DNA from: a virus
Length of the DNA: 64,000 nt
Virus record (IMG/VR): IMGVR_UViG_3300044833_000115
Location: 1-64,000 of that record
Reading direction: 5' to 3' (one strand)
Shown here: positions 1-64,000 of the stretch, in pieces
Layout of the letters: every line of letters begins with the position of its first letter
How positions within the stretch are numbered: position 1 is the stretch's first letter
Made by a program: the position numbers and the translations under genes
Notes under the pieces: model-generated
Database searches by the model: none
Seen by the model: the letters and a program-made list of their open reading frames with translations, nothing else
Told to the model about the DNA's origin: nothing

Positions 1-210
1 GGCGCTGGGGGCGCCGTTGGCGATGACCTGGCCGGCGCCGACCGCGAAGCCCTGGCCCAGCGTCAGACTGGCCAGGGTGCCGTTCGCGGTACCCCGCCCT
101 GCCCCGGCGGCGGCGGTGAACGAGCCGCCCGCCGCGGTGAACGGGATTAACTCAGGCTGAAGCCGCCGCGAGATCGGCAGCGGCGGCGGTGGCGAAAGGA
201 ACAGTGCCAC
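1..210 (-). CDS. 5' end of a virion/tail protein (partial)
   Basis: A GTG at 208-210 opens a frame that stays open to the left edge (70 codons seen). It begins VALFLSPPPPLPISRR and then becomes Gly/Ala/Thr-rich, as tail fibres are. The stop of the upstream gene lies 10 bases away, so it continues the same minus-strand unit. The right edge of the window carries the C-terminal part of a tail fibre on the same strand. If the molecule is circular, this is probably the start of that fibre (inference). No function can be read from the residues seen. Confidence 0.6.
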   Translation of the reverse strand, partial: MALFLSPPPPLPISRRLQPELIPFTAAGGSFTAAAGAGRGTANGTLASLTLGQGFAVGAGQVIANGAPSA

Positions 211-219
211 CGGCTACGC

Positions 220-720
220 TCACTTCATTTCGCGGATAACCATCGTCACGTCATAGGTCAAAGCCACAACGGATTTGATCTTGACGGCGATGATGCCGCT
301 GATCGGCACCCAAAGCCGGGCATTGGGTTGCCAATCCTTTTCGTAGCCGGCCAGCGTGTTGAAGTTGAACCGGAAGTCTTCATCGCCGTCGGTCCCTTCG
401 GCGGTGGCGACCGCGCCGGTCGCCGCGGTGCCCAGCGTGCCGCGCAGGGTGCCCGCGCCGCCCGAGGCGTTGCCGGTGGCATCGAAGACCGTGGTGCCGA
501 CCACGCCCGCCGTGACGGTCGCGGCGACGGTCTTGCGCACCATCCGGATCTGATCCATCGCCGAGGTGGTCGAGCCAGACTGCGAAATGCTGATGTAGAG
601 CACTTCCGCGGTGTTGGTGGACGAGGCGACATACTGCAACGCTGTCACCGGGGTACCGGCGACGGTGGTGATGCCGGCCGTCGGCGTGCGGATTGCCCAG
701 GTTCCAATTTGGTCTTGCAT
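220..720 (-). CDS. Unknown virion-associated protein, 166 aa
   Basis: The product is rich in Thr, Ala, Gly and Val with alternating hydrophobic residues, suggesting a beta-rich structural protein. It has no Cys, no signal peptide and no membrane segment. The ATG start is 9 bases after the GH5-type tailspike gene, and a GTG-started partial gene follows. The position between tailspike and fibre suggests a tail-attachment or decoration role, but this comes from context only. I do not recognise the family. Confidence 0.75.
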   Translation of the reverse strand: MQDQIGTWAIRTPTAGITTVAGTPVTALQYVASSTNTAEVLYISISQSGSTTSAMDQIRMVRKTVAATVTAGVVGTTVFDATGNASGGAGTLRGTLGTAATGAVATAEGTDGDEDFRFNFNTLAGYEKDWQPNARLWVPISGIIAVKIKSVVALTYDVTMVIREMK

Positions 721-729
721 GGCGGTTCC

Positions 730-3700
730 TTACCAGAACTTGTTCGGCTGCGTGCGAAGCTCTGCCGTGTTGAAGGACGGACGTTCCCAGCATCCGATAT
801 CCCAGCCCGGCCCCTGGTTACGCGCCAGCCCGGTGATGTCGTCACCGGCGGGGATGTCAGCGGGGTCGGTGAATGCCACGTTCAGCAGCGCGGAGCCGGC
901 CAGCGTGCGGAAGTCGGTCATCGCGTTGATGAATTGCGCAGAGGCAACGAGGTTGAGAATGTTGCCACTGATATTATTGCCCGACGCCCATCCGGCGGCG
1001 CTGGTCGCATTGTTGCTGAGTGTGCAGTTCTGAAAACCGGCCGCGTTGCCGTAACCGAAGAAGGCACAATTGAGGATCGACACGAACGCCGACCCGCTGT
1101 TGGTCACCGCGGTATTCGCCGCCCCGTTGGGGGCGATGAAGGTGCAGTTGGCGAAGCCTGGCGTGCCGGCGACAATCGCCATCTGCACGGTTGGGTCGGT
1201 GCCCCCGGCCAGTTGACGGTCGATGAACAGGCAGTTGGTGAAGGTTACCCCCCCGGCGGTGGCGCCAATATCCAGCATGGTGGCGCCGCCCGGCTGGGTG
1301 GTGCCGTCGAAGATACAGTTGCGCACAAGCAGGTTGCCGGTGCCGTTGGCGATCTGAAGGATGGTGCTGCCGCTGGTGGGGCAGGGGTCGATGAATTCCA
1401 GCCCGTCGAGGATCACCCCACCGTCGGCGATCGTGGCGTAGTTGATCGCTGCCCCGACCGCGGCCAGGGGCTGAAGGAAGGTCACCCCGCCGGCCGAGTT
1501 CGACATCAGCGGCGTCGATTGCGCCGACAGGAAGGTGCGGATGCTGTCCTGGGGGGCCGCAGTCAGCGTCAGCGTGAACGCCCCCAGCGTGTGACCGGAC
1601 AGGGTGAAAAACGGCACCGCAGCCGGCGTGGTCTGGTTGGCGGTGTTCCAGAATTGCAGCGTGATATTGGTGGTGAAGGTGGTCGGCAAAGCCGCGATGG
1701 CGCCGGATCTGTCGGTAAAGTCCACATTCGACAGGAACTTCCAGCGCGCCGTGCCATCGAGGATGTTGCCGCTGGTGCCCTGGGGTCCGCCGTTCGCGGC
1801 CGTCGTGCCCGGGGCGACGCACTGGTAGGCCACGCCGGCATTCGAGCACCGCGCACCCAGGGCAGTGACCGATGCCGGGAGCCAGGCGGGCAGACCGTTG
1901 TGGATATTCCAGACAATGCCCGCCGGCGTGGCACCGGCCGCGGTCAGGGGATTGGTCAGCGTGCCGCCGATCGGAAGCCAGGGATCGGTGGTCAGCAGCT
2001 TGAACTGCCAGCGCACGGTGCTGGTGCCCAGGGCTTTCCAGATGGCGTTGCCGACGAAGGCCAGTTCGCTCGTAGCCGTGGTGGTCGTGTCGGCGACGCC
2101 GTTGACTGCGACCTGACCGCCAGCGGTGATGGTCCACAGATTGCCGTTGGCATCGGCGATCGCCGGCCCGACCGTGGTGACGATCGTGCCGGGCGGCGAG
2201 GCGACCGGGGCATTGCCGAACGGGGTGGGGTTCAGCGTCCAGGTGTCCGTCGGGGTGGATTTGGCGAACCACTGGCCGGTCACGTTCAGCCGCCAGATCA
2301 GGCTCGAAACATAGGCCAGTTCGATGACACCGGAGGACAGCGGGTCAATCGTGCCGTTCACCGCAATCTGGCCGCCGGCGGTCAGAGTCCACAGATTGCC
2401 GTTGGCATCGGTGATCGCCGGGCCGACGGTGGTGACAATCGTGCCGTTCGGGGACGCGGGGCCGGCGCTCCCTGGCGGAATGCCGCTGCCGGCCGGGCCG
2501 AGATAGAAGAACTGGCTGTAGACGGCCAATTGGTTGGCCCTGGGGGTGCCGCTGCGCCAGGCTGTCAGGATGCCGAAATCGGGCACCTGGCCGCCGCTTT
2601 CATCGACCGCGAGCACCCACCAGTCGGTGCCGATGCCCTGCTGCGCACCGGTGAAGCTGGGGCCGCCGCTGGCAGTGCCGGCGCAGTAGGCGACCATCAT
2701 GTTCGCCCAGGTGGTCGATGAGGCAATCTGTGCCGCGGTGCCGTTGAAGTACGAGCCCATCTCGCCGATCCAGACCGGGGCGATGCCGTCCTTGATCAGC
2801 CAGCCCCATACCGCGGTCATCTGGTTGATCTTGGTCTGCCCGCCGGCATCCCCGAGGTTGCCGCTGGTTTCGGGGGGGTACTCATGCGCCGAATAGACCA
2901 CCTTGCCGGATGTGGTCAGCACCACCGGGGCGGTGCGAACCCCGGTCAGATCCCCCGAGCCCCCGGTGAAATTGGCGCCGCTGCCGTAGGCGATCCCGTC
3001 GGCAAAGGTGCCGGTGGCGAAGGTGCCGTTATAGTTTTGCGGTCCCTCGCAGATGATCAGCGGCCGACTGTCGATCGCCAGGATGGCGTTGCCGACGCGC
3101 TGATACATCGCGCGGATGTCGCGGTTGGAACCGTCGCCCCAGGTGCTGCCCCCGCCGTTGCCAGCGCCCTTGGTGCCGGTGGTGTTCGGCTCGTTGCGCA
3201 GATCGTAGCCGAGGATCGCGGCGAAACTCTTGTAGCGCGTGGCGATCGACTGCCACATCGCCAGGAACGCGGCATCCGTGACGGTGCCGGTGTTGCCGCC
3301 CTGGTCGGTGCCGTCGGAGCCGCCGCCCAGATCATACCAAAGCCCGTTCGGCTGATTGGCGCCGAAGTTGCCGGTGTTGTTGCCCTCGTTGTTGTGGCTG
3401 TCGATGATCACCCGCAGGCCGATGGTGCCGCAGTAGGTGATGATCAGGTCGTGCACGCCGAGGCAGGACAGGCCCGCCATGGTCGGGTTGAGCGAGGTGT
3501 TGACGTAGCCTGGGTTGGGGCTGTCGTTGTGGATCACGCTGGCATCGCAGAAGCCCAGGCGGATGCAGTTGAAACCGATCGCCTTCACCTGATCGAGCAG
3601 CGCGGTATAGACGGCCTGATCTAGCCCTTCGGGCACCCCACCGCGGAAGTTGGAGCCGGTCCAGCCGAGGCAGGCGATCCGCACCGGGTTGCCGCTGCCG

Positions 3701-3762
3701 TCCACAATCTGGTTGCCCAATGTGGTGAGCGGCCCCGCGGGAAGTAGGAGCGGCGTGGCCAT
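730..3762 (-). CDS. Tailspike-like GH5-type glycosidase with two repeated modules and beta-helix
   Basis: The protein has 1010 aa. Residues ~1-400 look like a clan-A (GH5-type) endoglycanase: DLRNEPN near residue 190 matches the Asn-Glu acid/base motif and WIGEMGSYF near 333 holds the nucleophile Glu. Two similar ~75-residue modules follow (about 438-513 and 523-600), each with a DANGNLW core. The C-terminal part (~760-955) has repeating short beta-strand segments such as NCIFDGT, NCLFIDR and NCTFIAP, typical of a right-handed beta-helix. There is no signal peptide, fitting a virion-borne depolymerase. It probably cuts a host beta-glucan-like exopolysaccharide during adsorption; the substrate is inferred. 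The same module occurs once in the GH26-type protein at 37347-38765. Confidence 0.8.
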   Translation of the reverse strand: MATPLLLPAGPLTTLGNQIVDGSGNPVRIACLGWTGSNFRGGVPEGLDQAVYTALLDQVKAIGFNCIRLGFCDASVIHNDSPNPGYVNTSLNPTMAGLSCLGVHDLIITYCGTIGLRVIIDSHNNEGNNTGNFGANQPNGLWYDLGGGSDGTDQGGNTGTVTDAAFLAMWQSIATRYKSFAAILGYDLRNEPNTTGTKGAGNGGGSTWGDGSNRDIRAMYQRVGNAILAIDSRPLIICEGPQNYNGTFATGTFADGIAYGSGANFTGGSGDLTGVRTAPVVLTTSGKVVYSAHEYPPETSGNLGDAGGQTKINQMTAVWGWLIKDGIAPVWIGEMGSYFNGTAAQIASSTTWANMMVAYCAGTASGGPSFTGAQQGIGTDWWVLAVDESGGQVPDFGILTAWRSGTPRANQLAVYSQFFYLGPAGSGIPPGSAGPASPNGTIVTTVGPAITDANGNLWTLTAGGQIAVNGTIDPLSSGVIELAYVSSLIWRLNVTGQWFAKSTPTDTWTLNPTPFGNAPVASPPGTIVTTVGPAIADANGNLWTITAGGQVAVNGVADTTTTATSELAFVGNAIWKALGTSTVRWQFKLLTTDPWLPIGGTLTNPLTAAGATPAGIVWNIHNGLPAWLPASVTALGARCSNAGVAYQCVAPGTTAANGGPQGTSGNILDGTARWKFLSNVDFTDRSGAIAALPTTFTTNITLQFWNTANQTTPAAVPFFTLSGHTLGAFTLTLTAAPQDSIRTFLSAQSTPLMSNSAGGVTFLQPLAAVGAAINYATIADGGVILDGLEFIDPCPTSGSTILQIANGTGNLLVRNCIFDGTTQPGGATMLDIGATAGGVTFTNCLFIDRQLAGGTDPTVQMAIVAGTPGFANCTFIAPNGAANTAVTNSGSAFVSILNCAFFGYGNAAGFQNCTLSNNATSAAGWASGNNISGNILNLVASAQFINAMTDFRTLAGSALLNVAFTDPADIPAGDDITGLARNQGPGWDIGCWERPSFNTAELRTQPNKFW

Positions 3763-3766
3763 GCGA

Positions 3767-4240
3767 TCACGGGTTATGCGTCAGGGTGAAGATCGTATTG
3801 GCGCTGCTGGGGGTGCTGGCGTTGTTCCAATTGATTTGGAACGTGCTCGCGGTGGCCACGCCGTTGCCGCCGCCGGTCAGATCCGCAAAGCACAACAGCT
3901 TGTCGGTGGACGCCAGGGCGATCGAGGCGCGGCGGATGATGATGCCATAGCGCGCGGCGATGGTGGCACCGCTCCAGACCGCCGATTGCGCGGCGAAGGT
4001 CGAGGTCGCGCCGCCCTGGGTCCAGGAGATCCCCGACAACGCCTGGCCGCCCAGGGTGTAGCCGCCGCCGGCGACCACCTCGAACCCGCTGACGTTGGCA
4101 TAGGTGCTGTCGGCGTTGACCGCCGGGACGTAGGAGGTGGTCGCCAGGATGATGTTGTAATTGTCCGAACCCAGACTGAACGAACCGGAGCCCAGACCCA
4201 GGACCGCGGCGCTGTAGAGGGTGGCGTTGCCAGCGGCCAT
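3767..4240 (-). CDS. Unknown structural protein, 157 aa
   Basis: A Gly/Ala/Ser/Thr-rich, beta-type protein beginning MAAGNATLYSAAV with one Cys. The ATG start is 4 bases upstream of the end of the tailspike frame region. It sits in the row of small head/tail genes between the capsid and the tailspike, which suggests a head-tail or neck component. I do not recognise a family and see no motif. Confidence 0.7.
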   Translation of the reverse strand: MAAGNATLYSAAVLGLGSGSFSLGSDNYNIILATTSYVPAVNADSTYANVSGFEVVAGGGYTLGGQALSGISWTQGGATSTFAAQSAVWSGATIAARYGIIIRRASIALASTDKLLCFADLTGGGNGVATASTFQINWNNASTPSSANTIFTLTHNP

Positions 4241-4270
4241 GTCGATTTCCTAGCGCAAAAGGAGGCCCGG

Positions 4271-4711
4271 TTATTCGCCCTCGTGACCGGAGGAAGACGA
4301 TCCATGCCGGGCACTGGGGGCGTGCACCGTCGAGAACGGCGCCGAGGTGCGTCCGCCGCGGGCGCGTTGGCCGAGCGAGGGCGCCGAGGCACCGCCGCTG
4401 ATCGCGCCGCCCGCCTTCTTGGCGACTGCGCCGCCGGCCTTCTTGCCCACCGCCCCGCCCGCCTTGCGGCCTCCGTCGTCATCCGATCCCGGCTCGCGGT
4501 TGATGCCGTCGGCATCGGTTCTGCCGCCCGAGGCCCGCTTGGCGCCGCCGCGCTTGAAGCCGTCCGATGAGGTTTTGGTGCCCAACTTGGCCACGGTCGC
4601 ATCCTTGTCCAGCTTCTTGAACGTGCCGCCTTCCTGCTCGCCGTTGTTCTCTTGCGTCTTCGCGCCACCGAAGGCGCCGCCGCCTCGTTTCCGCTGTGCT
4701 GCCGCTGCCAT
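4271..4711 (-). CDS. Low-complexity Gly/Lys/Arg-rich virion protein
   Basis: The 146-residue product is basic and disordered, with repeated KAGGAV, KRGGAK, RASGGR and QRARGGR motifs. These GG-basic motifs recur in three other products of the same late unit (10825-11394, 54427-57825, 59146-60681). A disordered basic protein here could bind DNA or coat the head interior; this is inference. The start ATG follows the 102-residue gene directly. Confidence 0.65.
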   Translation of the reverse strand: MAAAAQRKRGGGAFGGAKTQENNGEQEGGTFKKLDKDATVAKLGTKTSSDGFKRGGAKRASGGRTDADGINREPGSDDDGGRKAGGAVGKKAGGAVAKKAGGAISGGASAPSLGQRARGGRTSAPFSTVHAPSARHGSSSSGHEGE

Positions 4712-4721
4712 GGGTCTGCTC

Positions 4722-5030
4722 CTAATAGCCGCTCTGCACGGCTTCGGCGGTGACCGAGCCCGTGCCGGTGAGGATGTTAAGCCGCCACGCCCGGCAAGGC
4801 GTGGTCACACTCAGAAAGGCGCTCGCCGCCGCTGCCGCGATGGTGGTGGGCGAGACGTTCACCGTGACGCCTGGGGTCAGATAGTCGCTGTCAGTCGTCT
4901 CGATGTTGTACGTCACGGTGCCGGTGACGAAGCAGTTGATGCCGAGGTGGAACGCCGCCTCGCGGAAGTTGGCATTCTTCCAGGGACTGATCGAAACGCC
5001 GGTCAGCGTGAGAGATACAGGCTGGGCCAT
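4722..5030 (-). CDS. Unknown small structural protein, 102 aa
   Basis: Begins MAQPVSLTLTGVSISPW and is composed of alternating hydrophobic/Thr segments, so a small beta-sandwich is likely. It contains two Cys. The ATG is 1 base downstream of the stop of the 313-residue gene, so the two are translationally linked. Position next to capsid-region genes suggests a decoration or neck protein. The family is not recognised. Confidence 0.7.
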   Translation of the reverse strand: MAQPVSLTLTGVSISPWKNANFREAAFHLGINCFVTGTVTYNIETTDSDYLTPGVTVNVSPTTIAAAAASAFLSVTTPCRAWRLNILTGTGSVTAEAVQSGY

Positions 5031-5031
5031 C

Positions 5032-5973
5032 TTACCCGGCGAAGTTCACGACACCGAACAGCGAAGCCGGGCCGGTGGTGGAGCCGATGTTGTAGGCCGC
5101 GGGGTCTACCGAGACTTGCAGCCGGTTGGCGCCGTTGGAGGCCGACTGCGTGGCATACGTGCCGCGCACCGAACCGGTGACCGCGGTCGCGGGCGTGGTC
5201 ACATCGGCGACGACGAAGCCGGTATTGGCGGTGATGTCGGCGTTGGCCCAGGTGATCGCCAACTGCGAGAACTGCGTCACCTGCATCGGGAACTCGTACA
5301 CGTCCGAGGTGCCCACCGAGTAGGTGTGGCCGGCATCGGTCACGCCAGGGGTGACCGAGGTGACCGACTTGAAGCCCTTCTTGCCGTTGACGGTGGACGC
5401 GGCGACGGCGGTGATCGTCTCCGTCATCGGGAAGCCGAAGACATCGAAGCCGCGCACCGTGAAGGCGCCGCCGGTAGCGCCGGCGTTGGCGGTGATCGAC
5501 ACCGCGCGCGAGATCATCGTGCGCGGATCGACCGCGGCCACGGTGGACTGCTGCCCAAACGCGATGACGCCGGGGGCGCCGTCGATAAAGCGCGCGCCGA
5601 TCGGCAGCGTGATCCCCGATTGGGGAATGGTCATCGCGGCGGTGCTGACGGTGATGCCGGCGCCCGTGGCTGATACCAAGGTCATCGGGGTGCCGGAAAC
5701 TGTCGCCGCGGCGGCGCCGATATTGGCCACCGCCAAGGTGGACGGCACCGCGTCGATCATCTGATACGTGGCCGACTGGTAGAAGCCGACCGCGGCCAAG
5801 CTGCCGGCCTGAAGGGCGGCGCGGTAGCCGTAGCGCGGGTCGAGCAGCATGATCCCGCCGTAGAACGCCGACGGCCCGAGGTCGGGGTTGTAGTCGGACT
5901 GGTAGGCCGTCCCTGCCTGCGATGGATTTTGCCCGTAGACGATCAGCGGGCCGGCCATTCCAGAAAGTGCCAT
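5032..5973 (-). CDS. Unknown virion structural protein, 313 aa
   Basis: A Thr/Ala/Val-rich beta-type protein beginning MALSGMAGPLIVYGQNPSQ. It lacks Cys, membrane segments and coiled coils. It lies directly downstream of the major capsid gene, a typical place for a head decoration or second coat protein. The length and composition fit that, but no diagnostic motif is visible. Confidence 0.72.
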   Translation of the reverse strand: MALSGMAGPLIVYGQNPSQAGTAYQSDYNPDLGPSAFYGGIMLLDPRYGYRAALQAGSLAAVGFYQSATYQMIDAVPSTLAVANIGAAAATVSGTPMTLVSATGAGITVSTAAMTIPQSGITLPIGARFIDGAPGVIAFGQQSTVAAVDPRTMISRAVSITANAGATGGAFTVRGFDVFGFPMTETITAVAASTVNGKKGFKSVTSVTPGVTDAGHTYSVGTSDVYEFPMQVTQFSQLAITWANADITANTGFVVADVTTPATAVTGSVRGTYATQSASNGANRLQVSVDPAAYNIGSTTGPASLFGVVNFAG

Positions 5974-6002
5974 CAGGTGTTCCTCTTCCCGCTGTCAGTG
6001 TC

Positions 6003-6911
6003 CTACGAGGTCGGGAAGCTGCCCCAGACCGCCCGGGGGTTCTTGTGGGCCAGGCCGAACCGCTCGTAGCCCATGACCAGCAGGTTGCCCGTGGTCGGAT
6101 CGACTTGCATATCCATCTCGAAAGCGACACGTTCGTAGTAGGCGAGCCCCTTGACCGAGGTCAGCACGAACCACGCAAAGTTGGAGGTCAGGAACTCGTT
6201 GACCACGTAGCCGTCGGGCAGGGCGCCCGTGGAATACAATGCGGAGACATCGTTGTTGTTGGTGCCGACGCGCAGTTCGGTCTTGGTCAGCCGTTCCGCC
6301 GCCCACTGGAGCGCGATGGGAACCACCATCTTGCGCCCGCGTGTCATGCTGATCAGCCCGGCCTGGTCGGGGTAGACGCGGATCTGGTTCAGCGCGGTCT
6401 CCAGCGCGGCCTCGTTCAAGTCGAGGTCGGTGGTCGGCCGGTTGGCATAGTTGCCGTTGTCGATCGGGTGCACGGTGGAGAACAGGGCCACGCCATCGCC
6501 GCCCACCAACGGGTTGTAGGTGGTGCCGGTGTTGATGATGTTCGCCGCGAAGATCTCTTTCGTCTGGGCGAAGCTCTCCATCAAACCCATGGACTGCGGG
6601 TTGAAATTTTCTTTGTAAAGGTTGTCGTCCAGGGTCTCGCGGGTGATCGCGAAGCCCAGGCCCACCGCACGGTGCTCGATGTTGTAGACGAAACGTTCGC
6701 CCGGGGCGTTGTCGAACATCGTCGCCGCGCCCTCGGCCTTGAGTTGCGCCAGGCCGGTGTAGCGCATCTCGGCCACGCGTTCGATCGCCATCTTGGAGGT
6801 CGCGGTGTCGAAGATCTGCGTGTAACGCTTGGGAAGGTCTGGGTATTTCCCGGTGATCTCGGCCAGGCCAGGCAGCAACAGATCGCGGATTTGAGCCCGA
6901 TTGATTGCCAT
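6003..6911 (-). CDS. Major capsid protein (Mu gpT-like type) candidate
   Basis: The 302-residue protein begins MAINRAQIRDLLLPGL and contains a block around residues 75-100 (GERFVYNIEH, then GFAITRETLDDNLY). This block resembles the region of Mu gpT-type and related HK97-fold coat proteins in which a Leu/Ile-Thr-x-Glu segment precedes a conserved Asp. A second typical segment lies near residue 145 (LFSTVHP). Size, position after the scaffold and portal, and a following set of small head genes all fit the coat protein. The alternative is the 211-residue protein upstream, which is too small. Confidence 0.75.
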   Translation of the reverse strand: MAINRAQIRDLLLPGLAEITGKYPDLPKRYTQIFDTATSKMAIERVAEMRYTGLAQLKAEGAATMFDNAPGERFVYNIEHRAVGLGFAITRETLDDNLYKENFNPQSMGLMESFAQTKEIFAANIINTGTTYNPLVGGDGVALFSTVHPIDNGNYANRPTTDLDLNEAALETALNQIRVYPDQAGLISMTRGRKMVVPIALQWAAERLTKTELRVGTNNNDVSALYSTGALPDGYVVNEFLTSNFAWFVLTSVKGLAYYERVAFEMDMQVDPTTGNLLVMGYERFGLAHKNPRAVWGSFPTS

Positions 6912-6920
6912 GCTGGGCTC

Positions 6921-7556
6921 CTATGCCTGACCGGTTCTGGTCGTGAAGTCCGGCGTGTTGAGCCGTACTTCGAGCCACTGATTGTCGTTCGTGGCGACGT
7001 AGGCGGCGTTGACGGCCGGGGTGACCAGACCACCAGACAGCCCGATGATCCCCTCGATGCGGAACGGCAGGGTTGCGGTGTTGGTCAGCGAGCCGGTGAT
7101 CGGCGCGGCCAAGCCGCAGGTGCTCAGACCGGGCAGCGAGGTCGTGGTGCCTGGCCCGTTGGCCCCGGTGGCCACGTCGCAGTTGGAACCGATCGAAGCC
7201 TGGGTCAGCGCGGTCCCGATGTTCTGCGCCATGAAGGTCATGAACGGGTCTTGCTCGATGACCGCGAAAACCGTGCCGGTGACGTTCGCGGGGATGCGCC
7301 AGGCCGGGTAGAATTCGGTCTTCAGTGTGCCCGGGTCCAAATACCTGCACCCGCGGAAGATCCCGTGAATGGTGGTACCGCCGGCGACGTAGAGGCGGAT
7401 CGTGCCATCCGAGGCGCGGAACACCGGGTCGCCGAAGTTGATGCGCGTGCCATACGTGGAAAGGATGACCTCTTCGCGCATCGAATAGTTGGGCGCGGCA
7501 CCATCGAAGCGCCGCAGCGTCTGAAAGCCGGATGGGGCGATGGCGTTCGCTGCCAT
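6921..7556 (-). CDS. Unknown head protein, 211 aa
   Basis: Begins MAANAIAPSGFQTLRRFDGA and is beta-rich with three Cys. It directly precedes the coat gene (9-base gap) and is itself preceded by a 270-base non-coding leader that shares a ~45-bp block with the leader of the large terminase. Such placement suggests a highly expressed capsid component, perhaps a decoration protein. Family not recognised. Confidence 0.75.
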   Translation of the reverse strand: MAANAIAPSGFQTLRRFDGAAPNYSMREEVILSTYGTRINFGDPVFRASDGTIRLYVAGGTTIHGIFRGCRYLDPGTLKTEFYPAWRIPANVTGTVFAVIEQDPFMTFMAQNIGTALTQASIGSNCDVATGANGPGTTTSLPGLSTCGLAAPITGSLTNTATLPFRIEGIIGLSGGLVTPAVNAAYVATNDNQWLEVRLNTPDFTTRTGQA

Positions 7557-7827
7557 GGTGGAATCACTCCGCGATGTGCGGCTGATCCCAACGGCGTGCT
7601 GGCTTCAGACCTGGGGGGTTTTGCGCGACATGCGCGGTCCCGTACGGCGTGTGCGGGATGGCGGTTCGGGCGGCTCGCCCTGGTTAGCGGGTGGCTGCGG
7701 CACGCAGACCCGGGAGCGGTTTAGGCAGACATCGCGCGCAAGGCGCAGCGAACGTCAGGCCCTATCTAGGGCTTTCCCTATAGGTTCCGCAAGCCGCACG
7801 TTCTTTATCGTATCCGGCAGGGCGTGC
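7557..7827 (-). promoter_or_regulatory. Leader region of the capsid genes, with repeated element
   Basis: This 271-base stretch has no convincing gene. Positions 7565-7610 are about 85% identical to 18373-18414 upstream of terminase (shared core GGCTGATCCCAACGGC on the plus strand). Further upstream both loci carry a small hairpin with CTGCGGCACGCAG (7695-7707 here). A second imperfect hairpin, CCTAT/ATAGG with AGGG/CCCT, lies near 7771-7794. The block probably holds a late promoter, RNA-processing site or translation enhancer; which one cannot be decided by reading. Confidence 0.5.
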
Positions 7828-8007
7828 CTAAGCCGCCTTCGGGGGCGTCAGCGGGGCGGTCAGCCGCTTGGTCACCGGTTCGAGGTAGATCTGCCCGACG
7901 CCTTCGCAGGCTTTGCAGCGCGGGAACGTGCGATCGGCGAAGTCGCCGGCGCGGTGGAACCCCAAACCGCCGCAGGACTCGCAGCGGCTGAACGCGGTGC
8001 TGGTCAT
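7828..8007 (-). CDS. Small zinc-ribbon protein, 59 aa
   Basis: The product begins MTSTAFSRCESCGGLGFHR and has two Cys pairs (CESCGGLG and CKACEGVG, about 20 residues apart). This is the CxxCxGxG pattern of DnaJ-type zinc fingers. It would bind one zinc ion. A GGGGAC stretch lies upstream of the ATG at 8005-8007, and the gene is closely flanked on its upstream side by the 150-residue gene. Such mini zinc proteins are common in phage head operons; the role is unknown. Confidence 0.7.
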   Translation of the reverse strand: MTSTAFSRCESCGGLGFHRAGDFADRTFPRCKACEGVGQIYLEPVTKRLTAPLTPPKAA

Positions 8008-8019
8008 CGTGAAGTCCCC

Positions 8020-8472
8020 TCAGTCTGGCACGACCTGTTCGGGCGGCGGGTCGTAGGTGGTCTTGAAGCCCTTGCCGGCAACGCGCTTGCCTTCCAGGCC
8101 GAGGCGCTGCACCTGGGACGCAACCTGATGGCGCGCGGCGAACGTGTCCATCTCGCGCGCCTCGGCGGTGATGTCGTCGGGGCGTTCCATCAGCACCAGG
8201 CCCCCGCGGAGGATCTCGGCACCGGTGACCGCCCGCCGGCCGGTCAGTTCAATGTGCCGCTCGGCCGGCACCGGGGTCCAGCCGTTTTGCTCCAGGTTGA
8301 TCATGTTCTCCTGATCATCCTGGCCGAAGATGGTCTTCCGCTTCCACTCGTATGTCATCCCCGGGGGGATCAGATCGCGGTCGAACTCGAACCGGTTGGA
8401 GCCTGTGCGCAGAGTGATGCGCTGTTGGACGCGCTGCTCGCTGCGCTGGGGAGCACGGGGCGGTTGGGCCAT
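8020..8472 (-). CDS. Unknown phage protein, 150 aa
   Basis: A hydrophilic protein beginning MAQPPRAPQRSEQRVQQRI. A segment (FEFDRDLIPPGMTYEWKRK) recurs in many podovirus head operons as far as I recall. No catalytic motif, Cys or membrane segment. The stop of the upstream gp49-family gene overlaps its start (8472). Function unknown. Confidence 0.75.
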   Translation of the reverse strand: MAQPPRAPQRSEQRVQQRITLRTGSNRFEFDRDLIPPGMTYEWKRKTIFGQDDQENMINLEQNGWTPVPAERHIELTGRRAVTGAEILRGGLVLMERPDDITAEAREMDTFAARHQVASQVQRLGLEGKRVAGKGFKTTYDPPPEQVVPD

Positions 8473-8771
8473 CAGATTTCCTTACGCAGGTGTCTCGCCT
8501 CGGCGAGCATGAAGCCGAACAGCGGCCAGAGTTTTCCAACGGCCTGGTCGCGCGCCAGCTTCTCGCCGATCGGCTGGTTGTAGTTGCGCGGGTCTACGCA
8601 GGCGCTTTCGCCGCGCACCGAGTACCCGTTGTCTAGAACCATGTGGCACAGCGTCACCGTCTCGCCGAGGCGGATGTAGCTGACCCTGGCGATGCGGGCC
8701 TCCATCTCGGGCAGCGTGATCCGCTCATGGGGCAGGCGGTCGATCGCGGCCTTCAGTTCCTCACTGGTCAT
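8472..8771 (-). CDS. N4 gp49 / Sf6 gene 66 family protein
   Basis: The 99-residue product carries the family signature: TLCHMVLDNGYSVRGES, then PRNYNQPIGEKLARDQA and a C-terminal LWPLFGFMLAE. The start is set at ATG 8769-8771, which overlaps the stop of the upstream scaffold candidate by ATGA; a longer frame to 8837 only shadows that gene. The molecular role of this family is not known, but it is widespread in podoviruses and their prophages. Confidence 0.85.
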   Translation of the reverse strand: MTSEELKAAIDRLPHERITLPEMEARIARVSYIRLGETVTLCHMVLDNGYSVRGESACVDPRNYNQPIGEKLARDQAVGKLWPLFGFMLAEARHLRKEI

Positions 8772-9649
8772 CCTTGCCCCCTGGCTTTCAGCTTTGCGCG
8801 CTGGATCGCATACTTTTCGTAACGTCCGGGTACCCAATTGCCCGCCGGGTCTTTGTGTCCCTGGATCGGAATATCGGGATTGGTGATGTCGGCTGCTTCC
8901 ATTTCGTCGGCCGACAGCCTGACCGCCTTGCGTTGTTCGGCCTGGCGCGGGCTGGAACGCGACACCGGCACCTCGGCCGGGGCCTCACGCCGCCGCGGGG
9001 CTTCGTGCCCGGCATCGGTGTCGTCGGGGTCCACCCGGCGCGCGCTGCGGTGGACCACTTCGTTGATCACCTCGAAATACTCGGGTGAATCGACCTCGAT
9101 CCCCTCGGCCACGGCCAACTGATGCCCGGCGAAGGTCTTCGCCCGCAGCTTCGGATCTTCCATGAATTCAGGGTTGTCCCTGATCCACCGGCGCTGCGGC
9201 GCCGAATACTGGCTCAGATCCACCCCTTCCTGCTGCGGCGGGGCCTTCGCGGCGCGGGTCTTCTCGCCTTCCAGCCAGACCTTGTAGTTGCGATCCTGCT
9301 GCTGCTTGGCGCGCAGTTCGGCCAGCTTGTCCTGCACCTCGGCGGCTTCATCGAAGCGGCCTTCCGCCAGGGCCTCGGAATACTGCTTTTTCAGCCCCGT
9401 CGCCGCGGTGTCGGCACTCTCCAGACGTGAGACAACGGCCAGTTCTTCCGCCTCAAAGCGGGCGTTGGCGTGCGTGCTGGCGGTCTGTTCGGCCCGATTT
9501 CGCCCGGTGCGCTCGGTTTCGAGTTCGAGTTTTAGCTTCCGGGTGTTGGCCTTTTCCTGGGCCAGCATGGCGCGAACATCGTCATCCGATACCGTGCCGC
9601 CGTTGACGTGACCATCGACGCGATCATCGTCATCTGTCGTTCCTGACAT
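8768..9649 (-). CDS. Scaffold-like coiled-coil protein candidate
   Basis: The 293-residue protein has an acidic start (MSGTTDDDDRVDGHV) and a long Glu/Lys/Ala-rich helical stretch (about 25-125). A Pro/Arg-rich middle and a basic C-terminus (RAKLKARGQG) follow. Acidic-helical N-terminus, basic C-terminus and a place between portal and coat genes are typical of phage scaffolding proteins, which guide procapsid assembly and leave the head. No protease motif is seen. It overlaps the upstream gene by 20 bases. Confidence 0.6.
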   Translation of the reverse strand: MSGTTDDDDRVDGHVNGGTVSDDDVRAMLAQEKANTRKLKLELETERTGRNRAEQTASTHANARFEAEELAVVSRLESADTAATGLKKQYSEALAEGRFDEAAEVQDKLAELRAKQQQDRNYKVWLEGEKTRAAKAPPQQEGVDLSQYSAPQRRWIRDNPEFMEDPKLRAKTFAGHQLAVAEGIEVDSPEYFEVINEVVHRSARRVDPDDTDAGHEAPRRREAPAEVPVSRSSPRQAEQRKAVRLSADEMEAADITNPDIPIQGHKDPAGNWVPGRYEKYAIQRAKLKARGQG

Positions 9650-9881
9650 GATGAGCCGTGTCCAGAGCCTGCCGTAGCAGGCCGTTCCGCCAGCGCGTGA
9701 TGTGGTCGCGCTGCTCGACGGGGACGCCGGACTCGATGAGTTCCTGTGCCTCGATGGTTAAAAGGGGGTCGTCAGCAAGCGCCTGGGCCAGCACTGTCAC
9801 CGCAGGGCGCACCACACCGATATGCAGGCGGGTCGCACCGAGGCAGTCATTCAGATGCTCGGCCAGGGTTTTAGGGGTCAC
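9630..9881 (-). CDS. Unknown small protein, 83 aa (GTG start)
   Basis: The GTG at 9879-9881 overlaps the stop of the GroES-like gene (GTGA), which fixes the start; a longer frame upstream is only a shadow of that gene. The product (VTPKTLAEHLNDCLGATRL...) is mostly helical, with one Cys, and ends HHVRNDR. It has no recognisable family. Tight coupling to the co-chaperonin gene suggests co-expression during head assembly. Confidence 0.7.
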   Translation of the reverse strand: MTPKTLAEHLNDCLGATRLHIGVVRPAVTVLAQALADDPLLTIEAQELIESGVPVEQRDHITRWRNGLLRQALDTAHHVRNDR

Positions 9882-10276
9882 CGGATGCTGTCGGGGTCGG
9901 TGATGATCATATGCACGTCCACGTCTTCGATGTTGCGCGCGCGCCGCTTGCCGAACTCCATGGCAAAGGTGTCGCCGACATTGAACACGATCCAGTCGCC
10001 GACCTGGGGCTTGATCGCCCCGAAACGATGGGTCGGATCGTCCTCGAAGGCGATCGGGCCGAGGGCGAGCACCAGGCCAACCTTGCCCTGGTAGTTGCTT
10101 TCGTCCCGTGTCTTGCCCGGCATGATGATGCCGCTCTTGGTCACCTCGGGCGGCACATAGACGCCGACCAGTACTCGAGCACCCAGCACCGTCAGGCCCG
10201 CCATGAAGGGCGCGCATTCCTCGGAAATGGCGATCCGCGGATCGGCATCGTGCACCATCGGTATCGCGTGGGCCAC
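9878..10276 (-). CDS. GroES-like co-chaperonin (Cpn10 fold)
   Basis: The 132-residue protein shows the Cpn10 order: LGARVLVGVYVPPEVTKSGI near residue 31, a mobile-loop-like KSGIIMPGKTRDES, then YQGKVGLVLALGP, and finally KPQVGDWIVFNVGDTFAMEF. These correspond to the strands and loops of GroES and phage gp31-type proteins. It would cap host GroEL to help fold the coat protein, acting in the cytoplasm. The GTG start has GGAG 7 bases upstream. The gene sits within the head operon, which supports a morphogenesis role. Confidence 0.75.
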   Translation of the reverse strand: MAHAIPMVHDADPRIAISEECAPFMAGLTVLGARVLVGVYVPPEVTKSGIIMPGKTRDESNYQGKVGLVLALGPIAFEDDPTHRFGAIKPQVGDWIVFNVGDTFAMEFGKRRARNIEDVDVHMIITDPDSIR

Positions 10277-10280
10277 GTTT

Positions 10281-10517
10281 TTACTCCGGTCGGTCTTGTT
10301 GTTCCACCCGCGTCAGGTCGTCAGCGGCATGGAATACCCACTCCAATGCCCGCAAATACCCAATTCGCTGGCGGGCTTCCTCGATCGTTTTCCACTTGCC
10401 GTCAACGAGATGCTGCGTTTCGTCGACCAAATGCTCGCGGATCACCGGCTCCAGCCGGGTCCAAAGCGTCGGGTCGTAATAGGTCCGAAGCGGCCCGATG
10501 CTGATGGGAATGGTCAT
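10281..10517 (-). CDS. Unknown small protein, 78 aa
   Basis: Starts at ATG 10515-10517, overlapping the upstream stop by ATGA (a longer frame to 10538 lacks this coupling). Begins MTIPISIGPLRTYYDP and is a mixed helix/strand hydrophilic protein without motifs. It precedes the co-chaperonin gene by 4 bases. Family not recognised. Confidence 0.7.
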   Translation of the reverse strand: MTIPISIGPLRTYYDPTLWTRLEPVIREHLVDETQHLVDGKWKTIEEARQRIGYLRALEWVFHAADDLTRVEQQDRPE

Positions 10518-10828
10518 ACCCGTTCTGGCCACCTCCACATGCCGGCCTCAACACCGACACCCACCGAGCACGCCCAATACAGGTCGGCGCCGTCCAGCAT
10601 TACCTGCCCGTTCACCAGGCTGTTGGGTTCGCTGCCCCAGACCCTGGTGATGATCATCGGGAACGTGTCGCCGGCGGCGACCGAGTTGCCGACGTGCACC
10701 ATGACGCCGGTGGCGTTCATCCGGTGCGCGTCCATGCTTCGCCGCGCGTCTTCGCGCCGGCGATTGATCGCCTCCGCATCGGCCTCCCGCAGTTGGTAAA
10801 TCACGATCCGTCCGATGGTTGGGGTCAT
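10514..10828 (-). CDS. Unknown phage protein, 104 aa
   Basis: Begins MTPTIGRIVIYQLREADAEA, with later segments (GDTFPMIITRVWG, VNGQVMLDG) that suggest a small beta-barrel such as an SH3-like or head-completion fold. The start overlaps the stop of the Pro/Gly-rich gene by ATGA. No catalytic residues. Similar short proteins with an opening like this are common in phage structural operons. Confidence 0.7.
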   Translation of the reverse strand: MTPTIGRIVIYQLREADAEAINRRREDARRSMDAHRMNATGVMVHVGNSVAAGDTFPMIITRVWGSEPNSLVNGQVMLDGADLYWACSVGVGVEAGMWRWPERV

Positions 10829-11394
10829 TTGCCATACGCCTTTATTTTTTGAGCCCGGCCCTCCGCGCTGCCGGCGCCGGCCTTCATCTTCGCGCCGATG
10901 CCTCCGCCGCGCTTCATGCCGGGAGGCTTCATGCCAGGCGGGGGCGGCATCCCGGGCGGCGCACCGGCCCCAGGCGGGCCACCAGCGCCACCAGGGGGCA
11001 TTCCCGGCGGCATACCGGGTGGCATCCCCGGCGGGGGGCCACCAGCACCGGGGGGCGGCCCCATCGGCGGATGCGGCGGCATCGCCCCAGGCGGGGGCAT
11101 CATCGGCCGCGGCGGACCACCGGCCGGCGGGGGGGGCGTGCCGACGATGACGTTGACGTTCGTCTTGCCGTGCTTGTTCGACTTGCCGCCCCGGGCGCGG
11201 CCGATGTCGCCGGCGACACTGCCGCCCTCGGCACGGGTTGCCCCGCCGCGGGCTCGATCCATGCCGGCCGGGTGCCCGATCGGCCCCTGGGTCGGGCGAA
11301 CCGTGTCCATCTTGCTCGCGATCCCGCCCTTGCTGCCCGAATAGCCGGTGCGCGAAAGCAGGCTCGCCCCCTTGCCCGAACGATCATCCTTCAT
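10825..11394 (-). CDS. Pro/Gly/Met repeat protein with RARGG motifs
   Basis: The start is set at ATG 11392-11394 (MKDDRSGKGASLLSRT), just inside the upstream gene; the longer frame is a shadow. The N-terminal half has RARGGATRAEGGS and GRARGGKSNKHG followed by KTNVNVIVG. The C-terminal half is a run of PPGM and PPG units, with three consecutive PPGM, collagen-like. It ends in a basic tail (AQKIKAYGK). The protein must be largely extended or disordered. Its place between portal and scaffold suggests a minor head protein; function unknown. Confidence 0.7.
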   Translation of the reverse strand: MKDDRSGKGASLLSRTGYSGSKGGIASKMDTVRPTQGPIGHPAGMDRARGGATRAEGGSVAGDIGRARGGKSNKHGKTNVNVIVGTPPPPAGGPPRPMMPPPGAMPPHPPMGPPPGAGGPPPGMPPGMPPGMPPGGAGGPPGAGAPPGMPPPPGMKPPGMKRGGGIGAKMKAGAGSAEGRAQKIKAYGK

Positions 11395-11695
11395 CGGTGC
11401 TGCCTTTCTTGCCCCGGCCCTTCGGCGGGGTGGGGTCAGTATCAAACGGCGGGGAGACCGGCTCGTCGACCGCGCCACCCATCGCCGCGGCGACCTGATC
11501 CGTTACCTCGCCCAGGTCAGCGTGCGGCGCCACCAGCACCGGATCGCCCGTCGGCATGGCCAGACTGACGACGTGACCGCCCTTGGCGGCTTCAATCGCC
11601 TCGGCGGCGATCGTCGCGTGCGTCGCGTCGGTCGCCGGCGACTTCAGCACGTGCGGGTGCAGGATGAAGTGGTGAACCTGCTGGAGCATCTTCAT
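11384..11695 (-). CDS. Unknown phage protein, 103 aa
   Basis: Begins MKMLQQVHHFILHPH and ends with a basic/acidic tail KGRGKKGSTDEG. The ATG overlaps the upstream stop (ATGA at 11692-11695). The N-terminal half is helical and contains three His. No family recognised. It overlaps the next gene by 11 bases. Confidence 0.68.
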   Translation of the reverse strand: MKMLQQVHHFILHPHVLKSPATDATHATIAAEAIEAAKGGHVVSLAMPTGDPVLVAPHADLGEVTDQVAAAMGGAVDEPVSPPFDTDPTPPKGRGKKGSTDEG

Positions 11696-11901
11696 TTGGG
11701 TTTACCTTCTTTGATTCCAGGATAACGATTGGCGACTTTATCCCTGACAAGTTTTCGCAGGGCGGCATCGCCATGCTGGGCAACACGGCTGAGTGCCGCT
11801 CGCGCATGGGAAGCATTTTGCACCGGGTACGCGCGCTTGGACGGTACGGCGAACGCCTTGGCGGGCAGGGCGTCACGCTCATCGCTGGTCAGCTTGGACA
11901 T
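11692..11901 (-). CDS. Small helical phage protein, 69 aa (DUF6582-like)
   Basis: The sequence (SKRAYPVQNASHARAALSRV, then VRDKVANRYPGIKEG) follows a pattern I recall from a short phage/host family, DUF6582, with a Tyr-Pro turn, an Ala-rich helix and a terminal KVxxRYPxI. Its role is unknown. The start overlaps the upstream gene by 23 bases. The assignment to the family is from memory and should be checked. Confidence 0.65.
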   Translation of the reverse strand: MSKLTSDERDALPAKAFAVPSKRAYPVQNASHARAALSRVAQHGDAALRKLVRDKVANRYPGIKEGKPK

Positions 11902-12049
11902 CCCGCGTTCCCTCCATAGGGGTAACCGTCAGTTCGCCGGTGAGTTGGTTCACCTGCATCTGGTTGTCGCCGCTGATCCAGGTGAAATACTGATCGGCAT
12001 CGAGGTCTTCGCGCCGGTGCCAGGGGCTCCCGTCTTTCAGATCCGTCAT
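11879..12049 (-). CDS. Unknown small protein, 56 aa
   Basis: ATG at 12047-12049 overlaps the upstream stop (ATGA). The product begins MTDLKDGSPWHRREDLDADQ and is acidic, with three Trp/Phe/Tyr in the centre (QYFTWISGD). No motif recognised. Gene coupling on both sides supports that it is real. Confidence 0.6.
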   Translation of the reverse strand: MTDLKDGSPWHRREDLDADQYFTWISGDNQMQVNQLTGELTVTPMEGTRDVQADQR

Positions 12050-12276
12050 TTCCGGCCCTTCCGTTTGCGGGGGTTGCGGGTCGCGGCGTTCAGTCCCTCG
12101 GTCGCCAGCTTCAGCGCCGTCGTCATGCCGATGCCGATCAGGATCAGCACATGCGGCGCACCCAGCGCCTTGATCAGCGCGTCCAGGTTCATCGCGTCGG
12201 GGTCGGTCACCTCCCACGGCGGCTCGTTGTCGATGATGCGCCGGGCTTCGGCTTCGGCTTCAGCCAGGTCGCTCAT
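12046..12276 (-). CDS. Unknown small protein with one hydrophobic helix, 76 aa
   Basis: ATG at 12274-12276 overlaps the upstream stop (ATGA). The N-terminal half is acidic (MSDLAEAEAEARRI). The middle (APHVLILIGIGMTTALKLA) could be a single membrane or buried helix, and the C-terminus is very basic (RNPRKRKGRK). An inner-membrane or DNA-binding role is possible; no family recognised. Confidence 0.65.
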   Translation of the reverse strand: MSDLAEAEAEARRIIDNEPPWEVTDPDAMNLDALIKALGAPHVLILIGIGMTTALKLATEGLNAATRNPRKRKGRK

Positions 12277-12542
12277 GACTGCGCCGTGTAGCCGTCCTCG
12301 AATTCCTTCTTCGGGCACACCGACTTGTAGCCGTCGCGGTAGCGCATCGCGTAGTCGCCGAGGGTGCAGCGCCTCACCATCATCGGTTCGGTGGTGACGA
12401 AGGACTCGGTCGAACAGTCAGGCAGCGACACGACAAGGCCGATGGGAAAATCCCCCGGCAGCGGGTTCAAAGGATACTCGAAACCAACAATCGGCGCGGC
12501 ACTGACGACTTTGTGGGAGACGTATTTAGGCCAGTCGGTCAT
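12273..12542 (-). CDS. Unknown phage protein, 89 aa
   Basis: Begins MTDWPKYVSHKVVSAAPIVG and contains three Cys, one in CSTESF and one in VCPKKEF. The ATG overlaps the portal stop region (12539-12542). The YVSHKVV opening recurs in small proteins near phage portals as far as I recall. Function unknown. Confidence 0.7.
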   Translation of the reverse strand: MTDWPKYVSHKVVSAAPIVGFEYPLNPLPGDFPIGLVVSLPDCSTESFVTTEPMMVRRCTLGDYAMRYRDGYKSVCPKKEFEDGYTAQS

Positions 12543-14896
12543 GGCTTTTTCTTTCCTGCTGGTTTCGCTGGCTTGGGCTTCATGCTCGCCACCTTGGTCG
12601 CAGTCTTGGCCGAGGTGTCGGTTGCGTGCCGGGCGGTGTCGGCCGAGGTTTTCGCAGTCTCGCGGGCCGTGGCCGCGCCGGTATCTGCAACATGGCGATC
12701 GGTGTCAGCTTGCGTCGCCGCGGTCGCCGCGCCAAGGGCCGCGGTGGTGTGCGCCGTATGCGCCTCGATCCCGGCCTTGTGCTTGTCGGTGTCGGCCTTG
12801 ATCTGGGCGGTGTGCACGGCGGTCGCCGCGTCGATCGCGGTGCCTTGCTGGTCGCGGGTGTGCTCGCTCGCCAGCCGGGCCTTCTCGATCTCCAGGCGGG
12901 TGTTCTCGACTTGCTCCTGGCTCGTCGCGGTGCGCTGGCGGGTCTCCATCTCCAGTTGCTTGTTCTGGGTTTCGCTCGCCATCTCGGCCTTCTTGTTCTC
13001 GTCCTCGATCTGCGCCTCGGCCGCCTTGCGTTGCAGATCCACGCTGGCCTGCTGCGCCTGCTGCATCTTGGCTTGCGCCTCCAGCATCCGCGCCTGGCCG
13101 ATCAGCGGGTCGGGGGGGGCCGGGCCGGGGGGGCCACCGGCCGGCGGCGCGGCGGGCTGGGCCAGCACGAAGGCGTCGGCGTCGTTGACCCCGATCGTCT
13201 TCCAGGCCCGCTTATGCACCGCCGTCATGTCGTAGAGGGTCGGGTTCTGCTGCGCCACGGTGACCAGGGCGGTGGCAAGCTGGATGCGGTGGATCTGGCT
13301 GGGCACGTTCGGGTCGGACGCCGGCAGCAGGTTGCAGTTGGCGAATTCGTCGGGCTTGTCCCATGGCCGCAGCGCGCCGGGCATCTTCGCCAGCGCCTCG
13401 GGGTTCTCGACAAAGCACTCCCTGATCAGTTCCAGTTCGCGCGCCTGGGCACGGTGCAGCCGCTTGTGCACGGCACTCATCGTCTGGGTAGACACCTCGA
13501 TCATGCTCATCATGGTGCCGACCGGGACGTTGGTGCGGCCCTCGCCCATCTCGGTCTCCGCCATGCCGGCCATCCGCATGGAGTCCTGGCCGATCGCCTC
13601 GGCCAACTGCATGAACACCGGCGATACGTCCTTGTAGGGCATCGGCATCAGCGCTTTGCGGATGTCATCGAGGGAGCCGATGTCGATATCCGGCCACTCG
13701 CCAGGCCCCGGGTTGATGTCGTTGGTGCCCATCCTGACGGATTTGACCTTCACCCCGCCGGGCGCGTTGGAATACATCCCCGAGGTGACCAGCAGCCGCC
13801 AGATGCCGCGGAGCGCCTGGGTCTGGTTGCCCAGCAGGTGCATGAAGCCGAGGCAGAGAAAGTTGAAGCTGGGCACCATGCCGTAGTGCACGAACCGCTG
13901 GCGGCGCTTGAACTGGTCGTCGCCATCCTTCCAGCCGCGCCTGACCGCCAGCACCTTCCGCGACTGCTTGTCGATCGTGCAGATGTAGGACAGCGGCAGA
14001 TCGGGGAGTTTGCGGTCATCGATCCCGTAGTCACCCAGGTCCAGGTCGGCAGTGATCTCGTAGATTTCGTGCGGCACATCCTTCGGCCGCGCCTGGATGC
14101 CGCTCGTTCCCTGCACCCGCTCCTGGGCGATCCGCAGCATGTCCATCGACGGTTGCGCGCTGCCCAGGTCTTCGTCGCACCAGTCGGCGAACTTCTGCAT
14201 CCGCTTGACCATGACGGTGGACATTTCGGAGCGGTGCGTCACCCGGAGGGCTGTTTCCAGGTCGGTCGCGTCCTCGGAGACGATCAGATCCTCGATCCCG
14301 ACCGTCTCGGACACCGGCCGCTTGCGCAGCGGGTGCATGTAAACCTTCTTGAAGGCGTTGCCCGAGTAGAACAGGCCGAACAGCATCCGGTCGGTGTCGG
14401 GGTAGTACTCGGGCGCCCCGCTGGTCAGGTAGGTGTTGATATCGGTCTGGAACGCCGCGGCCAGGTCATCGCCCTCGGCAGATCCGCCGGCGACGTTCTC
14501 GACCTTGCACGGCCCACCGGCCGGCATCAGTTCCGCTCCCGCGGCCGACTGCGCACGCACCACCGCTTCCAACAGCAGCGGGTGGCCTATCTGGCTGGTC
14601 TTGGCGTTCTTGTCGTTCTTGGTTTCCAGGCCCAACAGGTCGATGCCGTTGGTGTAGTTGGCCAGGAACCCCTCGCGGCTCTTGATGTCCATCTCGACGC
14701 CATCGAGCAGTTCCTCGGCGATCCCGGCCTCATCCAGTTCGTCGCGCAGGGCGAGGTTTTCGTGAAACCCCTTGGTCGGGTCATTCGATCGGCGAGCACT
14801 CGGGGCCTTGATCGTCACACCACCGTCGGGGTCTATCTCCACGACGGTTTCGGAGGTCCCCAGGCCGAAGCCCGGGATCTGACTCATTGCGTTCAC
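12539..14896 (-). CDS. Portal protein (P22-like type)
   Basis: The 785-residue protein has the size and composition of podovirus portals, which form the dodecameric ring through which DNA enters and leaves the head. Seen: LDGVEMDIKSREGFLANYTN (~60-80), DTDRMLFGLFYSGNAFKKVY (~165-185), and a core helix-rich region to ~560. A long Ala/Thr/Gln/His-rich helix with near-heptad repeats (TAVHTAQIKADTDKHK and onward) leads to a basic tail. It follows terminase in the operon. The start is GTG 14894-14896 with GAGGGA upstream; ATG at 14887 (MSQIPGFG) is an alternative. Confidence 0.8.
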   Translation of the reverse strand: MNAMSQIPGFGLGTSETVVEIDPDGGVTIKAPSARRSNDPTKGFHENLALRDELDEAGIAEELLDGVEMDIKSREGFLANYTNGIDLLGLETKNDKNAKTSQIGHPLLLEAVVRAQSAAGAELMPAGGPCKVENVAGGSAEGDDLAAAFQTDINTYLTSGAPEYYPDTDRMLFGLFYSGNAFKKVYMHPLRKRPVSETVGIEDLIVSEDATDLETALRVTHRSEMSTVMVKRMQKFADWCDEDLGSAQPSMDMLRIAQERVQGTSGIQARPKDVPHEIYEITADLDLGDYGIDDRKLPDLPLSYICTIDKQSRKVLAVRRGWKDGDDQFKRRQRFVHYGMVPSFNFLCLGFMHLLGNQTQALRGIWRLLVTSGMYSNAPGGVKVKSVRMGTNDINPGPGEWPDIDIGSLDDIRKALMPMPYKDVSPVFMQLAEAIGQDSMRMAGMAETEMGEGRTNVPVGTMMSMIEVSTQTMSAVHKRLHRAQARELELIRECFVENPEALAKMPGALRPWDKPDEFANCNLLPASDPNVPSQIHRIQLATALVTVAQQNPTLYDMTAVHKRAWKTIGVNDADAFVLAQPAAPPAGGPPGPAPPDPLIGQARMLEAQAKMQQAQQASVDLQRKAAEAQIEDENKKAEMASETQNKQLEMETRQRTATSQEQVENTRLEIEKARLASEHTRDQQGTAIDAATAVHTAQIKADTDKHKAGIEAHTAHTTAALGAATAATQADTDRHVADTGAATARETAKTSADTARHATDTSAKTATKVASMKPKPAKPAGKKKP

Positions 14897-15071
14897 CAGG
14901 CAAATCCCTCGGCCGTTCGTCGCTCACGCGCACCAGCATCGTTGGCATCACGCCGCGCCGGGTCGGCCGCAGGCATCCACAGGGAAGCTCCCAAACATCG
15001 AGATCACACTGGCCCATTTCGGGGCGGCGTAACCATCCCATTTCGATCGCGGTTCGCTGAACCACGATCAT
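14781..15071 (-). CDS. Unknown small protein overlapping the portal start
   Basis: ATG 15069-15071 overlaps the upstream stop by ATGA. The frame runs 96 residues and overlaps the portal gene by 116 bases. The N-terminal part (MIVVQRTAIEMGWLRRPEM, then CDLDVWELPCGCLRP) looks like a real protein with three Cys. The last ~39 residues lie in portal DNA and are Arg/Pro-rich, as a shadow frame would be. Either a genuine overlapping gene or one truncated by drift of its stop. Confidence 0.5.
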   Translation of the reverse strand: MIVVQRTAIEMGWLRRPEMGQCDLDVWELPCGCLRPTRRGVMPTMLVRVSDERPRDLPGERNESDPGLRPGDLRNRRGDRPRRWCDDQGPECSPIE

Positions 15072-15181
15072 CCGCTGTCGCCAAGATACGTCTTCAGCGC
15101 GGCCATCAGCCGCGCCCACCAGCCAGGTTTCTTCGGCGGATCGGGCAGCGGGTATTTCATCCCAGGATCGATGCTTTCCAT
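15068..15181 (-). CDS. Microprotein, 37 aa
   Basis: ATG 15179-15181 to TGA 15068-15070. The product (MESIDPGMKYPLPDPPKKPG, then WWARLMAALKTYLGDSG) has a Pro-rich start and an amphipathic helix with paired Trp. It overlaps the upstream gene by 25 bases and its stop forms ATGA with the next start. This coupling is the main support. Confidence 0.5.
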   Translation of the reverse strand: MESIDPGMKYPLPDPPKKPGWWARLMAALKTYLGDSG

Positions 15182-15369
15182 CCGTTCCTCTTGAAAATCG
15201 GCCGCAGATCGTAGTCGTGGCACCCGATCGCCCACTTGAGGATCGGCGCCGCGGCGATGCAGCGGCGGCTATGCGTCAGTTGTTCCATGACGATCCCGGC
15301 GACGAAGTGATCGGCGACCACGCGCACCAGGATCTCGCCCTCGATCACCCCCAGCACTGGCCGGTCCAC
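15157..15369 (-). CDS. Unknown small protein, 70 aa (GTG start)
   Basis: GTG at 15367-15369; the product reads VDRPVLGVIEGEILVRVVAD, then HFVAGIVMEQLTHSRRC and APILKWAIGCHDYDL, ending FKRNGWKASILG. This pattern (AAPILKW followed by a GWK end) is familiar from short proteins in phage packaging regions, but the function is unknown. It overlaps the preceding membrane-type microgene by 25 bases. Confidence 0.6.
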   Translation of the reverse strand: MDRPVLGVIEGEILVRVVADHFVAGIVMEQLTHSRRCIAAAPILKWAIGCHDYDLRPIFKRNGWKASILG

Positions 15370-15476
15370 CAGTCCCCCACCGCGATCAGCGTCATCCAGA
15401 ACATCATAGTCGCGATTGTCAGCAGCGCGATCGTGCTCAGACCACGCGCGGCCGACGGGTACGCATGAATGGTCAC
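15345..15476 (-). CDS. Single-pass membrane microprotein, 43 aa
   Basis: GTG at 15474-15476 overlaps the stop of the 77-residue gene (GTGA). Residues ~11-34 (GLSTIALLTIATMMFWMTLI) form one strong membrane helix, preceded by a short hydrophilic N-terminus and followed by VGDWWTGQCWG. It may be a small inner-membrane protein of unknown role. Coupling to neighbours supports reality. Confidence 0.5.
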   Translation of the reverse strand: MTIHAYPSAARGLSTIALLTIATMMFWMTLIAVGDWWTGQCWG

Positions 15477-15706
15477 CACTTCCCGTTGCGCAGGATCTCG
15501 GTCACCAGGGCGGGGTCGGGGGGACATGAGCATTCCGGCCACGTGCATCCTTCAGGGCTGAAGTATGGCGCACACATGAACGGCTGGCGCCGCGGTTCGA
15601 CAGTCTCGGCGATGATCAGCGGCCCACCAGGATACCCGGCGGCGTCACCAATTTGCGGCAGGAATTCGTCCCGGCGATCAGCGCTCGACATGGCTACACC
15701 CCTCAC
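15473..15706 (-). CDS. Unknown Cys-containing protein, 77 aa
   Basis: GTG 15704-15706 overlaps the terminase stop (GTGA); ATG at 15691 (MSSADRRDEF) is an alternative start. It holds four Cys (MCAPYF, GCTWPECSCPPD), enough for a metal site or disulfides. No family recognised. Confidence 0.6.
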   Translation of the reverse strand: MRGVAMSSADRRDEFLPQIGDAAGYPGGPLIIAETVEPRRQPFMCAPYFSPEGCTWPECSCPPDPALVTEILRNGKW

Positions 15707-18375
15707 ACGCCATACTGCTCGCGGATGCTGGGAGCGTTGCCCTTGAAGGTCAGCCCTTCGAGCCGTTCGGTCTCGACTTCATCGGTGTGCTGGACAACAC
15801 CCAGGTCGCGCAGCTTCTTCACGCCCGCGCTCACGGTGTCCGTGAGGTCTTTCCACTTGCTCCGCGGAAACTGCGAAACCTCGTCCATGACCATATCGGC
15901 CCATTTGCGGGCTGGTGCAAAGACCAATCCAGCCGAGAACGCGGGGGAGACCGCGTGCAGACGGGCAACCTTGTCGCCCTTCGGCGACTCCGCGAAGATG
16001 GTGAACTCCCCCTCACGCATCAGCCGACGCAGTTCCTGCATCACCGATAACCCGCTCGCCTTGGCCTCGATCAGCACCGCATCAGCCTTCCGCCGGCGCG
16101 CGGTATCGAGGATCTTCAACGTGAGCGCGCGCAGTTCCAGCCGCTCACGCCAGGCCTCCAACAGGATCACCTTGGGATTGCCGCTCATCTCGAACGAGCC
16201 CCAGACGGTGCACGCCGACCAATCGTTCTCTTCCTTCTCGGTGTAGGCGGTGTCCACGGACAGCAGAATGTAATCCAGGTCGGGGTAAAGCATCCGCAAC
16301 ACCTTCGTCCCGTCCACATCGACCTCGCGCGTCCAACTGTCCTCCTGCCCCTCGGGCGGCCAGACGCGCCACCACTCCCGCGGAATGATTCCACCGCCCC
16401 GCGTGGTCGGGATCTGGTTCATCTGCCCGGCCCAGGAGTGCGGCCCCATCAGCCGCTCGGTCTTCACCGCCCAGGCAGGGCTGAACCGGGCCGGCCAGAG
16501 CATCGCGCCCTCGATCTTGCGCGGATCATCGAAGCCGATGACGGTGTGACAGTGCCGCCGGCTGTCGTACTCCATCGGCAACATCAGGTGGACGATGCTG
16601 CTGCCGCCGGGCTCGGCCAGGACGTGCCCCGACAGGTCGTTTTCGTGCAGCCGCTGCATGACGATGACCTCGGCGCCGTGCACCGGGTCGTTGGATCGCG
16701 TGCGCCACACTTCGTCGTAGGCGCGCAGCGTCGCGTTGCGCTGAAGATCGCTTTCGACCTCATCCGGCTTGGTCGGATCATCGACAATCCGGATCGCGCC
16801 GCCCTTGCCCAGGCTTTCAGGGATGCCGGTCGATATCCGGCTTCCGCCCTCCAGGGTGTCGTACTGGGACTGATTGTCGCGGTCGCGGGCGATCCGCACC
16901 CGATCGCCCCATCGCGCCTGATACCACTCGCTGCCGATCAGCCGGCGCGCAGTCACGCCGTCCGCTTCGGCCTTGTTGGCGCCGTAGGAGGCGCACAGGA
17001 ACCGCACGCCGGCGCCGCGCAGGGGCAATTCCTCATCCGGCTCCAGCGCCCAGGTCCAGCACGGCCAGGCGATGGCGATCAGGTTGGTGTTGTGCGTCGG
17101 GTTTAGCTGGCGCCCGACCAGATACAGCCCATCAGGCCGATCCACCTGGATTGACCGCGCGCCTGTCTTCTCGATCGGGCCGATAGAGCGGATGCCCACC
17201 GCCCGTTGCGGGGAGAGGATCGTGTTTTGCTTCCGAGGGATGCGTGTCGGGAGACGCATCGTTGGCTGGAAGCAAACGCGAAACATCGTCTTTCGACCCT
17301 GGATCGGCCGGCCATTGATCAGTCGCGGGCGCTCGCGAGGTTCTTCTGAAATCACGTAAGGCCGCTGGCCCATCGTGGTCAGTAGATCGACAATGCCATC
17401 ACGAAGCCGCGGCATCGCCGTCGCTATGTAAACCCTACCGTCCCGATCCACGCCGCCATCGGTATCCACCAGCCCGGCCAGCAGTTGCAGCCGCTGTTCG
17501 TAGCTGGAGCGCAGGTAATTTTCGGGGATGTGCTTGTCGCCCAGCACCTTGAGGGCGCCCATGGCGGTATAGAAACCGCCTTTGAAGTCGGCGTAGTGCA
17601 CACCGGTAACGGGATGAACTCGGCGCTGGCTAACGACACAACCGCCGTCGACCATCGCCTCGACAACCCCGGCATCCCGCTCGACATATGCGATCCTGGC
17701 CTGCCGACTCGACCCATCCCCAAGCCAAGCCCCGAGCGCATACGGGTGGATGGGCAACAGGCTGGCATGTGGGAATTCCAGGGGATCGATTTCTGGAAGC
17801 TGGAAGCGAGCACGGCCGCGGGGCCATACCCCCCGCTGCGCCATATCCCACGTTTCCATCGTCTTGCGACGCCGCTCAGGCAAACGCTCACCACGGTCAA
17901 TGACCGTCCACTCGTGATTCGGGTGACAGCGGATCACCTCGCCGTTCGTCAGTGTGACAGGAACAACCTCATCCACGTCAGCCGATAGCCCGATGATCGT
18001 AGTTGGCTGGCCATCAGGCCCGAATACCTGATCCCCAATCTTCAGATCGCCATGCGTGGACCATCCTGCCGTTGTCAGAACCGGCGTATCATGGGCACAC
18101 GCCTTACCGGTTCGCGGCGGCTGGTTGATCAGCAATCGGACGATCTGCCCGGCGGTCACCGCTTCGAGGTGCTCGGCAATCGCCCCGATATGCCAGTTCG
18201 ACATGAACGGCGAACTGTCGAACGCGCCCCACGACTGCGCCAGGAACTCCGCCAGGGACGCCTCGCACGCCTCCTGGCTTTCGCGCAGTTCGATCATCCG
18301 CTTTAGCATCACCGCCCGGCGGATCTTGGCCGGGCTCAATGTCGCGATGCTGGGAGGTAGGGCCATGGGAATCAT
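15703..18375 (-). CDS. Large terminase subunit interrupted by an intein
   Basis: The 890-residue precursor is the DNA-packaging motor. The N-extein (1-91) ends in PPRTGK and the C-extein (from 430) starts TNLIAIAWPCW, so splicing rebuilds a clean Walker A, RTGKT. Walker B is IRIVDDP (~505-515). The nuclease domain has LLSVDTAYTE, DAVLIEAKASG and a late DxxxDxxS region (DLTDTVSAG), the acidic triad of RNase-H-like TerL nucleases. ATG 18375 or ATG 18366 (MALPPSI) could start it; the leader shared with 6921-7556 favours 18366. The gene ends by GTGA coupling to the next. Confidence 0.9.
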   Translation of the reverse strand: MIPMALPPSIATLSPAKIRRAVMLKRMIELRESQEACEASLAEFLAQSWGAFDSSPFMSNWHIGAIAEHLEAVTAGQIVRLLINQPPRTGKACAHDTPVLTTAGWSTHGDLKIGDQVFGPDGQPTTIIGLSADVDEVVPVTLTNGEVIRCHPNHEWTVIDRGERLPERRRKTMETWDMAQRGVWPRGRARFQLPEIDPLEFPHASLLPIHPYALGAWLGDGSSRQARIAYVERDAGVVEAMVDGGCVVSQRRVHPVTGVHYADFKGGFYTAMGALKVLGDKHIPENYLRSSYEQRLQLLAGLVDTDGGVDRDGRVYIATAMPRLRDGIVDLLTTMGQRPYVISEEPRERPRLINGRPIQGRKTMFRVCFQPTMRLPTRIPRKQNTILSPQRAVGIRSIGPIEKTGARSIQVDRPDGLYLVGRQLNPTHNTNLIAIAWPCWTWALEPDEELPLRGAGVRFLCASYGANKAEADGVTARRLIGSEWYQARWGDRVRIARDRDNQSQYDTLEGGSRISTGIPESLGKGGAIRIVDDPTKPDEVESDLQRNATLRAYDEVWRTRSNDPVHGAEVIVMQRLHENDLSGHVLAEPGGSSIVHLMLPMEYDSRRHCHTVIGFDDPRKIEGAMLWPARFSPAWAVKTERLMGPHSWAGQMNQIPTTRGGGIIPREWWRVWPPEGQEDSWTREVDVDGTKVLRMLYPDLDYILLSVDTAYTEKEENDWSACTVWGSFEMSGNPKVILLEAWRERLELRALTLKILDTARRRKADAVLIEAKASGLSVMQELRRLMREGEFTIFAESPKGDKVARLHAVSPAFSAGLVFAPARKWADMVMDEVSQFPRSKWKDLTDTVSAGVKKLRDLGVVQHTDEVETERLEGLTFKGNAPSIREQYGV
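17089..18102 (-). other. Intein with LAGLIDADG endonuclease inside TerL
   Basis: The intein covers precursor residues Ala92 to Asn429 (338 aa). Seen: ACAHDTPVLT (block A, Ala at position 1), NHEW (block B with Trp two residues after His), two LAGLIDADG-type motifs (YALGAWLGDGSS and LLAGLVDTDGG), RSIQVDRPDGLYLVG (block F) and PTHN followed by Thr (block G). Ala1, Trp in block B and Thr before His-Asn match class 3 inteins. The usual class 3 Cys of block F is Ser here. The insertion cuts the Walker A P-loop exactly between Lys and Thr. Confidence 0.88.
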
Positions 18376-18445
18376 CCGCGATTGCGGCTGATCCCAACGG
18401 CACGTTGGCTCAGACGGGGTTAGAAGGCGGCTGCGGCACGCAGCC
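18373..18445 (-). promoter_or_regulatory. Terminase leader element (second copy)
   Basis: Shares a ~45-bp block with 7565-7610 upstream of the 211-residue head gene, both ending at the start codon. It also shares a hairpin: GGCTGC, loop GGCAC, GCAGCC at 18429-18445. On the minus strand the hairpin comes first, then the conserved block, then the ATG. This is a candidate late promoter/leader or translation signal. Confidence 0.55.
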
Positions 18446-18456
18446 CCGAAGGCGGG

Positions 18457-18735
18457 TTAGATCCAAGTCTCCACGATGACAGGATCATCGCCCGGCTGTC
18501 GCGGCATCCGGCAAAGCCCGGGGGGAAGCAAGTCCCTCACAGCCTCTAGCGTCGCAGCGACCATGACGAAATCACAAGGAGCACCGGCGCGCGATGAATA
18601 TGGCCTGGCGACGAAGACCCCCGGGAAGTCCTTTGGTTTTTCGTAGATTGTCCACACCAGCAGATCGCCGGCCACGTGGGCTTTCCGCTGGAAACGCCAA
18701 GCGTCGTCCCGTGTGGGGTAGTCGCTCAAAGCCAC
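18457..18735 (-). CDS. Unknown phage protein, 92 aa (GTG start)
   Basis: The GTG at 18733-18735 opens VALSDYPTRDDAWRFQRKAH. Later segments (LVWTIYEKPKDFPGVFVARP, then LEAVRDLLPPGL) are typical of short phage proteins of unknown function. Two Cys. It lies just upstream of the terminase leader and overlaps the upstream gene by 10 bases. Confidence 0.7.
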   Translation of the reverse strand: MALSDYPTRDDAWRFQRKAHVAGDLLVWTIYEKPKDFPGVFVARPYSSRAGAPCDFVMVAATLEAVRDLLPPGLCRMPRQPGDDPVIVETWI

Positions 18736-18995
18736 GCCTCAGCCCGCTCGCCAAAGCGGCCTTTATACCCCGCGATCATCAATTCCAGATCGGCGAGCCG
18801 CACCGGCACCTCGGGCAGCGCGCCGAGTTTTGCCGAGGTGCCTGGAATTGCCGCCGTGCAGATTGTCAGCGCCTGGCTATGGCTGTAGCGACCGGCGTGC
18901 GAAATCCGCCGCACATACCCCCGGCCACCCGGCCCCCACCACGCGCTGTGCTCATGCGACCAGATTAAATAATCGCCGTCGGAATTGTCAGCCAT
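18726..18995 (-). CDS. Unknown protein, 89 aa
   Basis: Begins MADNSDGDYLIWSHEHSAWW and continues with a Gly/Arg-rich YVRRISHAGRYSHSQA. The opening YLIWSHEHSAWWGPG recalls small phage proteins predicted to bind nucleic acid, but I cannot name a family. One Cys, no membrane segment. Confidence 0.7.
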   Translation of the reverse strand: MADNSDGDYLIWSHEHSAWWGPGGRGYVRRISHAGRYSHSQALTICTAAIPGTSAKLGALPEVPVRLADLELMIAGYKGRFGERAEAWL

Positions 18996-19010
18996 CGGCG
19001 TGGTCCTTCC

Positions 19011-19379
19011 TCAGAACAGGCAAACCCGTGGATCGAGCCCCCGGGCCAGGGCATCGCGGGGCGGGCACAGCTTGTCGCCGGCCTGTTCCTGCCACCGGCA
19101 CACCGCGGCCTTGGGGCAGTCGTAGGAGCGCGGCGCACCCACCAGCCGCCGCGGCTGATTGGGGCCAACCACCAGCATCGCACCGCCGCAGGCGGCGGCT
19201 TCCTCGACCAGGGCCTGGATGCCACCGGTTGAACAGGCTATCGACCACCACGGACAGCCACCGGTCTCAATGTCATCATGGCCAGGGCAGGTGCCGCCAT
19301 ACTCCCCGGTCCAGGGCGAGCCGTTGGGCGCGATCAGCGGGCACATCGAGGCCGGGCACTGCATCACCACATCAGCCAT
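19011..19379 (-). CDS. Cys-rich protein, probably metal-binding, 122 aa
   Basis: Start chosen at ATG 19377-19379 ([20 protein letters not shown]), which overlaps the upstream gene by only 8 bases; longer starts at 19391 and 19412 exist. Nine Cys are spread through it (QCPASMCPL, GTCPGHDD, GGCPWW, DCPKAAVCRWQ, KLCPPRD, CLF). The spacing suggests zinc or iron-sulfur binding. No family recognised. Confidence 0.7.
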   Translation of the reverse strand: MADVVMQCPASMCPLIAPNGSPWTGEYGGTCPGHDDIETGGCPWWSIACSTGGIQALVEEAAACGGAMLVVGPNQPRRLVGAPRSYDCPKAAVCRWQEQAGDKLCPPRDALARGLDPRVCLF

Positions 19380-19596
19380 CGTTTCCACCATGGGGGCCGC
19401 CGTTGCTAACATACTGTTTTTGCGACTTGTTATAGGCCATCAACGCAGGCCACCGCGCGATGACCTTCGCTATATCAGCCGATGCCTGCGGGTCGCTGAC
19501 ACCGAACTTCTTCCGGATGTGCTCGCGGTTGATATAGCCCCAGATCTCCACGCTTTCCTTTATCCAGGCCAGACGCTGTTCAACGAACCAGGTCAC
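19372..19596 (-). CDS. Small helix-turn-helix-like protein, 74 aa
   Basis: GTG 19594-19596 overlaps the stop of the previous gene (GTGA), which fixes the start. The sequence ([20 protein letters not shown], then [17 protein letters not shown] and YNKSQKQYV) resembles the N-terminal winged helix of WYL-type regulators: a recognition helix after GVSDPQAS. It may bind DNA as a small regulator. There is no WYL sensor domain. Confidence 0.6.
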
Positions 19597-19799
19597 CCGG
19601 CGATCTGTCGGCGCAACCAGTCCGTCATGCCGGGCGAGATGTAGTCCAGATCCTCCGCCCGTTCGGCCAGAAGCCGCTCCGCCGTCCAGCCGCGGCGCAG
19701 CATCGTGGCGAAACCGCTGTGGGCATCTGCTTCCGTGAGCGGCGTTGGTCGCGGCTCGGAGGGACGCTCGCAGCAGGGGCAAATCATGACGCGGGGCAA
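19593..19799 (-). CDS. Unknown small protein with CPCC motif, 68 aa
   Basis: A TTG at 19797-19799 with GGAGGG seven bases upstream is the likely start; ATG 19787 (MICPCCERP) is the alternative. The CPCC near the N-terminus could bind metal. The rest is helical ([16 protein letters not shown]). It is coupled to the HTH-like gene by GTGA. Confidence 0.6.
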
Positions 19800-19816
19800 T
19801 GCTCATCCCTCCCTTT

Positions 19817-20089
19817 CTAGCAGCCCTCGTTTCCAGGACTGCCCGGACTGCCGGGGGGTTTCAGGTGGATTTCAGTGATCTCGGTCACCCGCCCCGGCTG
19901 CTTGGGCAGCGCGTTCACCACCGCCTGGTGGGCATCGCTTAGGGTGAACCCTGGATCGTCCATGATGACCGCGAACACGCCGGCAGAATGACGCGCATCA
20001 ATGTTCCGCATCAACTCCACCACTTCAGCAAATTCACCGTCGCTAAACGGCCCGGTGACGATGAGCGTCCTGACCTTCCAATTCTCCAC
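19817..20089 (-). CDS. Unknown protein, 90 aa (GTG start)
   Basis: The product VENWKVRTLIVTGPFSDGEF has a Rossmann-like strand-helix pattern: FAEVVELMRNI, then FAVIMDDPGFTL and VVNALPKQPG. It ends in a Gly/Pro/Ser tail. No catalytic motif seen and the family is not recognised. A GTG start with weak upstream purines. Confidence 0.65.
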   Translation of the reverse strand: MENWKVRTLIVTGPFSDGEFAEVVELMRNIDARHSAGVFAVIMDDPGFTLSDAHQAVVNALPKQPGRVTEITEIHLKPPGSPGSPGNEGC

Positions 20090-20153
20090 GAGCCGCGGCC
20101 CCCCTCAGTGAGCGGGAATGTTAGCGCGACATTTTGTCTACGTCACCGCCCCA

Positions 20154-20603
20154 TCAGAACCGCGAGCCGGGGGTCCTCGGCCGGCGCCGGATCACGTGCC
20201 CATGGCCGATCCCCACAATCTGCCCGAGCGCTGCCGCCGCGTTCGCCGCCTTCACGTGCGCCATGTAGTCGATCGGGCAATACCCGAACCCCTGGGACGC
20301 CAGCCCGCGCAGCGTGTGCGCCTCTTTCCGCATGTAGGGCTCGCCTTCGCGGGGGCATATGCGCTGGATCGCCACCATGCGCCCGGCCGTGTCATCGTAC
20401 TGGCCAGCAACAGGATCGAACCACAGATCCGTCACGACGTAATAGACAACCACCTGTCCAGGGTTGAGAGCGCTCGCCCACGCGCGCTGTAGCTGGTCGC
20501 CAACCTTCAGCCCGGCAAAGCGCAGCGCCCGTGGAGATCGCCGGCGCTCCCGCGGCTTCATCTCCACCCAGCGACGGCCGGTGTCGTCAGTTATCCAGGT
20601 CAT
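20154..20603 (-). CDS. Unknown phage protein, 149 aa
   Basis: Start set at ATG 20601-20603 (MTWITDDTGRRWVEMKPRER); the longer frame upstream shadows the neighbouring gene. Segments FAGLKVGDQLQRAW and GQVVVYYVVTDLWFDPVAG suggest a small beta-barrel. Two Cys. It is followed by a 64-base gap with no gene before the next start. Confidence 0.68.
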   Translation of the reverse strand: MTWITDDTGRRWVEMKPRERRRSPRALRFAGLKVGDQLQRAWASALNPGQVVVYYVVTDLWFDPVAGQYDDTAGRMVAIQRICPREGEPYMRKEAHTLRGLASQGFGYCPIDYMAHVKAANAAAALGQIVGIGHGHVIRRRPRTPGSRF

Positions 20604-20610
20604 ACTCCCG

Positions 20611-20835
20611 TCATCTTCCACGATCCCCGCGGATCGGCCGCGCGGGACGCAGGGCCTCGCCTGGAACACCATCGAACACCGTCGACGATGCAATCCGTCC
20701 GGTGGCAAGACAGGTCGCGCAGTAGCGCGCGCCGCCGCGGCTGGCGAACGGCTGGTGGCATTTGCCCAGGCAAACGCGCTTCTCCGTGCCGGGCGGCGGC
20801 GTCCAGTCCTCGTTGTCAGCAACCCGTAGTGCCAT
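20611..20835 (-). CDS. Small zinc-binding protein, 74 aa
   Basis: ATG 20833-20835 is preceded by GAGGGAGAGCG, a good ribosome site, so it is preferred over the ATG at 20856. The core CLGKCHQPFASRGGARYCAT plus C is a four-Cys knuckle (CxxxC and CxxC). Such single-knuckle proteins usually bind zinc and may contact DNA or protein. Function unknown. Confidence 0.68.
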   Translation of the reverse strand: MALRVADNEDWTPPPGTEKRVCLGKCHQPFASRGGARYCATCLATGRIASSTVFDGVPGEALRPARPIRGDRGR

Positions 20836-20846
20836 CGCTCTCTCCC

Positions 20847-20966
20847 TCAGTGCCACGGCAAGCGCATCGTGCCAGGAGGCGCGATCGACGCGAAGAACAG
20901 GAACATCACCGCCGCCACCGCGAGCGCCCAGAGCACCGTCTTGGCGAGATCAAATAACCCCCTCAT
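20847..20966 (-). CDS. Single-pass membrane microprotein, 39 aa
   Basis: ATG 20964-20966 lies within the end of the upstream gene (17-base overlap). Residues ~7-28 (AKTVLWALAVAAVMFLFFAS) form one strong transmembrane helix; the tail is PPGTMRLPWH. The role is unknown; the size fits a small phage membrane modulator. Confidence 0.5.
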   Translation of the reverse strand: MRGLFDLAKTVLWALAVAAVMFLFFASIAPPGTMRLPWH

Positions 20967-21705
20967 CAACGCCCCCAGGAAGAAGGCCAGCCGAGAATTC
21001 GTCAACGTCGGGCGGATACTCCCCACGCTCCAACAGCGGAGCTAGGTTGAGCCACGCCTTACGCAGTAGCCCGACCAAACCTTGCTGTTCCCAATCCCCC
21101 CCCACATCGAGCAAGACAGTCATCTGCGTTTGGTGGGGGAACTCTACCGTCACAGTGCCGTCAGGGCTTTTCACACTGCGCACCATTGCTGACCAAAAGG
21201 CGTCTTCCTTGATCTTCAGCCTCACCTGGTCCCAGCCACAGTCCGAAGTCTCGAACCAGAAAACAGCGTTGCCACCATGCCCGGCATCACCCCCCATCAG
21301 ACCAGTCGCGTGCGCCCCGCCCTGCACACATTCCGGCGCCCCATCAGAACCCCCACCGGGTTGGCTCCTACTCAACGCCGTCATCGCACCAACAGCGGCC
21401 ATAACAAGCGGGTCAGCGTGCATCGCGTCATAGATCAACAGCTTCTCACGTAGCCGATTGATGCACTCAGTCACCTCTTCCGCGGCTTTACGGCGAATGC
21501 CCGGGTCGGGGTCACTAAGCTGGTCAGTTATGTCGGGGATCGGGGGCGGTTCGCTGGGCATCTTCAACATTCCTCCTTCATCAGCGGCAGTCGCGGCAAC
21601 TTCTCCACCCCTGCCCCAATCCGCTCGCCGCTCCGCTACAAAATATTCCCCGTCCTTCATGAGAACCCATCGTCTGCCCGTCAGACCAGGGGAGGCTTCA
21701 GCCAT
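20950..21705 (-). CDS. Unknown protein, 251 aa
   Basis: Begins MAEASPGLTGRRWVLMKDGE. Residues ~60-90 form an acidic helical segment (DPDPGIRRKAAEEVTECI); a Gly-rich middle and a beta-rich C-terminal half follow (VTVEFPHQTQMTVLLDVGG). Two Cys in the middle. GGAG lies 8 bases before the ATG, after an AT-rich inverted repeat (21715-21737). No family recognised. Confidence 0.68.
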   Translation of the reverse strand: MAEASPGLTGRRWVLMKDGEYFVAERRADWGRGGEVAATAADEGGMLKMPSEPPPIPDITDQLSDPDPGIRRKAAEEVTECINRLREKLLIYDAMHADPLVMAAVGAMTALSRSQPGGGSDGAPECVQGGAHATGLMGGDAGHGGNAVFWFETSDCGWDQVRLKIKEDAFWSAMVRSVKSPDGTVTVEFPHQTQMTVLLDVGGDWEQQGLVGLLRKAWLNLAPLLERGEYPPDVDEFSAGLLPGGVDEGVI

Positions 21706-21753
21706 CTCAACACTCCAAAATTTCTGAAATTTTTGGGGATGGGCAGGCGGGCA

Positions 21754-22455
21754 TCAGCGCACCCAGCGCGCAACGAGCAGATACGAATGGTTCTTCCGCG
21801 CGTGCTGTTGCGTGGTGTGCCGCATCAGCGGAACCACCGTTTGCCGCAGGATAAATTCGTCCTCGATCAAAAAACCGATCATGGGCAGCACCGTCATAAT
21901 CTGGACGTGCGTCAGCTTCTGCTTGTGATCAGCTACGGCCGGCTGGCATTTGATGAACAACAGCCCGCCGCGCTTGAGCACCCGCCGCGCCTCCAGGATG
22001 CCGCCGAGATAGAGCGCGACCACGTTCTCGTGGCACATATTCCCGGCGTTCCTGTAGCATTTGTTCAGACTTTCCTTGGCGTTACCGCCGCCATTCAGGT
22101 AGGGCGGGTCAAGCACAACGCCGTCAAAGCTGTCGTCCTCATAGGGCAACCGCCTCAAATCAACACCGGTCTCTAGATCAGACCGATGCAAGTCGTACAA
22201 CCCCGCCGGCACGTTGCGCCAGAAAACACCGCGCCCATAGGTCACGTCCGCAATCTTGTCGCCAGGCTTCGCATACATGCCCAGGGCGACGGGAAACAGG
22301 TCGGCGTTCGTCCCCTGGACACAAGTCAACACCGGGCCTGAAGGCTTCACCGGCTCCAAGCCATCCACGGGCTCCACGGCATCCCACACCTCGCGGGCCG
22401 CTGCCGCCGCATCATTCAACAGCGTGTGGTCAAACCAGCCGGCGTCATCGGTCAT
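21754..22455 (-). CDS. DNA methyltransferase (DPPY type)
   Basis: The 233-residue protein has a SAM-binding motif I-like KIADVTYGRGVFWRN near residue 68 and the catalytic VVLDPPYLNGGG near residue 113. This pattern belongs to exocyclic amino (N6-adenine or N4-cytosine) DNA methyltransferases. A later LYLGGILEARRVLKRGGLLF fits the Rossmann-like core. No restriction partner is nearby, so it is probably an orphan protecting phage DNA. The leader is A-rich (AAAAAAAATCAGAAAAATAA on the minus strand). Confidence 0.82.
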   Translation of the reverse strand: MTDDAGWFDHTLLNDAAAAAREVWDAVEPVDGLEPVKPSGPVLTCVQGTNADLFPVALGMYAKPGDKIADVTYGRGVFWRNVPAGLYDLHRSDLETGVDLRRLPYEDDSFDGVVLDPPYLNGGGNAKESLNKCYRNAGNMCHENVVALYLGGILEARRVLKRGGLLFIKCQPAVADHKQKLTHVQIMTVLPMIGFLIEDEFILRQTVVPLMRHTTQQHARKNHSYLLVARWVR

Positions 22456-22464
22456 CGCTCTACC

Positions 22465-22686
22465 TTATTTTTCTGATTTTTTTTGGCATGAGCGGGCGGG
22501 CAGTAGGTAGCGTTTTCGATCGTCTCCCCCGAGGGCGGTGGGGGGGTCCGCTCCAGGCCCTGGCGATCCCTCGCCGGCCTTGCCCCCGGCCACCGCCCAA
22601 TGGGGGAGGGCGAGTGCAGCCCACCCCAGCCCGAGATCGAGGGCGAAGGCGATGGTGATGGTGATCGAGCGCGTCATGTCAGTCAT
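22465..22686 (-). CDS. Small membrane or exported protein, 73 aa
   Basis: Begins MTDMTRSITITIAFALDLGL and continues GWAALALPHWAV, one hydrophobic segment following a short basic N-terminus. It could be a signal anchor. The rest is Gly/Pro-rich and ends with a basic tail (ARSCQKKSEK). The gene lies between the terminase-small candidate and the methyltransferase. Function unknown. Confidence 0.5.
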   Translation of the reverse strand: MTDMTRSITITIAFALDLGLGWAALALPHWAVAGGKAGEGSPGPGADPPTALGGDDRKRYLLPARSCQKKSEK

Positions 22687-22804
22687 CGATCACCCGTTCG
22701 TTGCTCGATCGTAGCGCCCGATCCAACCCGGCCACCTGATCAAACGATCGTTTGTAGAAGTGGCGGCGTCTGTATGGCGCGGCAACAACGACGAAACTCC
22801 CTGT
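22687..22804. promoter_or_regulatory. Intergenic region with a perfect 14-bp palindrome
   Basis: CAAACGATCGTTTG at 22741-22754 is a perfect palindrome and a candidate operator. On the minus strand one frame (FYKRSFDQVAGLDRALRSSN, then ERVIDD, stop 22679) looks protein-like but has no ATG, GTG or TTG at a fitting place. It is left as an open question. Confidence 0.35.
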
Positions 22805-23254
22805 CTAGGTCTCAGTCTTTGGCGAGAACGGCACCACATTCGGGTCGCGATCTGCCTCGATTGTCAGCGTCGGCGTCATGCCGCCAAGCATCCCAGCCAA
22901 CTCGGCGCGCAGCACGTCAAGCGGCACGCGACGCAGCGTCATGTGGGTGTGGTGGACGTCGATCGACTGCTTGGGCTGGTAGATGTCGGGCTTGCGCGCG
23001 GCGAGTAGGAACATCATCAGCCGGCTGTCGCCGTTCATGGCGAACTCCAACGCGCGGTCTTCCATGCCCGCCACGCCCAGCGTGAGCGCGTCGTCCCAGG
23101 CGTCAGAGAACTCGGGATCTTGTGCTCGCCACTCGTAGAGCGAAGCCCGCCCTACCCCGACAATGGCCGCGGCGGCGGTGATATTCCCGCATTCCCCGAG
23201 GGCGGCGAGGTAGGCCGCGCGATTGGCGGGCGTTCGGATTGTCTGGTTCGACAT
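22805..23254 (-). CDS. Small terminase subunit candidate
   Basis: Start ATG 23252-23254 (MSNQTIRTPANRAAYLAALG). The N-terminus has a helix-turn-helix pattern (GNITAAAAIVGVGRASLYEW) as in TerS DNA-recognition domains. A middle helix (AWDDALTLGVAGMEDRALEF) and a KPDIYQPKQSIDV segment, typical of such proteins, follow. It would bind the packaging site and load TerL. It is the first gene of the minus late unit, about 4.4 kb upstream of TerL, further than usual. A generic phage HTH protein is the alternative. Confidence 0.65.
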   Translation of the reverse strand: MSNQTIRTPANRAAYLAALGECGNITAAAAIVGVGRASLYEWRAQDPEFSDAWDDALTLGVAGMEDRALEFAMNGDSRLMMFLLAARKPDIYQPKQSIDVHHTHMTLRRVPLDVLRAELAGMLGGMTPTLTIEADRDPNVVPFSPKTET

Positions 23255-23630
23255 AACCGCCGGATAGCACAGCAAACCCCAGGAAAGCGAGGCATCGAGG
23301 GCCGTCCAGGTCACCGCGGGAGGGGCAGCGAGAGGCTATCACCACGCTACCATCTGTGGGGGTCGCGGGGGTCTGTAGGGGTCTTTTCACCCTCCCCCAC
23401 GTGTTTCCTTTTTTATGTGTGCGTATGCGGATGCGTCCGTACGTGTAATCACACGTTTTATGGATTTCTCCCGCGTAGCTAACAAAATACCCCCACAGAC
23501 CCCTACGCACCCCCACAGCAGGTTGCATGGTGATATCCAGGGGAACGGGGATTTGTGGACATGGCGACTTGACATGGTGGACAATATGTCCATTGTGGCC
23601 ATGGGTATTGCCGCCCAGGAGCACCAATCA
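23255..23630. promoter_or_regulatory. Divergent control region with inverted repeat
   Basis: This 376-base gap separates the minus late unit from the plus operon. Two ~30-bp arms at 23354-23383 and 23489-23518 are near-copies in inverted orientation; each holds three G-runs ending GGGGGTC or GGGGTCT. The arms flank a T-rich, locally AT-rich segment (23400-23488) suited to divergent promoters. No gene is convincing here. The layout resembles a regulator-binding or origin-like region. Confidence 0.5.
23556..23597 (+). promoter_or_regulatory. Candidate promoter and operator of the plus operon
   Basis: TTGACA at 23569-23574 is followed 17 bases later by ATTGTG, a weak -10. Between them TGGACA-ATA-TGTCCA (23578-23592) is an inverted repeat, and a third TGGACA lies at 23556-23561. 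A repressor bound there would block the promoter. The gene starts at 23631. Confidence 0.35.
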
Positions 23631-24056
23631 ATGTCTAACTCACGGAAAACAATCGCTTTAATCGAGGGACGCCCGATCGAGATCACCTCAACGGGGTTTC
23701 GTGGTGGCCACTTCACCCGTTTCTTCGTCCGCAAGGCGCCAGGGCAGGCACCCGGTCATTTCGTCTGGGGGAGCAATCCGGCCTATTCGGGGCGCTACAC
23801 GATGATTGTCGCCCGTCCCGATGTGAAGGCGCGCAAATGCCCAAACTGGAATGGTCGCGTGCGGCGCGGGTTTGCCACCTATCGCGAGGCAAAGCAGGTC
23901 GCGAACACCCTCAATCAACGCGACCGCGACAGCTACGGCATGGTGTGCAGCCTGGGCGAGTTGCACGGGACGAAGTTTCGCGAGGACACCGACGGCTTCC
24001 CTGCCGCGCTGCAAGCCATGGAAGCAGCCGTGCAAGTCGCTGGGGGGACGGTCTGA
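23631..24056 (+). CDS. Unknown early protein, 141 aa
   Basis: ATG 23631 has AGGAG ten bases upstream; earlier in-frame starts lie in the control region. The product begins MSNSRKTIALIEGRPIEITS and has aromatic/basic stretches (GGHFTRFFVRKAP, KCPNWNGRVRRGF). Two Cys, overall basic. First gene of a small plus-strand operon, so it may be expressed early. No family recognised. Confidence 0.7.
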   Translation: MSNSRKTIALIEGRPIEITSTGFRGGHFTRFFVRKAPGQAPGHFVWGSNPAYSGRYTMIVARPDVKARKCPNWNGRVRRGFATYREAKQVANTLNQRDRDSYGMVCSLGELHGTKFREDTDGFPAALQAMEAAVQVAGGTV

Positions 24057-24295
24057 TGAACGCCGCCTGGACCAACACCGTCCGCATGGTCGCGGGCAAG
24101 GCATCGGTCGAAGATGCTGCGATCCTGCTGGAACGCATCGCCTACGTGCCACACGGCCTGTTCCAGGGCTGGTGGCTGGGCACTTGGGCGGACTGCGAGA
24201 ACGTCGCCCTGGCGATCACCGACGGCGCCTACCCCTCGCCCAAGTGCGCCATGCTCGCCGCGGCGTCCGCCCTGGCCAACGTGGGAGGGCGGTAG
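24056..24295 (+). CDS. Unknown small protein, 79 aa
   Basis: ATG 24056 shares a base with the upstream TGA (TGATG), showing coupling. The product (MNAAWTNTVRMVAGKASVED, then AILLERIAYVPHGLFQGWWL) is helical with several Trp and two Cys. No motif recognised. Confidence 0.68.
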   Translation: MNAAWTNTVRMVAGKASVEDAAILLERIAYVPHGLFQGWWLGTWADCENVALAITDGAYPSPKCAMLAAASALANVGGR

Positions 24296-24296
24296 G

Positions 24297-24476
24297 GTGC
24301 TGAACATCAGCTATCGCCGCGTAGGTGGCCTGCGGTTCCTGAAGTTGGGACGCCTGACGTTCTCCTTCTCGATCTCCGAGACGTATCGCCCGATCAAACG
24401 CGCCAAGCGTCCGCCGACGATCGTCTACCCCGTGTCGCTATTCGCCCCGCGCACGGAGATCTTGCCAGCCGAGTGA
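24297..24476 (+). CDS. Unknown basic small protein, 59 aa
   Basis: GTG 24297 with GGAGGG eight bases upstream. The product VLNISYRRVGGLRFLKLGRL then TFSFSISETYRPIKRAKRP is basic and beta-like, perhaps nucleic-acid binding. No family recognised. Confidence 0.55.
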   Translation: MLNISYRRVGGLRFLKLGRLTFSFSISETYRPIKRAKRPPTIVYPVSLFAPRTEILPAE

Positions 24477-24490
24477 CCCACCGTTGGCTG

Positions 24491-24536
24491 ATGCTGGGGG
24501 CGGAGATCCCCCAGCATTGGCGAGCAATGGGGCTCG
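24491..24536 (+). promoter_or_regulatory. Double-hairpin leader 1
   Basis: A perfect 10-bp stem (ATGCTGGGGG / CCCCCAGCAT, 24491-24517) is followed by a 5-bp stem CGAGC / GCTCG (24521-24536), then GAGGGA and the ATG at 24553. The same order and sequence core recur at 24801-24847. There is no T-run, so it is not a simple terminator. Confidence 0.6.
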
Positions 24537-24552
24537 CAGAGGGATCGAGAAC

Positions 24553-24789
24553 ATGACGGCACTGAGGACAGACATCACCGGGACCACGCTGGAAATCCGG
24601 GTAATCGAGGTGGGCGAGGGCTCGTGGCGTTGGGCACTGTGTGCGGTGGACACGCCGCACCCGTCCGGCGTGGAGCGTCACAGGGCAGCCTGGGGCGGCA
24701 CGGGATCATCGGCGCGGAAGGCCTTCGAGTTGGCGATGCAGGCGCGGAGCGCGGTCATGGCCGGCCTGGAGCCGGGCACACCCGCCTAG
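24553..24789 (+). CDS. Unknown small protein, 78 aa
   Basis: ATG 24553 has GAGGGA eight bases upstream, after the hairpin leader. The product (MTALRTDITGTTLEIRVIEV, then GEGSWRWALCAVDTPHPSG) looks like a small beta-sheet protein with a C-terminal helix. One Cys. No family recognised. Confidence 0.66.
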   Translation: MTALRTDITGTTLEIRVIEVGEGSWRWALCAVDTPHPSGVERHRAAWGGTGSSARKAFELAMQARSAVMAGLEPGTPA

Positions 24790-24800
24790 CCGCACCGTTC

Positions 24801-24847
24801 GGGGATGCTGGAGCACACGCGCCAGCATCTCCGAGCGATGGTGCTCG
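24801..24847 (+). promoter_or_regulatory. Double-hairpin leader 2
   Basis: GATGCTGG / CCAGCATC (perfect 8-bp core at 24804-24829, extendable to 11 with one G-T pair) is followed by CGAGC / GCTCG (24832-24847), AGGAGG and GTG 24865. It is the sister of the leader at 24491-24536; stem bases differ but pairing is kept. Confidence 0.6.
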
Positions 24848-24864
24848 ATCAGGAGGCTAATCCC

Positions 24865-25212
24865 GTGGCTAAACTCAACACCTACATCGTCTCGTTCAGC
24901 CCCGCCGAACGCACCGAATGGGGCGGCTATACCGTCAAGATTAGCCTGCTAATCCAAGGGGAGAAGCACGAGATCGAGGCGTCATCGTTCGCCGACCTGG
25001 AGAGGGAAGTGCGCAAGCTGGCCCAGGCGTTCGGGCAGACTTGCTCGCCCTACATCCGGTTGAAGGATGGCCAAGCGCGCAAGCCCGCTGGCTTCGACGG
25101 GTGGAAGCGTGGGCTGAACATCATCGACTACGTGCCCCCTCCGACCGATGCCCAGATCGCCGCGCACATCGCCAAGCTGACCGCACAGGATGCAGCCGAG
25201 GGAGTGATCTGA
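24865..25212 (+). CDS. Unknown protein, 115 aa (GTG start)
   Basis: GTG 24865 with a full AGGAGG eight bases upstream decides the start over a longer frame from 24805 that would run through the hairpins. The product VAKLNTYIVSFSPAERTEWG has a beta-hairpin start, a helix (SSFADLEREVRKLAQAF) and an acidic end. Coupled to the next gene by TGATG. Family not recognised. Confidence 0.68.
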   Translation: MAKLNTYIVSFSPAERTEWGGYTVKISLLIQGEKHEIEASSFADLEREVRKLAQAFGQTCSPYIRLKDGQARKPAGFDGWKRGLNIIDYVPPPTDAQIAAHIAKLTAQDAAEGVI

Positions 25213-25523
25213 TGCGCCGGTTTTTCAAGGCCACGGATGGGCATGTGACGGTGTTCCGTGCCTCCGACACGCGGGACTACAAGTCCGCGTTCTTCACCAG
25301 CACCGAGGTTGACGGTCGCTGGGTGCGGCAGGGTCCAATCTCTTTCAGCGGCAACCCCATTGTTGGCGTGAAGATCAGCATCCAGCATCCGGCCGTGGAG
25401 ATCGTGCAGTCCGAATACGAGACGTTGATCGCGGGCAAAAACACGCGCGTCCAGGCGACTGGAGGCGATCCCAGGCACGCCACCAGCCCGCAACATAGCT
25501 GGGTCAGCAACGCAGCGCTCTGA
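25212..25523 (+). CDS. Unknown protein, 103 aa
   Basis: ATG 25212 overlaps the upstream TGA (TGATG). Begins MRRFFKATDGHVTVFRASDT and is beta-rich with a basic N-terminus; ends SPQHSWVSNAAL. No motif. It belongs to the same small plus operon. Confidence 0.66.
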   Translation: MRRFFKATDGHVTVFRASDTRDYKSAFFTSTEVDGRWVRQGPISFSGNPIVGVKISIQHPAVEIVQSEYETLIAGKNTRVQATGGDPRHATSPQHSWVSNAAL

Positions 25524-25525
25524 CG

Positions 25526-25585
25526 CATCCCACGGGCCGGCCAGGGGGCAATCTCTGGCCGGATTGGGATGTGCCAGTGCGGCAC
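25526..25585 (+). promoter_or_regulatory. Double-hairpin leader 3
   Basis: An outer stem CATCCCA / TGGGATG encloses a perfect CCGGCCAG / CTGGCCGG stem (25526-25571), followed by GTGCC / GGCAC (25571-25585). AGGAGG (25591-25596) and an ATG at 25603 come next. The architecture is the same as leaders 1 and 2 with a different sequence. Confidence 0.55.
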
Positions 25586-25602
25586 GTCATAGGAGGCTCA
25601 GG

Positions 25603-25692
25603 ATGGCACCGGAGGGCGTTCTTAACGTTATGGCGACAAGAGGGGATGCCTACTATATCATCACCATAGGCACTCCCCTGGCTATCCAATGA
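25603..25692 (+). CDS. Microprotein, 29 aa
   Basis: ATG 25603 has a perfect AGGAGG six bases upstream and its stop overlaps the next start (ATGA). The product reads MAPEGVLNVMATRGDAYYII then TIGTPLAIQ. The strong ribosome site and coupling argue that it is translated, either as a peptide or as a leader that couples the next gene. Confidence 0.5.
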   Translation: MAPEGVLNVMATRGDAYYIITIGTPLAIQ

Positions 25693-25925
25693 CCGAACGC
25701 GACCAAGAAGAACAGGACCGGAGCATAGAGCTTATGACCGCACAGCTAGAGCAGATCCGCTTTCAGATGGAGGAAGTCCGCCGCGAATACGACGAGGGGC
25801 GAGCACGCCGTGAGGAGCTTGTCCGTCAGGACCGCCGACGGTTTATCATCCAGACGATCGTCACCTCGATCGCCGGCGTCGTCGCCGCAGCGGCGCTGAT
25901 CCTGCACCTGATCGGGCGGACATGA
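25689..25925 (+). CDS. Coiled-coil protein with C-terminal membrane anchor, 78 aa
   Basis: Residues ~1-50 are a charged helix (EEQDRSIELMTAQLEQIRFQ and on), then a single membrane segment TIVTSIAGVVAAAALILHLI near 55-75. This tail-anchored shape, cytoplasmic coiled coil plus inner-membrane helix, suits a small phage membrane modulator or exclusion protein. It lies far from the lysis genes. Function unknown. Confidence 0.65.
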   Translation: MTERDQEEQDRSIELMTAQLEQIRFQMEEVRREYDEGRARREELVRQDRRRFIIQTIVTSIAGVVAAAALILHLIGRT

Positions 25926-25941
25926 TGATAGGAGCGCACAC

Positions 25942-26160
25942 ATGACCGGTGATGATCTGAAGGCGATCTTAGACGCTCGTGGGTGGACCGCGCCCACCTT
26001 CGCGGAGCACATCGAACGCAGTAGGCGACAGGTCGATCGCTGGTTGACTTCAGATGCCGCTGTCCCCCGCGTCATCGAACTGATCGCCCATGATCTGCCG
26101 ACGCGCGTCATCACGGTGCAACTTGTGGCGCACAACAACGAGGCACACGCCGATCACTGA
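25942..26160 (+). CDS. Small HTH-like (Cro-type) DNA-binding protein candidate
   Basis: ATG 25942 follows AGGAGCGCACAC. The 72-residue product (MTGDDLKAILDARGWTAPTF, then AEHIERSRRQVDRWLTSDA) has the helix pattern of XRE/Cro-like proteins: recognition helix in SRRQVDRW and a following RVIELIAHDL. It probably regulates a phage promoter. Its end overlaps the convergent minus gene by 7 bases. Confidence 0.6.
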   Translation: MTGDDLKAILDARGWTAPTFAEHIERSRRQVDRWLTSDAAVPRVIELIAHDLPTRVITVQLVAHNNEAHADH

Positions 26161-26369
26161 CCCCGGCGGCGCCTGGGCTTGGGCTGGGCAAAGACAGGCT
26201 CCGGGGGCACCTCCGGGGCCTGTGCCTGTATCAGGGCAGGCGGTGGCGGCACCAGCGGCGCCAGGGTGATGTCGATGTCCTCCAGCAGCCGGTTGAGCAG
26301 ATCGAGCCCGCGCCTGTCCTCGCCGAGGTGGCGCACCAACTCGCGCACGATGGCCGGCGCTTGGCTCAT
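26154..26369 (-). CDS. Small Pro-rich protein after the helicase, 71 aa
   Basis: ATG 26367-26369 overlaps the primase-helicase stop (ATGA). N-terminal helix (MSQAPAIVRELVRHLGEDRR), then a Pro-rich tail with PPPPALIQAQAP and a basic end KPRRRRGQ. It may be a helicase accessory protein, going by coupling alone. Confidence 0.6.
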   Translation of the reverse strand: MSQAPAIVRELVRHLGEDRRGLDLLNRLLEDIDITLAPLVPPPPALIQAQAPEVPPEPVFAQPKPRRRRGQ

Positions 26370-28969
26370 ACCTTCACGACTGTCCAGCGTGGCCGGGTGT
26401 CGGTGCCGGTACGCTCCAGCTTGCGATCGTTGACCACCCTGCCACGGTGATCGCGGAGCCATACCCCCAGCCGGTTGGGGTCCAGCTTGCCCAGCCGGTT
26501 GCGACTGATCGCGCTGACCACCTCCAGCCATACCGGGTTGGTCGGCTGGTCATAGCTGTCCTTGGCCTCGGCCTCGGCCACCAGATCCTGGGTCGAATAG
26601 GATGTCAGCACGTCGGGGAAACACTCCAGCGCCAGGGCGAGGATCTGCCGTTCCGGGTCTTCCGCGCGCAGATCCGAGACGGATTTGATCGGTGTTTCCC
26701 AGCCCAGCCACACCAGGGCGCCGGCCACCAGCCGCGACCACCGATCGTAGCTGTGCATCGTCCGGCCGGTGTAGGGCTCGCCGGCGAGATGGTAGGCCCG
26801 GGCGATGGTCAGGATGGCAGCTACATATTTTCCCCTGTCTGCCATCACGGTGCTCACCGGGTCACCGCTGAACGTCCGCGCACCCGGGTCCTCCACGTTG
26901 GCATCCAGCGTGCAGCGCACAGTCCGCCGCACCATGTCGGCCGCGATGACGATGTTGTTGCCGTTGGCAAACACGGTGAATGCGTTGCTGATTGTCACAT
27001 GGTCGCTGCCGCCCAAGGGACGCACCATCAGCCTGGGGCGTTCGGTCACCTGGGCCAGGAAGTCGCCGGTCAGCACGCCGTTGCAGTTGTCCAGGGCGAT
27101 GATCGCCCGCCCGCTCAACGCCGCCGCAATCAGGCGCTTCTCGGTCTCTTCCTCCTTCGGGGCAACGGTCATCACCGCGCAGCGCTCGCCGATCGCGATC
27201 ACACTGGCCAGATCCCCCAGGTAGCTTTTCCCGGTCCCTGGCGTGGGTGCGGTGACGCAGTGCATCGGCACCGCCTGCCCCAGTGCGCCTCGCAGCACCG
27301 GCGTCATCAGCATCGACATGCCCACGGATCGGCTGGTGTCATCGGCGAACGGGAAGTCGGTCAGCAACTCGTCCAGCCGCAGCAGCGCCGCATAGGCGTG
27401 CGCTTTCGTCGGTCGCGGCGGGATCTCGGGCATCCTCGGGGGCGCGTGCAGATAGAGCCCGGTGCGGGTGTCATAGCCCGGCGCGGTGAGAAGGGAGCAA
27501 TCCGACCGCAGCGTTGCGGTGCCGATCACGCCCAATAGCGGGTCGAACGGCCATTCGCCCACCATGCTCGCCACCTGCTCGACCACCTCTTTCGGCGGGT
27601 CGATGCGGATCATGTCGCCCGCTTTGTTGAGCCGGCGCCACCGTGCCGAGGTGCCCATCGCGCGAGCCAGCATGGGGCTGGTCACCGGGATGATGCCGGG
27701 CACGGTCACCTCGGTCCCGTCGCTGGCCTTCGACTTGACGCCCGCCACCCGCACCAGCTTCACGTCACGCTGGTAGAACGGCACCGCGACCGCCCGCATG
27801 GTCCGCATCGCCATATCCGCGGCCACGTGGCGCAGCCCGCCCATCACCCGGATTTCGGGCAGTTCGGGGGTGACTGCCTCGGCCGCTTCCTTGGTTTCGT
27901 CGAGATTGGCCTTGCGTTCGTCGCGGGTGTCTTTGCGCTCCTGCTTGCGCTGCGCCTTGCGCATGGCATCCCGGCCGAACGCCCACTCGATGATCTCGGG
28001 CACCTCGGCCTTGCGCTCTTTCCACCGGTCGGTGGCCTTCAGTTCGTCGTCGCAGGAGTCCAGCAACTCATCGAGTTCATTCCAGACCGGGATCATGCCC
28101 TTGCGCTTCAGCTTGCCGGCCAGGGCGGTCATGCTGGGGTGCATAGACTCCCCGCTGCGGATCAGGCGCTTCAGTTCGGCCTCATCCACCAGGGCGGCGT
28201 TGGGGTCGTCGGGCAGCACGGCCTGACCATCGCGGGCGATCAGCCTCGGCCGCTGGGATTGCAGCGAGGCGGGCTTGCCGATCTTCGAGAGGTCCAACTC
28301 GGGCAGCAGATCGAGCGGCACACCGTCGATGATCTCGACACGGTGGCTCGGGTTTCCGTTGGTCAGCCCGACGTAATAGGACTGCGTGAGCGTCCAGCAC
28401 TCGGCCGCAAAGCACCCGGCCGGCTGAAAGATCCCGTTGAGCCAGGACATGTACATGTCGTGCTTGGGGATCATCCGGTCGGTGCTTTCGCCCCCCTCCT
28501 GGCCGAAGATCGGCCGCGAGAAGAACGCCAGGAAGCGCCACCTGGGCGCGTCCTCGGTGTGGCTGGGCGAGGTGTAGAGGATGCCCAGCACGCCCGCCTT
28601 GGTCAGGTGCTCGTGGGCTTCGTCAAAGCTGATCTGCTCGCCGTCATAGTCGGCCTCGATGCCGGTCATGAACTCGAAGTTGCCGTCGTGACGGAGACTT
28701 CCGCCGATGCGCTTGCCGGCGGCGTTGGTGCGGATCGGCGTCTTTTTCTTGCCGAAGCCCCCCAACTTGAGCAATTCCAGCAGCTTTTTGGCCGCTTCGG
28801 TGGTGTCGGCCTCCGCGTGCGCCGCGAAGATCCACGCCGCGATTTCAGGGATCGTCAGCGCCCGCCGCTGGAACGAGGTGGCTTGCACATTCGGAAAGAT
28901 GGTGAACTCGACAAGGAGCGTGTTGATCCAGTCCCGCAGGATGCCGGTCGGGCCAGCGGGCGTGCTCAC
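26366..28969 (-). CDS. Primase-polymerase / helicase fusion
   Basis: GTG 28967-28969 overlaps the SpoVG-like stop (GTGA), giving 867 aa; the longer frame is a shadow. The N-terminal domain has IEADYDG (Asp107, Asp109), then SPSHTEDAPRWR (His137, Arg143/145), the metal and nucleotide residues of archaeo-eukaryotic primases. A charged helical linker (KAQRKQERKDTRDERKANLD) leads to a P-loop ATPase with APTPGTGKSYL near residue 575 and a later ALDNCNG Walker B-like motif. It would unwind and prime DNA at the replication fork. No DNA polymerase is seen, so it may use the host's. Confidence 0.8.
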   Translation of the reverse strand: MSTPAGPTGILRDWINTLLVEFTIFPNVQATSFQRRALTIPEIAAWIFAAHAEADTTEAAKKLLELLKLGGFGKKKTPIRTNAAGKRIGGSLRHDGNFEFMTGIEADYDGEQISFDEAHEHLTKAGVLGILYTSPSHTEDAPRWRFLAFFSRPIFGQEGGESTDRMIPKHDMYMSWLNGIFQPAGCFAAECWTLTQSYYVGLTNGNPSHRVEIIDGVPLDLLPELDLSKIGKPASLQSQRPRLIARDGQAVLPDDPNAALVDEAELKRLIRSGESMHPSMTALAGKLKRKGMIPVWNELDELLDSCDDELKATDRWKERKAEVPEIIEWAFGRDAMRKAQRKQERKDTRDERKANLDETKEAAEAVTPELPEIRVMGGLRHVAADMAMRTMRAVAVPFYQRDVKLVRVAGVKSKASDGTEVTVPGIIPVTSPMLARAMGTSARWRRLNKAGDMIRIDPPKEVVEQVASMVGEWPFDPLLGVIGTATLRSDCSLLTAPGYDTRTGLYLHAPPRMPEIPPRPTKAHAYAALLRLDELLTDFPFADDTSRSVGMSMLMTPVLRGALGQAVPMHCVTAPTPGTGKSYLGDLASVIAIGERCAVMTVAPKEEETEKRLIAAALSGRAIIALDNCNGVLTGDFLAQVTERPRLMVRPLGGSDHVTISNAFTVFANGNNIVIAADMVRRTVRCTLDANVEDPGARTFSGDPVSTVMADRGKYVAAILTIARAYHLAGEPYTGRTMHSYDRWSRLVAGALVWLGWETPIKSVSDLRAEDPERQILALALECFPDVLTSYSTQDLVAEAEAKDSYDQPTNPVWLEVVSAISRNRLGKLDPNRLGVWLRDHRGRVVNDRKLERTGTDTRPRWTVVKV

Positions 28970-29298
28970 TTGGGGATCAGTGCATCGGGATAGTCCCGCT
29001 CCACTGCGTCGAAAACAGCCTGGCGAAAGCGATCGGCCGTCTCCTTGTTCACCCACTCCATGATCTGGACCCAGCGCGCGCGCCCGCGCTGGTCGCGCTG
29101 CACCGTGCCGTCGGGGCCAAGCACCGGCCGGGCCGGCAGGCCGCACCAGCGCTTGTCTTCCTGGATGTGCACCGACACGTCGATGATCTTCAGCGAACCC
29201 ACCTGGACGGTCGCAAACCCCCTCAGTGTGTTCTTATCGAAGGGGCGCCATTCTATAAGGGTTATTGGGAGCGCCCTTGATCCGGGGTCGGAAACCAT
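28966..29298 (-). CDS. SpoVG-like small DNA-binding protein, 110 aa
   Basis: ATG 29296-29298 with AGGGGGG about eight bases upstream. The core LKIIDVSVHIQEDKRWCGLP, then ARPV, follows the pattern of SpoVG-related phage proteins (a strand, then a short Trp/Leu-Pro turn). A C-terminal helix (KETADRFRQAVFDAVERDYP) completes it. SpoVG proteins bind DNA/RNA in Gram-positives; in phages they sit beside replication genes, as here directly upstream of the prim-pol. First gene of the leftward replication unit below 29300. Confidence 0.6.
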   Translation of the reverse strand: MVSDPGSRALPITLIEWRPFDKNTLRGFATVQVGSLKIIDVSVHIQEDKRWCGLPARPVLGPDGTVQRDQRGRARWVQIMEWVNKETADRFRQAVFDAVERDYPDALIPK

Positions 29299-29379
29299 AT
29301 GTATTGCCCCCCTGGGCACCCGCCGGGGGTGGGGTGTTGATCTGTAAGCCCCCGAGTGGTGGCCGGTTGTGCAGCAAGA

Positions 29380-29410
29380 ATCGCCCCTTCGCGGGGGCGC
29401 GGATCGAAAC
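29380..29410 (+). repeat. Solitary type I-C-like CRISPR repeat
   Basis: The 31-base sequence starts ATCGCCCC and ends GCGGATCGAAAC. It folds as CGCCCC / GGGGCG around TTCGCG and keeps the 3' GGATCGAAAC handle. This is the form of subtype I-C repeats (5' GTCGC, GC stem, 3' GYGGATYGAAAC). No second repeat follows at 34-36 bases and no cas gene is present. It is therefore not an array but a lone repeat in non-coding phage DNA. Confidence 0.65.
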
Positions 29411-29421
29411 TGGCGACTTGC

Positions 29422-29444
29422 CGGTTGCGGTTGTGACGCAACCG
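29422..29444 (+). ncRNA. Stem-loop directly downstream of the CRISPR-like repeat
   Basis: CGGTTGCG (29422-29429) and CGCAACCG (29437-29444) form a perfect 8-bp stem with loop GTTGTGA. It starts 11 bases after the repeat, where a spacer would sit, so the following DNA is self-complementary rather than spacer-like. Confidence 0.5.
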
Positions 29445-29499
29445 TGCTCAGAAATGCGGTAGGCATTCGGCGTGCTCTCCCACGTCGGGTGGATAGGAC

Positions 29500-29525
29500 A
29501 TTCGGCTCCGCTCCAGCGGCCGAAT
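29500..29525. ncRNA. Stem-loop
   Basis: ATTCGG / CCGAAT with an inner CCGC-TCCA-GCGG stem and a small bulge. Part of the hairpin series in the gene-free stretch. Confidence 0.45.
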
Positions 29526-29534
29526 GGTCGATAA

Positions 29535-29566
29535 GGGACCGGGGAGGGGCAAAACTCTCCGGTCCC
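29535..29566. ncRNA. Strong stem-loop, terminator-like
   Basis: GGGACCGGGGAG pairs with CTCTCCGGTCCC (one G-T wobble) around GGGCAAAA. There is no T-run after it on either strand, so it is not a standard terminator. On the minus strand it follows a TTTTTGTAAGTTTT stretch. Confidence 0.45.
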
Positions 29567-29593
29567 AAAACTTACAAAAAGACTACGGTATCG

Positions 29594-29621
29594 GTTCTAA
29601 ACGTCCACGTATTATGGTCAA
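29594..29621 (-). promoter_or_regulatory. Candidate leftward promoter
   Basis: On the minus strand TTGACC (29616-29621) and TAGAAC (29594-29599) are 16 bases apart, four or more matches each to the -35 and -10 consensus. It would drive the SpoVG-like and primase genes with a ~290-base leader covering all the hairpins. Confidence 0.35.
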
Positions 29622-29759
29622 CCCTGCAAGCTCCGCGTGAAACGGCAGGGCGCATCTACGAAAAATCATTGCGCCCAGTCCGAATCGTGACGCCGCCCAG
29701 GACTTTGGCCGATCATCCCAGCACATAGCCTGCAAAACGGTCCACCCTGGGGCACCCCA

Positions 29760-30329
29760 TCACACTCTGATCCCGGCCTTGCGCGCGCGGGCAACGGCTT
29801 GTTTGCCCAGCACGAATCGGGGCGGGGTTTTTTTCGGCCGGGACTTCTTCCGCACCGTCAGCCCGGCTTTGATGTTCGCCGCTTCGCGGTCCCAGGCGTC
29901 CAGGTGCGCCTCGACCTCCACCACCACGAAACGAACATTCGTCGTGAAGCGGAAGCCGGCGGCGGCCAGGCCGGTGTGCACCTCACGCACCGTCCAGGCG
30001 ACCACCGGCGGGCACCGACAGGCGGTCAGCTTGCCGATCGTGACGCGCTGGTTGGCGGTCAGCACGCCCGTCCCGCGTTTCAGTTCCAGCCGGCGCGCCA
30101 GCCCGGGCTCCTGCCACACCTCCCAATCCAGCGGCCCGGGCTTCTGCCCCCGGTTGGCATCCCTGGCGCGCTGGTTGTCGGTGCGTCCGCCTTCGTCAGC
30201 GTCGTGCTGGGCGCTGAAGTAGCAGGGCTCCAGCAGCGTGCGCGTCAGCAGCCGGTTGACCGCGATGCTGAACCGCTGTTCGGGCTTGTTCGGTATCCAA
30301 ATCTTATCCGGTGGGGGCGTGTCGCTCAT
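29760..30329 (-). CDS. VRR-NUC-like nuclease candidate, 189 aa
   Basis: The middle follows the VRR-NUC/PD-(D/E)xK order: KPGPLDWEVWQ (~75-85), RRLELKRGTGVLTANQ (~90-105, with Glu-x-Lys and a later Gln) and VVAWTVREVHTGL (~120). Such nucleases resolve DNA junctions or cut ends during phage replication. N-terminal YFSAQHDADEGGRTDNQ and a basic C-terminus (RKKSRPKKTPP) fit a DNA-binding protein. It overlaps the upstream gene by 26 bases. Confidence 0.6.
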   Translation of the reverse strand: MSDTPPPDKIWIPNKPEQRFSIAVNRLLTRTLLEPCYFSAQHDADEGGRTDNQRARDANRGQKPGPLDWEVWQEPGLARRLELKRGTGVLTANQRVTIGKLTACRCPPVVAWTVREVHTGLAAAGFRFTTNVRFVVVEVEAHLDAWDREAANIKAGLTVRKKSRPKKTPPRFVLGKQAVARARKAGIRV

Positions 30330-30489
30330 CGGGAAGCATGTCCTTCCAGATCACGTGTCGGATCTCGCCGGATGGCAAGGTCACGTCGAACGGCGGCACC
30401 TCATCGACACCAGGCCACCGCGGCAGCGGACGAAACTCGCCCTCCGAGATCCAGCCCCAGATCCGCCCGGCATTGGGATCGTCAGCCAT
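30304..30489 (-). CDS. Unknown small protein, 61 aa
   Basis: Begins MADDPNAGRIWGWISEGEFR with several Trp, then a beta-like VTLPSGEIRHVIWKDM. ATG overlaps the upstream stop by 8 bases, and its end overlaps the nuclease gene. No family recognised. Confidence 0.6.
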   Translation of the reverse strand: MADDPNAGRIWGWISEGEFRPLPRWPGVDEVPPFDVTLPSGEIRHVIWKDMLPDERHAPTG

Positions 30490-30727
30490 CGCCGTCCTCC
30501 GCCCACGGGGCGCCAGACAGGATCTTGTTGGCCCAGCGGCTGACCGCGGCCTGATCGGGCGGCGGGATCGACACCAGCCTCAGCCCCTCCACCGGCTCGC
30601 CCGCGGCCACCACGCCCGCCACCAGCGCGAAGATCGGCGCACCGCCATCGGTGGCGCCCCGCCACATGCGGACCATCACATCGTCAAACATGAAGAAATC
30701 TTCGGTCGGGCTGATGGTGATCTGCAT
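30482..30727 (-). CDS. Unknown small protein, 81 aa
   Basis: Begins MQITISPTEDFFMFDDVMVR and is beta-rich (IFALVAGVVAAGEPVEGLRL). The ATG at 30725-30727 shares a base with the upstream TGA (TGATG). No motif recognised. Confidence 0.66.
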   Translation of the reverse strand: MQITISPTEDFFMFDDVMVRMWRGATDGGAPIFALVAGVVAAGEPVEGLRLVSIPPPDQAAVSRWANKILSGAPWAEDGDG

Positions 30728-30891
30728 CAGCTTATTCTCTCTTGCGCTGCTGGTACCGTCATCGGTTCGGACATGAGATCGACAACTTCCAGGAGCGCGC
30801 TGATCAGTTTGGACAGATCAGTCCGGTCGAGGTCGGCCAGACAATCCACCCGCATCGTCGGTCGCTCGGCGCGGGGGTTATACTGAATCAT
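30727..30891 (-). CDS. Unknown small acidic protein, 54 aa
   Basis: ATG 30889-30891 to TGA 30727-30729. The product (MIQYNPRAERPTMRVDCLAD, then LDRTDLSKLISALLEVVDLM) has an amphipathic helix. It overlaps the upstream gene by 14 bases and is coupled to the next by TGATG, which supports translation. Confidence 0.55.
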   Translation of the reverse strand: MIQYNPRAERPTMRVDCLADLDRTDLSKLISALLEVVDLMSEPMTVPAAQERIS

Positions 30892-31102
30892 CCACACGGG
30901 CTTTCGCCTTCTTTTCCAGCGTTTCGATGATCGCCTCCATCACCCGGATGCGGCGTTCGGCGATCGGCTCGCGCAACCGGCCGGTGGTGACGTGCTTGGG
31001 GTAGACGCTCTTGCGCATCGCCAATTCGCGCCGCGCCTCGGTCAGCATTTCGCCGACCGGCACATGATCGGCGAACATATCAGCCACTGCGTCGCGGCCC
31101 AT
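30878..31102 (-). CDS. Unknown helical protein, 74 aa
   Basis: Begins MGRDAVADMFADHVPVGEML. The rest is helical and charged: RRELAMRKSVYPKHV, then RIRVMEAIIETLEKKAKAR. The RxxVYPxxV turn with flanking helices recalls small phage proteins of unknown role. Overlaps neighbours on both sides. Confidence 0.62.
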   Translation of the reverse strand: MGRDAVADMFADHVPVGEMLTEARRELAMRKSVYPKHVTTGRLREPIAERRIRVMEAIIETLEKKAKARVDDSV

Positions 31103-31718
31103 CGAGGATCTGGGTCTCCAGGTTTTGGTCCTGCACGCCCAGGGCGGTGATTAGACTGCGCACCCACGCCAGCATGGTGTCCTTGCTGCGCGTCACGTCG
31201 AACTTCCTCCCGACGGCGTGCACCAGCCCGGCCGTCAGCATCAACGCGGTGTCTTCCTGCGTCCCCTCGGAGGGGGAGAGTACGGCGGTGCTGGTGAACA
31301 GCCGTTCGAACAGTCCATGGATGTGGTTCGTCACCACATCCAGGGCCTCGTCGCGGGTTATTGTGCCCAGCAGGCTCCGCAAGGGGGTGTCGTCAGGCAC
31401 CAGCCCCAGGTTGAGGTTGAGGTTGTCGATCAACATGCGGGCGTGCAGTTGAAATCTCGGGTCTTGCATCCCGACGCTGCCCCGCCCCCCGCCGCTGCAC
31501 ATATGGCTTAACACCTCGGCCACGAAACAGATGACGATCGCCGAGCCGGTGGTTGCCCGCATCGCCGTGGTGTAGTCGGCCGCGGTCTCGTGGATCGCCC
31601 AGGTCACGCTGTCATGGTAGACCGGCAAGAGGCGCTCGCGCGCCATCCGGTGGAACACCGCCGACTGCCCTTCATCGAAGCATTTAGGCTGCGGCTTGGT
31701 CCTGTCCTTGGTCTGCAT
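31080..31718 (-). CDS. Unknown protein, 212 aa
   Basis: A helical protein beginning MQTKDRTKPQPKCFDEGQSA with a hydrophobic stretch SAIVICFVAEVLSHMCSGG (~58-76). Long amphipathic helices follow (ARMLIDNLNLNLGLVPDD). Three Cys. It lies at the start of the leftward replication-side block with the 194-residue gene. No family recognised. Confidence 0.68.
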   Translation of the reverse strand: MQTKDRTKPQPKCFDEGQSAVFHRMARERLLPVYHDSVTWAIHETAADYTTAMRATTGSAIVICFVAEVLSHMCSGGGRGSVGMQDPRFQLHARMLIDNLNLNLGLVPDDTPLRSLLGTITRDEALDVVTNHIHGLFERLFTSTAVLSPSEGTQEDTALMLTAGLVHAVGRKFDVTRSKDTMLAWVRSLITALGVQDQNLETQILDGPRRSG

Positions 31719-32268
31719 AGTCCGCTCCCCCCTTTGGTATGGTCAGCGGTTCGATCACGCCCGCCAACGCGAACAGACTGGTCTGTGCGTCGGAGGGTTT
31801 GGTGCCGAACATGCGCCGGTAGTGCTCGGCCACATCAGCCCGTTCGGCCAATTTGCGTACCGTCTCTTTCGATAGAGTGGCTGCGTGCGACTGCATCAGC
31901 GGCAGTTCCGCAAGGATCATCTGCTCTACCGCAGTCTTCTTGGTGCCCTTGGGGGCGGTCTGCTGAACCTTGGCGACCGCCAGGGCATAGGCAATGGCTT
32001 CGCGCCATTTGCTCTTGCGCGGCATCGCCTGGGGCCGTTGTTCCGGAACAGTCCCGGCTTTCAATGCTTCGTAGGCAAGATCAGCATCTTTGGTCATCAG
32101 TAGCGCGGACTTCAGGCCCAGAAGGGTCAGATAGGATTGTACCCCCGCCGGCAAGCCATTACATGTGTAGCTATGTTCAGTCGCACCGGAGCCCAGGGTC
32201 ACCGCCATGCAGGCCCGATCGAAACGCCCACGACGGACGCGCCGCCGCTTTACATCGTTAGGCATCAT
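31684..32268 (-). CDS. Unknown basic protein, 194 aa
   Basis: Start at ATG 32266-32268 with GAGGGA upstream; a TTG just before it is less likely. Basic N-terminus (MMPNDVKRRRVRRGRFDRAC), a middle PAGVQSYLTLLGLKSALLM and a basic KYSK-type helix region (RKSKWREAIAYALAVAKVQQ) follow. First gene of the leftward block below the AT-richer gap, so it may be early. No family recognised. Confidence 0.68.
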   Translation of the reverse strand: MMPNDVKRRRVRRGRFDRACMAVTLGSGATEHSYTCNGLPAGVQSYLTLLGLKSALLMTKDADLAYEALKAGTVPEQRPQAMPRKSKWREAIAYALAVAKVQQTAPKGTKKTAVEQMILAELPLMQSHAATLSKETVRKLAERADVAEHYRRMFGTKPSDAQTSLFALAGVIEPLTIPKGGADYADQGQDQAAA

Positions 32269-32671
32269 CAAGTCCCTCTAGCTTGGTTGGTTTGGCACTC
32301 CCACTGAACCGCTCGGCGTTGCACGCTCCCCGTTTTAATTCTGGTCGTTGAAACACACAGAAAAGCGCGCCGCCGGATATGTGTCAACCGAAATCCCGGT
32401 CGCGCGAACGACCCGAAGTCGAGAGGGTGTTCTATACTTACTGAACCCCAAAACCCCCCTCGGAATATGTTTCCATAGTCACGACCTGACATTATTTAAT
32501 TCCGAGGGCGTAATTGTGATTTCGCATATTTTTTTTCATACGTGGATGGGGCAATCGCATAGGGCGGGACAACGATCTTTTTAATCTGCGATCGACTCAT
32601 ACCCCCTTGCCTTCGCAACGGATTGAGGGTGTTCTGGTAAGGCATCACCAACGAAGGGGGGGCTGTTCCGA
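32269..32671. promoter_or_regulatory. Divergent AT-richer control region
   Basis: This 400-base gap between diverging genes is much more AT-rich than its surroundings. It has a TATACT at 32433-32438, an ATTATTTAATT run and an eight-T run near 32530. GAGGGTGTTCT occurs twice in direct orientation (32423-32433 and 32625-32635). It likely holds the early promoters and a regulator site. Short frames here (32268-32492 minus, 32348-32584 plus) do not look coding. Confidence 0.5.
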
Positions 32672-32875
32672 ATGGACAGTCAATATGAACTAATCGCGCT
32701 GCTGCGCGCCGATATCGCCGCGCTCGATGCCTGTCGTGCCCGACTGGATGAGCAACTTGAACGCCTGCTGCAATTGCAACGAGCGAACCTCAAGCCCCCC
32801 CCCGGCCCGGTCCCGGGCAACGGTCTATTCAGTCTGCTCTTTTCGCGTCACCTCCCTCCAGATCCTCCGTCATGA
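32672..32875 (+). CDS. Unknown small coiled protein, 67 aa
   Basis: ATG 32672 follows a GGGGGG run. N-terminal helix (MDSQYELIALLRADIAALDA, then CRARLDEQLERLLQLQ) and a Pro-rich tail. First gene of the recombination operon; coupled to the next by ATGA. Function unknown. Confidence 0.65.
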   Translation: MDSQYELIALLRADIAALDACRARLDEQLERLLQLQRANLKPPPGPVPGNGLFSLLFSRHLPPDPPS

Positions 32876-33114
32876 GTGCGAATGATCAGGCCCGCCTGCT
32901 CGGGGATGGGGTCTACGGATCATTCGATGGATCTCATATCTGGTTGATAACAAGGATCAACGGCCGGCTGGCGCGGATCGCGCTCGGGGAAACGGTTTTT
33001 CGGAACTTGCTGACCTATGCCCAGGACGTTCGACGCAATCCTCCGATTGGGGAACCACATGAGCGAAGCGCCTACTCTTCCCCTGTCCGTGGCGGACAAC
33101 CAGAATCTGCTTGA
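32872..33114 (+). CDS. Unknown small protein, 80 aa
   Basis: ATG 32872 overlaps the upstream stop (ATGA). Begins MSANDQARLLGDGVYGSFDG with a beta-type LITRINGRLARIALGETVF. The last ~18 residues overlap the next gene, so its true stop region may be under low constraint. No family recognised. Confidence 0.58.
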   Translation: MSANDQARLLGDGVYGSFDGSHIWLITRINGRLARIALGETVFRNLLTYAQDVRRNPPIGEPHERSAYSSPVRGGQPESA

Positions 33115-34258
33115 TGCGGTAGCGCCCTCCGCCCACGCCGAGACCGAGGGCGCGGTCATCATCGACCTGGACGAGATCCGCCGGTTGAAGCCGGCGGATG
33201 CGTTCATGCCGGGGTACATCGAAAAGACCCTGGCCGCGATCGAAGCGCACACCCAGCAAATCCAGTTCGACGCCTCGACGCCCGAAGGCCGCGAGAAGAT
33301 CCGCAGCCACGCGTACAGGCTGCGCCAGACCAAATCCGCGCTCGATGATATGGGCAAGGCGCTGACCGAGGCGTGGCGCCAGCGCACCGACGCGGTGAAC
33401 GCCGTCCGCCAGACCATCCGCGCGCGGCTGGACAAGCTGATCAACCTGGCCCGCGCCAAGCTGACCGCATTCGAGATCGCCGAGGAACAGCGGGTACTCG
33501 AGCTTGAAACCGCGCTGGGGGAACTTCAGCGCCTGGTGGTGTGGCCCCCGGGCACGGTGGTCAAAGCCGACATGATCGAGCCCCGTCTGAAGATCGCCCA
33601 GCGCCTCGATAACCGGGATTTCCAGGAATTCACCGATCGCGCCGCCCGCATCCGCTGGGAGGTGACCGAGGCGCTGACCGCGATGCTGGCCGATGCCCGC
33701 CAGCGGGAGGCGGACGAAGCCGAACTGGTGGCGTTGCGCGCCGAACAGGCCCAGCGGGTGAAGGAGACGGAGGACCGCGAAGCCGCCGATCGCCAGCGAG
33801 CCCGCGCGGAGGAAGCCGCCGCGGCACTGGTGGCGAAGACCAAGCAGGATGCCGAAGCCGCGCAGCAGGCCCTGGTGGCGAAGCATGACAAGGAACTACG
33901 CGAAGCCGTTGAACGCGAACAAGGCCTCCGCCAGCGCGAAGCCGCCGCCACGCAGATGGTCGCGGCCCGCACCCGCGACGAGGCGAGCCGGGTCGCCGTC
34001 GCGGTCGAGCAGTCGCGCAAGGAAGACGCCCAGGCGATCCAGCAGGCCCAACTGGCCAAGCAGGAGGCGGACGCCAAGGAAGCCAAACGCGCCCGCGCCC
34101 GCGCCCATGTCCGCGAGGTCAACCGGATGATGATCGCGCTGGCCATGGAAGTGACCCAGATCGGCGAAGTGCCCGCCCGCCGGCTGATCGAGGCCATCGC
34201 GGGCGGACGGTTCACGCCGTACATCGCGCTCGACTATCAGGGGAGGTTCCCGCTGTGA
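33059..34258 (+). CDS. Coiled-coil partner of the phage recombinase, 399 aa
   Basis: ATG 33059 with GGGGAA upstream (MSEAPTLPLSVADNQNLLDA). Residues ~60-130 resemble proteins found next to phage annealases (STPEGREKIRSHAYRLRQTK, then LDDMGKALTEAWRQRTD). A long Ala/Glu/Arg coiled coil (~200-345) and a conserved-looking C-terminal domain follow (EVPARRLIEAIAGGRFTPYI). Its gene precedes the ERF annealase by one small membrane gene. It probably assists recombination; the exact role is unknown. Confidence 0.68.
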   Translation: MSEAPTLPLSVADNQNLLDAVAPSAHAETEGAVIIDLDEIRRLKPADAFMPGYIEKTLAAIEAHTQQIQFDASTPEGREKIRSHAYRLRQTKSALDDMGKALTEAWRQRTDAVNAVRQTIRARLDKLINLARAKLTAFEIAEEQRVLELETALGELQRLVVWPPGTVVKADMIEPRLKIAQRLDNRDFQEFTDRAARIRWEVTEALTAMLADARQREADEAELVALRAEQAQRVKETEDREAADRQRARAEEAAAALVAKTKQDAEAAQQALVAKHDKELREAVEREQGLRQREAAATQMVAARTRDEASRVAVAVEQSRKEDAQAIQQAQLAKQEADAKEAKRARARAHVREVNRMMIALAMEVTQIGEVPARRLIEAIAGGRFTPYIALDYQGRFPL

Positions 34259-34503
34259 AAGGCGACGACGGCACGAAGGTCCCGAAGTTCAGCGGGTGGT
34301 GGTGGACGCTATCGAACGGCATCGGCCTGACGCTGGCCGTGGTGGCGCTGGGGGTGCTCTACCTCACGCTGCCCGTGGTGGTGGTCTGGTGCCGCCTGGG
34401 AGCGGTTGGGCGGTGGGCGCTGAACCGGGTGAGGCGGCGCGTGCAGACCCCCCAGGAGCCGCCCCAGGCGGCAATCCCGGATACCAGCCAGGTGTCGGGA
34501 TGA
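34255..34503 (+). CDS. Small membrane protein, 82 aa (GTG start)
   Basis: GTG 34255 overlaps the upstream stop (GTGA). Hydrophobic segment IGLTLAVVALGVLYLTLPVV (~22-41) continuing VVVW, one or two membrane helices, then a basic/Pro-rich tail. Single-pass small proteins inside recombination operons are often of unknown role; a holin-type function is possible but it is not near the lysin. Confidence 0.6.
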   Translation: MKGDDGTKVPKFSGWWWTLSNGIGLTLAVVALGVLYLTLPVVVVWCRLGAVGRWALNRVRRRVQTPQEPPQAAIPDTSQVSG

Positions 34504-35309
34504 CAACGCCAGCGCCCGGGACTGTCCTCGGGCCGGTCGCGCCCACCGCCGTCCAGGTGGTGGCCGGGCCGGAGACGGAATTCCTGGCGCTGCTCGAACG
34601 GCTGGCGACGAACCCCGCGGTGGACGTGCAGAAACTGGGCGCGATCCTGGATTTGCAGGAGCGGGTGATAACGCGCCAGGCCATCGTCGCCTTCAACCAG
34701 TCGTTCCACGCGATGGAACCCCACCTCCCCCGGGTCAAGAAAAACGGGGTGGTGGAGTATCCGATCGACAAGAACAAGCCCGACGGGCCGAAGCGGAAGG
34801 CGTTCAACTTCGCCAAGATCGAGGACATAGACGACGCGATCCGCCCGATCCTGCGGGAATTCGACTTCACCCTCACCTTCGACACCAAGCCGCGCGTCGG
34901 CGACGGCGGCGGCGTGGTGGTCACCGGCGCGTTGCTGCACAGCAGGGGGCACGCCATGACGGCATCGTTCGCACTGCCGCTGGATACCTCGGGCGGCAAG
35001 TCGAACCTTCAGGGCATGGGCTCCAGCACCAGCTTCGGCCAGCGCTATTGCATCAAGCTGCTGCTCAACCTGGTGTTCGAGGGTGACGACGATGACGGGA
35101 TCAAAGGCGGCATGGCCTTCCTGTCCGACGATCAGGTGTTCGAGTTGCACGACCTGATGCGCCAGACCAGCACCAGTGAAGAAAATTTCTTCCGCTACAT
35201 GGGCCTGACCGGCAGCGGCATCCACGACCTGGGCGAGGTCGAGGCGCGGGATTTCGGCAAGCTGAAGAACGCCCTGCTGGCCAAGAAAAAGGAAGCTGCC
35301 CCAACCTGA
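34500..35309 (+). CDS. erf: ERF-family single-strand annealing protein
   Basis: ATG 34500 overlaps the upstream stop (ATGA), giving 269 aa. The ERF signature is present: AFNQSFHAMEPHLPRVKKNG (~60-80), FNFAKIEDIDDAIRPILREF (~100-120) and GMGSSTSFGQRYCIKLLLNL followed by VFEGDDDDG (~175-205). ERF proteins anneal complementary single strands during phage recombination and genome circularisation. The C-terminal ~65 residues are a separate helical tail. The exonuclease at 35877-36605 is its expected partner. Confidence 0.85.
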   Translation: MTTPAPGTVLGPVAPTAVQVVAGPETEFLALLERLATNPAVDVQKLGAILDLQERVITRQAIVAFNQSFHAMEPHLPRVKKNGVVEYPIDKNKPDGPKRKAFNFAKIEDIDDAIRPILREFDFTLTFDTKPRVGDGGGVVVTGALLHSRGHAMTASFALPLDTSGGKSNLQGMGSSTSFGQRYCIKLLLNLVFEGDDDDGIKGGMAFLSDDQVFELHDLMRQTSTSEENFFRYMGLTGSGIHDLGEVEARDFGKLKNALLAKKKEAAPT

Positions 35310-35321
35310 AGGGAGTTTGCG

Positions 35322-35657
35322 ATGAGCGATTTCGAGGGCTTCATCGTCCAGGCCGGCGAGCCGGGACTGTTGACCGAAGAGAGCGCCCGGCAGACCGCCC
35401 AGGCCACGCTGCTGGCGCTGGAGGTCTATCCGCGGGCGAAAGTGACCTGGTGGGTGCCCGGCTATGAGGATGACCCCAGGGCGCTATGGGAGATCCCCGA
35501 GGTGGCCGAACAGATCCGCCGCTGCGCGCGGTTCGCCGGCTGGACCGATGGCTATGCTATCCCGCGCCAATCGCTGGTCGACGACCTGGTGGTGCTGTTG
35601 GTCAAGAGCGGGTGCTTCCCCAATGGGCACCCTTATACCGTGGTGCTCACGCCATGA
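35322..35657 (+). CDS. Unknown protein, 111 aa
   Basis: ATG 35322 with AGGGAG upstream. Begins MSDFEGFIVQAGEPGLLTEE; an acidic, mixed protein with two Cys. Segments (KVTWWVPGYEDDPRALWEIP) suggest a small globular domain. Located between the annealase and the exonuclease; coupled to the next gene (ATGA). No family recognised. Confidence 0.68.
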   Translation: MSDFEGFIVQAGEPGLLTEESARQTAQATLLALEVYPRAKVTWWVPGYEDDPRALWEIPEVAEQIRRCARFAGWTDGYAIPRQSLVDDLVVLLVKSGCFPNGHPYTVVLTP

Positions 35658-35893
35658 TGGACGATTTCGAGCGAGAACTGATTACCCACTATGCGATGGT
35701 GCGGACCTCGCACCTGATCGCCAAACTGGTGCGTGAATCGGCCCGTGTCGCGGCGCAGAGCCACGAAGTGAGCGCCTGGCAGGCGCTGAACGACGTGGCG
35801 GACTCGATCGAGCGCGGTACCGACAAATGGCTCGATGATGTCATGCGTACCAGCCTGGAAGCGGTGGAGGCGCACCGTGCCGATCATCCATGA
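35654..35893 (+). CDS. Unknown helical protein, 79 aa
   Basis: ATG 35654 overlaps the upstream stop. Product MMDDFERELITHYAMVRTSH then LIAKLVRESARVAAQSHEV is fully helical and may dimerise. Its end overlaps the exonuclease start by 17 bases. No family recognised. Confidence 0.62.
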   Translation: MMDDFERELITHYAMVRTSHLIAKLVRESARVAAQSHEVSAWQALNDVADSIERGTDKWLDDVMRTSLEAVEAHRADHP

Positions 35894-36605
35894 TGTCGAG
35901 CAGGGCTCGGCCGCGTGGTACGCGCTGCGCCTGGGCATCCCGACTTCCTCAGACTTCCACAAGATCATTACCCCGGGGAAGGGCGAGTTCAGCACGCAAT
36001 CCGACAAGTATGCCTTCCGCCTGATCGCCGAGGCGGTGTTGCACCAGCCCCTGGAGAGCATCTCGCACCTCGAACAGATCGCCCGCGGCAAGCAACTGGA
36101 GCCCGACGCGGCCAACCAGTACGCGTTCGTCAAAGAGGTCGAGATCCGCAAAGTCGGCTTCATCACCTCCGACGACGGGCGCATAGGGTGCTCGCCGGAT
36201 CGGTTGGTTGTCGGCGGGATGGGCGCGCTGGAGATCAAGTGCCCCGCCCCCGATACCCATATCGGCTACCGGCTGATCGGCCCGGGGCTCGACTACAAGC
36301 CCCAGGTGCAAGGCCAGATGTTCGTCGCCGAACTGGAATGGGTGGACTTCTACAGCTACCACCCGCTGATGCCGCCGGTGCTGATACGCACCCAGCGCGA
36401 CGCGGCCTATCTCGCCAAGATGGCGCGGGCGCTGCGCCAGTTCGATGACATGCTGCGCAACTACACCGATCTGGTGCGCAGAGAAGGCTACTTTGACGCC
36501 AGGCCGCAGATCCTGACGCCGATCGACCAGATGGCCGAGGAAATGGCCTACGCCACCGGCACCCCAATCGACTGGACCGACGAACGCCACTTCCCGCTGC
36601 CATGA
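35877..36605 (+). CDS. YqaJ-type (lambda-exonuclease-like) recombinase nuclease
   Basis: GTG 35877 with GGAGG six bases upstream gives 242 aa. Motifs: EQGSAAWYALRLGIPTSSDF (~8-27), ARGKQLEPDAANQY (~75), GCSPDRLVVGG (~103, catalytic Asp), ALEIKCP (~118, Glu-x-Lys) and YKPQVQGQMFVAELEW (~140, conserved Gln). These define the YqaJ/lambda Exo family, which chews 5' strands to feed the annealase. It sits two genes after ERF, the usual exonuclease-annealase pair. Confidence 0.88.
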   Translation: MPIIHDVEQGSAAWYALRLGIPTSSDFHKIITPGKGEFSTQSDKYAFRLIAEAVLHQPLESISHLEQIARGKQLEPDAANQYAFVKEVEIRKVGFITSDDGRIGCSPDRLVVGGMGALEIKCPAPDTHIGYRLIGPGLDYKPQVQGQMFVAELEWVDFYSYHPLMPPVLIRTQRDAAYLAKMARALRQFDDMLRNYTDLVRREGYFDARPQILTPIDQMAEEMAYATGTPIDWTDERHFPLP

Positions 36606-37132
36606 GCATCGTGTTCGAAGCCGCGTTCGCCTTCGTGGTCAACGTCGAAGGCGGTTTCTCGGACGATCCGCGGGACCGCGGCAACTGGACCGGCGGCAAG
36701 GTCGGCGTCGGTGAACTGCGGGGCACAAAGTACGGCATCAGTGCCGCGGCCTTCCCGATGCTGGACATCAAGAACATCACGCTGGATCAGGCGAAAAGCC
36801 TGTATTCCGCGCACTACTGGAGCCCGATCCAAGGGGATGCCCTGCCGATCGCGGTGGCGATGGTCAGCTTCGATTGCGCGGTTAATCAGGGCGTCCACCT
36901 CGCCGTCATCACGCTGCAACAGGCGGTCGGGGCAGACCCTGACGGCTGGATTGGGGCGGAAACCATCGGGTCGGCGAACACCCGCCCCGCCAAAGACACC
37001 GTGCTGGAAATATGCGCCCGGCGCGCGGTGGCTTACGCCCAGGGCGACATGGCGACCGACGGCCTCGGTTGGATGCGGCGCCTATTCCGGGTGGCCGCCA
37101 CCGCCGATACAGCAGGAGCACGCCTCTCATGA
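36602..37132 (+). CDS. Endolysin: GH108-type N-acetylmuramidase
   Basis: The 176-residue protein begins MSIVFEAAFAFVVNVEGGFS; Glu16 in NVEGGFSDDPRDRGNWTGG is the expected catalytic acid of GH108. GTKYGISAAAF, SLYSAHYWSP and the C-terminal DGWIGAETIG match the family's helical core. It hydrolyses peptidoglycan glycan strands. There is no signal peptide, so it needs a holin. It starts the lysis cassette, coupled by ATGA to the exonuclease upstream and to the 73-residue gene downstream. Confidence 0.85.
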   Translation: MSIVFEAAFAFVVNVEGGFSDDPRDRGNWTGGKVGVGELRGTKYGISAAAFPMLDIKNITLDQAKSLYSAHYWSPIQGDALPIAVAMVSFDCAVNQGVHLAVITLQQAVGADPDGWIGAETIGSANTRPAKDTVLEICARRAVAYAQGDMATDGLGWMRRLFRVAATADTAGARLS

Positions 37133-37350
37133 ACATCGTAGCCATTCTCGAAGGCATCATCTCATCGGTGCCGGAAGCCATCGCCCTATGGAAGCGGATC
37201 GAACCGCTGGTCGGGCTGACGCCCGGCGCGGACGACACGGTAATCGCCGCCATTACCGCCGACGTGCCGATCGTGCATGAGGCGGTGACCCTCGCTCACA
37301 CGGCGATCGCCGACCTGATCGCTGCGCATCAGCCGGCGGCGACTTTATGA
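37129..37350 (+). CDS. Small protein of the lysis cassette, 73 aa
   Basis: ATG 37129 with AGCAGGAG upstream, overlapping the lysin stop. The sequence (MNIVAILEGIISSVPEAIAL, then WKRIEPLVGLTPGADD) is amphipathic and moderately hydrophobic, without a clear membrane helix. A weak holin or a lysin partner is possible by position; the sequence does not decide. Coupled to the GH26-type gene by ATGA. Confidence 0.6.
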   Translation: MNIVAILEGIISSVPEAIALWKRIEPLVGLTPGADDTVIAAITADVPIVHEAVTLAHTAIADLIAAHQPAATL

Positions 37351-38765
37351 GCGTCACCGCGGCCACCGTGCTGTCGATGCTGAAAGGCATCGCCGGCAAA
37401 ATGGTGCTGTCGTTCCAGTTCACCGAAATCAAAGGTTTGCCCCAGATCCAGGCCGGCGGCGCCATCGCGCAGATCGAGTCTTCAACCGGGCACTGGCTGG
37501 GCGGCATCGGCGGCGACTACTGGTGGTACGGCAGCACCGCCCCCACCGCCGATACGACGTTCAACCAGGCCGCGATCCCATACGCCGAGGCGGGCGGGCT
37601 GATCACCTTGCTCTTGTCGCTGCCGAACCCCACGACCGGCGGGCCTTCGCCCGACGTTTCCACCCTCGATGCGGGCGGGCTGCTGACCACCGGCACGGCG
37701 ACGAACAGCGCTTTCCTGCGGATGCTCGACAGCGTGGCCGTGGGGCTTCAGGAACTGGCCACGGCTGGGGTGCCGGTGCTGTTCCGCCCGTACCACGAGT
37801 TGAACGGCGGCTGGTTCTGGTGGGGTGCGGGGCTGCTGTCGCCGCAGCAGTTCATCGCGCTTTGGAAATTCACCCACGATTACTTCACCAAAACCAAGGG
37901 CTTGAGCAACCTGCTATGGGTCTGGAGCGTGAACGCCGGCATGAGCGGGATGCCTGCCCTCGATCGTTACCCCGGCGATGCCTATGTCGATCTGACCGGG
38001 CTCGACTTCTACGCCTCCGATCCAGCCTCGGCCGCGGCCGACTACGACATCCTGATGACCTTGGGCAAAACCGTCTGCCTGTCGGAATTCGGTAGCGGTG
38101 GCCCCTCCGCCGCGGATGGCTCCTTCCAGATGACCGTGTTGAACGCCGCGCTGGCAGACCAGATGCCGCAGGCGGTGTTCTGGCAACAATGGTGGGCGCC
38201 CTGGGGCATGGAACTCATGCAGAGCACCCAGGCATCCCTGGATGATCCCCGCACGGGCAACCGCGGCGACTTCTCCCCGGGCGCGGTGACCCCGCCGCCG
38301 GTGGTGACCCCTCCGCCCGTGGTGACCCCGCCCCCCGGCGCGAAGCCGTCGCCGGATGGCGCGATCGTCACCGCCGGCGGGGCCGTGCTGATCGATGCGG
38401 CCGGCGAAGCCTGGTCGGTTTCAAGCAGCGGCGTGGTGCTGATGAACGGGGTCGCCGTCGCCGGCGGTGAAGGCACGGCGGCGCTGACCTTCTACACGCC
38501 GACGGTCTACGGCCAGGATGCCGCAACCAAGAACTGGTACGCCTGGCGCAACGGAAGTTGGAATGGCCCCGCGACGTTGCCGATCAAAACGTCACCGCTG
38601 CCTCCCCCGACGCCTACCCCCCCGCCGACGCCGACGCCCCCTCCCCCGCCCAGCGTCACCCACCTGACGGTGATGACCAAGGTCATGCAGGCCGGCGCGG
38701 CGCTGACCCAGGTCAACGCGATGCTGACTTCGATCATGACCGACCTCCCGAGCCTGAAGCCGTGA
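37347..38765 (+). CDS. GH26-type beta-mannanase-like glycosidase with a C-terminal module
   Basis: The 472-residue protein has the GH26 landmarks: RPYHELNGGWFWWG (~145-158, acid/base Glu after His), WVWSVNAGM (~190) and CLSEFGSGG (~245, nucleophile Glu). After a Pro-rich linker built of PPPVVT units, residues ~330-405 repeat the module found twice in the GH5-type tailspike (DAAGEAWSV core). A second Pro/Thr linker and a short helical tail end it. No signal peptide. It probably degrades the same exopolysaccharide as the tailspike, released at lysis or as a virion part. Confidence 0.82.
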   Translation: MSVTAATVLSMLKGIAGKMVLSFQFTEIKGLPQIQAGGAIAQIESSTGHWLGGIGGDYWWYGSTAPTADTTFNQAAIPYAEAGGLITLLLSLPNPTTGGPSPDVSTLDAGGLLTTGTATNSAFLRMLDSVAVGLQELATAGVPVLFRPYHELNGGWFWWGAGLLSPQQFIALWKFTHDYFTKTKGLSNLLWVWSVNAGMSGMPALDRYPGDAYVDLTGLDFYASDPASAAADYDILMTLGKTVCLSEFGSGGPSAADGSFQMTVLNAALADQMPQAVFWQQWWAPWGMELMQSTQASLDDPRTGNRGDFSPGAVTPPPVVTPPPVVTPPPGAKPSPDGAIVTAGGAVLIDAAGEAWSVSSSGVVLMNGVAVAGGEGTAALTFYTPTVYGQDAATKNWYAWRNGSWNGPATLPIKTSPLPPPTPTPPPTPTPPPPPSVTHLTVMTKVMQAGAALTQVNAMLTSIMTDLPSLKP

Positions 38766-38773
38766 GAAGCCCG

Positions 38774-39454
38774 ATGGAACTGAACGCCTCGATCCGCGAC
38801 ATCCCCATGCCAGAGCGGATCGCCCGCCTGCCGATTTCACCGACGGGCTTCCCGGTGCCCTGGTTCGTCGCGTGGTTCGACGTGGAAGCCCTCGATGGCA
38901 CCAAGAGCAAGGTGCCCGACTTCCGGGTTGTTGACACACCGAAACTAGCAATCGCGCACAATCGAAAAAGATGCTGGGTGTGCGGCGACCGCCTGGGCCG
39001 GCAGTTTGCCATGACGATCGGGCCAATGTGCGCCATCAGCCGGGTGATCAGCGAGCCGCCGTCGCACCGCGAATGCGCGATCTACGCAGCGCTGGCGTGC
39101 CCGTTCCTGGCCAATCCCCGGATGCGGCGCAACGAGAAAGGTCTTCCGGTTCACAGGGAAGCCGCCGGCAACGGCATCCGGCGCAATCCCGGGGCGATGG
39201 CCGTCTGGATCACCCGCAGCTACCGGCCGCTGCGGGTGTCCAACGGCAGCGGGGTGCTGTTCACCTTCGAGGACGAACCCGAGGAAGTCCTATGGTTCGC
39301 CGAGGGGCGGACGGCTACCCGGGCGGAAGTCGTGCATTCGATCGACACCGGTATCCACCTGCTGGTCGAGGAAGCCGAGAAGCAAGGCCCCCCTGCCCTG
39401 GCGGCACTGACGCAGCAGATCGAGGACGTGCAGAAGTATCTCCCCGCGGCGTAG
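38774..39454 (+). CDS. Zinc-ribbon phage protein of unknown function, 226 aa
   Basis: ATG 38774 (MELNASIRDIPMPERIARLP); a GTG at 38762 would overlap the upstream stop. The core KRCWVCGDRLGRQFAMTIGP, then MC and EPPSHRECAIYAALACPFL, is a Cys/His cluster common in phage proteins I recall but cannot name. The rest is beta-type with a C-terminal helix. It may act in DNA or RNA handling. Last gene of the plus block. Confidence 0.7.
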   Translation: MELNASIRDIPMPERIARLPISPTGFPVPWFVAWFDVEALDGTKSKVPDFRVVDTPKLAIAHNRKRCWVCGDRLGRQFAMTIGPMCAISRVISEPPSHRECAIYAALACPFLANPRMRRNEKGLPVHREAAGNGIRRNPGAMAVWITRSYRPLRVSNGSGVLFTFEDEPEEVLWFAEGRTATRAEVVHSIDTGIHLLVEEAEKQGPPALAALTQQIEDVQKYLPAA

Positions 39455-39481
39455 CGCCCTGGGTGGTCGAATTCAGCGCAG

Positions 39482-40048
39482 TCACTTCGTCTCGTCCTTC
39501 GGCGCGTCAGTCCGCAACAGCCCGATCGTGGTCAGCGTGTTGACCGCCTTCATCGCGACCTCCAGCGACACGTCGAGCAAGTTCACGCGCAGCGTCGCCT
39601 TGCCGGATTGGTCCACCACCAGGGAGAATTGCGGTTGCGTGGAAACGGCCGGCACCGCGGCCCGGGGCGGCGGCGTGAATGCCGTTCCGTTCATCGCCAC
39701 GTGCTGCGCGGCGGTCTGCGCCACGGGCCAAGGTTGGGCTGCTGCCACCGGTTGCTTTTTCCTTTTCTTGTAGGGTCTCTTGGCTGGTAGCTCATCGACT
39801 TTGGCCAACGCCCGAAGTTCGGCCACCTCCATCTGGAGGACGGGTGCCCAACGCTCGACGGTGGCGAGCGAAGGTGGCGAGGTGCCCTTGAGAACCGGAT
39901 AGAAGGCGCCGGTGCCTTTGACTTTTCCTTTGTCGTCCCGGCCGTAGACTTTCTCGCAGAACGCCACCGGCGTCATGTTGAGCGCGGCGATCCGATCGAC
40001 GATCGTGTTGCGGAGATGGACGTTCTCATAGGGAATCGTCTCAGACAT
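39482..40048 (-). CDS. Putative repressor with N-terminal HTH, 188 aa
   Basis: N-terminal ~70 residues look like an XRE/phage-repressor domain: VDRIAALNMTPVAFCEKVYG, then FYPVLKGTSPPSLATVERWA, with a final LRALAKVD. A Lys/Arg linker (KRPYKKRKKQP), a Pro/Ala middle and a C-terminal dimer-like segment follow (FSLVVDQSGKATLRVNLLD). It has no visible LexA-type protease. It probably controls the phage decision or early genes. Confidence 0.65.
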   Translation of the reverse strand: MSETIPYENVHLRNTIVDRIAALNMTPVAFCEKVYGRDDKGKVKGTGAFYPVLKGTSPPSLATVERWAPVLQMEVAELRALAKVDELPAKRPYKKRKKQPVAAAQPWPVAQTAAQHVAMNGTAFTPPPRAAVPAVSTQPQFSLVVDQSGKATLRVNLLDVSLEVAMKAVNTLTTIGLLRTDAPKDETK

Positions 40049-40051
40049 TGC

Positions 40052-40387
40052 TCACTCCGCCGCAACGAGGGCGGGGGAAGTCTCGCGGGTGCGCTTTTGG
40101 CCCGCGGGCGTTGGGTGCTTTTTGCCGGCGCGGTTGAGTGCCTGATGCCCGTTTCTAGGCTGCTCGCGGTTCAAGACATGCTGGTAATACGCCGCGCGTA
40201 TTGCGGCTGATCGGGTGCGGAACGGCCCGGCTTCGTCACCGCCTTTGACCCAGAACCAGCCGCAAAAGGCGATCGGTTCGTCACGGTCTCGCTTGGCGTT
40301 CCACCACTTCGTCGTGGCTTGATCGAGATAGACGATCCTCACCGCGGAAAGTGTGTCAGCGATCACTGCGTCTTTGAGCATTGCCAT
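40052..40387 (-). CDS. Unknown protein, 111 aa
   Basis: Begins MAMLKDAVIADTLSAVRIVY; then aromatic-rich AFCGWFWVKGGDEAGPF and RSAAIRAAYYQHVLNRE. The basic C-terminus suggests nucleic-acid contact. Lies 3 bases upstream of the repressor candidate in the same unit. No family recognised. Confidence 0.62.
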   Translation of the reverse strand: MAMLKDAVIADTLSAVRIVYLDQATTKWWNAKRDRDEPIAFCGWFWVKGGDEAGPFRTRSAAIRAAYYQHVLNREQPRNGHQALNRAGKKHPTPAGQKRTRETSPALVAAE

Positions 40388-40417
40388 CGTGCGTTCCTAT
40401 TGTCGCTTGGTGGTTGG

Positions 40418-40858
40418 TTACTCGGAAAACTCGGCCTCTATGGCCAGAGCTTTACCAGTTTCGAGCCCGGCTTTACCGTTGGCTAACCCGACGCCGCGGA
40501 TCACCTTGGGCGGCATTCCGCTTTGCGCACGGCTCCACTCGTCGGCCAAACGGTAAAGCCGGCTGACCGTGCGTTTCGGAGGGGGTTGGCCGGTGGCCGC
40601 GGACAGCGCGCCGACATGCTGCATCACGTCGAACAACCGTTCGAGTCGCGCGTCAGCGGGGGGATTAGCGGCGAGGTTAGCAGCGGGGGGAAACTCCCGC
40701 GGGCCGGTCTCCCGGTCGGCCAACTGGTCAAGCGCCCGGCTAACCCAGGCGCCCAACGTTTCGTCATTGCGATCCGCGGCTATCTTGCTGCGCTCCCATG
40801 AGCGCTTGCGCACGCCCTTGATGTTAACGATGGTCTTCTCGTCGTCTGGATTATCCAT
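40418..40858 (-). CDS. Ribbon-helix-helix DNA-binding protein candidate, 146 aa
   Basis: The N-terminus (KTIVNIKGVRKRSWERSKIA, then ADRNDETLGAWVSRALDQLA) matches the ribbon-helix-helix pattern: a short strand, helix, Gly/Thr turn, second helix. A disordered Pro/Ala middle and a helical region follow. The gene and its upstream DNA carry five exact GGTAAAGC/GCTTTACC sites, suggesting self-regulation or a partition/replication-control role. No ParA gene is seen. Confidence 0.65.
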   Translation of the reverse strand: MDNPDDEKTIVNIKGVRKRSWERSKIAADRNDETLGAWVSRALDQLADRETGPREFPPAANLAANPPADARLERLFDVMQHVGALSAATGQPPPKRTVSRLYRLADEWSRAQSGMPPKVIRGVGLANGKAGLETGKALAIEAEFSE

Positions 40859-40860
40859 TC

Positions 40861-40898
40861 GCTTTACCCCCTTGTTTAGCTAATACCAAGGGTAAAGC
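40861..40898. promoter_or_regulatory. Operator-like inverted repeat upstream of the RHH gene
   Basis: GCTTTACCC (40861-40869) and GGGTAAAGC (40890-40898) are perfect 9-bp inverted arms, with an inner CCTTG/CAAGG pair and a central TTAGCTAA palindrome. It ends three bases from the RHH start codon, where a bound repressor would block translation and transcription starts. Confidence 0.65.
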
Positions 40899-41047
40899 CT
40901 TCGGCTAATCGCTGACAAGTCCTGCTGCTTTATCGTAACACTAAGGGGGTTTTATGAGTTCGTAAAGCGTATCAACTAAGAAACACCCCATTGCTGGGCA
41001 GAAGCGGTTTTTGCAGTATGAACCGCTACAGTCTCGGAGCGAACGCC

Positions 41048-41143
41048 ATGAGTCAGATCCTGCTGGGAGGCATCGTCCCCTTCATCATCCTGGTGGCGGT
41101 GCTGGTCTGGGGGCTCTGGGGGCTCGGTGGCTGGCCGCGTTGA
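41048..41143 (+). CDS. Membrane microprotein, 31 aa
   Basis: ATG 41048 has GGAG eight bases upstream. The product MSQILLGGIVPFIILVAVLV then WGLWGLGGWPR is a single membrane helix with a Trp-rich end, similar in shape to small phage toxins or holin-like peptides. It is divergent from the RHH gene, so the shared operator may control it. Confidence 0.45.
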   Translation: MSQILLGGIVPFIILVAVLVWGLWGLGGWPR

Positions 41144-41291
41144 CGCCAGCCCAGCAGCCGCTCCCGCGCTGCCCCAGGCATCCGCGCCGGCCTTGCCCAG
41201 GCGAATGCCAGTATCTGCTCGCACTGCACGAATGCATCCATGACAGCGGCATATCGGGAACCGGGGGCACCTGGCGCCCAATCGACATGAG

Positions 41292-41317
41292 AAGGGCGCC
41301 ACAAGGGCGCCCTTTCA
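41292..41317. terminator. Bidirectional terminator candidate
   Basis: AAGGGCGCC and GGCGCCCTT form a perfect 9-bp stem with loop ACAAG, followed by TTTC on the plus strand. It sits between a plus microgene and the converging minus gene ending at 41334. Confidence 0.55.
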
Positions 41318-41333
41318 CTGCGGCAATGGCCGA

Positions 41334-41729
41334 TCAGGGGCCGGCGGGCGGCACGACGGGCGTCGGCGGGGCAGGGGTGTTCGCTGCGACGGCAGCGGCC
41401 AGGCTCGCCGTGGCACCGGTGATGGAGGTGTCCAGCGCGGTCAGCGAAGCCAGTTGGGCCGGCGTGGCGCCGGCGGCGGTGGCCGCGGCAATCGCCGCCT
41501 GAAGCTGCGCCGAGAAGCCGCTGATCATCGTGGTCGCCGAGGTGATCACGGTGGTCTCGCTGGCAACATCGGCCTGAAGCTGGGTGATCTCGGTGTCGAG
41601 CGTGGCGACGGTGGCGGACATGGTTTTGATCCCTGTGATGACGGTTTGGAGAAGCGCAAGCACCTGATCCAGGCGCGGATCGGGGGTCGGCGGGCTTGCG
41701 TCGGTGTGAAGATAGACATCAATCCGCAT
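41334..41729 (-). CDS. Coiled-coil virion protein candidate, 131 aa
   Basis: ATG 41727-41729 with GGAGGG five bases upstream. Begins MRIDVYLHTDASPPTPDPRL; residues ~22-115 form long Thr/Ser/Ala helices (LDTEITQLQADVASETTVIT), then a Pro-rich end. Last gene of the leftward late unit; similar helical proteins near tail genes are common. No specific function. Confidence 0.65.
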   Translation of the reverse strand: MRIDVYLHTDASPPTPDPRLDQVLALLQTVITGIKTMSATVATLDTEITQLQADVASETTVITSATTMISGFSAQLQAAIAAATAAGATPAQLASLTALDTSITGATASLAAAVAANTPAPPTPVVPPAGP

Positions 41730-41794
41730 AGCGCCCTCCCGGCCCGGGGTGTCTATCACGCGCGCGGCGCCCCCGCGCGTTAAAGTTGCGCTGC

Positions 41795-42394
41795 TCACGA
41801 ATGCCCCGTCGGCGCGTAGTGGAGGGCGACGGACACCACAACCGATAGGATCGCGATCAGCCCCGATACGATGGCGAGCAGGGTGTTGCGCCGCATCGTG
41901 TCGTTGGAGGTTTCCAGGGCGGTCTTGGCCGCGGCGTCGAGCGCATTCTCCTGCTGGCGTTCCTCGCGGAGTTGCGTCCAGTCGCGGAGATTGTCGCCGC
42001 GGGAGCGGTCCCAATCCTTGTCGTTGGTGTCGATCCGCACAAACGTATTCTGCAACAGTTCGATGCGGGCGTGCTCGTGGTTTAACGCGGTCAGGCGCCG
42101 CTCATATTCCGTCGCCTGGATCGCCCGGGCATGGTCCATGTGGGTAAGCCGGTCCTGTAGCAAGGTCTTCAGGTTCTCGCTGCGCGCCGCGCCGGCTTTT
42201 TCCAGCGCGGTCAGCGCGGTCTCGAACTGCTCTTTGTTGGCGTTGATCCGGTGGTTGATCAGTTCGGTGATCCCGGTCAACTGCGCCTGGATGGTCAGCG
42301 CCGCCGCGGCCACCCGCCGTTCCACGATCTCCGCGGTGCGGTCGGTCTGCGCCGCTTGTTGCGCGCTGGCGGTTTGGGGAGGGTCTTCAATCAT
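41795..42394 (-). CDS. Coiled-coil protein with C-terminal membrane anchor, 199 aa
   Basis: A long charged helical protein (~20-165) ending in one membrane segment NTLLAIVSGLIAILSVVVSV (~170-189) and a short tail. Such tail-anchored coiled coils occur near phage lysis or ejection genes. It directly follows the giant gene (ATG 42394 is adjacent to its stop) in the minus unit. A spanin or ejection-pore role is possible; undecided. Confidence 0.65.
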   Translation of the reverse strand: MIEDPPQTASAQQAAQTDRTAEIVERRVAAAALTIQAQLTGITELINHRINANKEQFETALTALEKAGAARSENLKTLLQDRLTHMDHARAIQATEYERRLTALNHEHARIELLQNTFVRIDTNDKDWDRSRGDNLRDWTQLREERQQENALDAAAKTALETSNDTMRRNTLLAIVSGLIAILSVVVSVALHYAPTGHS

Positions 42395-45300
42395 TTACTG
42401 CCCTCCTTGATGGATCTGGTCGCCCGCGTGTTTTGCCCTGTTGCGGAGGGCGGCATTGTCGTGTCGCTCCTGCCAGGCTGCGGCGCGGGCTGGATCAGTG
42501 ATCGAAGCCGGCGCCGGGTTAACGCCCCAGAAGGCCAGCGATTGCCCCAGCATCCCCGCGCCCGCGCCTGATAGTTTATGCTGCGCGCGGAACGAGAACG
42601 GCAGCGCCTGATTGAGCAGGTATTCGCTGTAGGCAACGGCTGGGTTGTCCACGCGGCTATCGTAGATGCTGCTGCCATAGTAGTCGCGGTTGTTGAGCAC
42701 CTGTTGCGCCATGCTCAACAGCGGCGATGACTTGTTGGCCAAGGTCTGGAAGGGCGCCATCGCCCAGGCGCGGACATCCTTGATGTAGCCGGGGATCTGC
42801 CACCGCTGCTTGACCCCATCGACCACCTGGCCGGTCGGTGGATAGAAATAGTCCAGCATCTCCTGCGGGCCATGGCCGGTGAAGAGGTAGGTCATGATCG
42901 CGCCGAGGGTGGCGGCGATGACCGTCATCGCTATGGTGTAGGCCATCCGCGCCGTGAGTTCGGGCGTCTGCCCCCGCGCCATGCGGCCAATCTGCTTGAC
43001 CGTATCCACGCCGGCGCCGGCGATTTCGCGGATCGTGCCGAAGTTCCAGCCCACGCTGCGGGTGACGACGAAGGCGATATCCTTCAGCCCTTTGTGCCAG
43101 AACACGTTGTCGTAGACCATCTGCCCCATGCGGTTATCGACGCTATCCCAGAACTTGATCATCGCGTCACTGGCTTCGGTCGGTGAGGCGTTCGGGTTCC
43201 GCCGCAGCCAATCCTGGGCGAGCATAGCGAACACGCCCAGCTTGGCGCGGGGGACCATCTGGCCCATCAGCGGCTCGGTGATCGTCTCCAGCACGCGGCC
43301 GACCAGGCGGAACGGCGAAGTCAACGGCGTGTCCCTGACGATATGCCACGCCTCACGGAACGCGCCGTCGGGGTTTTTCAGGTCGGTCAGGTTCTTGAAG
43401 AAGCTGCCCGACGCATTCGACCGATAGAACATATCCATGTTGATCCGGCCGCCGCCGGCATTCAGCATCTGCGCCAGCTTGCGCCACTCAGGCGTGGCGT
43501 TCTGCGGGTCGAGGTAGGCCGATCGCAGTTTCGATCCCTTCTGGATGGTCGATGCGATGGTCCACGGGCTGAACCCCAGCGCGGCATTGACCACGCCGGG
43601 GCCGACATCGCCGCGGCTGAGTTGCTGCAAGCCCAGCGCCAGGCGCGAGGTCATCGTGTCGAGCCCGATGAACGTCGCGTGGAAGCCCGACAGGCCAAGC
43701 TGCAACTGGTTCAGCGCGTTCCCGGCCACGCGCATCATGTCGTACGGGACGAAGTTGCCGGCGATGCCGGCCGAGACATAGTTGTTGAAAATCGTCGCCA
43801 GCATCTCGGGCGCATACCAATTGCCGTGCGAGTTGTCCCCGTGCGCCGCCTCGCGGGTCTTCGGCTGAAAGAACGGGTCTTTCAGCATCACCAGGCCGAG
43901 TTGCTGGGCGCGGCGCTCCTGTTCGACCGGCACCCAGCGTGCGAGCCCGGCGTCCTTGATCTCGTTGCCCAGCTTGGTGCCGTGGTAGAACCGCTGCATC
44001 TCCCTCAGTTTCAGGGTCTGCATCTCGATCGGGTTGGCGGTGACCGGTTTCAGCCCGGCGTGTATGGCGTCGGACTGGTATTCAAACCCGCGCCTCTTCA
44101 TGAAATTGCCCGAGCCGCGCATGGGGGACTTGCCCAGCCCGGCACCGATCGCCGGCCCGACCGCCTGCTGCGGGGTCTGCGCGCCCGCGGGGAGCCCCGC
44201 CGCCCACTCTTCGTGGTTGCTGTAGATCCGGCCCATGTAGAATTCGTTGGCGTCGTCCAGCAGGTGGCCGGGCAGGCTTTGGATGCGCGCGGTCCACAGG
44301 TCGAGTTGCGCGCGAATGGCGTCGGCCACCGCCTGCAATTGCGGCGAAGCCTGCGGCAAGCCCCGTTCCATGCGGTCGGTGATGTTCAACTGCGCCGCCT
44401 CGGGGAGCCGGCCGATGACGTGACGGAACCGCTCCAGCGCGTGGGTGGTGCGCGCCGCGGACTGCGCCTGGAGTGCCGCCCGCCCCCGCACCACGCGCTC
44501 CATGTCCTTCGCCGCCCCGCGCGAGGTGGGCGAGAACAGCCACTGGATATCATCGACCGCATCCTTGGCGGTCTCCATCGGCCCGCGGTTGTGCCCCATC
44601 CCAGGGCGCCGCCGCATGGCGTATTGCTCGCCGGCCTGGTCACCCAGCACGTCGCCCACGCTGCGCGGCGTGCCCTCGGGCGGGAACTCTTCGTCAATCC
44701 GCTGCTCGATCGGCGCCCGCTGCCCGCTAGGCGGCGCCTGCTGCCCGCTGGGAATTGCCTGCTGCCCGCTAGGGGCCCCGGCCGGTGGATTAGCCGTTTT
44801 CAGCGCAAGATTAGCGTCGGGATTAGCCGCTGCATCCATCGCTTCGCGCGAGCCGGGCAACGCCTGCTCCCCGCGCATCAGCCCGCGCATCACGTCCTCG
44901 GCGGTCAGATACCCCTCGCCATGCAGCACCTGGCCGATGCCATGGGCGAAATTCTGCATCCGCTCGAACGCGCCGCCGATCAGCGTGCGCGGCTGCATTC
45001 CGCGTTGCAGAGCCTCTTCGGCCAGGCGGGCGATGGCTTCGTCCACCATCTTTGCACTGTCGTAACCAATATCTGCCAGCCTTTGGCGGCGGCTGACGCC
45101 TTTCTGGCCGTCATAGAGCCAACGTTTTCCGCCCGCGATCAGCGCCTTGCGCTGGCCATCGGTCAGCAGCCCCAGCTTCGGGTCCATCAGCGCGTGAACC
45201 GCTTCGTGCCAGATCTTGACCGGGGCCTCGCTGGCATCGGTGTCCAGGGCATAGGTGATCAGCGCACGATCGGACTGATACATCGCGTCAGCGCCGGCGG

Positions 45301-48300
45301 TGCCCTTGACGGGAATGCTGTTCACCAGCGCCAGCCCGACCTTCTCGGGTAGCCCCATGAACCGCATCATGCCGGTTGCGGCCTGGATCAACCGCGCGCG
45401 GGCGGCCTGCGTGTCGGGTGCGGAAGGCGGGACGGGTGCGGTCGGCTTTGCGTTGGACTTGCCCTTGCGGCGCTTGGAGAACTGACTGTCGTCGTCAGCC
45501 ACGTGTCGCCCGCCGGTCAGCGACATGGTGCCGTTCTGCAAGTCGGTGTCGTACGCGGTTGTCAGTGCGGCAGGCTCGGGTTCCACCGCGGCTGGCGCCC
45601 TGGATGCTTCCAGCGCGGCCCGGTTCGCCTCACGGGCGATATGGTCGTCCCGCGCGTTCTCCGCCGCCTCCCACTCCTTGTGGTCGATCTCCCGCGGGCG
45701 GCCGTACTGCGAATTAAACGGCGGTTGGTTCAAGCCCTTTTTGATGACGCCAAAATACGGGTCACCGAACTGGTCTGGGCCAACCGTCAGGGCGATGTCG
45801 CCCTCGCTCCAGATCGGGGTGACGCCGTGCGTCTGCCCCGCCGTCTTGGCCCAGCCTGGCATCTCCTTGGGCTTCGGCGGCGGCGGCAGGGGGTGCTGCT
45901 CGAACAGCGGCTGGCCGTTCTCATCCTTGGCCTGCATGTAGGGCACGTCGCCCTCATCGGTCGTCAGCGAATAGTCATCGCCCATGCGGTGCCCGCGCAC
46001 GATGCGCTTCTCGCCGTTGACGTAGATATCGCTGTCCAGCGGTGCACCGAAACGTAGCCATGCCGGCGGCGGGATCGGATTGGCTTGCAGATCGTCTTCC
46101 AGCTTCGCCAGTTGCAGGCGCTTCTTCAGCAGCGCATCGCGCTGCGGGAAATCCTGCTTCGCCTGGGACTCCAGCGCGCCCATCGACTTGGCCGCTTCGC
46201 CATGCCGGTACATCGCCGCGTCCGCCGCGCCGGCCATGCCGTTCAGCCGGTTGGTGATGCGCGCGATGCTGGGGGACTGGATCTCGCCGACCTCCGTCCC
46301 GGCCGCATCGTCAATGTAATAAAGGGGCGCCGTTCGCTTCTGGTTGGTCCAGTCAGCGACCACCGTGAAGCCGTTGATCACCGCCAGGGTCTGCTGATCG
46401 CCTGGCACCAACGCCTTCACCTGGGCGTCGATGGCGTCCTGGATCTCTGCGGCGCTATAGAACGCGGTCCTGCCGTGCTCCGGGTCGATGCTCGATACCC
46501 CGCCGGCAATGCCCGACAGGCCCGCCTTTCGCGCCGCGTCCCGGGCGGCGTTTCTCGCCGCCCACGCTGCCCCCGAAAGCCGCCCTTTGGGTCCCCACGC
46601 TGCCCCCGAAAGCCGCCCTTTGGGTTCGGTGTCCACCCAGGCGTCGTAAAGCAGGTGCGTCTTCCGCAACGCCGTCTGCACCGCGCCCGCTCGAACGCGC
46701 GCTTCCTCCCAGGTCTTCGCCCACCCGGCGTATCGCTGCGCCTCGGCTAGATGCTGCTGCTGCGCGCTCTTGAGCCGGTGCAGGCTTTGGATCGCATCGG
46801 CCTGCCCGACAGTGTGCAATCGCTCGCGCCGGGCCAGCTTGTCCACCTGCGCCCGATACTGCGCCCGCTGCATGATGCGCGGGTCGCCGGCGGCGGCGGA
46901 CAGGGACGCCAAGACATCCTCTTTGTCGCTGATCTCGGTGGCATCGCCTTCGATCGAGCCGATGAATTCGCCCGACGTGTCGTTGAAAGCGCTGATGAAC
47001 TTCTTGATGAAGTTGTCCTTGGCCCGCAGAACCTGCCACCGCTTACCGTCCAGACCCTCGGTGATGTAGCGGTATTCCTCGACGGTGTTCCACGTGTTGC
47101 CCTGCCGGTTGCCGCGCCCGTCGCGCTGTTCCAGGTCGCCCGGCATCCAAGGCGCATCCATGTGGTGCATCGCACGCAGCAGCGGTTGCATGTTGACGCC
47201 CGTGCCCATCGTTTCGGTCTGCCCGATCGCGACACGCTTGGTCCCGACACTCATCTGCTGGGCGAGAGACTCTTTCTGCTCGCCGGTCAGGCCGCCGCCG
47301 AACAAAGCGATCTCGCCGCGGGGGATGCCGCCCTTCACCAGCTTGGCGATCAGGTCGTTGACCAGCACGAAGCGGTTTTCTCGGCCTTCCGACGACTTCG
47401 CCGGGTTGTAGCCGGTGTCGATGAAGATCGCCTGCGCGGCCTTGGGCTCCTGGTAGATGCGCAGCACGTTGCGCACGACGCGGTTGGTCTTGCTTTCCGG
47501 ATCTTCCGGCAGGTCGGGGTCGTACATCCGCTGGTCGAGGCTCGCCCGCGGCGGATCGGCCTCGGTGATCAGCGGCAGGCGTGGATCGGGCGGCTTGAAA
47601 GCTGTCCGCTTGCCGGTTACGGGGTCGGGGGGGCCAAGATGGGCGAACGTCAGTTCCCGCTTCTCTTTGCCCGACAGCGCCCGGTAGGACTGCACCCGCT
47701 CGCGCACGTCATCGAGGATCGCCCGCTGGTGTTCGGACATCTGCCCGACATCGTTGATGATCCGCAGGTATGGGCGGCCTTCCGGCTTTTCCGTCCGCCC
47801 GTTGGTCAGAAACTCACGGTCGGCCGGCGAGAGGTCGGGCGAGTGCAGCGTCTTGCCGTCCGCCGTGGCGCGCGGCTTGAACTCGGGCATGTCCTTGGCC
47901 TGCACGACATCGGTGAACTCCGACATCAGCGCGACCAGTTCATCGACGTTGGAAAACTGCGCCAGCCGCTTGACCGGTTCGTACGTGCCCGCCGCGGTCA
48001 GTTCGACATCGTTCTCGGCGTCGGCAAAGGTGTTGAACCAGGTGTCCCACTCCCCGGCCCCGGCCGCCTCCATTCGGTCCTGCATGAAGTAGCGGGACTG
48101 ATTGAAGACTTCGTTCAGCGTGTTGGTGATCGGTGTGCCGCTGAACAGGTAGACGCCGCGCCCGTTGTTCTGCTGTTTGATGTAGCCGGTCAGGAAGTCG
48201 AGCGCGATCGAGCGGTTAGACGCCGTGGTGTTGAGACCCTTCACCCGCATCTGCGTGCTTATGACCGGCTTTTTGAACAGGTGGGCCTCGTCCACCATGA

Positions 48301-51300
48301 TCGCATCGACGCCAAGCTGCTCGAACGTGACCGCGCCAGGCGCCGACGCCCGTAGCGCCATCTTGTCGATCTTGGCCTTCAGGCGCTTGCGCGCGGTGAC
48401 CAGATCCTTGGCTGTCGGCGGCAGGCGGAGTTTGGCCAAATCCTCCGGCTTGCCGTCCATCATTTCCGGGGTCAGGACAACCCCGGCTTCCATCGCCGCG
48501 TCGATCGCCTCGCTTTCCAGGGCCGCGATCTGTTCGGCCGCCAGGGCGTCGAGCGTCGCACGGGTCAGCGCCAGCTTGTCCATGACGCTGTGCGGCATGA
48601 CCACAAGATCCCAGTCTTCATTGGCAATCCGGTGCAGTGTTGTCTTGATCATCGCCGGGGCCAGGTTATCGACGTAGTGGATGCGCGCCCCGGGATACAT
48701 CTGCTGGATTTCGCGCGAGACCGCCGCGGAGTTGGCGTTGTGCGCGAACAGCATCGGCTTGCGGAACACGCCGTAGCGCCGGCCCTCGATCGCGATCCCG
48801 CCCATCGTGTACGTCTTGCCGGTCCCGACCTCATGCGCGAAGAACCCGCGCCCAGTGACCACCCCCCGCCAGATGCCGTTGACCTGATGCTGGCGCAGCG
48901 AGAACGGATCGTTCCCGCGTTTGAGCGCCATGCCTGACATATCCATGAACGAGCCATCGAAGCGGGCTGGCGCGATGGCGCGCATCGTCTCGTTGTAGGC
49001 GGCTTCAAGTTGCACCTTGCGCAGCGGGTCTTGCCACGCCCATTCGCTGAACTTCTCCCGCAGCCCGGCAACCTTGGCGTTGGCCGCTTCGCTGGCCTTT
49101 TCGTTGAAGTAAGGGCCGCCATCGCGATCCGCCGGGTCCATGATCCGGATCACGGTGTTGCCCATCGCGGCTTTGAGAAGATCCTCAAAGTCCACCCTCG
49201 GATGCCCCCACACCTGGCGGGCTTCCGTCCTCCCTTGCACCCCGGCGTCGAGCCGCACCTTCCAGCGGGCGGCGACGAAATTGATCGCCACACCAGTCTT
49301 TGCCTCATCCGGCGTCAGATTGAGGATGTCCTTAACAAACTGCCGGTAGGTTTCGTCGCCCACCCAGGCCGCGCCGAGATTGGCCTGGATCATGTAGTAC
49401 GGCTTGGTCTTGGGGATGACCTCGGTCAGCGCGTCGATCGAGTGCTGGATCGCCGTCTCGCCGTTCGCCAGCGCCTGCTGGGCCTCCGCCAGCTTGCGCC
49501 GGACGTTGCCCGACAAGTAGCTGTCCGCCGGCTCAAACCCGCCCCCTGGCGTGCGGAAGACCGCGCCGCTGTCCACCAGGTGCTGTTCCACCGCCGCCTG
49601 TGGCTGCTTCGCCAGTTCGGCCACCCGCGCGATGTCGAAGTTGGCTTGCTCGTTGCGCGCCAGCACGTAGGCGTCCCCGATGGAAGGGTTCTCCATGCTC
49701 CGCCGCGAACGCACCGTGGGCTCACTCAGGATCTGCGATGGCGTGCCGTCCGCGCGCTCCAGTGCCGCCACCATCGGCCAGCCGGGATCATCGACGCGAC
49801 GCAGGACGGTCAGCCCATCGGACTTGGCGATCGTGCCATGCTTGGCCAGGAAGGCGGCATACTGGCCCGCCAGTGCCGTCCGCAGCGCCTCGGTTTCCGG
49901 CTTGCCGTCCCGCTCGGCGTCGATCAGCGCGCCGTATCCCAGGCGCATCCCGACCAGCCCGCGCACCTGTTCGTCGCGCGCCTTCACGGCGGCAGCGGTG
50001 CCCTTGCGCAGCGTCGAATGAGATACTTCCAGCGGCTGCAACTGGTCGCCCTTGACCTGGTACAGCTTGCCGTTGTCGTGGATGACGACGTTGTTCTGCC
50101 GGGCGACGGTGTTGTTGGCGAGAAACCGCTGTTCGTTGCCGCGGATCGTCGGCTGGTAGCCATCCGCCGGCACGCGGTTCGGCAGATCCTGCAAAAGCTG
50201 TAGCAGGTTGTCGGGCCGATGCACGATCATCCCCGGCCGCTTCTGCGTCGCGCCGTGGCCGAAGTCGAGTGTGCCCAGCACCGCGCTGGGATTGTCCTGG
50301 TAGTGCTGGTTGACGCGGATTTGCCCGCCGCTGGGGGCGTTCATGTCGGTCGAGTTGACCCACGGCTCCAGTGCGGGGTTCGGGCTGGGCTCCGCCCGCT
50401 TGCGCAGAACCAGGAGGTCGGTGACGACATCGGTCCCGGCGTATTTCGCGAACGCCCCCGAGGGCAACCGGAACGCCCCCAGCAATTCTCCCTTGCGCGC
50501 CAACTCCAAGCGAGTGGCCCGCCCGGCGCTGTCCATCGTACCCTTGGCCGTGATGCCGATCACCAGCCCGCCGGGGCGCACCTGATCGAGCGCCTTCAGG
50601 AAGAAATAGTTGTGCAAGGTCGGGCTGAACCGAGCGTATCGCCGATCGACAGGCCCGATCTGATGGAACGGCCAGTTGCCGATCACCAGGTCGTAGAAGT
50701 CATCCGGCGTCAGGCTTTCCTCATAGCCTTTGATGTGAATTCCGGCGTCGGGATAGAGCAGCTTCGCCATGGCGCCGGTCGTCGGGTCCATTTCGATGCC
50801 GGTCAGCGTGCTGGCGGCCATGATATCGCGGGGCATCAGGCCGAAGAAATTTCCGACACCCATGGATGGTTCGAGGATGCGGCCACCTTTGAACCCCATC
50901 TTCGCCGCCATGTCCCACATGGCTTTGACGGTGATCGGGTCGGTGTAGTGGGCGTTGGCGATGCTGTCCTGCGCTGCGTTCCAGGCTTCCCGCCCCAGGC
51001 GGTCGCGCAGCCATTGCGCCTCGACATCCCAGCCCGGCCGCGGGCGGGGTCTTTCAAAGGTGCCTTGGAACAGATCCTGGCCGAACGATCCCCAGCCGAT
51101 ATAGCCGGCCATGGTTTTCAGTTCGTCGGGGGAAGGGTCGCGCTGTTCGTCCTCGATCGCGGCCAGGGCATCGAGGGCGGCGCGGTTGCGGGCGAAGCGG
51201 ACCTTGGGTGTCCCCCCGATCAGCGCCTCGGGGTCATCGATGTGGAAGTTCGCCCGCGCCGGCGTCGGGATCAGTTCGTGGTCTGCTCCGCTTCCGGCCC

Positions 51301-54300
51301 CATCAGTAACCAGTCCTTGGTCGCCTGTTCCTCCGCGTCCGTCACCGGCATTCCCGCCGCCAGGTACTGCTTTATCGTCGCCCAGCAGTTCATTTCCAGG
51401 ACGAACGCCATCTTCTCCAGTATCCCCGCTGCTTGCAGGCGGCGATACATCTGTGGGCGGTGAACCTTCCAGTGATTGATCAGGTTGGTTTCCCGGGGGC
51501 TTCCCGGCCACTGGTTCTCCCGGGCCAGGCGCGCCACCTCCCGGTTGCACCAGCGCACCGTCTCCGGGTCCACCTGACTGCGATCCATCGGTCCCTTCCC
51601 GCGCCCATCGCGCGACTTCAGCATCTACCTCGGCGTGTGGCGTCAGGTCTGACGTGTCAAGACCGGGATAGTAGCGGGCATTCTCATACCACCCTCTGAG
51701 GTAAGGTCGAAACTCTTCGCCAACGTCCGCGACAATTTGACGTGCATAATCCGCAAAATTGCGCACGCCTCGTTCGAGGTAATAGACCGCCAACTCGGCG
51801 CCGCCCTGCATCGTCTCGGCGTCCATCCCGCGCACGGCGAGTTGGGTGCCCGGCGTGGCAGGGTCGATGCCGGCCTTCATCGCCGCGGCCTTGGCGCGCA
51901 GCATGGCGCGGATCTGATCGGCCCGGCTCTCAGTGACCAAGGGGTTGTCTGGCGCGGTCAACGTGGGGGCCGGCGGCTGGGGCGCGGCAGCGGGTGGCGC
52001 GGCGGGCGGCTTCGGTGTGGACGCTGGCGGCGGGGGGGGCGTCGTCGGCCCGGGCGCAACCGAAGGGGGATTAGCTGTTTCCAGCGCAAGATTAGCTGGC
52101 GGTGTAGCCGGTGGCGGCTGGGGCGCGGGGGCTGCGGCCGGCTGCTGCCGGTAATCAACCACCTGGGGAACGTGAAACACGTTGCGTAGGTTTTTGATCC
52201 CGCCGCCGGTCGCCGGATCGAAATCGCCGTTAATGGCGTCGTTCCAGTGAACCACGATGCCGTCATGGCCTTGCGACTGGACAAGCGCCTTCAGCCGGTC
52301 GGTCATTTGCTGGACGACGGGTTCCGGCATCCCGAACGGGTTGGGATACTCCCACCCTGCCGCCTTGGTCAGCGCGCGCCATTGCTCATCCGACTGGATG
52401 ATCAGGGGATTTTTGAGGGTTAGCTGGCCCGGCTCGACGTTCGGGCCAAACTCTGCGGCGTGCTCCGGGGTAAAGGCCGAATACCGGCCGCCGCCAAGGA
52501 TAGGGAGTGCGACACCGTTGTAGGCGCTGGCGTTGTCCACCCGGCCAGTCGCCCGGAAGGTGTTGGTTGGAATGTCAGGGTGCGCGGCCTGCCAGGGGAC
52601 ACTCGGAGGCGGGGCAACTGGCGGGGGAGGTGGTGGTGCGGCGGGCGGCGCAACCGTTGGGGGCTTCGGTGCCGGGCCGCCGGGCACAATCGGGGGTGCG
52701 CCTGGCGGGGGAGGTGCTGCCCCCGCGGCGGGAGGATTAGCCGTTTTTGGCGCAGGATTAGCCGGCGGTGTAGCCGATGGGGCAGGTGGGGGCACGTTTT
52801 TCGGATCACCCCCCGCGGCGATGATCGCCAAGGTTTCCTGTGGGGTCCGCGCCGGCGGATTAGCTGTTTTCGGCGTAGGATTAGCCGGCGGTGTAGCCGG
52901 CGGCACGGGGGCGGGCGGCGTCGGCGGCGCGGCGCCCGGCGGAGTCTCGGGCGGAGTTTGCGGTTGCGTCGGGGCGAGCAACCGCTGGCCGCCTGGCTGC
53001 TGCGCTGCTGCCGCGGCTTCCTGTTGCGCCTGGTAGCCGCGGCGAAGGGCGGGATCAATGATCGGCAGTCGCGCGTCGTGCGCAGCCTGCCCGACCGCAT
53101 GAGCCACCCCGGGCACACCAAACGCCGCCCCCGTGACAGCCCCGGCGATGCCGGCTTCAAGAACGCCCTCGGTCAAAGACTGCTTAGGGTCGTAGGTCCG
53201 CCGCGTGACGGCGTTCTCGACCGCCTGGTTCACCGCACTGGCAACGCTGAACTCGCCGCTCTTGGCGCCCATTTCCAAGATGGACTGAAGCACCCCGCTG
53301 CTCAATTCAGGGAGCACGGATTTGGCCGCCAGGCCGAGTGGCGTGGCAAAAATCCCCACCGCCGCCAGCGATGAGTAGGCCGCGGCCTGATCCGCCTGTT
53401 GTGGCGTGGCCCCCTTGGTTACGGCCTTTTGGCGGGTGTCGTGGAACGTCTGCAAGCCGACCATCGCCAAGCCGGCGGGCGCCCCGCCGACCATGCCGGC
53501 CCCGACCATCGGGGCCATCTGGCCGACCATCCGCCCGGCGGTGGTGCCAATTCCCTCCTGGCCCTGGTCGACCGGAAACTCCCGCTGGGTCGCTGCTTCC
53601 AGCCCCGCGCCCGCCCGGGTCAGCGCGTTGGGGGTGCTGGCGTTCGCTACGAGCTCCGTCATCCCCGCGCGCATCTTGGCACGATCGTCAGGCCCGGCGC
53701 GCATGTAGGCGGTGACCTGGGATCGCTCGGCATCGCCCATGCCTTTGAACATGGCCGGGCCGGCGGTGCCCTTGTCGATCTGATCCATGCCAGTCAGGAC
53801 GGCCGCTGCCGCATCGGCGTGGGCGCCGCGATAGACTTCCCCCGGCGTGCTGATGATCGAGCCGGTGCCTTGCCCAAGCCCTTGCAGCGCGCTGTTGCGC
53901 ACGGCGGTATTCCAGCTTTGCCCAGGCACCCGCACCCCGGTCTGGTTAAAGTCGCTGGGGGTCTGCTCGCTGATGTCGCCTGCCGCCTGCTGCGGAGTGG
54001 CGGGGAATGCCGCCTTAGCAGGGGGCGGGGCGGCAATCTGGCGGGCAGCAGCGGTCACCGTGCCCGGCTGATCCGGCTGACCCTGGTTCTGCAACCGCCA
54101 ATCCCAGCCGGCTTGATACGGCTTGCCATCGCCGACATTCCCGCGGGGCAGCGGTTGTTCCGGCGGCAAGGTCTGGCCCTGGTCGATCGGCCGGCCGAGG
54201 TCATCGACACCACCAGCCCCCGAGGCATCGTGCGGCGCGGGCGGCTGATAGCCGATCTTCGCCGAGAACGCGGGGAACGGCATGTCGCTGTAGAATTTGG

Positions 54301-54421
54301 CGTGCATCCCCCGCGCGAGCGCGGCATCCGACATATCGTCGTATTGCGGGTACTTCTGCCGGATCGTGTCCAGGCTGACCGCCGGTGCGGCGTCAGGCGG
54401 GTTGGCGTCATCGAGGGGCAT
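42395..54421 (-). CDS. Giant polyvalent protein: ART-like, DNA methylase, SF2 helicase, zincin-like domains (4008 aa)
   Basis: Segments in order: IRQKYPQYDDMSDAAL N-terminal motif (~20-50); Pro/Ala linkers with repeated ANPxxKTANPP; an ART-like region (~620-760, GGGRYSAFTPEHAAEFGPNV); an N6-methylase-like region (~1190-1310, VIGNWPF); an SF2/Snf2-like helicase (Walker A HEVGTGKT ~1860, VDEAH ~2045, SGTPITN ~2100, QRDGRGNRQGN ~2430); a HEAVHAL zinc-peptidase-like motif (~3075); and one membrane segment (~3825-3845). Large methylase-helicase proteins of this kind (DarB/polyvalent type) are injected with DNA and may counter host defence. It sits among ejection and tail genes. Confidence 0.85.
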   Translation of the reverse strand: MPLDDANPPDAAPAVSLDTIRQKYPQYDDMSDAALARGMHAKFYSDMPFPAFSAKIGYQPPAPHDASGAGGVDDLGRPIDQGQTLPPEQPLPRGNVGDGKPYQAGWDWRLQNQGQPDQPGTVTAAARQIAAPPPAKAAFPATPQQAAGDISEQTPSDFNQTGVRVPGQSWNTAVRNSALQGLGQGTGSIISTPGEVYRGAHADAAAAVLTGMDQIDKGTAGPAMFKGMGDAERSQVTAYMRAGPDDRAKMRAGMTELVANASTPNALTRAGAGLEAATQREFPVDQGQEGIGTTAGRMVGQMAPMVGAGMVGGAPAGLAMVGLQTFHDTRQKAVTKGATPQQADQAAAYSSLAAVGIFATPLGLAAKSVLPELSSGVLQSILEMGAKSGEFSVASAVNQAVENAVTRRTYDPKQSLTEGVLEAGIAGAVTGAAFGVPGVAHAVGQAAHDARLPIIDPALRRGYQAQQEAAAAAQQPGGQRLLAPTQPQTPPETPPGAAPPTPPAPVPPATPPANPTPKTANPPARTPQETLAIIAAGGDPKNVPPPAPSATPPANPAPKTANPPAAGAAPPPPGAPPIVPGGPAPKPPTVAPPAAPPPPPPVAPPPSVPWQAAHPDIPTNTFRATGRVDNASAYNGVALPILGGGRYSAFTPEHAAEFGPNVEPGQLTLKNPLIIQSDEQWRALTKAAGWEYPNPFGMPEPVVQQMTDRLKALVQSQGHDGIVVHWNDAINGDFDPATGGGIKNLRNVFHVPQVVDYRQQPAAAPAPQPPPATPPANLALETANPPSVAPGPTTPPPPPASTPKPPAAPPAAAPQPPAPTLTAPDNPLVTESRADQIRAMLRAKAAAMKAGIDPATPGTQLAVRGMDAETMQGGAELAVYYLERGVRNFADYARQIVADVGEEFRPYLRGWYENARYYPGLDTSDLTPHAEVDAEVARWAREGTDGSQSGGPGDGALVQPGGGAPGPGEPVAGKPPGNQPDQSLEGSPPTDVSPPASSGDTGEDGVRPGNELLGDDKAVPGGGNAGDGRGGTGDQGLVTDGAGSGADHELIPTPARANFHIDDPEALIGGTPKVRFARNRAALDALAAIEDEQRDPSPDELKTMAGYIGWGSFGQDLFQGTFERPRPRPGWDVEAQWLRDRLGREAWNAAQDSIANAHYTDPITVKAMWDMAAKMGFKGGRILEPSMGVGNFFGLMPRDIMAASTLTGIEMDPTTGAMAKLLYPDAGIHIKGYEESLTPDDFYDLVIGNWPFHQIGPVDRRYARFSPTLHNYFFLKALDQVRPGGLVIGITAKGTMDSAGRATRLELARKGELLGAFRLPSGAFAKYAGTDVVTDLLVLRKRAEPSPNPALEPWVNSTDMNAPSGGQIRVNQHYQDNPSAVLGTLDFGHGATQKRPGMIVHRPDNLLQLLQDLPNRVPADGYQPTIRGNEQRFLANNTVARQNNVVIHDNGKLYQVKGDQLQPLEVSHSTLRKGTAAAVKARDEQVRGLVGMRLGYGALIDAERDGKPETEALRTALAGQYAAFLAKHGTIAKSDGLTVLRRVDDPGWPMVAALERADGTPSQILSEPTVRSRRSMENPSIGDAYVLARNEQANFDIARVAELAKQPQAAVEQHLVDSGAVFRTPGGGFEPADSYLSGNVRRKLAEAQQALANGETAIQHSIDALTEVIPKTKPYYMIQANLGAAWVGDETYRQFVKDILNLTPDEAKTGVAINFVAARWKVRLDAGVQGRTEARQVWGHPRVDFEDLLKAAMGNTVIRIMDPADRDGGPYFNEKASEAANAKVAGLREKFSEWAWQDPLRKVQLEAAYNETMRAIAPARFDGSFMDMSGMALKRGNDPFSLRQHQVNGIWRGVVTGRGFFAHEVGTGKTYTMGGIAIEGRRYGVFRKPMLFAHNANSAAVSREIQQMYPGARIHYVDNLAPAMIKTTLHRIANEDWDLVVMPHSVMDKLALTRATLDALAAEQIAALESEAIDAAMEAGVVLTPEMMDGKPEDLAKLRLPPTAKDLVTARKRLKAKIDKMALRASAPGAVTFEQLGVDAIMVDEAHLFKKPVISTQMRVKGLNTTASNRSIALDFLTGYIKQQNNGRGVYLFSGTPITNTLNEVFNQSRYFMQDRMEAAGAGEWDTWFNTFADAENDVELTAAGTYEPVKRLAQFSNVDELVALMSEFTDVVQAKDMPEFKPRATADGKTLHSPDLSPADREFLTNGRTEKPEGRPYLRIINDVGQMSEHQRAILDDVRERVQSYRALSGKEKRELTFAHLGPPDPVTGKRTAFKPPDPRLPLITEADPPRASLDQRMYDPDLPEDPESKTNRVVRNVLRIYQEPKAAQAIFIDTGYNPAKSSEGRENRFVLVNDLIAKLVKGGIPRGEIALFGGGLTGEQKESLAQQMSVGTKRVAIGQTETMGTGVNMQPLLRAMHHMDAPWMPGDLEQRDGRGNRQGNTWNTVEEYRYITEGLDGKRWQVLRAKDNFIKKFISAFNDTSGEFIGSIEGDATEISDKEDVLASLSAAAGDPRIMQRAQYRAQVDKLARRERLHTVGQADAIQSLHRLKSAQQQHLAEAQRYAGWAKTWEEARVRAGAVQTALRKTHLLYDAWVDTEPKGRLSGAAWGPKGRLSGAAWAARNAARDAARKAGLSGIAGGVSSIDPEHGRTAFYSAAEIQDAIDAQVKALVPGDQQTLAVINGFTVVADWTNQKRTAPLYYIDDAAGTEVGEIQSPSIARITNRLNGMAGAADAAMYRHGEAAKSMGALESQAKQDFPQRDALLKKRLQLAKLEDDLQANPIPPPAWLRFGAPLDSDIYVNGEKRIVRGHRMGDDYSLTTDEGDVPYMQAKDENGQPLFEQHPLPPPPKPKEMPGWAKTAGQTHGVTPIWSEGDIALTVGPDQFGDPYFGVIKKGLNQPPFNSQYGRPREIDHKEWEAAENARDDHIAREANRAALEASRAPAAVEPEPAALTTAYDTDLQNGTMSLTGGRHVADDDSQFSKRRKGKSNAKPTAPVPPSAPDTQAARARLIQAATGMMRFMGLPEKVGLALVNSIPVKGTAGADAMYQSDRALITYALDTDASEAPVKIWHEAVHALMDPKLGLLTDGQRKALIAGGKRWLYDGQKGVSRRQRLADIGYDSAKMVDEAIARLAEEALQRGMQPRTLIGGAFERMQNFAHGIGQVLHGEGYLTAEDVMRGLMRGEQALPGSREAMDAAANPDANLALKTANPPAGAPSGQQAIPSGQQAPPSGQRAPIEQRIDEEFPPEGTPRSVGDVLGDQAGEQYAMRRRPGMGHNRGPMETAKDAVDDIQWLFSPTSRGAAKDMERVVRGRAALQAQSAARTTHALERFRHVIGRLPEAAQLNITDRMERGLPQASPQLQAVADAIRAQLDLWTARIQSLPGHLLDDANEFYMGRIYSNHEEWAAGLPAGAQTPQQAVGPAIGAGLGKSPMRGSGNFMKRRGFEYQSDAIHAGLKPVTANPIEMQTLKLREMQRFYHGTKLGNEIKDAGLARWVPVEQERRAQQLGLVMLKDPFFQPKTREAAHGDNSHGNWYAPEMLATIFNNYVSAGIAGNFVPYDMMRVAGNALNQLQLGLSGFHATFIGLDTMTSRLALGLQQLSRGDVGPGVVNAALGFSPWTIASTIQKGSKLRSAYLDPQNATPEWRKLAQMLNAGGGRINMDMFYRSNASGSFFKNLTDLKNPDGAFREAWHIVRDTPLTSPFRLVGRVLETITEPLMGQMVPRAKLGVFAMLAQDWLRRNPNASPTEASDAMIKFWDSVDNRMGQMVYDNVFWHKGLKDIAFVVTRSVGWNFGTIREIAGAGVDTVKQIGRMARGQTPELTARMAYTIAMTVIAATLGAIMTYLFTGHGPQEMLDYFYPPTGQVVDGVKQRWQIPGYIKDVRAWAMAPFQTLANKSSPLLSMAQQVLNNRDYYGSSIYDSRVDNPAVAYSEYLLNQALPFSFRAQHKLSGAGAGMLGQSLAFWGVNPAPASITDPARAAAWQERHDNAALRNRAKHAGDQIHQGGQ
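44787..44815 (-). repeat. 29-bp AT-rich linker repeat, copy 1
   Basis: Begins GGATTAGCCGTTTT and ends AAGATTAGC on the plus strand; an extra GATTAGCC follows at 44821. It encodes ANLALKTANPP in the giant protein. Confidence 0.7.
46561..46625 (-). repeat. 33-bp tandem duplication
   Basis: Two nearly exact 32-base copies (46561-46592 and 46594-46625), period 33. They encode PKGRLSGAAWG twice in the giant protein, a recent in-frame duplication. Confidence 0.85.
52068..52096 (-). repeat. 29-bp AT-rich linker repeat, copy 2
   Basis: Begins GGATTAGCTGTTTCC and ends AAGATTAGC; followed by GGCGGTGTAGCC as in copies 3 and 4. Encodes ANLALETANPP. Confidence 0.7.
52734..52762 (-). repeat. 29-bp AT-rich linker repeat, copy 3
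   Basis: Begins GGATTAGCCGTTTTTGG and ends AGGATTAGC. Encodes ANPAPKTANPP. Confidence 0.7.
52857..52885 (-). repeat. 29-bp AT-rich linker repeat, copy 4
   Basis: Begins GGATTAGCTGTTTTCGG and ends AGGATTAGC. Encodes ANPTPKTANPP. Confidence 0.7.
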
Positions 54422-54426
54422 GGCGC

Positions 54427-57400
54427 TTACCGGATACCGAGGGGGTCAGCGGGCGCGTCGGTAGCCGCCGGCGGCAGCGTCCCGCCAGGGTCAGATTCGC
54501 CATCGGCTCCGTTCGCCTGCCGTAGCTTGTTGCCGGCAGCGTGCGCCGCCGCGGGCGTCAACTGCGGCTTGCCCATGATATCCTTGTTCAGCCCATAAAA
54601 CTTGATGTCTTCGTCGGTGGCGCCCTTCGTCTTCAGGTAATCGTGCCACTTCGCGGTCTCATCTGCGGTCATCAGCCGGCCGCTGATCTGGGCGGCTCGA
54701 TAGTTGTTCAATGCCGCCTGGGCATCGCCTCTCTGATCCACCGATTGCTGTTGGCGCGAGCCCCGGCCGGCGTAGCCCTTTGCCGCCTCGATGGCGTCCG
54801 GCAGCGACATCCCCAGCCCCCCCTTTTCGACCGGCGCGGTAAGGGCGGTGATGTTGCTGCGTTCTTCCTCGGCGCCCGTGAGCCCGCGGCCGACTTGGTT
54901 CATCGCCTTGATCGTCGCCATCTGGAGGGCGTTGTTGATCCGGTCCTGGGCATCCTGGTGGCGCGTGTCGATGCCGTAATTCCGGCTGTTGACGGTCGCC
55001 TCGTGGTACGCCTGCGCCGTCACCAGTTGCGCACGGGTCTCGTCCACCTTAGCCGCCAATGCCTTGGCCGCTTGATCCGCCGACACGTATTGCTTCATGC
55101 CTTCCATGGCCCCTGCGCCGATATTGGTCAGGGCGTGCGGGCTGGTGCCTGCCATCATGCCGAACCCAGCCTGCATCACAGACAGCCACGGATTCGCGTG
55201 GTCCTCTTTGGCGGCGCGGGTCTGCATCAGAGAGTCGATCCAGTCGTGGTTCGATGGTGTCGTCGTTGGGCTTGGCCTTGCGTTCGCTGGCCGATCCGGT
55301 GGGGCGGACGGCGACGGCAGCGGCCCATCGTCATCCGTCGGCGGGGGGGCATGGGCAAACCCACGGTGAACCGGGGCGTGGGAGGGGGCACTTCCCCCCG
55401 GGGGCAGCGGCGGGGTCGGCATATCGTCATCAGTGTCGGTCGCGGCGGACGGTGGCGGCGGTGGCGCCCCATCGTTGGCCGGCGGAGGGATAAACCGATC
55501 GGGCGAGAACATGGTGGGATCGAAGTCTGGTGCCGGCGCGTCAGTGCCCACGGCCCCGCCATCAGGGAAGCCGCCGCGGGCGAAGCCGTTGACCAAGCCG
55601 CCACGCTTGCCCCCGCCGCCGGCGTCGTTGGAGGTGGGAGTCGCCGGCAGGCCGTTGAAGAAACCTTGGTCCACCACGCTGGGCGTCGGCGTGGCGGGCG
55701 CCCCTGGGCCGAACTGCGGCGCGGCATGGCTTGCCCCGGCCGCGTTTTGCGCGAGGTAGGCGGTCAGTTGGTCGGAGGCCGAGCCGCTGCCCGATGAGCC
55801 GCTGCCCGCCGCCGCCGGGGTGTTGACCATCATGGTCGGCACGCCGCGGCCCTGGGCATCGGGCACCATCGATACTGAGATCGGCGCCGAGCCGCCGGCC
55901 GCAAAGCCCTGGGGCAGGATCGGCACCGATCCGCCGCGATTGCTGGACTGGCTATTGCTGGCCGGGGGCTTTCCGAAGCCGCTCATCGCCTTGGCGAAAG
56001 CCTGGCCTTCCGCCAGGGGGTCTTCCAGCTTGGCGCCCGTCGGCGGCTTGGGGATCGTGTTGCCATGCCGCGCAGCCGTGGGTGCGGACGGAATGGGGGA
56101 TAGACCGAGGTTGAGTGTCCCGAAGCCTGTGGGATCGGGGGAGGCTGGCGCATCGCCCACCGCGCCGCCGCCGTCGAACCCCTTCGTCCCCCCGCCGCGG
56201 TTGAAATGCACCTGCGAGCCCAGCGCGTTCGCTGCCATGCCGCCGGCCGGCCCGCCCCAGTACGTCGCGGCGATGGCCCCGGCGGTCTTCAGGATCGAGC
56301 CGATCGTGCTGTCACCACTGCCGGGGGTGTTGGTGGTCGTGCCGTAGTTTTTCTTCATGTCCGACGTGCCCCCCGCCATGCCGCCGCTGGGGATGATCGA
56401 GGCGCCGGCATCCGGCACGCCCCCGCCCCCGCCTGTCACGTCGGTTGCGCCAGGAACGACGCCGTTGATGGTCAGATCCGGCACGCTGCCCCCGGCGTCA
56501 AAGCCGCGGACGCCCCCCCCAGACCGGTAGACGGTGGAGAGGCCGGCGGCGGCTTGGGCGGCGCCAGCATCGGCAATTGCCCCAGTCCCGTTATAAATCC
56601 CATTGGTGAAACTTGAGGCATTGCTCCCGAGGCCGCTGAACAATCCGGCCTGATTGGCGATCCCTGCCGCGCCCACCGCGGCGGTGCCAAAGCCGGCGAC
56701 TTGCGACGCCGTGGACGGGCCAGGCGCGGTGGTGCTGCCGGTGCCGCCCGCGCCGCTACCCAGCCCCTGGGCGATGTTGGAGAGCCAACCGGTCTGCTGG
56801 TACGGGTAGGCAAGCTGCGCAAGGTATTGCTGATAGGGGATGTTCAACGCCTGCTGGGCCTGCTGCTGCTGCTGCGAACCGGCACTCAGGTCGGCGCTGC
56901 CCTCGGCCAGGGTGTTCGATAGCGCCTGGTTGCCCAGCCCCGCCATGCCGCTGCCGGCCTGCGAGTTGAGCCAGCCCTGGGACTGCGCGGCCGACAGGCC
57001 CATCTGCCCGAGCCCGGCGAAGCCGGCGCCCGCCTGTTGCTGGATCGCCGCCTGCTGCTGGGCAGCGGTCATCGACTGCGCGCCCAGCCCGGCAATCCCG
57101 GATGCACCCTGCAACTGCCGGGCGGCGGTGTTCTGCTGCGCCGACAGGTTGGTTGCCTGCTGGGTGTTGAATTCCTGCTGCGCGTTCTGAAAGCCGGTGT
57201 TGTTCAGCCCGGCGATCACTGGCGCCTGGGCCATCTGCTGCTGGCCGGCAAGCTGGGCTTGGGCCACGCCGAGACGATCCCCGCCCAACGCGCCCTTGGA
57301 GGCGGCGTTGCCCGATAGCGCAGTCTGCGCCTGGGCGTTTTGGGTGTTGAACTGCGCCTGGGTGGCGTCCACCACCTGCTGCGTGTAGGGCGACTGGAAG

Positions 57401-57825
57401 CCCTGGATCGCCGCGCCGGAATACTGCGTCGGGTCGATCGCCTGCGAGCCGCCGGCGAACCCCTGCGCCGCCTGCGTCTGGTATGGCGACAGCGCACCCT
57501 GAAGGTTCGCCGATGCGGCCTGCGTGTATTGCTGGTTGGCCTGGTCGCTTTGCGGCTGGAACGACGGCGTAAGCGAGTTGGTGGCGTTGGTGAAGTCGGT
57601 CGCCGCCGTGTTGATGTACGGCGCGCTGATCCCGTTCGCGGCGGAGGTGGTGTCAAAACCCTGCTGCTGAAGCGGGCTGAAGCCTGCCTGTAGCTGCCCG
57701 CTGTATTGCTGGTAGGGCGTAGACGCATCCTGGTTAGCGCGAGCAAGAACTTGGGAATACGCGTCTAGGTATTGCTGAGGTGGGGCATTGCTACTTACGG
57801 TTGTCTGGCCGCCGCCGCCGCTCAT
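54427..57825 (-). CDS. Large Ala/Gln/Gly-rich internal virion or tail protein, 1132 aa
   Basis: N-terminal third: QQYLDAYSQVLARANQDAST and many LG/QQ repeats (QAQFNTQNAQAQTALSGNAA, LGNQALSNTLAEGSADL), a low-complexity helical region as in phage internal or ejection proteins. Middle: RGFDAGGSVPDL, RGGGTKGFDGGG and RGGSVPILPQGF repeats. C-terminal ~230: helical with conserved-looking HANPWLSVMQAGFGMMAGTS. No enzymatic motif. The position just after the giant protein and before gp10-like genes suggests an ejection or tail-tube component. Confidence 0.72.
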   Translation of the reverse strand: MSGGGGQTTVSSNAPPQQYLDAYSQVLARANQDASTPYQQYSGQLQAGFSPLQQQGFDTTSAANGISAPYINTAATDFTNATNSLTPSFQPQSDQANQQYTQAASANLQGALSPYQTQAAQGFAGGSQAIDPTQYSGAAIQGFQSPYTQQVVDATQAQFNTQNAQAQTALSGNAASKGALGGDRLGVAQAQLAGQQQMAQAPVIAGLNNTGFQNAQQEFNTQQATNLSAQQNTAARQLQGASGIAGLGAQSMTAAQQQAAIQQQAGAGFAGLGQMGLSAAQSQGWLNSQAGSGMAGLGNQALSNTLAEGSADLSAGSQQQQQAQQALNIPYQQYLAQLAYPYQQTGWLSNIAQGLGSGAGGTGSTTAPGPSTASQVAGFGTAAVGAAGIANQAGLFSGLGSNASSFTNGIYNGTGAIADAGAAQAAAGLSTVYRSGGGVRGFDAGGSVPDLTINGVVPGATDVTGGGGGVPDAGASIIPSGGMAGGTSDMKKNYGTTTNTPGSGDSTIGSILKTAGAIAATYWGGPAGGMAANALGSQVHFNRGGGTKGFDGGGAVGDAPASPDPTGFGTLNLGLSPIPSAPTAARHGNTIPKPPTGAKLEDPLAEGQAFAKAMSGFGKPPASNSQSSNRGGSVPILPQGFAAGGSAPISVSMVPDAQGRGVPTMMVNTPAAAGSGSSGSGSASDQLTAYLAQNAAGASHAAPQFGPGAPATPTPSVVDQGFFNGLPATPTSNDAGGGGKRGGLVNGFARGGFPDGGAVGTDAPAPDFDPTMFSPDRFIPPPANDGAPPPPPSAATDTDDDMPTPPLPPGGSAPSHAPVHRGFAHAPPPTDDDGPLPSPSAPPDRPANARPSPTTTPSNHDWIDSLMQTRAAKEDHANPWLSVMQAGFGMMAGTSPHALTNIGAGAMEGMKQYVSADQAAKALAAKVDETRAQLVTAQAYHEATVNSRNYGIDTRHQDAQDRINNALQMATIKAMNQVGRGLTGAEEERSNITALTAPVEKGGLGMSLPDAIEAAKGYAGRGSRQQQSVDQRGDAQAALNNYRAAQISGRLMTADETAKWHDYLKTKGATDEDIKFYGLNKDIMGKPQLTPAAAHAAGNKLRQANGADGESDPGGTLPPAATDAPADPLGIR

Positions 57826-58376
57826 AACGAAAGCCCAACGTCAAGCGCGGGGTAAACGTAGAAAGCGCCGACCTGATTCATCGACCTCGAATACAGCCGC
57901 ATCTTGGCGTCGATGCGCTTGGTCCCGGTGACTCCGGACAGCAGATAGACGCGCTCGCCCTGGGACTCACTCAGGCGGTCGGCGAGCCAGCACTCGTACT
58001 TGAGCAGATCCGCGCCGGCCCGGGCGTTGCGGGCTTCGGGGGCGACATAAAGGACGATCTCGCGGAGGAACGTGGCCCGCGACCACCACCAGGAATCAGG
58101 CGTCAGGATAGCGACCGCGACGGGCTGGCCGGGTTTGCCGTCGATGACCAGCGTGAAGCCGCCGCGCTTGCGGGTGCCGACCTCGATCAGGCTGGTGATG
58201 CGCTTGATGTCGGGGGGGGCTATCGCGCTGGCGTTCTCTTCCAGATCCGCCAGGAGCAGATCGAGGATCGCCGGCTCATCGCGCGGCCCCGCCAGCCGCA
58301 CATTGGTCGGCCGTTCAACCGGCCCGACGATGGGGGCTGGTTCAGCCGGTGGCGGTAACAGGTGAAGGTGGAGCAA
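57822..58376 (-). CDS. GNAT-like acetyltransferase, 184 aa (TTG start)
   Basis: TTG 58374-58376 opens the frame; the upstream gene overlaps it by 35 bases. The segment VRLAGPRDEPAILDLLLADL (~26-45) and a central beta-sheet region (GGFTLVIDGKPGQPVAVAIL, TFLREIVLYVAPEARNARAG) follow the GNAT order. The pyrophosphate-loop is unusual: RNARAGADLL. A second GNAT-like gene is next door. Possible role: modifying a virion or host protein. Confidence 0.62.
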   Translation of the reverse strand: MLHLHLLPPPAEPAPIVGPVERPTNVRLAGPRDEPAILDLLLADLEENASAIAPPDIKRITSLIEVGTRKRGGFTLVIDGKPGQPVAVAILTPDSWWWSRATFLREIVLYVAPEARNARAGADLLKYECWLADRLSESQGERVYLLSGVTGTKRIDAKMRLYSRSMNQVGAFYVYPALDVGLSL

Positions 58377-58929
58377 GGGCGGCGCCTTTCGGGCTTATCC
58401 CTGCTCCCCCCTCCCGGCGACCGACACGGCCCGGATTGAAGAAGGTGCGATCGGGTAAGCAACCGAAAGCGTGGAGCACCCCCACCTGCGGAAGCCGTCG
58501 TTGATACAAGAGAACTTTAGGCCGCTGTTCGCTGGTTGTCAGCGTCGGCATGAACACCGGTATAGGCACATCCGAGTTCGACTGCATCGTGTCGTAGAGC
58601 CAGCGCACATAGCTGACCATGCGTGAAGCACGATCAGTCTTACGAAAAGCGGGGGCAACGCCGAGCCATTTGACCATGAGATGGCATTCGTCGGTGTAGT
58701 CGAATGCGTCCACGGTGGCGCCGACGCTGGCCTCGATCTCACCAGACTCCCCAGTGACGATGCCGGCGATAGCCCGATCGCGGTCAACGCAGCGTGCGAC
58801 CAGGGTTGTAACCTTGGCGACCGAGACTTGCTGCGCGGCGTCTTCTTCGTAGATCGGGAGGACGAACGCGAGCAACGCATCGGCGTCCCCTCTTGTTGCG
58901 ATCCTGAGACCATACGGATTTTCAGCCAC
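58342..58929 (-). CDS. Second GNAT-like acetyltransferase, 195 aa
   Basis: GTG 58927-58929 (VAENPYGLRIATRGDADALL) is preferred; the frame to 58995 shadows the gene upstream. It has the same fold order: LRIATRGDADALLAFVLPIY, a central VGATVDAFDYTDECHLMVKW, then LGVAPAFRKTDRASRMVSYV at the acetyl-CoA loop. It ends in a disordered Gly/Pro tail. Paired GNAT-like proteins in tail regions occur in several podoviruses. Confidence 0.6.
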   Translation of the reverse strand: MAENPYGLRIATRGDADALLAFVLPIYEEDAAQQVSVAKVTTLVARCVDRDRAIAGIVTGESGEIEASVGATVDAFDYTDECHLMVKWLGVAPAFRKTDRASRMVSYVRWLYDTMQSNSDVPIPVFMPTLTTSEQRPKVLLYQRRLPQVGVLHAFGCLPDRTFFNPGRVGRREGGAGISPKGAALAPPSPVTATG

Positions 58930-59149
58930 GGTTGGTTTCTTCCTTCGGATGTTCCAAGGCTTCCACGCGATCGAGCAGTGCGTGTGCGGCGGCAAACAGC
59001 AGGATATGCCACCGCCCGTAGTCGCTGGCCCCCAGTTCGGGCAGGCCGAGACGCTGGGCGAGGGCGGCGGCGGACGTTTGCGCCGGCGCGACTTGGGACA
59101 ACAGGCTCGTTGTGTCGCTGAAAGCGGACTTCTGGTTGAACTCGCTCAT
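58922..59149 (-). CDS. Unknown small protein, 75 aa
   Basis: Begins MSEFNQKSAFSDTTSLLSQV; helical and acidic near the end (ALLDRVEALEHPKEE). ATG overlaps the upstream stop (ATGA). No motif recognised. Confidence 0.66.
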   Translation of the reverse strand: MSEFNQKSAFSDTTSLLSQVAPAQTSAAALAQRLGLPELGASDYGRWHILLFAAAHALLDRVEALEHPKEETNRG

Positions 59150-60681
59150 GATTTCACTGGCCCCTTGAGTTTCTGCATCTCTCCCACCGTGCGCTTGCGG
59201 ACGTGCAGCACGAAGGCATCGAGGATCTTGTGACCACGATCGACATCACCGTGCCCCAACGCGCGGACCTGTTCGGGGGTGACCACATACTCGCCGCCGG
59301 CGGCTTGGATCGGCACCGTCTGCGGCTTGTCGTCGGCGTCGTTGTCGTTGGTCTCGCCGCCCTTGGCGTGCGGCATCCCGTGGCCGAAGCCGCCGGCCCC
59401 CAGGCGTGGCGCCCCCATGCGGTGACCGGTGTGCGTGGCTGTCGGCATCGGAATACCGCCCGGCCCGGTCGAGCCGTTGAAGGTGGTTTCCAGCGCCTTC
59501 GCCCCGGCCAGCGAGTTGCCCTCGCCCATGCCCGAGACGACATCCGCCGGCAGCACGTAGCTGTCGGCGTGCGGATGAATATTGAGGTTGTCCGATCGCC
59601 CCGGCCCGGCGGTGTGGAGAAAGCCGCCCGGGCTGGGCGGGGTGGCGCCGCTGCTGATCCCGCGTTCGGGCAGGTGCGCGCCGCCCTTGGCTTCCAACGT
59701 GCCGCCCAAGGCATATGGCATCGGCCCCGATGACTGATCGGGAGGGGCGGGGGCAGCGGTGGGCGCGGCCGGCTGGGCGACCGGCTGCGGCATGATCCGC
59801 TTCTGCTGGAGTACGCGCTGGGCCAGTTGCCCCTGCGCCGTGCCGCGCAGCCGCAAGGCTTGCTCTTGCAGTTGCTCCTGGCTCATGCCCTGGAAGTACC
59901 CCATCTGCTGCTGCGCCGCCGGCGCTTGCAGGGCCGTCGATTGCGTCGGCAGCGGGGTCGAGCCGCCGTCGTCACGACGGGCGAAGCCACCGCTGCGCAT
60001 CCGCCGCTGCTGGGGGACGCCCGCGCCATCGGTCGGGATCGGGCCGGGCAACCAGCTTGGATCGGGGCGCGTGGGGATATCGCTGATCGGCGCGCGGATC
60101 GCCGGCGTCGGGGTCAGATTGATGTCGAGATCCCGGCTTTGCCGCCGCCCGTGGCTTAGAACTTCGGCATCGTCCTCGCGGCTGATCTGCGGATTGTTCG
60201 GCGAGTATCCCCCCGAGGCCCTGCGGATACTGCCGCCAAAGGCATGTTCTGTCGGCAGCATCAGGTAATTCCCCTTTTCCGACTGATCGAAATACCGCTC
60301 CATCCCGGCGACGCCGCGGTTCTGTAGGTTGGTGGTGGATGGGGTGAACCCCCATGGCCTGCCATCCTGCCCCCCCGACCATGTGCCACCGGTGGCGCCG
60401 TCGGCCCCCTGGTAGCGTGACTGGTTTGAGAACGTGGGATGGTTTGGCTTCTTGTAGGCATCACCGCTATGGCCGTTGGCCGCGACGGGCTCGCCCGATT
60501 GCCAGAACCCCCGCATGTCGTAGTCGTACGTGTCGGCCGCGGGATTGCGCCCGATCTGGGCGGCTTGTTGCTTCCCCCAGGCTTGATACCTGGCTTCATC
60601 GTCAGGCGAGAGGACAGTGTTGTACTGGCCGCTCATGTCGGCGGGCTCGCGATCCGCTCCGAAGCCGGGATCAGTCGGCAT
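59146..60681 (-). CDS. Gly-rich virion protein with GG repeats, 511 aa
   Basis: N-terminal ~120 residues (SPDDEARYQAWGKQQAAQIG, then GFWQSGEPVAANGHS) may form a globular helical domain. The remainder is disordered and has repeats such as GGSIRRASGGYSP, SGGFARRDDGG, LGGTLEAKGGAH and GAGGFGHGMPHAKGG. A conserved C-terminal helix (EYVVTPEQVRALGHGDVDRG) suggests an assembly tail. Structural or ejection role inferred. ATG 60681 overlaps the upstream gene; ATG at codon 16 (MSGQYNTVL) is possible. Confidence 0.68.
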   Translation of the reverse strand: MPTDPGFGADREPADMSGQYNTVLSPDDEARYQAWGKQQAAQIGRNPAADTYDYDMRGFWQSGEPVAANGHSGDAYKKPNHPTFSNQSRYQGADGATGGTWSGGQDGRPWGFTPSTTNLQNRGVAGMERYFDQSEKGNYLMLPTEHAFGGSIRRASGGYSPNNPQISREDDAEVLSHGRRQSRDLDINLTPTPAIRAPISDIPTRPDPSWLPGPIPTDGAGVPQQRRMRSGGFARRDDGGSTPLPTQSTALQAPAAQQQMGYFQGMSQEQLQEQALRLRGTAQGQLAQRVLQQKRIMPQPVAQPAAPTAAPAPPDQSSGPMPYALGGTLEAKGGAHLPERGISSGATPPSPGGFLHTAGPGRSDNLNIHPHADSYVLPADVVSGMGEGNSLAGAKALETTFNGSTGPGGIPMPTATHTGHRMGAPRLGAGGFGHGMPHAKGGETNDNDADDKPQTVPIQAAGGEYVVTPEQVRALGHGDVDRGHKILDAFVLHVRKRTVGEMQKLKGPVKS

Positions 60682-61036
60682 GGGCTTTGTCTATTTTTGC
60701 TTTTTTCAGCGGTTTCGGGGTGCTTTCACCCGTTTTTTGCGCAAATCCAGGCTGTTTTGGGGCTTTGGGTAAACCGCCATTGTTGGCACGATCCCCTATA
60801 GGGAGATCCGGCAGCGCCGGCCGCACCTCGATCGCCTGCCAGGACTCGCCCAGCACATCCTGCGTGCGCCGGCATCCCACCAGATCGTCCTTGCGGAAGT
60901 TGTGCGTCCGCATCATCGGCTGGCCGATCTGCACGATGACGGTATTGCGGTCGATGACGCGGGTAACCTTGGCGCGCATCTGTTCCGAGGGCAGGGTCAC
61001 CGTGAGGTCGTCATTTACGCGGGGGGCAAAGATCAT
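60671..61036 (-). CDS. Unknown protein, 121 aa
   Basis: Begins MIFAPRVNDDLTVTLPSEQM; a small beta domain (RAKVTRVIDRNTVIVQIGQP, LVGCRRTQDVLGESW) then a basic disordered tail. ATG coupled to the upstream stop (ATGA). The beta domain recalls phage tail accessory or chaperone proteins, without certainty. Confidence 0.66.
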   Translation of the reverse strand: MIFAPRVNDDLTVTLPSEQMRAKVTRVIDRNTVIVQIGQPMMRTHNFRKDDLVGCRRTQDVLGESWQAIEVRPALPDLPIGDRANNGGLPKAPKQPGFAQKTGESTPKPLKKAKIDKAHAD

Positions 61037-61323
61037 GCTGTCACCTGCAAGCCCGACCAGACCGAGTTCCAGACCAGGCCGTTGCCTATAACCATCGTTC
61101 CGCTTCCAGCCCCTACACCCTGGCCAGTGTTCCGCCCGTTGGTGGCATAGGCTTGCGCCCCGGCCGGTGCCACGGCAGGCAGGCCGGCCACGGTGTAGGA
61201 TGTCAGCGGGGGGTTGAGGGTCAGCGCCTTCAGCGTCTGCTGCGTCAGGTAGGACGCCTTGATCAGTTCCTGAAGTGCGGTGACGATCCGGGTGACGCCG
61301 CCCTGGTCGAGTGAGCCGCTCAT
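61033..61323 (-). CDS. Small tail-region protein, 96 aa
   Basis: ATG 61321-61323 (MSGSLDQGGVTRIVTALQEL) overlaps the upstream stop. An N-terminal helix, then a beta domain: LPAVAPAGAQAYATNGRNTG, then VGAGSGTMVIGNGLVW. This GARAYATNGR...G...GNG pattern is typical of small phage proteins beside tail genes that carry a fibre-type motif. Function not known. Confidence 0.65.
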   Translation of the reverse strand: MSGSLDQGGVTRIVTALQELIKASYLTQQTLKALTLNPPLTSYTVAGLPAVAPAGAQAYATNGRNTGQGVGAGSGTMVIGNGLVWNSVWSGLQVTA

Positions 61324-63317
61324 GGCCTGGTGCCTGCTGTTTTGCGGGAATAGCGCAGCGCGCCCATGCGCCAGAAGCCGCCCATCGCGAGCGAGCCGAT
61401 TTTCAGCGCGATCTGCCGGCCGCGGATGCTGCAATTGATCCGCCGCGAGGTGGTGGTGACCGTGAACGGCCCATAGGTGCGCGGCGGATCGTCGGGGTAA
61501 TCGACGGCGGTGACGGTGATTTGGATCGCAGCGCCCCGGGCGGTCAGGAAGTCGGGGATCATGGTGTTGACGTAGGTTTCGGCGTTGCCGTCCTGAAGGT
61601 CATAGTACCCGGTCTGCGCAAAGGCGTTCATCGCCGCGCCGTCGGCATCATCGCCGACCTCATGGTTGAACAGCACGCCCCGGTCATCGGTGCCGATCGG
61701 GTTGCCGTATGGCGACTGATCCACCCAGGCGGTGCGCGCCAGCGTGCCGCAGTCCCATAGGTTCTCCAGGAAATTCCATTTCACGTAGGAGATCGGGCCG
61801 CCCCCGACCGTCGGGAAATACCAAGCCACCTCGTTGAACAGCGAGTTCACCGCCGAGCACACCTGATCGGTCTGCTGGGGGTCAAGCTGGGTGTAGAAGA
61901 AGTCGTAAACCGGGCATTCGAGCGGCTGCACGCTGGCCCCGTCATAGGTGAAGAAGCCGCGGTTCGACGGCCAGATCACCCGCGAGCCGACCACCGCCGG
62001 CGCCTTCTTGGAGATCGCCTCGCAGTTCACCGCGATCTGGTTGAAGCCGAACACGAACGGCAAGCCCTGATAGGTCACGCTCCACAGTCCCACGTCGGTC
62101 CAGATCAGCACTCCCAGACCGGCCGCGATGGCGGCAATCACGAAACTGCCGGTCGGTAGCTGGTAGCTGCCGGCCTGGTTGGTGGTGGTGGCTACCCAGC
62201 CAGTGAAGTCGCCCTGATCGCACCAGCGGATGAGGGTGGGGAAATAGAACCCTCCGACTTCGCTGCCGCAGGCCATGATGATCTGCACCTGGGCAATCGC
62301 CAGGACCACCTTGTTGATGATCGGTGCGGCCGAACCGATGACCACCGCGGGGACCACCGTCGGCGGCGACCAATGGTAGATCTTGCCGAGGTCGGGAGAG
62401 GCGACGAGATCCTGGCCGAAGTGATCCAGGCTCCAGGTCCGCGCCGGGGTGACCAGGGCGGTGGTGGTGCCCGCGCTGCTCTTGCCCCAATCGCCGCGCC
62501 CCCAATCGCCGGTGCCCCAGCCGCCCAAGGTGACGTTGGTAGCCTGGCCGCTGGGCAACAGGTACTGCACCTGCATCAGCCCGCCGTTCTCGCTGGCCAG
62601 GGCGGACGATGTAGCCAGCGAGCCGGCGCCGATGGTGAAGCTGTTGGCGTCGGGCACCGACAGCACGGCGTAGTTGCCGAGGATCACCAGCCCGCCGGCC
62701 GGGGTGCTGACGGTGGCGGCATAGGTGCTGCCAACGACCTGGCCGTGGTTTGCCAGGATGACCGTAACCGAGGCGCTGTTGAGGATCGTCTGATAGGCCG
62801 GCACGCCGCCACCGGAGGGGGTTGTGGTTAGTGCCGGGGTGGCCGCGGCGATGGTGATACCGCCCGGCGTGCCGGTGATGGTGTAGAAGCCCGAAAGGAC
62901 GATGCCGCCGGCGGCGACCGGCGTGACCAGGTTGATCGTATCGCCGACTTTGGGCGCGTAGCTGGTATCGATCAGGGTGACGACATTCGATCCCGCGATG
63001 GTCGCGAGCGCCGGGGCGATGTTCGAGGTCGCCTGAATCGGGGTGATGTCGGACACGATACCGGCGGTCAGCACGTAGAGCCGCTGTGCGGTACCGACGC
63101 CGAGATGCGCCGTGCCCACCAGGTCCGCCCAACCGAACAGGCCGCGGCAGACGCCGATCAGCGCGGGCACCGCGGGCAACCGGCTCCAGCCGCCCAGCTT
63201 CTGCAACTGCCCGGCAAAGAACCGGACGAGTTGCGAGGATGAGTAGCCGCCCTCGTTCATGGTCGGCGTGAACTCGGTCGTCACACCCGGGCGGAGCTTG
63301 ATCTTCTCTAACGGCAT
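61320..63317 (-). CDS. P22 gp10-like tail accessory / DNA-stabilisation protein
   Basis: The 665-residue protein begins MPLEKIKLRPGVTTEFTPTM, then GGYSSSQLVRFFAGQLQKLG and WSRLPA, the opening of P22 gp10-type tail hub proteins. Later segments ARTWSLDHFGQDLVASPDLG, FPTLIRWCDQGDFTGWVATT and SRVIWPSNRGFFTYDG also fit the family. Residues ~120-270 hold an extra beta domain (SNVVTLIDTSYAPKVGDTIN and on) not usual for gp10. It would close the neck after packaging. Confidence 0.78.
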   Translation of the reverse strand: MPLEKIKLRPGVTTEFTPTMNEGGYSSSQLVRFFAGQLQKLGGWSRLPAVPALIGVCRGLFGWADLVGTAHLGVGTAQRLYVLTAGIVSDITPIQATSNIAPALATIAGSNVVTLIDTSYAPKVGDTINLVTPVAAGGIVLSGFYTITGTPGGITIAAATPALTTTPSGGGVPAYQTILNSASVTVILANHGQVVGSTYAATVSTPAGGLVILGNYAVLSVPDANSFTIGAGSLATSSALASENGGLMQVQYLLPSGQATNVTLGGWGTGDWGRGDWGKSSAGTTTALVTPARTWSLDHFGQDLVASPDLGKIYHWSPPTVVPAVVIGSAAPIINKVVLAIAQVQIIMACGSEVGGFYFPTLIRWCDQGDFTGWVATTTNQAGSYQLPTGSFVIAAIAAGLGVLIWTDVGLWSVTYQGLPFVFGFNQIAVNCEAISKKAPAVVGSRVIWPSNRGFFTYDGASVQPLECPVYDFFYTQLDPQQTDQVCSAVNSLFNEVAWYFPTVGGGPISYVKWNFLENLWDCGTLARTAWVDQSPYGNPIGTDDRGVLFNHEVGDDADGAAMNAFAQTGYYDLQDGNAETYVNTMIPDFLTARGAAIQITVTAVDYPDDPPRTYGPFTVTTTSRRINCSIRGRQIALKIGSLAMGGFWRMGALRYSRKTAGTRP

Positions 63318-63320
63318 CGC

Positions 63321-64000
63321 TCAGACCGCCGCCGCGGGGGCTTCCAGTGCCGTGATCCGTGCCAGGGCGCCCTGCAAAGCCGCGGTCAGGTATGCAATAT
63401 CGTGCTCGTAGCGGCGCGCGAGGCGCGCTCCGGCCGGCGCGTAACCATCGGAGACGGCGAACAGCGGGCGGGGATCGGGGATCGCGACGACGGCGGCTTC
63501 CCGACCGTTATCGACCTCTTCCTGGGCCACGAACCCGGCATGAAAGCGGCCCTCCATGATGTAGCTGCGCGGCCGGCCGCGATTGATCCAGTCGTAGGCC
63601 GTTTCCGTGTCGATATCGGCGATCTCGGTCTTCAGCCGCACGTCCGAGGTGGCATAGAAGCCGGCCCCGGCCACACCAGCCGACGCCTGGAGACTGACGC
63701 CGACGCTGTAGCTGACCGCGCCATGTGACCCCGTGCCATCCACCACGCCGCCGGTCGCGCTGAGTGCTTGGCTGCCGTTGAAATTAACCATCCCGCTCCA
63801 GTTGGAGGTGCCGCCATTGAGGAAGCCGGGGATGCTGGCGTTGGTGAAGATGCCGCCGATGCCGGTGACATTGCCGCCGGCGGCAATGGCGCCGGTGGCG
63901 TTTATGGTGCCGCTGCCGAAGGTGACGCCGCCGACATTGCCGCCGTTGGTGGCGAAGATGCCTGGCGTCGAGACGTTGCCGTTGAACGTGGCGTTGCCGG
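63321..64000 (-). CDS. Tail fibre C-terminus with S74-type intramolecular chaperone (partial)
   Basis: The frame is open from the right edge to the stop at 63321. A Gly/Asn/Thr-rich repeat region (AAGGNVTGIGGIFTN and similar) leads into FYATSDVRLKTEIADIDTE, the S74 self-cleaving chaperone start: the Ser of TSD is the usual cleavage nucleophile. RPRSYIMEGRFHAGFVAQEE follows. After folding the trimer the chaperone would be cut off. The 5' end lies outside the window; its start may be the gene at 1-210 (inference). Confidence 0.82.
   Translation of the reverse strand, partial: GNATFNGNVSTPGIFATNGGNVGGVTFGSGTINATGAIAAGGNVTGIGGIFTNASIPGFLNGGTSNWSGMVNFNGSQALSATGGVVDGTGSHGAVSYSVGVSLQASAGVAGAGFYATSDVRLKTEIADIDTETAYDWINRGRPRSYIMEGRFHAGFVAQEEVDNGREAAVVAIPDPRPLFAVSDGYAPAGARLARRYEHDIAYLTAALQGALARITALEAPAAAV

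Follow-up and report, generated by a model that had tools for sequence, protein, structure and literature searches.

The window (the whole 64,000-nucleotide stretch that was analysed) comes from a 66.8-kb IMG/VR virus record and carries on its minus strand, at positions 15703-18375, a terL gene encoding an 890-aa precursor of the large terminase subunit (PHROG_38, E=9e-69; Pfam Terminase_6C), which is the single TerL found in the record. A 338-aa intein (17089-18102; Ala1-Asn338, corresponding to Ala92-Asn429 of the precursor), identified by alignment and fold match, separates an N-extein of residues 1-91 (18103-18375), whose last residues, PPRTGK, are one half of Walker A, from a C-extein (15703-17088) that holds the remaining part of the ATPase and an RNaseH-like nuclease domain; these and the intein features given below are all on the minus strand. 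The insertion point is located between Lys91 and Thr430 of the precursor, that is, at PPRTGK/T within Walker A (a slash denotes a junction throughout). Downstream of terL there is a portal gene (12539-14896, a weak match), and a long open frame of 862 aa is found antisense to it (12626-15214, plus strand), probably as an effect of high GC content.

Splicing residues and predicted fold of the intein

Excision of the insert, which is in frame, yields PPRTGKTNLIAIAWP (PPRTGK-TNL), and the intein-free TerL relatives L002-L005 (61-77% identical) read PPRFAKT, PPRFGKT, PPRHSKT and PPRHCKT at the insertion site, so that the junctions can be considered secure, as had been stated, with exact limits at Ala92 and Asn429, in a preliminary description of this DNA. 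Blocks A, B, F and G are present, and all four align with those of the TerL intein of Gordonia phage ViaConlectus (41% identity) and others; a single-sequence search with the window intein alone retrieved just one relative, at 26%. In the PDB, the splicing part matched by sequence the mycobacterial class 3 DnaB inteins 6bs8, 6rix and 6riy, and the endonuclease part matched PI-SceI. An AlphaFold model, computed from a 61-sequence alignment and covering the intein plus ten flanking residues per side, has a mean pLDDT of 92.9, a pTM of 0.91 and a HINT fold. In Foldseek comparisons the whole intein model matched PI-SceI (E=4e-18), and its splicing domain matched class 3 DnaB inteins (6riy and 6bs8), with a target TM-score of 0.78 for MchDnaB-1.

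The intein starts with Ala (GCG) and Cys (TGT) (18097-18102), and position 1 is thus devoid of a nucleophile. Block B is NHEW (17908-17919), in the context CHPNHEW, with His B:10 at 17914-17916 and Trp B:12 (Trp65) at 17908-17910. The homing endonuclease domain, whose best fold match is PI-SceI, contains both LAGLIDADG-type motifs, YALGAWLGDG (17713-17742) and LLAGLVDTDG (17455-17484). Block G is PTHN (17089-17100), made up of Thr G:5 (Thr336, 17095-17097), His G:6 (17092-17094) and Asn G:7 (17089-17091) after the Pro, and is followed by Thr+1 (ACC, 17086-17088), the +1 nucleophile and also the Walker A Thr of the mature TerL. At position 4 of block F (F:4), where class 3 inteins have Cys, the residue is Ser317 (TCA, 17152-17154).

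Ala1 sets the intein apart from class 1, in which position 1 is a nucleophilic Cys, Ser or Thr, and its Thr+1 in a TerL host sets it apart from class 2 of the KlbA type, with Cys+1 in KlbA. On the other hand, a first residue other than Cys, Ser or Thr, Trp B:12, Thr G:5 and a Ser or Thr at +1 are all as in class 3, and the likeness to this class that had been noted earlier from Ala1, the Trp of block B and the Thr preceding His-Asn is borne out by the alignment. The same holds for the reading of Ser (TCA) at the block F nucleophile site, since the alignment to relatives with Cys at F:4 is gap-free from F:4 to the C-terminal Asn, which secures the assignment. A sequencing error was considered as the source of Ser and rejected: one error cannot give TCA because TGY to TCA requires two base changes, and the independent contig L077 has a different Ser codon. 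Judged from its sequence, the window intein is a class-3-like variant, WST instead of WCT, that falls outside class 3 as presently defined.

A family of phage TerL inteins with serine at F:4

A scan of IMG/VR with a Ser-specific (TCN) sequence pattern, verified on the window, detected seven contigs representing five further distinct Ser-F:4 proteins, all of them TerL. The five inteins are all inserted at GK/T, keep His B:10, Trp B:12, THN and Thr+1, and are 61 (L077), 43, 45, 44 and 41% identical to the window intein. Their position 1 is A, Q, S, L and L, Ser1 being found among the six Ser-F:4 inteins only in L079. The F:4 codons of the six (TCA, TCC, TCA, TCT, TCA and TCA) vary in the third base and constantly encode Ser. 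No intein was found in viral contigs with a pattern for AGY serine codons, and the strict TCN pattern gave no true Ser-F:4 intein in 84,980 prokaryote species genomes, where its three matches were chance ones in stop-filled frames.

A second scan was based on motifs distant from F:4 (CHxNHEW and HGDL[KR][IV]GD), and its best 80 loci were taken. The merged set comprised 76 distinct inteins, in which F:4 and +1 were Cys/Ser in 63, Cys/Thr in seven and Ser/Thr in six; in this set, most of which came from the second scan, F:4 was Cys (70) or Ser (6) and no other residue, and Trp B:12 was present in 76/76. The retention of Ser and the occurrence of only Cys or Ser at F:4, observed with scan motifs lying far from this position, support a functional Ser. 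In isolate or plasmid records F:4 was Cys in 14/14 examined.

Other peculiarities were observed in these proteins. Position 2 of the intein is usually Leu, Ile or Val, and Cys2 recurs in at least ten Cys-F:4 and three Ser-F:4 P-loop inteins. The TerL of L079 (IMGVR_UViG_3300031566_012467) bears, besides the Ser-F:4 intein at Walker A, another intein of 330 aa that is class-1-like (CLTGDTPIL...VVHN/TRW) and lies deeper in the ATPase domain; a second junction, THN/C, is found downstream in L106 and L163 too. The TerL encoded by L007 (272-2995, plus strand) belongs to another subfamily (about 36% identity) and has an apparent intein inserted three residues further upstream (PPG/PGWVENLVM...AVHN/TMKS) that starts with Pro, has a Cys near F:4, is devoid of Trp B:12 and Thr G:5, and does not fit cleanly into any class.

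In an intein tree built without the F:4 column, the Ser forms group into two clades, {window, L077} (100/99) and {L078, L079, L081, L083} (100/100), which sit among Cys-F:4 clades; this position, and an identity of 37-47% to Cys-F:4 P-loop inteins, place the window intein in the class 3 lineage. Two changes at F:4 are required by 200/200 bootstrap trees, and constraining the Ser forms to a single clade costs 2.8 log units (AU p=0.456), so that Ser F:4 would have had one or two origins, a single one not being rejected.

Thr+1 is found in 6/6 Ser-F:4 forms versus 7/70 Cys-F:4 forms. When alignment columns were ranked by their ability to separate six Ser from 55 Cys forms, F:4 came first and +1 second, as expected if both nucleophiles had changed together, and no other column of the ranking clearly explained the reactivity of Ser. 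The association of Ser F:4 with Thr+1 has a Fisher p of 1.5e-6, a value that ignores relatedness and behind which the number of independent contrasts is just one or two. In the TerL family of the window, the Walker A position natively has Thr. Among intein-free TerLs of isolates, those nearest to the second Ser clade (41-51% identical) carry Ser at +1 in 4/4 cases (PPRHGKS or PPRSGKS), and simple inheritance from the TerL family therefore does not account for Thr+1 in both clades. The preliminary description was right in considering the intein class-3-like and in placing Ser at F:4, and had missed both the family and its constant Thr+1 partner.

Proposed serine-initiated splicing and its alternatives

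The dN/dS ratio is about 0.14 in the second Ser clade (L079/L081, 0.123/0.854; splicing domain, 0.156/0.988) and is similar in the endonuclease and splicing parts; the endonuclease motifs are intact in the Ser forms, and the dN/dS of TerL, about 0.2-0.3, indicates that selection is maintained. The inteins of the window and L077 are 61% identical, their TerLs just 24-28%, and the nearest TerLs of the window (61-77%) are free of intein. The divergence of the TerLs, together with the lack of intein in the nearest ones, indicates that homing most likely brought an already Ser-bearing intein into one or both of these terL genes, where it was retained. Moreover, since a single TerL was found in the record, a P-loop insert unable to splice should be lethal. 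By every sequence test, then, the window intein and its family appear to be alive, and purifying selection, intact endonuclease motifs and transfer between unrelated TerLs make decay or blocked splicing unlikely.

These observations bear on a choice left in the preliminary description, according to which either Ser is the nucleophile or splicing is slowed or blocked, thereby controlling packaging. Splicing that is dead or very slow from Ser, with TerL interrupted or packaging held back, would be in line with the inactivity of an engineered Cys-to-Ser change at F:4 (PMC7891396) and of Arth_1007, a decayed class 3 relative lacking Cys F:4 (PMC3196547). Arth_1007, however, has also lost His B:10 and lies in a broken gene, while in the present case TerL, the endonuclease motifs and the remaining catalytic residues are all intact and subject to selection, and Ser is common to six diverged inteins. 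We consider this possibility improbable. Of the two earlier options, a Ser nucleophile has the better support; none emerged for slowed or blocked splicing, nor for a control of packaging through it, considering that six diverged Ser inteins are intact, under purifying selection, spread, and located in conserved TerLs.

The explanation that we favour, with a probability of roughly 0.7, is that the LAGLIDADG intein of the window belongs to the class 3 lineage and uses serine as its internal starting nucleophile (WST for WCT). The fact that at least five other phage inteins share the Cys to Ser swap suggests a working variant that has gone unrecognised, and not a defective copy; that the intein splices, and that Ser317 is the branch point, is what we infer from the sequence comparisons. 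Mch DnaB-1 has a protease-like triad consisting of Cys F:4, His B:10 and Thr G:5 (PMC7664689), and replacing Cys by Ser in a triad of this type would create a Ser-His-Thr triad with a serine oxyester as the first branch. With Trp B:12 and Thr G:5 holding it in place, His B:10 would activate Ser317, whose attack on the Lys91-Ala92 peptide bond would transfer the N-extein to Ser317 through an oxyester linkage (block F branch). The N-extein would be received by Thr+1 through transesterification (block G branch), cyclisation of Asn338 would release the intein, and an O-N shift would join Lys to Thr, thereby completing the TerL Walker A motif.

Ser is generally no substitute for the catalytic Cys (PMC5222942), and the Cys-to-Ser change at F:4 (C124S) abolishes splicing of the AceL NrdHF class 3 intein (PMC7891396). 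Because the laboratory change is dead, natural Ser forms would have to carry compensating changes, the one clear candidate being Thr+1. As a tentative extension, the Ser F:4/Thr+1 inteins may follow a working class 3 pathway that is free of sulfur, with an oxyester at each of its two branches and a joint exchange of both nucleophiles, and that has arisen more than once among phage TerL inteins.

In the class 2 intein of KlbA, Asp F:4 has been proposed to assist Cys+1. The strongest rival explanation, unlikely as we judge it, is a class-2-like one in which the N-junction undergoes direct attack by Thr+1, with Ser F:4 in an assisting role only, for instance through a hydrogen bond to Thr+1. Such a mechanism would account for the pairing of F:4 with +1, and class 2 inteins also lack a nucleophile at position 1 (PMC4031507). 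The known class 2 inteins are nevertheless KlbA orthologues with Cys+1, a direct attack by Thr would be harder chemistry, the class-3-only residues Trp B:12 and Thr G:5 are retained in 6/6 Ser forms, and in class 3 inteins the +1 residue is unable to replace F:4 (PMC5222942).

A location of the nucleophile elsewhere, which had been put forward as a refutation of the role of Ser, was checked with Cys2, the only other candidate near the N-junction. Although the window, L077 and L079 have Cys2 beside this junction, the other three Ser-F:4 inteins have Leu2, which led us to reject Cys2 as a general relocated nucleophile; Cys2 also accompanies Cys F:4, and a class-1-type attack by it would leave the P-loop with one Ala too many, so that a relocation is scarcely credible. 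Very unlikely as well is conditional splicing, in which the oxyester route would be tuned to an infection cue and time the activation of TerL. A precedent exists in a class 3 intein in which the oxidised F:4 Cys pauses splicing (PMC6195587), but there is no sign of a cue here, Ser cannot act as a redox toggle, and the endonuclease domain, being intact, points to an ordinary selfish element.

Comparison with known inteins

In published accounts of class 3 inteins F:4 is always Cys. Cys was the initiating nucleophile in all mycobacteriophage inteins examined (PMC5050341), and the sole exception to the rule, Arth_1007, was shown to be a pseudogene (PMC3196547). A census of 1,701 inteins required Cys at F:4, so that Ser forms could not appear in it (PMC7891396). 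No report of a natural Ser-F:4 class 3 intein was found in the class 3 literature searched, whose scope did not extend to Tori and Perler 2011. If the Ser-F:4 inteins splice, the definition of class 3 would widen, a natural experiment would be available on a HINT active site that uses serine where the laboratory Cys-to-Ser change kills, and protein engineering could gain class 3 inteins that are oxidation-proof. The joint change of F:4 and +1 offers a rule that is concrete and testable.

The window intein resembles the class 3 inteins MP-Bethlehem DnaB, Dra Snf2 and Msm/Mch DnaB-1 in the lack of a position 1 nucleophile, in His B:10, Trp B:12 and Thr G:5, in the His-Asn end and in a Ser or Thr at +1, and differs from them in having Ser instead of their conserved, essential Cys F:4. 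Like the AceL NrdHF split class 3 intein (MCT), it departs from the WCT triplet; that intein, however, has kept Cys F:4, is split and lacks an endonuclease, and its C124S mutant is dead (PMC7891396). The Arth_1007 class 3 pseudogene shares the absence of Cys F:4 but is also devoid of His B:10, located in a broken gene and inactive (PMC3196547), whereas the present inteins are otherwise intact and lie in conserved TerLs. The Cys-F:4 P-loop TerL inteins, which include those of Gordonia phages ViaConlectus and Zipp, Porphyromonas phage005 and Bacteroides B124-14 as well as about 60 IMG/VR inteins, have the same site, between GK and Ser or Thr, the same architecture and a LAGLIDADG endonuclease, with identities mostly of 37-47%; they carry Cys F:4 and mostly Ser+1, in contrast to the Ser F:4 and Thr+1 of the window family.
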